NCBI GenBank assembly: GCA_001871075.1
Contig: MNUP01000022.1
Location: 1-6,037, forward strand
DNA from: Candidatus Desantisbacteria bacterium CG1_02_49_89
GTDB taxonomy: Bacteria; Desantisbacteria; UBA1551
DNA length: 6,037 bases
Reading direction: 5' to 3'
The position numbers and the translations under genes are program-made. Below the pieces are notes generated by a model. It was not told where the DNA came from and did no database searches. It was given only the letters and a program-made list of their open reading frames with translations. Shown here one piece after another: positions 1 through 6,037 of the stretch (position 1 is the stretch's first letter; each line of letters begins with the position of its first letter).

Positions 1-37
1 GAGTGAAAAAAGTTAATTATTTAAATAAAATCCCGTC

Positions 38-78
38 TTCTCAATCTCTCAATCTTAAATCTTACAATCTTACAATTT
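38..78. repeat. Degenerate short-word array (CAATCT family) downstream of spoVG
   Basis: The word CAATCT, or a one-base variant of it, recurs about every 7-10 bases: TCAATCT at 41 and 49, AAATCT at 57, CAATCT at 65 and CAATTT at 73. The array begins about 25 bases behind the spoVG stop codon when read on the gene strand. The rest of positions 1-101 is AT-rich. I see no gene, tRNA or convincing terminator there. The array resembles the other word-repeat tracts in the gaps of this window but uses a different word. Confidence 0.6.
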
Positions 79-101
79 ATTTTATTGCCTCGCCGCCCGG
101 A

Positions 102-419
102 CTAAAACTCTTCTTCCACGGCCGATGTTTTTTCTTTAGGCGCGGGCCCTTCTTTCACCTTTGCCTCATATCCCTCCAGCACCTTCTTCTCAAGATACTC
201 CCTTGTCTGCGCGTTTATCGGATGGGCGATATCCCTGCGCGTGCCGTCAGGAAGTTTCCTGGAAGGCATGGCGACAAACAATCCCTTGTCCCCGCTTACG
301 ATCCTAAGGCTGCGCACCACAAAAGCGTTGTCGAACGTAACTGTGGCGAAGGCCTTCAGCTTCTCTTCCGGCTTCCCCGCGTTGTCTCTTAGGAAAATCC
401 TTACCTCAGTTATCTCCAT
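102..419 (-). CDS. spoVG: SpoVG family regulator (septation protein SpoVG)
   Basis: This encodes a 105-residue protein of the SpoVG family, small site-specific DNA- and RNA-binding regulators first known from Bacillus sporulation and septation but also present in many non-sporulating bacteria. The family core is clear. It starts MEITEVRIFL, continues with VTFDNAFVVRSLRI at 27-40, then GLFVAMPSRKLPDG at 46-59 and RRDIAHPINAQTRE at 61-74. The tail after about residue 85 is charged and low in complexity (EGPAPKEKTSAVEEEF), as is usual for the family. An in-frame ATG at 527 would add 36 residues with no family similarity that lie inside ispE. I reject it because ATG 419 has a strong ribosome site seven bases upstream and gives the normal N-terminus. 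The start lies inside the end of ispE (14-base overlap), so the two are probably co-transcribed and translationally coupled. What it regulates here cannot be seen. Confidence 0.95.
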   Translation of the reverse strand: MEITEVRIFLRDNAGKPEEKLKAFATVTFDNAFVVRSLRIVSGDKGLFVAMPSRKLPDGTRRDIAHPINAQTREYLEKKVLEGYEAKVKEGPAPKEKTSAVEEEF

Positions 420-1311
420 TCCTGAGCCCTCCTCGTGTTGCTGCAAGATGCGCGCTTCCGGCTCTCTTGCCCGCAATTCTATATGCTCTTTGCGCCTCCC
501 CCCTTTCATTATAGATTCCGTAAACAACAGACCCGCTTCCGGTCATAAGCGTCCCTGCCGCTCCGGTGGTTTCCAGCATTTCTTTGACGCCCTTAATGTA
601 ACCCTTGTATTTCATATCAACCGCTTTTTCGAATATATTATATAAATTATCCGCGAGCCGCCCGACGTTCCCGGTCCTGAGGCAGTCAAGCACTATTTTA
701 ACGCGTGAAAATCCTTTTGCCGGAAGGTTCCTGCGGTCCAGGCTTTCGTAAGCGGACCTTGTTGAGAAGGAAAATCCCGGATCAACCAGAATAACCCAGA
801 AACGGGCTCTGGACAGGACCGGGGTAACAACGTCCCCCCTGCCTGTTGCCAGCGCTGTCCCTCCCCTGATGAAAAAAGGCACGTCCATTCCTATGCGCGC
901 GCCCATCTTTGCCAGATCGCTGTCTGAAAATCCGGCCTTCCACAGCTTGTTCAGCCCTTTCAGAACAGCGGCCGCGTCGCTTGACCCGCCGCCAAGCCCT
1001 GCCCCCGCGGGGATCCTTTTTTCAAGGCGTATGCTTATTCCCTTCTTTATTCCCGATCCTTCCATGAACAGCTTTGCCGCCCTGCACGCAAGGTTCTTCG
1101 GGCCGGTTTCCAGGCACGGCAGTTTGTTCTTTTTTCCCGGACCCGGCATTAAATAGATCCCGCGGGTTCCCTGCTCAGAAATTGTAATTGTGTCATGCAG
1201 GTCTATCTCCTGCATTACGGTCACTATGTCGTGGTACCCGTCTCCGCGCTTTCCCAGCACGTCCAGGAAAAGGTTTATCTTCCCCGCCGCCCTTATCGTT
1301 ATTCTGGCCAA
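406..1311 (-). CDS. ispE: 4-diphosphocytidyl-2-C-methyl-D-erythritol kinase
   Basis: IspE is a cytosolic GHMP-superfamily kinase. It phosphorylates the 2-hydroxyl of CDP-methylerythritol with ATP, the fourth step of the MEP route to isopentenyl diphosphate. The 301-residue length is normal for the family. The N-terminal substrate motif is AAGKINLFLDVLGKRGDGYHDI (split here as AAGKINL at 8-14 and GDGYHDI at 23-29), with the expected active-site lysine at K11. The glycine-rich ATP loop PAGAGLGGGSSDAA spans 101-114. GMDVPFF at 141-147 carries the expected catalytic aspartate D143. The third GHMP motif GTLMTGSGSVVYG spans 253-265. The start is TTG at 1311, preceded by GAGGAG only three bases away. 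No ATG or GTG lies between it and the in-frame upstream stop TGA, so TTG is the best available choice. The stop lies 14 bases inside spoVG. The next gene upstream, 114 bases away, is the sugar-phosphate isomerase. Confidence 0.96.
   Translation of the reverse strand: MARITIRAAGKINLFLDVLGKRGDGYHDIVTVMQEIDLHDTITISEQGTRGIYLMPGPGKKNKLPCLETGPKNLACRAAKLFMEGSGIKKGISIRLEKRIPAGAGLGGGSSDAAAVLKGLNKLWKAGFSDSDLAKMGARIGMDVPFFIRGGTALATGRGDVVTPVLSRARFWVILVDPGFSFSTRSAYESLDRRNLPAKGFSRVKIVLDCLRTGNVGRLADNLYNIFEKAVDMKYKGYIKGVKEMLETTGAAGTLMTGSGSVVYGIYNERGEAQRAYRIAGKRAGSAHLAATRGGLRNGDN
427..433 (-). promoter_or_regulatory. Ribosome binding site that fixes the spoVG start
   Basis: On the minus strand this reads AGGAGGG, with seven bases between it and the ATG at 419. 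It lies inside the ispE coding sequence. It is the main reason for choosing ATG 419 over the upstream in-frame ATG at 527, and it suggests spoVG can also be loaded independently of ispE. Confidence 0.85.
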
Positions 1312-1363
1312 TATCTCCTCACAAGTATCGTTAATATTTAGTCAAGGTAAATTGGTTCATGTC

Positions 1364-1424
1364 GCAGTTGTCGGTTGTCGGTTGAGGGTTGTCTGTAAAC
1401 TCACAACTGACAACTCACAACTGC
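1364..1424. repeat. Inverted GTTGTC word array forming a long imperfect hairpin
   Basis: This lies in the isomerase-ispE gap and ends one base before the isomerase stop codon. The left half repeats GTTGTCG-like words and the right half repeats their complement, CAACTGA/CAACTCA. The outer arms GCAGTTGT (1364-1371) and ACAACTGC (1417-1424) pair perfectly. Inward follow a 6-base and a 4-base paired block separated by single mismatches or G-T positions, closing on a loop near 1391-1397. The G-T positions would be G-U pairs only in a plus-strand RNA. In the gene-strand transcript they become A-C mismatches, so that hairpin is weaker. No T-run follows on either strand, so it is not a typical intrinsic terminator. 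The remaining gap (1312-1363) shows only the ispE ribosome site. Confidence 0.75.
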
Positions 1425-1425
1425 T

Positions 1426-2490
1426 TCAGGCGAGTTGTTTCTTTAGCTCTTCGATCCTTTTAACCGGCGTGGGGTCCGCGCCGTTTAGAAACGCGAGGTA
1501 AACGCTCGTTAAGTCCCCGAGAAGTATGATCGAATAGAGCCTTGCCATTATGGATTTTCCCCTTGTGTGGTATTCCAGGACCTCAGAGGCAGCGCCCTTA
1601 AGCAGGTTCCCGGTGATCTCAAACCTTTTTTTCACCTGCGGGTTCTCCTTTTTATCCCTTATCATAACGACCACCATGTCTTTAAGCATGTGCGCCGGAA
1701 ATTCCCACCCCACGATCTCGTTATGGTTTAGTTCGGGGAACACGTTGTTGAACGCGAACGCCTTGCTGTTCTCATTGAACTGGTCCTTCCACCTCAGCGC
1801 CGCGACGTCTGTCAGGTCCTGGCTCGCGTAGATGACCGGTATCTTGCCCTGCAGCTTCATCGCCAGTTTCTTTGCCGGGTTCTTGTCCGCGGGCACGCTC
1901 CTCTTCATCTCGTCCCTTACTGACCCAAGCACCTCAACCGACTCGCTTATCTCGGCGGTTTTGTCCTTGACAAGACCGAGTTTCACGAGTATACCCATCA
2001 GGCCGATCGCCTGGTAACCCAGGCTTGCGCGCGGAGAACCTCCGCCCGGGATCTGCAGGAACGGGATCCCGTCCGCCTTGCAGTATTCGGTGAGTTTTCC
2101 GCCTGTGGTAAGGCCCACTATTTTCGCCTTCCTTTCCTTCGCTTCCGCGTAGGCTGAAAGCGTTTCCTCCGTGTTCCCGGAATAGCTGACAGCTACGACC
2201 AGGGTCTTTTTCCTTACGAACTTCGGCAGGTGGTAGAACCTGTTCACGATTACCGGGATCTTCAGCTCGTTCAGCAGGCAGGTCCTTACAAGATCCCCGC
2301 CTATAGCTGACCCTCCCAGGCCCGTAACTAATATGTTCGAGATCTTTCCTTTTCCCAGGTAGCTTTTATCCAGCTTGAAAGCCGCCGCGATCTCTGCGGC
2401 TTTTCCGCACTGCTGCGGCAGGCCCTCGACCAGGCCCAGCATGTCGGACGGGTCCGCCTTCCTTATCTCTTCCAGATTGTCCAGATCCAT
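1426..2490 (-). CDS. Bifunctional phosphoglucose/phosphomannose isomerase
   Basis: This is a cytosolic SIS-fold enzyme of the PGI/PMI family known from Pyrobaculum and other archaea and found in some bacteria. It interconverts glucose-6-phosphate or mannose-6-phosphate with fructose-6-phosphate, linking glycolysis or gluconeogenesis to mannose-nucleotide supply. The 354 residues hold two SIS halves. The phosphate-binding signatures are GLGGSAIGGDL at 57-67 and SYSGNTEET at 102-110. PRASLGYQ at 153-160 carries the expected active-site arginine R154. FNENSKA at 238-244 carries E240, and FPELNHNEIVGW at 251-262 carries H256. The C-terminal DPTPVKRIEELK at 339-350 supplies the conserved lysine K344. 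These match, by family knowledge, the Arg/Glu/His/Lys active site of the PGI/PMI enzymes. The ATG start has AGGAGG four bases upstream (2495-2500). It is the first gene after a 300-base repeat-filled gap, so it may begin a transcript with ispE and spoVG, although I see no convincing promoter. Confidence 0.93.
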   Translation of the reverse strand: MDLDNLEEIRKADPSDMLGLVEGLPQQCGKAAEIAAAFKLDKSYLGKGKISNILVTGLGGSAIGGDLVRTCLLNELKIPVIVNRFYHLPKFVRKKTLVVAVSYSGNTEETLSAYAEAKERKAKIVGLTTGGKLTEYCKADGIPFLQIPGGGSPRASLGYQAIGLMGILVKLGLVKDKTAEISESVEVLGSVRDEMKRSVPADKNPAKKLAMKLQGKIPVIYASQDLTDVAALRWKDQFNENSKAFAFNNVFPELNHNEIVGWEFPAHMLKDMVVVMIRDKKENPQVKKRFEITGNLLKGAASEVLEYHTRGKSIMARLYSIILLGDLTSVYLAFLNGADPTPVKRIEELKKQLA

Positions 2491-2510
2491 TCATCCTCCT
2501 TTTTCTATAA

Positions 2511-2790
2511 TGATTACAGTGATTTTTCGAAGATGATTACGGTGATTATTTTTAGTATCAGGTGCCAAGTAGAAGATTAATCTGTGCTAATCCGTGGAAA
2601 TCCGTGGTTGCAAACGTAGTTTATCCCGAAGGGATCCCTTTGGGACAAAGTTTATAGAGTTTACAAGTTTACAGAGTAAAAATCTCAGTGGACTCAGTGC
2701 CTTCAGTGGCAAAATGTATTTCTCTGTGCCTCCGTGCCTCAATGGTAATTTTTCGTGCTTTCGTGATACTTTCGTGTTTTCGTGGAAATT
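2511..2790. repeat. Gene-free mosaic of at least six degenerate short-word tandem arrays
   Basis: This fills the 300-base gap between the isomerase and DUF362 genes. In order: TGATTAC[A/G]GTGATT at 2511 and 2534; AATC[T/C]GTG at 2579, 2589 and 2599 (period 10); a GGATCC-centred palindrome (separate entry); AGTTTA at 2649, 2658 and 2666 (period 8-9); TCAGTG at 2685, 2694 and 2703 (period 9); CTCTGTGC, CTCCGTGC and CTCAATGG at 2722, 2730 and 2738 (period 8); and TTTCGTG at 2751, 2759, 2770 and 2778. Each word differs but all share a G/T-rich plus strand and a period near 8-10. Similar tracts are, from my memory, widespread in intergenic DNA of environmental bacteria and yield spurious peptides rich in H, E, R, T and K. 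I see no gene, and no terminator with a T-run. Their function is unknown. Confidence 0.8.
2624..2645. repeat. 22-base near-perfect palindrome centred on GGATCC
   Basis: The segment is self-complementary over 22 bases except for one G/T pair (2628 against 2641). It is also two small back-to-back stem-loops, TCCC-GAA-GGGA (2624-2634) and TCCC-TTT-GGGA (2635-2645). It sits in the middle of the word-repeat mosaic. Flanking bases are T-rich on the left and A-rich then T-rich on the right, but there is no clear terminator tract. It may be a dispersed palindromic repeat. I cannot tell whether it recurs elsewhere in the genome. Confidence 0.65.
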
Positions 2791-3936
2791 TTAAGGTTTT
2801 ATCCTGTGCGCTTCTGTCGGTTTGAAGTCCGGCTCCACCTCCGGGTTTGCCCACGCGGTCTTGAAATACACAACTGCATCCTCAATTCTTTTTATGCCTT
2901 TGCCCAGCTTTATATCGATCTCCTTCAGGTCGTTCGGCCCAAGGCCCAGGTCGCGCGCGATCCTGAGGTAATTCTGGCAGTTCACAAAAGGCGGGCTGGG
3001 GTATTCTGCTGCCGGGTTGTGACCCATAAGAAAAGCACCTACCGCGTCCACCGCGACCGCGTTCTTCCCTACCACGATGACGCGCAACGCCTTCCTTTCA
3101 GCGCCCGGTATCCAGAAACCCTCCCCTCCCTCCATCCCGATGATCCCGTCTATCATCGCAAGGTTTATTGGGTTTGCCGCGTTTATGTCGTTGATGACCA
3201 TTGATATGTCGTGCCTTGAGAGGCCGTGCAGCATGCTCTTTGAGGTCCCCTCAGGGGCGTAAACGTCCCGGGGCGGCGATCCGAACTGATTTTTAAGCGT
3301 GAGCGTTATGCCGGCCGAGGAGTGCATCTTCATTTTCGCTACGGATATAAAAACATCCGCTTTCTCGATTTCCTTGTTAAGCCTGAGGCTTTTGAAATAA
3401 AGGCCTTCCCCGGGGACTGCGTACGTCTCGAAGTCCGTATGCGGAAACGGGTGGTTCAGGTCCAGGAGCCGGCATCCTTTTTTCGTAAGATCCTTCCAGC
3501 CCATATCCCTGAAGCAGTCGATCGTTGGGCTGGCGCCTGTCCCTTCCATTATCGTTATTTCGCTATCGGTTATTTTTCTTATGTGCTCTATAAGGGCGAT
3601 CGCCAGGTTAACATGAGTGGTTACGCCCCATTCCGCGGGCGTGTTGTCGCACAGGTTCGGCTTTATGGCGACAGCGTCCTTCGGTTTTATAACATCCCCC
3701 AGACCCCCTATCAGGCCTATCGCCTCGGCAACCGCGCGCCTTACTTCCTGCAGATCATAACTGCCGCATTTGACCACGGCGACTACAGGCGGGCCCAGCA
3801 GCCAGCCTTCCGTGTACCGGAACGACCTTGCGCCCGTTTTCAGGTTAAGGGGGATCGTCTCCTGCTCAAACGAACCAGCGTTGAAGCAGATAAGCAGTAT
3901 CAGCCCGATTAATGATGCTAAATGGCTTTTTTTCAT
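2791..3936 (-). CDS. Exported DUF362 domain protein (downstream paralogue)
   Basis: This is a 381-residue DUF362 (PF04015-type) protein; the family has no settled function that I can state. Residues 1-22 look like a signal peptide or membrane anchor: MKK, a hydrophobic stretch about 6-18, and a possible cleavage region near FNAGS. There is no proper lipobox. YTEGWLLGPP at 41-50 is shared with the neighbour. Family-like conserved segments follow: IKPNL at 91-95, GVTTH at 104-108, IMEGTG at 129-134, SVAKMKMHSSAGITLTLKNQ at 198-217, NDIN at 249-252, IDGIIGMEGGEG at 262-273 and GKNAVAVDAVG at 290-300. The Fe-S ferredoxin module carried by many DUF362 proteins is absent: no CxxCxxC appears. Cysteines C57 and C155 are conserved in the paralogue. 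The ATG at 3936 fits the signal peptide, but no clear Shine-Dalgarno site precedes it. Its upstream neighbour is a paralogue 102 bases away on the same strand, suggesting tandem duplication. Confidence 0.9.
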   Translation of the reverse strand: MKKSHLASLIGLILLICFNAGSFEQETIPLNLKTGARSFRYTEGWLLGPPVVAVVKCGSYDLQEVRRAVAEAIGLIGGLGDVIKPKDAVAIKPNLCDNTPAEWGVTTHVNLAIALIEHIRKITDSEITIMEGTGASPTIDCFRDMGWKDLTKKGCRLLDLNHPFPHTDFETYAVPGEGLYFKSLRLNKEIEKADVFISVAKMKMHSSAGITLTLKNQFGSPPRDVYAPEGTSKSMLHGLSRHDISMVINDINAANPINLAMIDGIIGMEGGEGFWIPGAERKALRVIVVGKNAVAVDAVGAFLMGHNPAAEYPSPPFVNCQNYLRIARDLGLGPNDLKEIDIKLGKGIKRIEDAVVYFKTAWANPEVEPDFKPTEAHRIKP

Positions 3937-3976
3937 TTAAATTCAAACCAAATTTATCTGTAATTAAAATAGGATA

Positions 3977-4038
3977 GGGATTCGGGTATGGGGATTAGGT
4001 TTAGGGTTAATCGCGTGGAATCGTGTGTAATCGTGTGG
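3977..4038. repeat. Short-word arrays between the DUF362 paralogues
   Basis: Two word families lie side by side. Positions 3977-4008 are GGGATTCGGG/GGGGATTAGG/TTTAGGG-like words. Positions 4009-4038 are three direct 10-base copies: AATCGCGTGG, AATCGTGTGT and AATCGTGTGG. The last copy touches the stop codon of the upstream DUF362 gene (4039-4041). The unit resembles the AATCCGTG word at 2589-2606 in the next gap. No promoter or terminator is obvious in this gap. Confidence 0.75.
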
Positions 4039-5199
4039 TTAAGGTTTCAATCTGCTGACTTTTTCCAGTTTGAATTCAGCCGGAATATCAGCCCTGGAAT
4101 AGGAAATACTGAAAGGGCTCGCGGCGTCCGAAAGCTTTCTTATCCCTTTTCCCAGCCTTATATCTATTTTTTTCAGATCCGTGGGCCCCAGGCCCAGGTC
4201 CCGCGCGATCCTCAGGTGATTCTCGGCGGCTTCAAAGGGCGGGTCGGGATAATCCGCTTCAGGATCATAGCCCATAAGAACGGTTCCTACCGCGTCTACC
4301 GCGACTGCGTTCTTCCCGATTATTATCAAGCCGGTGTTCTTTGCCCTTGCCGCGGGATTCCATAATCCGGCTCCCCCTTCAAGCCCTATTACCCCGTCCA
4401 CCACCGCAAGGTTTATCGGGTTACAGGCATTGATGTCGTTGATGGCGCAAGGCATGCTCCTCCAGGGATCATCCTTGTGCAGCTGCCATTTAGCCCTTTC
4501 CATGTTACCGTAAGCGTCCATGGGCACCGAACCGAACTGGTTTTTTACCGTGAGAGTAATACCCGCAAGCTCGTGGACCTTTAATTTCGCAACTGAAACA
4601 AAAACATCAATATCCTTGAAAGCCCTGTTGAACGTAAGCTCCCGGAATGCCAGGCCGCCTCCCGGGATCCTGCACACAACGAAAGTGGGGTAAGGAACAG
4701 GATGGTTCAGGTCCACCAGCCTGCAGTTCTTGTTCTTGCTTAATTCAACCCATCCCTGGTCTTTAAACGCGTCTGCTGTGTTGGCTCCGCCCGCCCCTTC
4801 CATTATCGTTATCTTGCCGCTGGTGATCTTCCTGAAGCAGTCGATCAGCGCGGAAACTACTGCGGGGTGCGTTGTCACCCCTGCTTCGCCGGAATGGTTC
4901 GTGGTAAGGTTGGGTTTTATGCCTATCCTGTCGCCGGATTTCACTACATCGTTCAACCCGCCTATCAGGCTTATTGCTTCTTCCACCGCTCTTTTTACTT
5001 CCGCGGCATCATAGTTGCTGCACTTCACTACCGCAACGACCGGCGGGCCGAGAAGCCAGCCTTCCGTATACGCGAAAGGGCGCAGGCCTTCTGAAATATC
5101 CTCTGCTTTTGTTTCCGGCGTTCTGCTGGCTTTAAACGCAAAAAATCCCGCGGCTGCGGCTATCAGTATCCCGATAACTACTAAATATTTCTTTTTTAT
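4039..5199 (-). CDS. DUF362 domain protein (upstream paralogue) with a non-canonical start
   Basis: This is a paralogue of the gene at 2791-3936. The only ordinary start codon in frame is GTG 5028, which gives 329 residues. The open frame, however, continues upstream to a TAA at 5206-5208. Those codons encode KKKYLVVIGILIAAAAGFFAF, which looks like a signal peptide or anchor, then a short linker and YTEGWLLGPPVVAVVK, identical over 16 residues to the neighbour. So I start it at ATA 5199 (386 residues, matching the neighbour's 381). ATC 5205 is the other candidate. A weak AGGA lies 11 bases before the ATA and five before the ATC. In the 386-residue numbering the DUF362 segments are IKPNL at 94-98, GVTTH at 107-111, IMEGAG at 132-137, SVAKLKVHELAGITLTVKNQ at 202-221, NDIN at 254-257, VDGVIGLEGGAG at 267-278 and GKNAVAVDAVG at 295-305. 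It has no Fe-S motif. Both paralogues end in R-[IL]-K-P. The function is unknown. Confidence 0.85.
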   Translation of the reverse strand: MKKKYLVVIGILIAAAAGFFAFKASRTPETKAEDISEGLRPFAYTEGWLLGPPVVAVVKCSNYDAAEVKRAVEEAISLIGGLNDVVKSGDRIGIKPNLTTNHSGEAGVTTHPAVVSALIDCFRKITSGKITIMEGAGGANTADAFKDQGWVELSKNKNCRLVDLNHPVPYPTFVVCRIPGGGLAFRELTFNRAFKDIDVFVSVAKLKVHELAGITLTVKNQFGSVPMDAYGNMERAKWQLHKDDPWRSMPCAINDINACNPINLAVVDGVIGLEGGAGLWNPAARAKNTGLIIIGKNAVAVDAVGTVLMGYDPEADYPDPPFEAAENHLRIARDLGLGPTDLKKIDIRLGKGIRKLSDAASPFSISYSRADIPAEFKLEKVSRLKP

Positions 5200-5231
5200 T
5201 GTGATTTATATCCTGCTGAAAATGGAGAATA

Positions 5232-5272
5232 GAAAATAGACCGTCCCGATGTTACATCGGGACTCTATTTTC
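5232..5272. repeat. Long palindrome with GTCCCGATG core between tRNA-Ser and DUF362
   Basis: The inner arms GTCCCGATG (5243-5251) and CATCGGGAC (5255-5263) pair perfectly around TTA. The outer arms GAAAATAGA (5232-5240) and TCTATTTTC (5264-5272) also pair perfectly, with a two-base CC bulge between the stems. On the minus strand it is followed by a pyrimidine- and T-rich stretch (TCTATTTTCTATTCTCC), so it could serve as a backup terminator for tRNA-Ser. It shares its right arm with the hairpin at 5267-5288, so both cannot form fully at once. Confidence 0.75.
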
Positions 5273-5288
5273 CCCGTGAGGGGAAAAT
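5267..5288 (-). terminator. Perfect 9-base hairpin directly behind tRNA-Ser
   Basis: ATTTTCCCC (5267-5275) and GGGGAAAAT (5280-5288) pair perfectly around the loop GTGA. The hairpin begins two bases beyond the tRNA discriminator base. Its position suggests a role in 3'-end formation or termination of the tRNA transcript. There is no uninterrupted T-run behind it, so this is a weak terminator call; it may instead protect or mark the 3' end for processing. Confidence 0.45.
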
Positions 5289-5289
5289 A

Positions 5290-5377
5290 CGGAGGGAGAG
5301 GGATTCGAACCCACGACTCGCTTTAGGCGAGTAATCGCTTTCGAGACGATCCCCTTCAACCACTCGGGCATCCCTCC
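5290..5377 (-). tRNA. tRNA-Ser, anticodon CGA
   Basis: An 88-base class II tRNA. The acceptor arms GGAGGGA and TCCCTCC pair perfectly. The D-stem is CCC/GGG with loop GAGTGGTTGAA. The anticodon stem ATCGT/GCGAT encloses loop CTCGAAA, giving anticodon CGA (5341-5343), which reads UCG. A long variable arm, ACTCGC-CTAAA-GCGAGT, and discriminator G73 (5290) are serine identity features. The T-loop is TTCGAAT. The T-stem GTGGG/CCCTC has a U50-U64 mismatch, which is unusual. CCA is not encoded, so it must be added after transcription. A near-consensus promoter lies about 250 bases upstream, and a perfect hairpin follows immediately downstream. Confidence 0.95.
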
Positions 5378-5390
5378 CGCCTCGACGGCG

Positions 5391-5409
5391 GGTCGCCGAA
5401 GTGGCGACC
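5391..5409. repeat. Perfect 7-base stem-loop just upstream of tRNA-Ser
   Basis: GGTCGCC (5391-5397) and GGCGACC (5403-5409) pair perfectly around GAAGT. It lies 14 bases before the tRNA 5' end on the transcribed strand. It shares the core CGCCGAAG with the palindromic element at 5445-5527, suggesting the two belong to related dispersed repeat families. It could also affect 5'-leader processing of the tRNA. Confidence 0.6.
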
Positions 5410-5444
5410 ATACCATCGTAGTTTTATATATCGCTTTAATTAGT

Positions 5445-5527
5445 CGCCTGCCGGCCTGTCCGCCGAAGTTTAAATGAGCCTTTTCCGAATAGGAAAGTTT
5501 TGGGCTCATTTAGTTTAACGCAGGCGG
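5445..5527. repeat. Nested palindromic repeat element
   Basis: The outer GC-rich arms CGCCTGC (5445-5451) and GCAGGCG (5520-5526) are inverted copies. Inside them TCCGCC (5459-5464) can alternatively pair with GGCGGA (5523-5528). A second, AT-rich palindrome is nested within: TAAATGAGCC (5471-5480) pairs with GGCTCATTTA (5503-5512), and inside that TTTCC (5482-5486) pairs with GGAAA (5492-5496) around a short loop. The change in composition between shell and core suggests one palindromic element inside another, or a GC-rich dispersed repeat that picked up an insert. An 85-codon frame overlapping this and the tRNA is not a gene. Confidence 0.65.
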
Positions 5528-5718
5528 AAGAGGCATGGTGACAGTATTGTTAAGTTTGAATGATGCGGTTCCTTGGGAATTAATAATATATATCACTTTA
5601 TATAGAATATATATACCTCAAAGTCCATTATATACCAGATTAATGAAAAAGTCAACTTTTTTGATTCGGCGGATACAGATTTAAAAAATTGTTATAAAAA
5701 ATCAAGAGGGTACGCCCT
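5528..5718. other. AT-rich gene-free spacer carrying a promoter
   Basis: There is no gene here. Positions 5583-5634 are almost entirely A and T with TATATA runs on both strands. At 5646-5661 AAAAAGT and ACTTTTT form a small perfect inverted repeat overlapping the -35 element of the promoter listed separately. At 5706-5717 AGGG and CCCT form a weak stem behind the hicA terminator. Composition here is clearly poorer in G and C than in the genes to the left. Confidence 0.6.
5627..5655 (-). promoter_or_regulatory. Near-consensus sigma-70 promoter reading toward tRNA-Ser
   Basis: On the minus strand TTGACT (5655-5650, five of six matches to TTGACA) is separated by exactly 17 bases (5649-5633) from a perfect TATAAT (5632-5627). 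Transcription would begin near 5619-5621 and read left through about 240 bases of structured leader into tRNA-Ser at 5377. No open frame of note lies in the leader. The -35 box overlaps a small inverted repeat (5646-5661), which could act as an operator, though nothing else supports that. Confidence 0.75.
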
Positions 5719-5760
5719 AAAAAATAAAAAAGACCCACTTTGCTATTCATACGTGAGTCT
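5719..5760 (-). terminator. Intrinsic terminator behind hicA
   Basis: On the minus strand AGACTCAC (5760-5753) pairs over eight bases with GTGGGTCT (5738-5731), with one G-U pair and a 14-base loop. It is followed directly by T-rich sequence, TTTTT A TTTTTT (5730-5719). It lies 31 bases after the hicA stop and would separate the toxin-antitoxin transcript from the promoter and tRNA downstream. Confidence 0.85.
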
Positions 5761-5791
5761 AATTTATAAAGATTTTACTTATCGCGGTTAC

Positions 5792-6025
5792 TTAGAGATG
5801 TTTCTTGAGTTCTGAAACAGAAATATTAACATCCTTCAGGATTTTTCGCAACAACCCCCGTCCTATTGTTTTACCTTTGTGAACCGGAACTGTTGTTTTT
5901 CGTCCATCAGGATGACAATAACGAAAATGGCTGCCTTTAGACTTTCTGGTATTTTCAAATCCTATTCTTTCAAGAGCATTAATAAGTTCAAGTGGCCGCA
6001 GAATTGGCAGTTTTTCATCATTCAT
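5792..6025 (-). CDS. hicA: HicA family toxin (mRNA interferase, YcfA-like)
   Basis: This encodes a 77-residue HicA/YcfA protein, the small double-stranded-RNA-binding-fold toxin of type II HicAB modules that cleaves mRNA and is neutralised by HicB. The family signature is clear: ALERIGFENTRKSKGSHFRY at 17-36 with the catalytic histidine H33 in GSH, followed by a polar turn HPDGRKTTVPVHKGK at 38-52 and GRGLLRKILKD at 56-65. Length is normal for the family. The ATG at 6025 has GAGG seven bases upstream (6036-6033). The start overlaps the stop of a preceding frame in an ATGA arrangement, the usual sign of translational coupling with hicB. A good intrinsic terminator follows. The region is AT-richer than the rest of the window, in keeping with a horizontally mobile module. 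Confidence 0.93.
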   Translation of the reverse strand: MNDEKLPILRPLELINALERIGFENTRKSKGSHFRYCHPDGRKTTVPVHKGKTIGRGLLRKILKDVNISVSELKKHL

Positions 6026-6037
6026 ACTGCGACCTCA
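6022..6037 (-). CDS. hicB: Probable hicB antitoxin, last four codons only
   Basis: Only the end of this frame is in the window: GAG GTC GCA GTA TGA, coding E-V-A-V and a stop, with the TGA overlapping the hicA ATG as ATGA. An acidic-hydrophobic ending such as EVAV is, from memory, common in HicB-like (UPF0150) antitoxins, and HicB before HicA is one of the two usual gene orders. Four residues cannot identify a protein, so this call rests mainly on the neighbour and the overlap. Sequence beyond 6037 would settle it. Confidence 0.45.

Follow-up and report, generated by a model that had tools for sequence, protein, structure and literature searches.

A DUF362 gene with ATA at the position of its expected start codon, behind a tRNA-trailer repeat

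Gene content of the window

The stretch of DNA analyzed here (the window) is one whole contig of 6037 bases from a 2.48 Mb draft genome that belongs to a sparsely sampled phylum. The draft comprises 150 contigs and is consistent with a metagenome bin. In the search set the phylum is represented by two genomes, namely this one (G000) and one relative from the same order (G001). The minus strand of the window carries a tRNA-Ser gene, two DUF362 genes (A and B), a SIS gene encoding a bacterial phosphoglucose-isomerase-like protein, a GHMP kinase gene consistent with ispE, and spoVG. A hicA toxin gene is found at the contig edge (5792-6025), and no antitoxin partner was seen in the window.

Gene A (4039-5199, minus strand, counted from an ATA codon to the stop) encodes an N-terminal hydrophobic signal or anchor followed by a DUF362 domain. 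Upstream of it on the same strand lies tRNA-Ser (CGA) (5290-5377). Gene B (2791-3936, minus strand) is a tandem paralogue with an ATG start, and its product of 381 aa is 53% identical to that of gene A.

The start region of gene A

The positions of the relevant codons on the minus strand were verified. A weak Shine-Dalgarno (SD)-like AGGA (5214-5211, -4.1 kcal/mol) is followed by an in-frame TAA (5208-5206), an ATC directly after it (5205-5203), and the ATA (5199-5197). The first standard start codon is a GTG (5028-5026), which lies inside the first conserved core strand (PVVAV/VKC) and has no SD. A first-pass annotation had claimed that no standard start exists between TAA 5208 and GTG 5028, and indeed 0 ATG, GTG or TTG codons occur there in frame. 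Starts in the other frames of the region are limited to ATG 5257 (one codon, then a stop), TTG 5141, and TTG 5036. A frameshift giving gene A an upstream ATG was ruled out, as none of these is usable.

In both protein and DNA alignments the ATA falls on ATG 3936 of gene B (ATA AAA AAG in gene A, ATG AAA AAA in gene B), in agreement with the earlier proposal that it occupies the place of an expected ATG. The same annotation considered ATC 5205 to be better spaced from the AGGA, which did not hold. The aligned spacing is 3 to the ATC and 9 to the ATA, the genome mode is 4-5, and spacings of 3 and 9 are about equally common in the genome (15 and 13 of 298). Judged from its sequence context, ATC 5205 is a possible alternative start. 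An SD as weak as the AGGA of gene A is found in one third of the ATG genes of this genome.

The codons ahead of GTG 5028 had also been read as coding, and two lines of evidence confirmed this. Under a codon model built from 610 long genes of this genome, the 59 codons from 5205 to 5029 scored +12.4 bits, compared to a wrong-frame mean of -20.5 (sd 15.4). This score was reached by 0.7% of wrong-frame controls and corresponds to the 41st percentile among true N-termini of this genome. Moreover, the block YTEGWLLGPPVVAVVKC (5020-5070, minus strand) is identical in gene B despite 10 codon differences, all of them synonymous and 8 of them upstream of GTG 5028. These 8 differences lie within the 14 conserved codons before the GTG, all at third positions, and the 8/8 synonymous pattern was matched in 0 of 20,000 neutral simulations. 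Therefore this N-terminal stretch evolved as protein. The 16 residues formerly described as shared with gene B are indeed identical (YTEGWLLGPPVVAVVK(C), 16-17 residues); only 14 of them, however, are upstream of GTG 5028, as V60 is the GTG itself and K61-C62 come after it. Read from the ATA, the protein has a lysine-rich start and then a hydrophobic segment with a peak 15-residue hydropathy of 2.77, similar to that of gene B (2.45). The N-terminus of gene A is coding, it has no standard start, and the ATA is homologous to the ATG of gene B.

The body of gene A

Gene A belongs to the DUF362 family (PF04015, Pfam clan CL0471 with DUF2088/LarA), which it matches far above the cut-off (E 1.2e-39, 136.8 bits, gathering score 24). 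The frame is open, with 0 internal stops and 0 frameshifts. In an alignment of 18 homologues, of which two are encoded in this genome and the others elsewhere, all 19 near-invariant columns (conserved at ≥ 90%) are kept in gene A. Its mean identity to outgroups is slightly higher than that of gene B (difference 0.016), and at sites where the two differ the outgroups agree with A in 44 cases and with B in 27. With all 19 columns kept, no other lesion, and a sequence not more derived than that of B, the body is undecayed and any loss must be recent. A long-dead gene is excluded, and a recent loss of the start is compatible with this healthy body. Gene A resembles recent start-loss pseudogenes in its one-base start difference and its intact adjoining relative, but differs from them in a body that shows no further lesions and no relaxed selection.

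Unlike most of the DUF362 homologues aligned, A and B lack a C-terminal cysteine cluster (both have gaps at three Cys columns and at one Pro column), a feature outside the Pfam definition of PF04015. A further difference is the non-Tat N-terminal hydrophobic leader of A and B.

Non-canonical starts in the genome and its relative

Start and ORF scans covered about 1.65 Mb of this genome and 984 confident ORFs. Frames with at least 40 coding codons upstream of the first standard start were found three times, and gene A is the only one of these not split by a stop. The others look like an IclR-type regulator gene in which a single TAA interrupts the frame and a gene for a repeat-rich surface-type protein that contains a single in-frame TAG, with types assigned by eye from the translations (the two loci are L140, about 3595-4455, and L143, about 5424-6725, minus strand). 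In both, the N-terminal part has its own start just upstream in the same frame. Since both have the appearance of normal genes interrupted by a stop (TAA or TAG), there is no hint of an alternative genetic code.

A scan of the same DNA for ATT, ATA, ATC or CTG behind a strong SD returned one gene, infC. Use of non-canonical starts throughout the genome was thus rejected beyond infC for strong-SD sites. The scan sees only genes without nearby standard starts, and about 6% of ATG genes lack one in codons 2-58; weak-SD cases could thus escape it. In this genome (L166, contig C68 near 11124) the first standard start of infC does not occur before the 24th codon, and an apparent ATT start stands behind AAGGGGGTGA. 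In the relative (L165, G001 contig C95 near 6612) an apparent ATA start stands behind AAAGGGGGTGA. Both loci are on the minus strand and each is close behind a tRNA gene. Anti-SD pairing at the infC ATT of G000 is -14.3 kcal/mol, compared to a median of -5.8 for ATG genes and -4.1 for gene A. From these apparent starts, the lineage seems to tolerate AUU and AUA, with extreme anti-SD pairing where they are used. They would extend a pattern of other bacteria to a poorly sampled phylum.

In Staphylococcus aureus, infC, cvfC1, and ccpN have AUA or AUU starts with extended SD motifs, and the non-canonical sites tested at cvfC1, ccpN, and citZ are expressed at about 10% of the AUG level, with a maximum of 30% at one of them (PMC13009471). 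The citZ AUA is confined to one strain lineage (PMC13009471), a useful parallel for a recent change at gene A. Leaving GUG and UUG aside, three replacements of AUG were counted among 61,358 starts in 36 sets of related genomes, two by CUG and one by AUU (PMC5622118). Gene A shares with the infC, pcnB, and ccpN starts (AUU, AUA) the absence of a standard start, an AUA-type codon, and a selected frame. In contrast to them, it lacks a strong extended SD, having only AGGA at an aligned spacing of 9. The start of gene A is rare and instructive, and of a known kind; as one clear example, it allows one to ask how AUA starts come about and whether they can persist without a strong SD.

Origin of the ATA codon

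Orthologues of gene A were sought in several collections. Two scans of GTDB-220 contigs and a search of viral contigs yielded no sequence similar enough to include the leader. There was no orthologue within the phylum (2 genomes), and among 386 genomes none was close enough for the leader, the best reaching 38% identity. These collections thus yielded no orthologue, and the ATG origin of the ATA is inferred from one paralogue, gene B.

The first-pass annotation had offered a throttling start, a recent mutation, and a base error as explanations. All three are kept here, ranked rather than fully separated: a genuine recent change that leaves a weak start comes first, a selected throttling start second, and a consensus error third. 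The balance tips slightly towards a recent ATG-to-ATA change: the gene is otherwise under selection, and a weak AUA start without compensation would be what remains. Gene A would then encode a genuine DUF362 protein that carries a signal or membrane anchor at its N-terminus and was functional until recently. Its original start at 5199-5197 would have become ATA by one transition, either in the sampled population or in the lineage. Any translation would start at the AUA with initiator tRNA and yield M-KKKYLVVIGILIAAAAGFFAF... at a strongly reduced rate. The weak AGGA and a leader consisting mostly of tRNA-Ser trailer repeat would account for the low rate. The change may be too recent for decay in the body, and the tandem paralogue B may cover the role of gene A. 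The direction and recency of the change, the residual AUA initiation, and the redundancy with B are what we infer. Several points count against a recent change: no orthologue or outgroup copy with an ATG here was found, ATC 5205 may be the start instead, the undamaged body also fits continued function from the AUA, and a consensus error would look identical.

An old, maintained AUA (or AUC) that throttles gene A, as AUU and AUA may do at infC, is possible but doubtful. The purifying selection on the gene A body fits it, the apparent ATT and ATA starts of infC in G000 and G001 indicate that ribosomes of this lineage accept AUH starts, and AUA starts are known from S. aureus infC and ccpN (PMC13009471). 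It was ranked second because gene A does not have the strong extended SD that accompanies infC in G000 and G001 and the published non-canonical starts of S. aureus. Moreover, of the ATT, ATA, ATC and CTG sites scanned, infC alone had a strong SD, and the orthologue searches gave no copy in which the codon of gene A is conserved.

An assembly or consensus error, with G as the true base and ATG as the start, is less probable again. The start is one base away from a typical ATGAAAAAG and the sequence comes from a fragmented draft; however, with just 2 other disrupted genes among the confident ORFs, the consensus is not notably error-ridden, and nothing is known that would favour an error at this particular base. 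Translation from GTG 5028, giving a cytoplasmic protein without a leader, is highly improbable: although this is the first in-frame standard start and the one reported by standard-start ORF callers, it has no SD, it removes PVVAV of the first core strand (kept in 18/18 aligned homologues), leaderless homologues begin a few residues before the strand PVVAVVKC (MGKVKVAIVSC; MGKVKVAIVSCKSY), and the codons upstream are under protein-level selection. Standard gene callers would annotate gene A 57 codons short and miss the leader and first core strand.

A repeat element at tRNA 3' ends

Nearly the whole leader of gene A is a copy (type B) of a tRNA-3'-end repeat element (5216-5289, minus strand). 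It runs from the end of tRNA-Ser to 16 nt before the ATA, so that gene A has about 16 nt of upstream DNA of its own. The copy consists of a hairpin (5289-5266), the palindrome GTCCCGATGTAACATCGGGAC (5263-5243), and a GGTCTATT...TTTTCAG arm (5242-5216). In the DNA examined, 17 of 23 tRNA genes are followed by the repeat after 0-2 nt, and the tmRNA gene also has a copy behind it. All strong matches fall within a few hundred bases on the 3' side of a tRNA or tmRNA gene. The first hairpin varies in sequence with its pairing kept (at 8 of 9 pairs, both bases are changed in two or more of nine sequences). Next comes a long imperfect hairpin or, as at gene A, the palindrome with a single arm. Further copies are found at L073 (11153-11258), L106 (11248-11353), L123 (15191-15624), L147 (437-509), L153 (3058-3157), L155 (14459-14533), and L167. 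The first of these loci also holds a Group II intron (Rfam group-II-D1D4-4, L073:12577-12715). A covariance model of the element found 25 copies in this genome, 0 in G001, and 0 in 57 other genomes. No Rfam family matched the element in the window or in the three loci scanned.

The rtT repeats of Escherichia coli tyrT lie directly 3' of tRNA genes, and their second copies carry tRNA 3'-end fragments. Some second copies of the present element carry such fragments as well; unlike the tyrT repeats, it follows the majority of tRNA genes in this genome as well as the tmRNA gene. The element is either a small mobile element that targets tRNA genes or a lineage-specific tRNA trailer. It may be a more interesting feature than the start of gene A, and it merits separate study.

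The same arrangement of the element precedes infC and a coaD-like gene. As the coaD-like gene keeps its ATG, the element does not itself force the loss of a start. No Sigma-70 promoter was found between tRNA-Ser and the ATA. The presence of the element suggests that transcription of gene A comes from tRNA-Ser read-through or from a promoter that the search did not recognise. A maintained AUA start without an extended SD, in which the leader is a mobile or amplified tRNA-trailer repeat and tRNA-Ser read-through permits a trickle of expression, is unlikely. Directly upstream of tRNA-Ser, a palindromic GTCGCCACTTCGGCGACCCGCCG..GAGGCGGG (5378-5411) is shared with another tRNA-associated repeat region (L155 near 14545).
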